Source of the DNA: Acidimicrobiales bacterium
GTDB lineage: Bacteria > Actinomycetota > Acidimicrobiia > Acidimicrobiales > Poriferisodalaceae
DNA: 6,866 bases
Assembly (NCBI GenBank): GCA_020439485.1
Contig: JAGQSP010000479.1
Span: 1-6,866, forward strand
Reading direction: 5' to 3'
A program made the translations under genes and the position numbers. This document shows positions 1 through 6,866 of this stretch, piece after piece. Under the pieces are notes generated by a model. That model saw nothing but the letters and a program-made list of their open reading frames with translations, had not been told where the DNA came from and did not search any database. The number at the start of each line of letters is the position of its first letter. Positions within the stretch are counted from its first letter, which is position 1.

Positions 1-554
1 CCAGGGACGGTCGATATCTTCACCAAGCCGTCCCACAGGTCTAGTGCGGCCTGGTCGTTGGGCACCCTCGTGATGACGGGGCCGAAGTAGGCGACCTTGT
101 CGCCCAAAGCGTTCTCGAAGGCGATGATGGGGGTTCCGATGTCGGTGCCAGCCAGGTCGAGGCCCTCTTGCATGGCTTGACGAATCACCGGATCCCAAGT
201 CTGGGCATCGTCGGCTGCAGCGGCGTGTGACACGTCGATGCCCGCAGCTTCCAAGATGCCCTCGGGCGTGATCTCGTCGCGTCGGCCATCGTGATGAATC
301 TGACGCCCACATTCCCAGTAGAACGCCTGCGCAGCCTCGTTGCCCACCGCCGCCTTTACCGACTCGAAGACGCGCAGCAACCTGTGCGTGGCATAAACCG
401 GCGACGTTTCGTCGTCGATCTCGTTCTTGAAATAGAGGCTGATCGACTTCCACTCGACGTCGAGATTGCGCTCTGGTGCAACAGCATCGACGACCCAACG
501 GGCCGTCACCCAACACCATGGTCATATGGGATCGATGTAGAAGTCGACCTTCAT
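1..554 (-). CDS. DsbA/FrnE-family (Rv2466c-like) thiol reductase, probable selenoprotein with UPWC active site; C-terminus cut by window edge
   Basis: Reading from ATG 554-552 gives MKVDFYIDPI, an in-frame TGA at codon 11 (524-522), then PWCWVTARWVVDAV and an open frame to the window edge, 184 codons in all. The family motif is DPxCPWCW, so the TGA sits exactly where the first, nucleophilic Cys belongs; Cys14 is the resolving residue. The rest is intact and typical: WKSISL at 35-40, FYWECGRQIH at 78-87, and the thioredoxin-fold cis-Pro loop GTPI at 140-143. Rv2466c, about 207 residues, is a mycothiol-dependent oxidoreductase with a CPWC centre, so roughly 20 C-terminal residues are missing here. 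A purine-rich AGGGGG (570-565) lies 10 nt before the ATG. No signal peptide is seen, so the protein should be cytoplasmic. Automatic callers would stop at the TGA or restart at GTG 509, losing the active site. The alternative is a nonsense mutation, but the SECIS-like hairpin and undamaged downstream frame argue for selenocysteine. Confidence 0.86.
489..507 (-). promoter_or_regulatory. Putative bacterial SECIS element downstream of UGA codon 11
   Basis: On the minus strand, after the UGA (524-522) and a 14-nt spacer, eight bases GACGGCCC (507-500) pair fully with GGGTCGTC (496-489). One of the eight pairs is a G-U wobble, and the loop is GUU (499-497). The apical loop begins 22 nt after the UGA. 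Known bacterial SECIS elements are small hairpins just 3' of the UGA, with the loop about 16-37 nt away and a G within its first two bases; this one fits each point. The hairpin lies inside the coding sequence, over codons for TARWVV, and would be bound by SelB with Sec-tRNA. No SelA, SelB, SelC or SelD gene is in the window. Confidence 0.75.
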
Positions 555-630
555 CTCGACCGCACCCCCTCGTGAAACGAACTCGCTCAGCCTATCCACG
601 GCAAGCGATCAATCCGGCACAATTGGTCAG

Positions 631-1146
631 GTGAGGCCGATCGTCGAAACACCGATGCAGACGCGTTGGCAACGAATGCGTGTCTGGGTGTTGCCCAGCG
701 CAATCTCACTTGTGGTTCTGGCCGCGGTGTTGGGTGCGGTCGCAACAGTGGTGTTCGACGTGGTGACCATCCGCGACTCGTCCAACCCGGGCGAGTTCCA
801 TCAGGACCAGAAGGTTCTGGTGAACACCCGTGGGAACCCCTCGCACAGCGACATGGTGGTGTTCACCAGGCCTGGCACCGACCGAGACTGGGTGGGCCGT
901 GTGTTGGCGGTGGGCGGTGACTCGGTTTCCATCGCCGAGGGCGGCCTGTTCCTGAACGGCGTGCCGGTCCGCGAGGCCTACCTGACCAACGACGACCCGG
1001 GACCCACTCTGGAGCCGTTCATCGTGCCCGCCGGATCGGTCTATGTCCTCACAGACGACCGCCGGCACGACTCGATGAGCGCCATGGGAGTGCTGCCGCT
1101 GACCCAGATTCGCGGGACCGTCAGCTTCGGGCTGTGGTTCGGCTGA
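631..1146 (+). CDS. Signal peptidase I-like protein (S26 family), catalytic Lys apparently missing
   Basis: This 171-residue protein has a basic N-terminus, one membrane anchor (about 20-45), then an extracytoplasmic S26 fold. DSSNPGEFHQDQKVLVN (49-65) aligns without gaps to the family box GSSMEPTLxxGDxVLVN, so Ser51 is the candidate nucleophile, with Met replaced by Asn. SDMVVF (73-78) matches the sGDiVvF box. WVGRVLAVGGDSV (87-99) matches the yiKRViGlPGD box, but Gly89 stands where the general-base Lys is expected; the only Lys in the protein is Lys61. Near the C-terminus, LTDDRRHDS followed by MG matches the GDNRxxSxDSRxxG region with one residue less. S26 enzymes cut signal peptides from secreted proteins, but activity here is doubtful. 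The start is GTG 631; ATG 655 is also possible, and neither has a clear Shine-Dalgarno. It is divergent from the selenoprotein gene, 76 nt away. That gap holds no promoter I can name. Confidence 0.8.
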   Translation: MRPIVETPMQTRWQRMRVWVLPSAISLVVLAAVLGAVATVVFDVVTIRDSSNPGEFHQDQKVLVNTRGNPSHSDMVVFTRPGTDRDWVGRVLAVGGDSVSIAEGGLFLNGVPVREAYLTNDDPGPTLEPFIVPAGSVYVLTDDRRHDSMSAMGVLPLTQIRGTVSFGLWFG

Positions 1147-1194
1147 TCGGCCAACTCGCCGAACCGACGCATCGACCAAATTGACGGCGGTCGC

Positions 1195-1218
1195 TCAAGA
1201 CCGGCCAACGCTTGCCGA
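1195..1218 (+). promoter_or_regulatory. Possible sigma-28 (FliA) flagellar promoter for the chemoreceptor gene
   Basis: TCAAG at 1195-1199 and GCCGA at 1214-1218 match the two boxes of the sigma-28 consensus (TAAA, N15, GCCGATAA) at the exact 15-nt spacing. Only the second base of the -35 box and the last three bases of the -10 box differ. The site lies in the gap between the peptidase-like gene and the chemoreceptor, about 40 nt before the start at 1261. Chemoreceptor genes are classic sigma-28 targets. GCCGA is common in GC-rich DNA, so chance cannot be excluded. Confidence 0.45.
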
Positions 1219-1260
1219 CCGTAGACCCAGGTAGTGCGGCCTGATGCAGTTGGAGGAGTC

Positions 1261-2829
1261 GTGGGCAAGAAGAATCGCGGAGGACTGATTTCGGTCCTGG
1301 GTTCGGTAGGAGGCAAGGTTGGCCTCGTCACCGCTGCGGCGGTGTTGGCGATGGTGCTTGCGGCCGTGATGCAGTACGGCGGAACCTCCGACATCAACAA
1401 CGCAGTGTCAGACCAGGTCGACCACGACGCGCCGGCCGAGGCCCTGCTGCTGAACATAGATCGCGACGCCTACCAGGCCCAGATAGCGATCGAACAGATG
1501 GCAACCGCCCCCGAAGGCGACGTAGCCGGTCTGGTCGAGGACTACGAGGGCAACCGCGACCAGACTCAGAGCCGTTGGGACGACTACAAGTCGATCAGCC
1601 GTGGCATCGGAGACGAAACCACCCGCTGGGACGGCTATGACGAGGCCCGCTCGGCATGGGTCGCCGCCACCGACGAGTTGGCAGACCGCATCGCCAACGG
1701 TGGCGAGCGCCTGCCCGACGAGGCGCTTTTGGCAGACATCCAGGCCAGCCGTGAGCTGTTCAACGGCGTTCGCGACGTTCTCGACGGAATCGTCGAAGAG
1801 ATCTATGTTCCCAACCAGGCCGAGTTCCAGTCAGACCTCGACGGTGCCGTGTCGACCAGCCGCACGATCGCCATCGTCAGCATCGTCGTCGGTCTCGGGA
1901 TCCTGGCAGCCGGGCTCTTGATGGCGCGCGGCTTCGCCAAGACGCTGCGCTCGCTGGCCAACAGAGGCAACCGACTCGCTTCGGGCGAGATCGACTTCGA
2001 GCCCGTTGGCATCGAACGGGCCGACGAGATCGGTTCGGTGGCCCGCTCGTTCGAGAAGATCCACAGCATGCTCGGGACCATGGCCGCACAGGCCCGCTCG
2101 ATCGCCGGTGACGACGTCGACCACAACAAGTTGGGCGACCCGGTTCCGGGCGAACTGGGCAACGCGTTCAGCTCGATGATCGACTCGTTGACGTCGATGG
2201 CCGCTACGGCCTCGGTCGCAGGCGACGATGTGTCGGCCTCGGTTCACGCCGTCGCAGCTGCGGTCGATCAGATGGACGGCAGCATCAGAGAGGTCGCCGC
2301 CAACGCCGCCGAGGCTTCGACGGTTGCATCCGAAGCGGTGCAGGTGGCCCGCGAAACCTCTTCGACCATCTCGAAGCTGGGCGACAGCTCCCAGGAGATC
2401 GGCGAGGTCATCATGGTGATCAACTCCATCGCCGAACAGACCAACCTGCTTGCCCTGAACGCCACCATCGAAGCCGCCCGCGCCGGTGCCGCCGGCAAGG
2501 GGTTTGCGGTTGTTGCAAACGAGGTAAAAGAGCTGGCCAACCAGACCGCAAGGGCCACCGAAGAGGTGTCGCGGCGCATCCAGGCCATTCAGGCAGACAC
2601 CGAAGAGGCCGTAGAAGCCAACGAACGCATCAGCGTCACGATCCATCGCATCGACGAGATCTCCAGCATGATCGCCGCAGCGGTGGAGGAGCAGACGATC
2701 GCAACGTCTCAGATCAGCCAGTCTGTCGACGAGACCGCAGCCAAGGCCCAGTCGATCGCTGCCAACATCACCGCCTTGGCCGATGCGGCCACGGCGAGCA
2801 AGTCACGGGGCCTTACCGCCGCTCACTGA
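1261..2829 (+). CDS. Methyl-accepting chemotaxis protein, two-TM with extracytoplasmic sensor domain
   Basis: This 522-residue chemoreceptor senses outside the cell and controls CheA kinase through CheW. TM1 is about 20-37, a helical extracytoplasmic ligand-binding region about 38-201 (four-helix-bundle type by its pattern), and TM2 about 202-222. A HAMP domain follows with [11 protein letters not shown] and [17 protein letters not shown], and a second HAMP-like stretch at about 278-310 ([14 protein letters not shown]). The signalling coiled coil has its hairpin tip near residue 390, with [18 protein letters not shown] and [13 protein letters not shown], the most conserved part of the family and the CheA/CheW contact. 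The usual Glu after AARAG is Ala here. The C-terminus (SRGLTAAH) lacks a CheR-binding pentapeptide. GTG 1261 was chosen over GTG 1234 because GGAGG (1252-1256) lies 4 nt before it. No che or flagellar gene is adjacent, so it is an orphan receptor. Ligand unknown. Confidence 0.95.
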
Positions 2830-2843
2830 CCATAGAGAGCGCA

Positions 2844-2869
2844 GCGTTCAGGGGTGACCTGTCGAACGC
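2844..2869. terminator. Possible bidirectional terminator hairpin between convergent genes
   Basis: The 43-nt gap between the chemoreceptor stop and the SelO stop contains GCGTTC (2844-2849) and its exact complement GAACGC (2864-2869), with 14 nt between them and a weak inner AGG/CCT pairing. The place, between two converging genes, suits a shared terminator. There is no T-tract on either strand, so support is modest. Confidence 0.3.
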
Positions 2870-2872
2870 GGT

Positions 2873-4519
2873 TCAGCTAGAGCACGACAGGGTCGAGCAA
2901 CCGGCCTTGGTGCGAGCCCAGTCTGGCCGTTTGGCGGCGTAGCCGTCGCGGTCCGGTTGGTCGTCGTAGGGTCGACGCAAGAGGTCGAGCAGCAACTCGA
3001 TCTCGGCGAAATCGCCCTGGTGAGCCTTGTCGATCGCCACCTGGGCGAGATAGTTGCGCAACACGAACTTGGGATTGACCGAGTTCATCGCAGCCCTGCG
3101 CTCGGCAGGCACAGGCCCCGAGGCCACACGCTCGGCCCACAACTCGACCCACGCGACCGACGCTGCGATGTCGTCGCGTGACCACGATTGGGGCGAATAG
3201 ACCGCTGGCTCGAGCACTTCGGCGATGGCGCTACGTCGAACCTGGGGTTCGGCGTGCTCGAGCGCAAGGTCCATCTCGGCCGAGCCGAGAGCCCTGAAGA
3301 AGATCGTCATATCGGTTTCCACGCGCTGCAAGACGGCAAAGGCCCCGTCGCCCAACTCGACGTCGCCTGGCAGAACGTGGCTACCCAAGCCGAGCTTGGC
3401 CTGCACCGCCTGGCGCCAAGCGTCCTTGTAGACATCGACATAGCCATTGAGTGCGTCGGTCATCCGCTCGACGTCGCCGACCAGGGGGAAGATCGCGTTC
3501 GCCAGCTGCATGAGGTTCCAGTGAGCGACCTGAGGTTGCTGGCCATAGCGATAGCGGCGGTGCGAGAAGTCGGTGGTATTGGGTGTCCAGTTGGGGTCGA
3601 AATCGTCGATCCAGCCGTAGGGGCCGTAGTCGATGGTCTCGCCCAAGATCGACATGTTGTCGGTGTTCATGACGCCGTGTACGAAGCCCACGCGCATCCA
3701 ATCGGCCATCAGGCGGGCGGTACGGTCGCGCACAACCTCGAACCAGGCGACATAGTGGTCGGCGTCGAGCTGGCCGACCGGGCGCCCATCGGCCAAGTCT
3801 GGAAAGTGCTGGACGATCGTGTGGTCGGCCAGCTGCCTCAACAGGTCGATGTCGCCGCGCGACGCGGGCAGCTCGAAGGTGCCGAAGCGGATGAAGCTGG
3901 GCGACACGCGACAAACGATGGCCCCGGGCTCGACCTCGGCGTTGCCGTCGTAGAACATGTCACGCACGACGCCCTCGCCCGTCAGCACCAGGCTGAGCGC
4001 ACGGGTGGTAGGCACACCGAGGTGATGCATCGCCTCGCTGCACAGAAACTCGCGAATCGACGAGCGCAGCACGGCCAGGCCGTCGGCGGTTCGGCTGAAC
4101 GGGGTGGGCCCAGCGCCCTTCAGCTGCAACATCTGGCGGCCCGCACGGCGGGTGGCGACCTGGCCGAGAGCGATGGCGCGACCGTCTCCGAGCTGGCCGG
4201 CCCAATTGCCGAACTGATGACCCGCATAGGCCATGGCGAAGGGTTCGCTGCCTTCGAGCACCACGTTGCCAGACATGGCTTGGGTGAAGGCCGGGTCGGC
4301 GACCGCAGCGGGGGAGAGGTCCAGCATCGCAGCGACCTCGGGGCTGTGTGCCACCAACTTGGGCTCGGAGACCTGTGCCGGTCGCACCAGCGAGTAGGCG
4401 GCCGAGTGGACCTGGCGTCGCAGATTGTCGGGGTTGGGGTCGCCCGGCAGCAGGCTGGTGAACGAGTTGTCGAACGTCCAGGCGGTTACAGAGTCGAGCA
4501 GATCCTCGTCAGAGCCCAT
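2873..4519 (-). CDS. selO: Protein adenylyltransferase SelO (YdiU/UPF0061 family), Cys form
   Basis: This 548-residue pseudokinase-fold enzyme transfers AMP from ATP to Ser, Thr or Tyr of proteins; characterised homologues act on redox-linked targets such as glutaredoxin. The family hallmarks are present: AYAGHQFGNWAGQLGDGRAI, then LQLKGAGPTPFSR with ATP-site Lys134, SIREFL with Glu157 (23 residues on, as in the Pseudomonas syringae enzyme), the HGVMNTDNMSILG loop with Asp287-Asn288, and the metal-binding Asp297 of IDYGPYG, ten residues later. The chain ends LSCSS and then TGA: Cys546 is antepenultimate, the place where animal SelO carries selenocysteine, with another Cys at 541. It is slightly longer than typical bacterial members. 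The ATG at 4519 overlaps the end of the upstream Fic-like gene by 11 nt, so the two are probably translationally coupled. It converges with the chemoreceptor gene. Confidence 0.95.
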   Translation of the reverse strand: MGSDEDLLDSVTAWTFDNSFTSLLPGDPNPDNLRRQVHSAAYSLVRPAQVSEPKLVAHSPEVAAMLDLSPAAVADPAFTQAMSGNVVLEGSEPFAMAYAGHQFGNWAGQLGDGRAIALGQVATRRAGRQMLQLKGAGPTPFSRTADGLAVLRSSIREFLCSEAMHHLGVPTTRALSLVLTGEGVVRDMFYDGNAEVEPGAIVCRVSPSFIRFGTFELPASRGDIDLLRQLADHTIVQHFPDLADGRPVGQLDADHYVAWFEVVRDRTARLMADWMRVGFVHGVMNTDNMSILGETIDYGPYGWIDDFDPNWTPNTTDFSHRRYRYGQQPQVAHWNLMQLANAIFPLVGDVERMTDALNGYVDVYKDAWRQAVQAKLGLGSHVLPGDVELGDGAFAVLQRVETDMTIFFRALGSAEMDLALEHAEPQVRRSAIAEVLEPAVYSPQSWSRDDIAASVAWVELWAERVASGPVPAERRAAMNSVNPKFVLRNYLAQVAIDKAHQGDFAEIELLLDLLRRPYDDQPDRDGYAAKRPDWARTKAGCSTLSCSS

Positions 4520-5684
4520 GCCCCTGGAGGGTATCTGCGACCTGAGCCACTGCGGCTTCCACGACGTCCAGCAGCGGGCCGACCTCGCGCTTGACCACCG
4601 CCTGTCGCTTGGCGCGTTCGAAGCGATCGGTCAGCTCGCGGGGGATGATCACGGGGTCGTGCCCGTGCGAGCGCAGCTCGGCGTTCAGGGCCAACATCGC
4701 CACCTCGGCCGTCGCGTCAGCGAACGGGTCGACCACCAGCACCACGAACATCACGCCTACGGCACGCGCCAGGTGACTGCGTATGGGCGACAGCAGCGCC
4801 AGGCCGTGCCTCAGCGTTGTCTCGACCTCGTCGGGATCGACCAGCTCCAGGCTGGGCAGTCGGTTCGGCTCGGTTCGGAAACGGCCGGGTTCGAGGTCGA
4901 CCACGACCGAGTGGAGGTTCTGCAGCAGTTCGAGTCGGCCCTCGGCCTCCTCGATGTCAGACTCCGAGACACCCCGCAGCGAGCCACCCAGCGCCAACAC
5001 AGCAGACTCGAGCACGGCCAACGCTTCGTCGCCAACGCCGGCCACCGCCTGGGGCAGTGGCGGTGTCGGCTCACCGACGGCCAGTGCCAGGTTGGCCAGA
5101 AGCACGGCCGACTCGTCGTCGAGGTCACCGTGTCGATGTGCCAGATCCCGCGCCCCTGCGAACACCGACGCTGGGTCGGCCCACGACCGCGCGCTTTGCT
5201 TCACCCAGGTCGTCAGCTCCGAGCGGGTGAGGGTTCGCGGAGCCCGGCCTCTAACCGACCTCGACAGCCTGAGGTTGTCGGCCACGATGCGTGCCGGTGA
5301 CGACATCTTCAGGCCAAACACCCACTCTGCGTCGTCGTCGCAGCGTTCCAGGGGCCTCACCACCACGGTCACTCCGGGCAATTCGAGGTTCGAGCGCCGA
5401 CTGTCGCTCGCCACTGCAACCAGGCCTTCCACCACGGCGCCACCGGCGGCCGCTGTTCGATCGACCACCACGGCATCGGGCATCAGGTGGGCGACGATTT
5501 CCCACACATTCGACACCACGAGGTCGACGGCAGGGGTTTCGAGGTCTGCGGTGTAGACGTGACTCGCCAGGCGGCGAATCCGGCCCGCGTTGACCGCTCT
5601 GCGCAGTGTCGGCGCAGAAGCGAGATCATCGAAGAACACGGTTCCTCGAGCGGTTGGCCATGGGGTGCTCAGCGGTCGAGCCAT
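4509..5684 (-). CDS. AbiEi/Fic-type protein with a fully degenerate Fic motif (pseudo-AMPylase)
   Basis: This 391-residue protein has the layout of actinobacterial Fic proteins with an AbiEi-like winged-helix N-terminus: LASHVYTADLETPAVDLV, then NVWEIVAHLMPDAVVVDRTA within the first 75 residues. The C-terminal part keeps the Fic scaffold, with PGRFRTEPNR, TLRHGLALL, ARAVGVMFVVLVVDPFAD, ALNAELRSHG and DPVIIPREL, matching the segments around the Fic loop. The active-site motif HPFxDGNGRxxR is replaced by DPFADATAEVAM (319-330): the catalytic His is Asp, and GNGR is ATAE. The inhibitory SxxxEG helix also seems lost (GSLRGVSESDIEEAE). The frame is intact, so it looks like a maintained pseudoenzyme and not decay. 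ATG 5684 is preferred because GGAGG (5696-5692) precedes it by 7 nt; the frame is open upstream to 5945 but that overlaps the divergent transporter. It is first in an operon with selO. A regulatory or adaptor role is inference. Confidence 0.8.
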   Translation of the reverse strand: MARPLSTPWPTARGTVFFDDLASAPTLRRAVNAGRIRRLASHVYTADLETPAVDLVVSNVWEIVAHLMPDAVVVDRTAAAGGAVVEGLVAVASDSRRSNLELPGVTVVVRPLERCDDDAEWVFGLKMSSPARIVADNLRLSRSVRGRAPRTLTRSELTTWVKQSARSWADPASVFAGARDLAHRHGDLDDESAVLLANLALAVGEPTPPLPQAVAGVGDEALAVLESAVLALGGSLRGVSESDIEEAEGRLELLQNLHSVVVDLEPGRFRTEPNRLPSLELVDPDEVETTLRHGLALLSPIRSHLARAVGVMFVVLVVDPFADATAEVAMLALNAELRSHGHDPVIIPRELTDRFERAKRQAVVKREVGPLLDVVEAAVAQVADTLQGHGL

Positions 5685-5691
5685 CGATCTG

Positions 5692-5696
5692 CCTCC
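5692..5696 (-). promoter_or_regulatory. Ribosome binding site deciding the Fic-like start
   Basis: GGAGG on the minus strand lies 7 nt before ATG 5684. It is the only good Shine-Dalgarno seen near this gene and settles the start against the much longer open frame reaching 5945. Confidence 0.7.
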
Positions 5697-5762
5697 GGCG
5701 GTTTGTTTCACCGATTGCTGTTGCTGGTCGTCGATCGACGCTCGCGGGAAAGGGTTTCGTTC

Positions 5763-5786
5763 ACGAATCGGCGTTGGTGGTACAAC
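5763..5786 (+). promoter_or_regulatory. Possible promoter giving a leaderless transporter transcript
   Basis: TACAAC (5781-5786) resembles a -10 box and lies 7 nt before GTG 5794, the spacing expected when transcription starts at the start codon. The GTTCAC stretch ending at 5764 is a poor -35 match with a 16-nt spacer. No Shine-Dalgarno precedes the GTG, which fits a leaderless mRNA, common in Actinomycetota. Weak evidence. Confidence 0.22.
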
Positions 5787-5793
5787 GTCGAGA

Positions 5794-6866
5794 GTGCCAG
5801 AGCCCACGACGCGGCGCGAGTATCCCGCTGCAGCAGTAATCGCAACCGTCATGGCTTGCGCGGCCGTCGCCCAGGCATTCGGGCGCTTCACCTGGGGTGT
5901 TGTACTGCCCGACGCGCGCGACGACGTGTTGGGTGGCTCGAACACTCTTGCCGGTCTGTTGGGAACCCTGAACGTCGCTGCCTACCTTCTGGGCACCTTC
6001 GCTGCCGCAGTAATCGCCTCGCGACGCTCGCTGACCCAAATGCTGCGGCGGGGGCTGATGCTGTCGTTCACCGGGTTGACGGTGATGTGGCTGGTGCCAC
6101 ATCCGGCGGTGATGGGCCTGTCGCTGTTCACCATGGGCCTGGGTGGTGCGCTGATCTGGATTCCGTCCCCGGCATTGGCAGCAAGACGGATGCCACCGCG
6201 CCTGCAGGGCATGGCCGCGGGTCTGGTGGGTTCGGGCATCGGAATAGGCATCGTGTTCTCGGGGCAGCTGGCGGCCGCGTTTCGCGACCCACAACGGCTC
6301 GACACCTGGCGCTCGGTGTACCGGGTCGAATCTGCAATCGGGGCCGTGGTGCTGCTGCTGGCTTTCGTGGTGTTGCGCTCGCGTGGCGAGACCGTCTCGG
6401 CCCGCGGAGGCATCGGCGGGTTCCAGTCGCTTCGACGAGTGCCCGGCTGGGCCCCTCTGACCGCTTGTTACACCGCCTATGGCTTCGCCTACCTGCTGGT
6501 GATCGCCTTCCTGGTCGCAAGGCTCGAGGACGACGCCGGGCTGTCTCCAGACACCGCTTCGGCCGTGTTCTCGGTGCTGGGTGTGGCCATCGTCGTCGGT
6601 GGCCTGTCGGTAGGCGCCGCAGCCGGACGATTCGGCGTCCGCGCCACCCTGATGACGGGTTCGGCCGTGTTCGGGGCATGCACCCTGCTCATGCTCACCG
6701 GCTCCAGTCCATGGATATGGGTGGCAGCGGTGGGGCTCGGCACCATGTTCTCGGGCGTGCCCGCGTCCATTGCCACCCACATCGTGCAGACGGCATCAGA
6801 CGCCGACTATGGCCCGGCGTTCTCTGCGGCAACGTTGGCCTTCGGTGTCGCCCAGATGCTCGGCCC
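5794..6866 (+). CDS. YbfB/YjiJ-type MFS transporter, C-terminus cut by window edge
   Basis: The first 357 codons of a polytopic membrane protein are present, with about ten hydrophobic segments. The first reads AAAVIATVMACAAVAQAFGRFTWGVVLP, where the FGRFxxGxxLP pattern is typical of YbfB/YjiJ-like major facilitators. LAGLLGTLNVAAYLLGTFAAA is TM2, and the short basic SRRSLTQMLRRG stretch fits the cytoplasmic TM2-TM3 loop. GMAAGLVGSGIGIGIVFSGQLAA is a Gly-rich helix near the end of the N-terminal half, and the second half begins at about GWAPLTACYTAYGFAY. MFS carriers move small solutes by proton-coupled exchange or export; this branch has no well-defined substrate. GTG 5794 keeps TM1 whole, whereas ATG 5851 would cut into it, and no start codon lies just upstream in frame. 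The gene is divergent from the Fic-like/selO operon with a 109-nt gap. Confidence 0.88.
   Translation, partial: MPEPTTRREYPAAAVIATVMACAAVAQAFGRFTWGVVLPDARDDVLGGSNTLAGLLGTLNVAAYLLGTFAAAVIASRRSLTQMLRRGLMLSFTGLTVMWLVPHPAVMGLSLFTMGLGGALIWIPSPALAARRMPPRLQGMAAGLVGSGIGIGIVFSGQLAAAFRDPQRLDTWRSVYRVESAIGAVVLLLAFVVLRSRGETVSARGGIGGFQSLRRVPGWAPLTACYTAYGFAYLLVIAFLVARLEDDAGLSPDTASAVFSVLGVAIVVGGLSVGAAAGRFGVRATLMTGSAVFGACTLLMLTGSSPWIWVAAVGLGTMFSGVPASIATHIVQTASDADYGPAFSAATLAFGVAQMLG

Follow-up and report, generated by a model that had tools for sequence, protein, structure and literature searches.

The closest described relative of the protein reported here is Rv2466c (Mrx2) of M. tuberculosis, a mycothiol-dependent enzyme in which Cys19 attacks and Cys22 resolves, as stated in the available sections of two publications (PMC8280269, PMC11841060). 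According to these sections, enzymes of the Rv2466c type act on mycothiolated mixed disulfides via a monothiol route and on intramolecular disulfides via a dithiol route, draw on mycothiol, mycothione reductase, and NADPH for their reducing power, and are placed under SigH (PMC8280269, PMC11841060). The likeness of the present protein to NCgl2339 and NCgl2478 of C. glutamicum, grouped with Rv2466c in the DsbA-Mrx1 cluster, is drawn from the descriptions in the same partial sources (PMC8280269, PMC11841060). The Cys form of this enzyme group protects against oxidative stress and activates prodrugs.

A second group of related systems consists of the DsbA-like UxxC selenoproteins, which have been listed since 2005, including in the Sargasso Sea (2005) and GOS (2008) surveys; the preliminary description of this DNA was right that such proteins had already been reported, as the available parts of four sources list them (PMC1088965, PMC2398784, PMC9312934, PMC13188914). 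Among these sources, a 2026 review names a "DsbA-like protein form 1" under PF01323, in its accessible portion (PMC13188914). As described there, these survey selenoproteins resemble the present protein in carrying Sec at the first UxxC position of a DsbA-type protein. Unlike it, they are filed under COG2761 or PF01323, a separation based on descriptions that leaves room for overlap. The terms "mycothiol" and "actinobact" do not occur in the main texts of the four sources, as far as these were available, nor does PF22234 in the 2026 review (PMC13188914), and the accessible main text of the deep-Sep paper (PMC12013277) mentions neither DsbA nor mycothiol. The literature searched, including papers that combine selenoproteins with mycothiol or with Acidimicrobi, yielded no Sec-containing member of the Rv2466c (Mrx2) group; such a form may be hidden under the old DsbA-like label.

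The window, which denotes the whole stretch of 6,866 nucleotides analysed here, comes from an Acidimicrobiales bacterium of the family Poriferisodalaceae and carries on its minus strand an Rv2466c-like reductase gene (positions 3..554), truncated by the contig edge. The frame reads MKVDFYIDPI-TGA-PWCWVTARWVV..., with the ATG at 554-552 and the TGA at 524-522 (522..524, minus strand), which is predicted to encode the nucleophilic Sec of UPWC and stands where close homologues have Cys. Beyond the TGA, 173 sense codons run up to the edge of the window and contig. A translation in which the TGA counts as an amino acid scores 109.6 bits against Pfam PF22234 (Rv2466c-like; cut-off 27), the match covering residues 10-183. 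In phmmer alignments with two Rv2466c chains, 4nxi and 4zil, the TGA stands opposite the leading Cys of CPWC. A search of NCBIfam at E 0.001 found no matching model. The GTP cis-Pro loop is present as DIGTPII. The position of the TGA, the length of the open frame, the cis-Pro loop, and the assignment to the Rv2466c group, all put forward in the preliminary description, were thereby borne out.

The present protein shares with Rv2466c the family PF22234, the fold (4zil), the place of the C-P-W-C motif, and the cis-Pro loop. It differs in that a TGA codon with a downstream hairpin replaces the first Cys, and overall identity is about 31-33%; the motif at the site, TGA-P-W-C, corresponds to the C-P-W/F-C motif of DsbA-Mrx1 only if Sec stands for the first Cys. 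About 20 C-terminal residues lie beyond the contig, and the C-terminus in the public cluster P0001 is GFWELKRTRTERPDFGDRP. One near relative by sequence is "Actinomycetes bacterium isolate Vin_2", with 77% identity, and further near homologues are labelled as "Actinomycetia", "Actinomycetota", "Acidimicrobiia", and "Acidimicrobiales" bacteria. Past the TGA, comparison with the full-length relative L043 shows 75 identical codons, 58 synonymous differences, and 40 nonsynonymous ones. The reading proposed for this gene, and held with high confidence, is that the TGA is decoded as Sec under the direction of the hairpin, so that the gene encodes a cytosolic thiol-disulfide reductase of the Rv2466c (Mrx2, DsbA-like) type with UPWC as its active-site motif. 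A UPWC selenoprotein had been called probable at the outset, and that proposal is supported by the TGA found across the family, by selA, selB, and selD, and by a covarying hairpin.

Structural prediction is consistent with this assignment. The AlphaFold model of L043, which is 77-78% identical to the window's protein, has a pLDDT of 95.6, and the ten best Foldseek matches of this model are Rv2466c chains or 4wkw of M. leprae, with 4zil at E 1.8e-15 and 31% identity. The protein is most likely a UPWC cytosolic disulfide/mycothiol reductase whose substrates would be mycothiolated or disulfide-bonded proteins. Under the proposed mechanism, the hairpin at 508-488 would direct SelB and tRNA-Sec to decode the TGA at 524-522 (minus strand) as Sec. 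The target of the selenol at residue 11 would be either a protein disulfide or a protein joined to mycothiol in a mixed disulfide (protein-S-S-mycothiol). The intermediate would be resolved by Cys14 or by a second mycothiol, and the enzyme would regain its reduced state through mycothiol, mycothione reductase, and NADPH, a route described for Rv2466c and NCgl2478, which are Cys enzymes. In line with Sec enzymes in general, selenium would make the attack faster and over-oxidation less of a problem. If the mechanism is correct, selenium would be linked to mycothiol, which takes the place of glutathione in actinobacteria.

The role of mycothiol as reductant of the UPWC protein is proposed by analogy with these Cys enzymes, and the alternative that survives best concerns this point: the protein would be a Sec reductase whose partner is thioredoxin or another thiol, which is considered rather unlikely. 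The available portion of PMC8280269 reports that thioredoxin can also supply NCgl2478 with electrons, about 120-fold less efficiently, and the MshC matches lie under the curated cut-off (485 bits) in all 39 family genomes, at 335-432 bits in 36 of them and at just 251-277 bits, the range of cysteinyl-tRNA synthetase paralogues, in the other three (G033, G034, and G035). Against this alternative, the family and fold are those of a mycothiol-dependent enzyme, and the MshC-like ligase of the window's genome, at 402 bits likewise below the cut-off, favours MshC (400.5 bits) over CysS (335 bits). Judged from these MshC-like scores, mycothiol synthesis in the family is probable, and mycothiol stays the more likely partner of the UPWC reductase. 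As a separate matter, Sec within MshC itself was considered, as five MshC-like rows showed an in-frame TGA; four were fetched, and in the one read out (L205) the TGA proved to be an upstream stop, so this candidate was rejected.

Decoding of the TGA as Sec presupposes the corresponding machinery, for which the preliminary description had suggested a search for selA, selB, selC, and selD. The window's genome assembly comprises 3.89 Mb in 777 contigs and is 77.4% complete. It contains selA (322 bits, above the cut-off, with the gene cut by a contig start), selB directly after it (270 bits, above the cut-off), and selD (370 bits). The search of this assembly gave no selC, the fourth gene: its three RF01852 matches are tRNA-Gly, tRNA-Thr, and tRNA-Gly according to ARAGORN. 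The same-genus genome G004 does have tRNA-Sec. In the window's genome, selD (L130, G000:C55) also contains an in-frame TGA, in GAG-TGA-GCK, and is predicted to encode a further selenoprotein.

Across the family, selA is above the cut-off in 39/39 genomes, and tRNA-Sec (RF01852) reaches at least 64 bits in 32 of the 39, including G004. ARAGORN reported tRNA-SeC(tca) in all 15 loci submitted, out of 30 fetched. No tRNA-Sec lies beside selA in any of 30 selA loci taken with 1.5-kb flanks; G004 has the two about 10 kb apart on the same contig. Outside the family, selA is above the cut-off in all 17 genomes with the TGA copy and in 7 of 23 genomes picked for having no listed TGA copy (Fisher p 7e-6, with kinship not corrected for), and each of the 51 genomes whose TGA copy was read at the site has it. 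A further association, in which loss of tRNA-Sec would track loss of the TGA gene, was dropped: at 64 bits, 5/5 TGA-negative family genomes lacked tRNA-Sec (Fisher p 4e-5), but G033 holds a tRNA-Sec broken at contig ends, and the absences may reflect incomplete assemblies.

These data bear on the possibility that the TGA is read as another amino acid, either Trp under a reassigned code or Cys delivered by a tRNA that reads UGA. The Cys of the homologues would suit such a reading, and a Cys-charged UGA tRNA is compatible with the results. It is nevertheless very improbable, given the presence of selA, selB, and selD, the tRNA-Sec in most of the family, the tie between the TGA and a SECIS-type hairpin, and the fact that all four complete genes of the window end in TGA, a count first given in the preliminary description and obtained again on re-reading.

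A predicted bacterial SECIS hairpin lies 21 nt after the TGA, at 488..508 (minus strand), with an 8-bp stem and a CGUUG loop; when numbering starts at the T of TGA, the stem is formed by nucleotides 17-24 with 30-37. As given in the accessible part of PMC13188914, the model for bacterial SECIS elements requires a loop of 3-9 nt, a stem of 4-16 bp, a G in the first two loop positions, a spacing of 16-37 nt, and an energy of -7.5 kcal/mol or lower. It is satisfied in 50/50 genes, with energies from -7.7 to -10.9 and with loops CGUUG, AGGUG, or CGGUG. An alignment of the 38 distinct 45-mers from 49 genes has 100% of its cells paired in the hairpin, and in two pairs, covering seven cells, both sides have changed (G-C to A-U and U-A in one, G-C to A-U in the other), the changed positions being third codon positions of Val and Thr. 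Shuffled alignments reached values as high in 0/500 cases on four of five measures and in 12/500 on the number of pairs changed on both sides, and controls slid along the alignment gave no both-side changes. Weaker evidence comes from the window's hairpin by itself (z -2.0, with 10 of 200 shuffles equally good). Rfam gave nothing at the gathering score on the window, and its one match, on 460-560 with E 6.6, was taken as chance.

Two comparisons address whether the hairpin is conserved beyond the demands of the protein. Synonymous entropy at 4- and 6-fold codons is 0.55 bits in the hairpin (six codons) versus 1.71 downstream (47 codons), and none of 20000 draws was as low. When 27 Cys homologues and paralogues were read as DNA, one (L177, from the selA-bearing genome G065) kept all eight pairs and another (L131, the partial Cys copy of the window's genome) seven, the others keeping six or fewer. 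The codon test is the cleaner control, because the drop in the Cys genes is partly due to their different amino acids. The Cys homologues of the subfamily thus differ from the present gene in having a Cys codon in place of TGA and, in all but one of the 27, an incomplete hairpin. The exception, L177/L141 (G065:C1, about 127249-127872), encodes a Cys form (CPFC) with a complete hairpin after its TGC, possibly the remnant of a former Sec codon.

The in-frame TGA at the CPWC site is not a chance occurrence. The same codon, read at the site in each case, is found in 50 genes of the form DP[ILAV]-TGA-PWCW in 50 genomes (49 besides the window's), which belong to eight families, three of them outside the order; with so many genomes sharing the codon, a sequencing error is very unlikely. 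By PF22234 search, TGA stands at the site in 34 of the 39 family genomes, so close relatives do not uniformly carry TGC or TGT, and the hairpin that follows it covaries. A further stop-free PF22234 copy occurs in 32 of these 34. In the window's genome, C667 carries a complete Cys paralogue with CPFA at the site, and C223 carries a partial copy with CPWC. No TGA copy is listed for five family genomes, one of which (G033) has tRNA-Sec. At the level of the class, PF22234 occurs in 222 of 395 genomes, with at least 16 TGA copies among the matches listed, a lower bound in which a genome with no TGA copy listed is not thereby proven to lack one. Among 396 genomes of the phylum, a subfamily profile matched 97 at an E cut-off of 1e-20, and no active-site TGA was found outside the class, the only cases (G113, G040, and G000) all lying within it. 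Sec forms outside the class had been considered on the strength of 14 rows flagged with one TGA and were rejected, since 11 of these have Cys at the site and their TGA is the end of the frame.

That the TGA is instead a real stop or a mutation, with a working protein starting at the following GTG (507..509, minus strand; MTARWVV...) and having no active site, is exactly what public gene callers predict (P0001, P0003, P0004, P0005, and P0051), yet it is scarcely credible, since D8 and P9 before the TGA and P12-W13-C14-W15 between the TGA and the GTG are invariant in 25/25 aligned genes (25 of the 49 were used, with F5 and W6 nearly invariant), a product starting at the GTG would, by the L043 model, be missing the catalytic motif along with the first strand, and 50 genomes keep the TGA where homologues carry Cys. 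If the gene encodes a Sec-containing UPWC reductase, public annotation is in error here: the start placed at this GTG (Val), five codons past the TGA, removes the catalytic centre, and the active site is dropped in all five public clusters.

Relationships between Sec and Cys forms were examined with a tree built by a quick method from 104 proteins (51 with Sec, 53 with Cys); the Sec/Cys site was masked, and branch support is by SH-aLRT only. From 120 listed proteins, 39 were fetched, mostly full-length and favouring Cys forms; five proteins cut at the GTG and the partial C223 copy were left out, and 32 of the 34 full-length Cys proteins fetched were taken into the tree. The full-length Cys homologues fetched are 44-62% identical to the query, and Cys homologues of the subfamily read CPWC or CPFC at the site. 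The Sec/Cys label requires 12 changes on the tree, and the starred branches alone force five. Sec and Cys thus interchange on this tree, which does not distinguish gain from loss; the conserved hairpin together with the hairpin-bearing Cys gene suggests that the Sec form is old and has been replaced by Cys several times. The many close Sec/Cys pairs provide one enzyme in which to ask why Sec is kept or lost.

A distant PF22234 protein, L118 (G404:C14:9632-10201, minus strand; 143.5 bits), lies outside the count of 50 genes and has an in-frame TGA in DPI-TGA-PFAY. This UPFA form would have Sec without a resolving Cys; seven of eight hairpin pairs are kept at the same place, and selA is present in that genome.

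The broader picture of a selenoenzyme wired to mycothiol is regarded, with some reserve, as the probable one. In this picture, a UPWC Mrx2 is widespread in a single actinobacterial class, and its orthologous group has exchanged Sec for Cys, or the reverse, many times without losing the SECIS hairpin; it would include a hairpin-bearing Cys form and a separate UPFA lineage without the resolving Cys.

The surroundings of the gene vary among relatives, with no neighbour common to more than 5 of 23 loci. The divergent neighbour in the window (631..1146, plus strand) had been called peptidase-like; it is indeed a peptidase and can be specified as a signal peptidase I of family S26 (TIGR02227, 77 bits). 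Comparison with 22 other loci showed a similar divergent frame in two, L043 and L112. The 478-codon frame at 4509-5945, earlier called Fic-like, has no Pfam match at E 0.001, and that name is not upheld. Between them, at 2873-4519, lies a gene for a SelO-type protein adenylyltransferase (YdiU), whose product ends in SCSS in this Sec-using genome.
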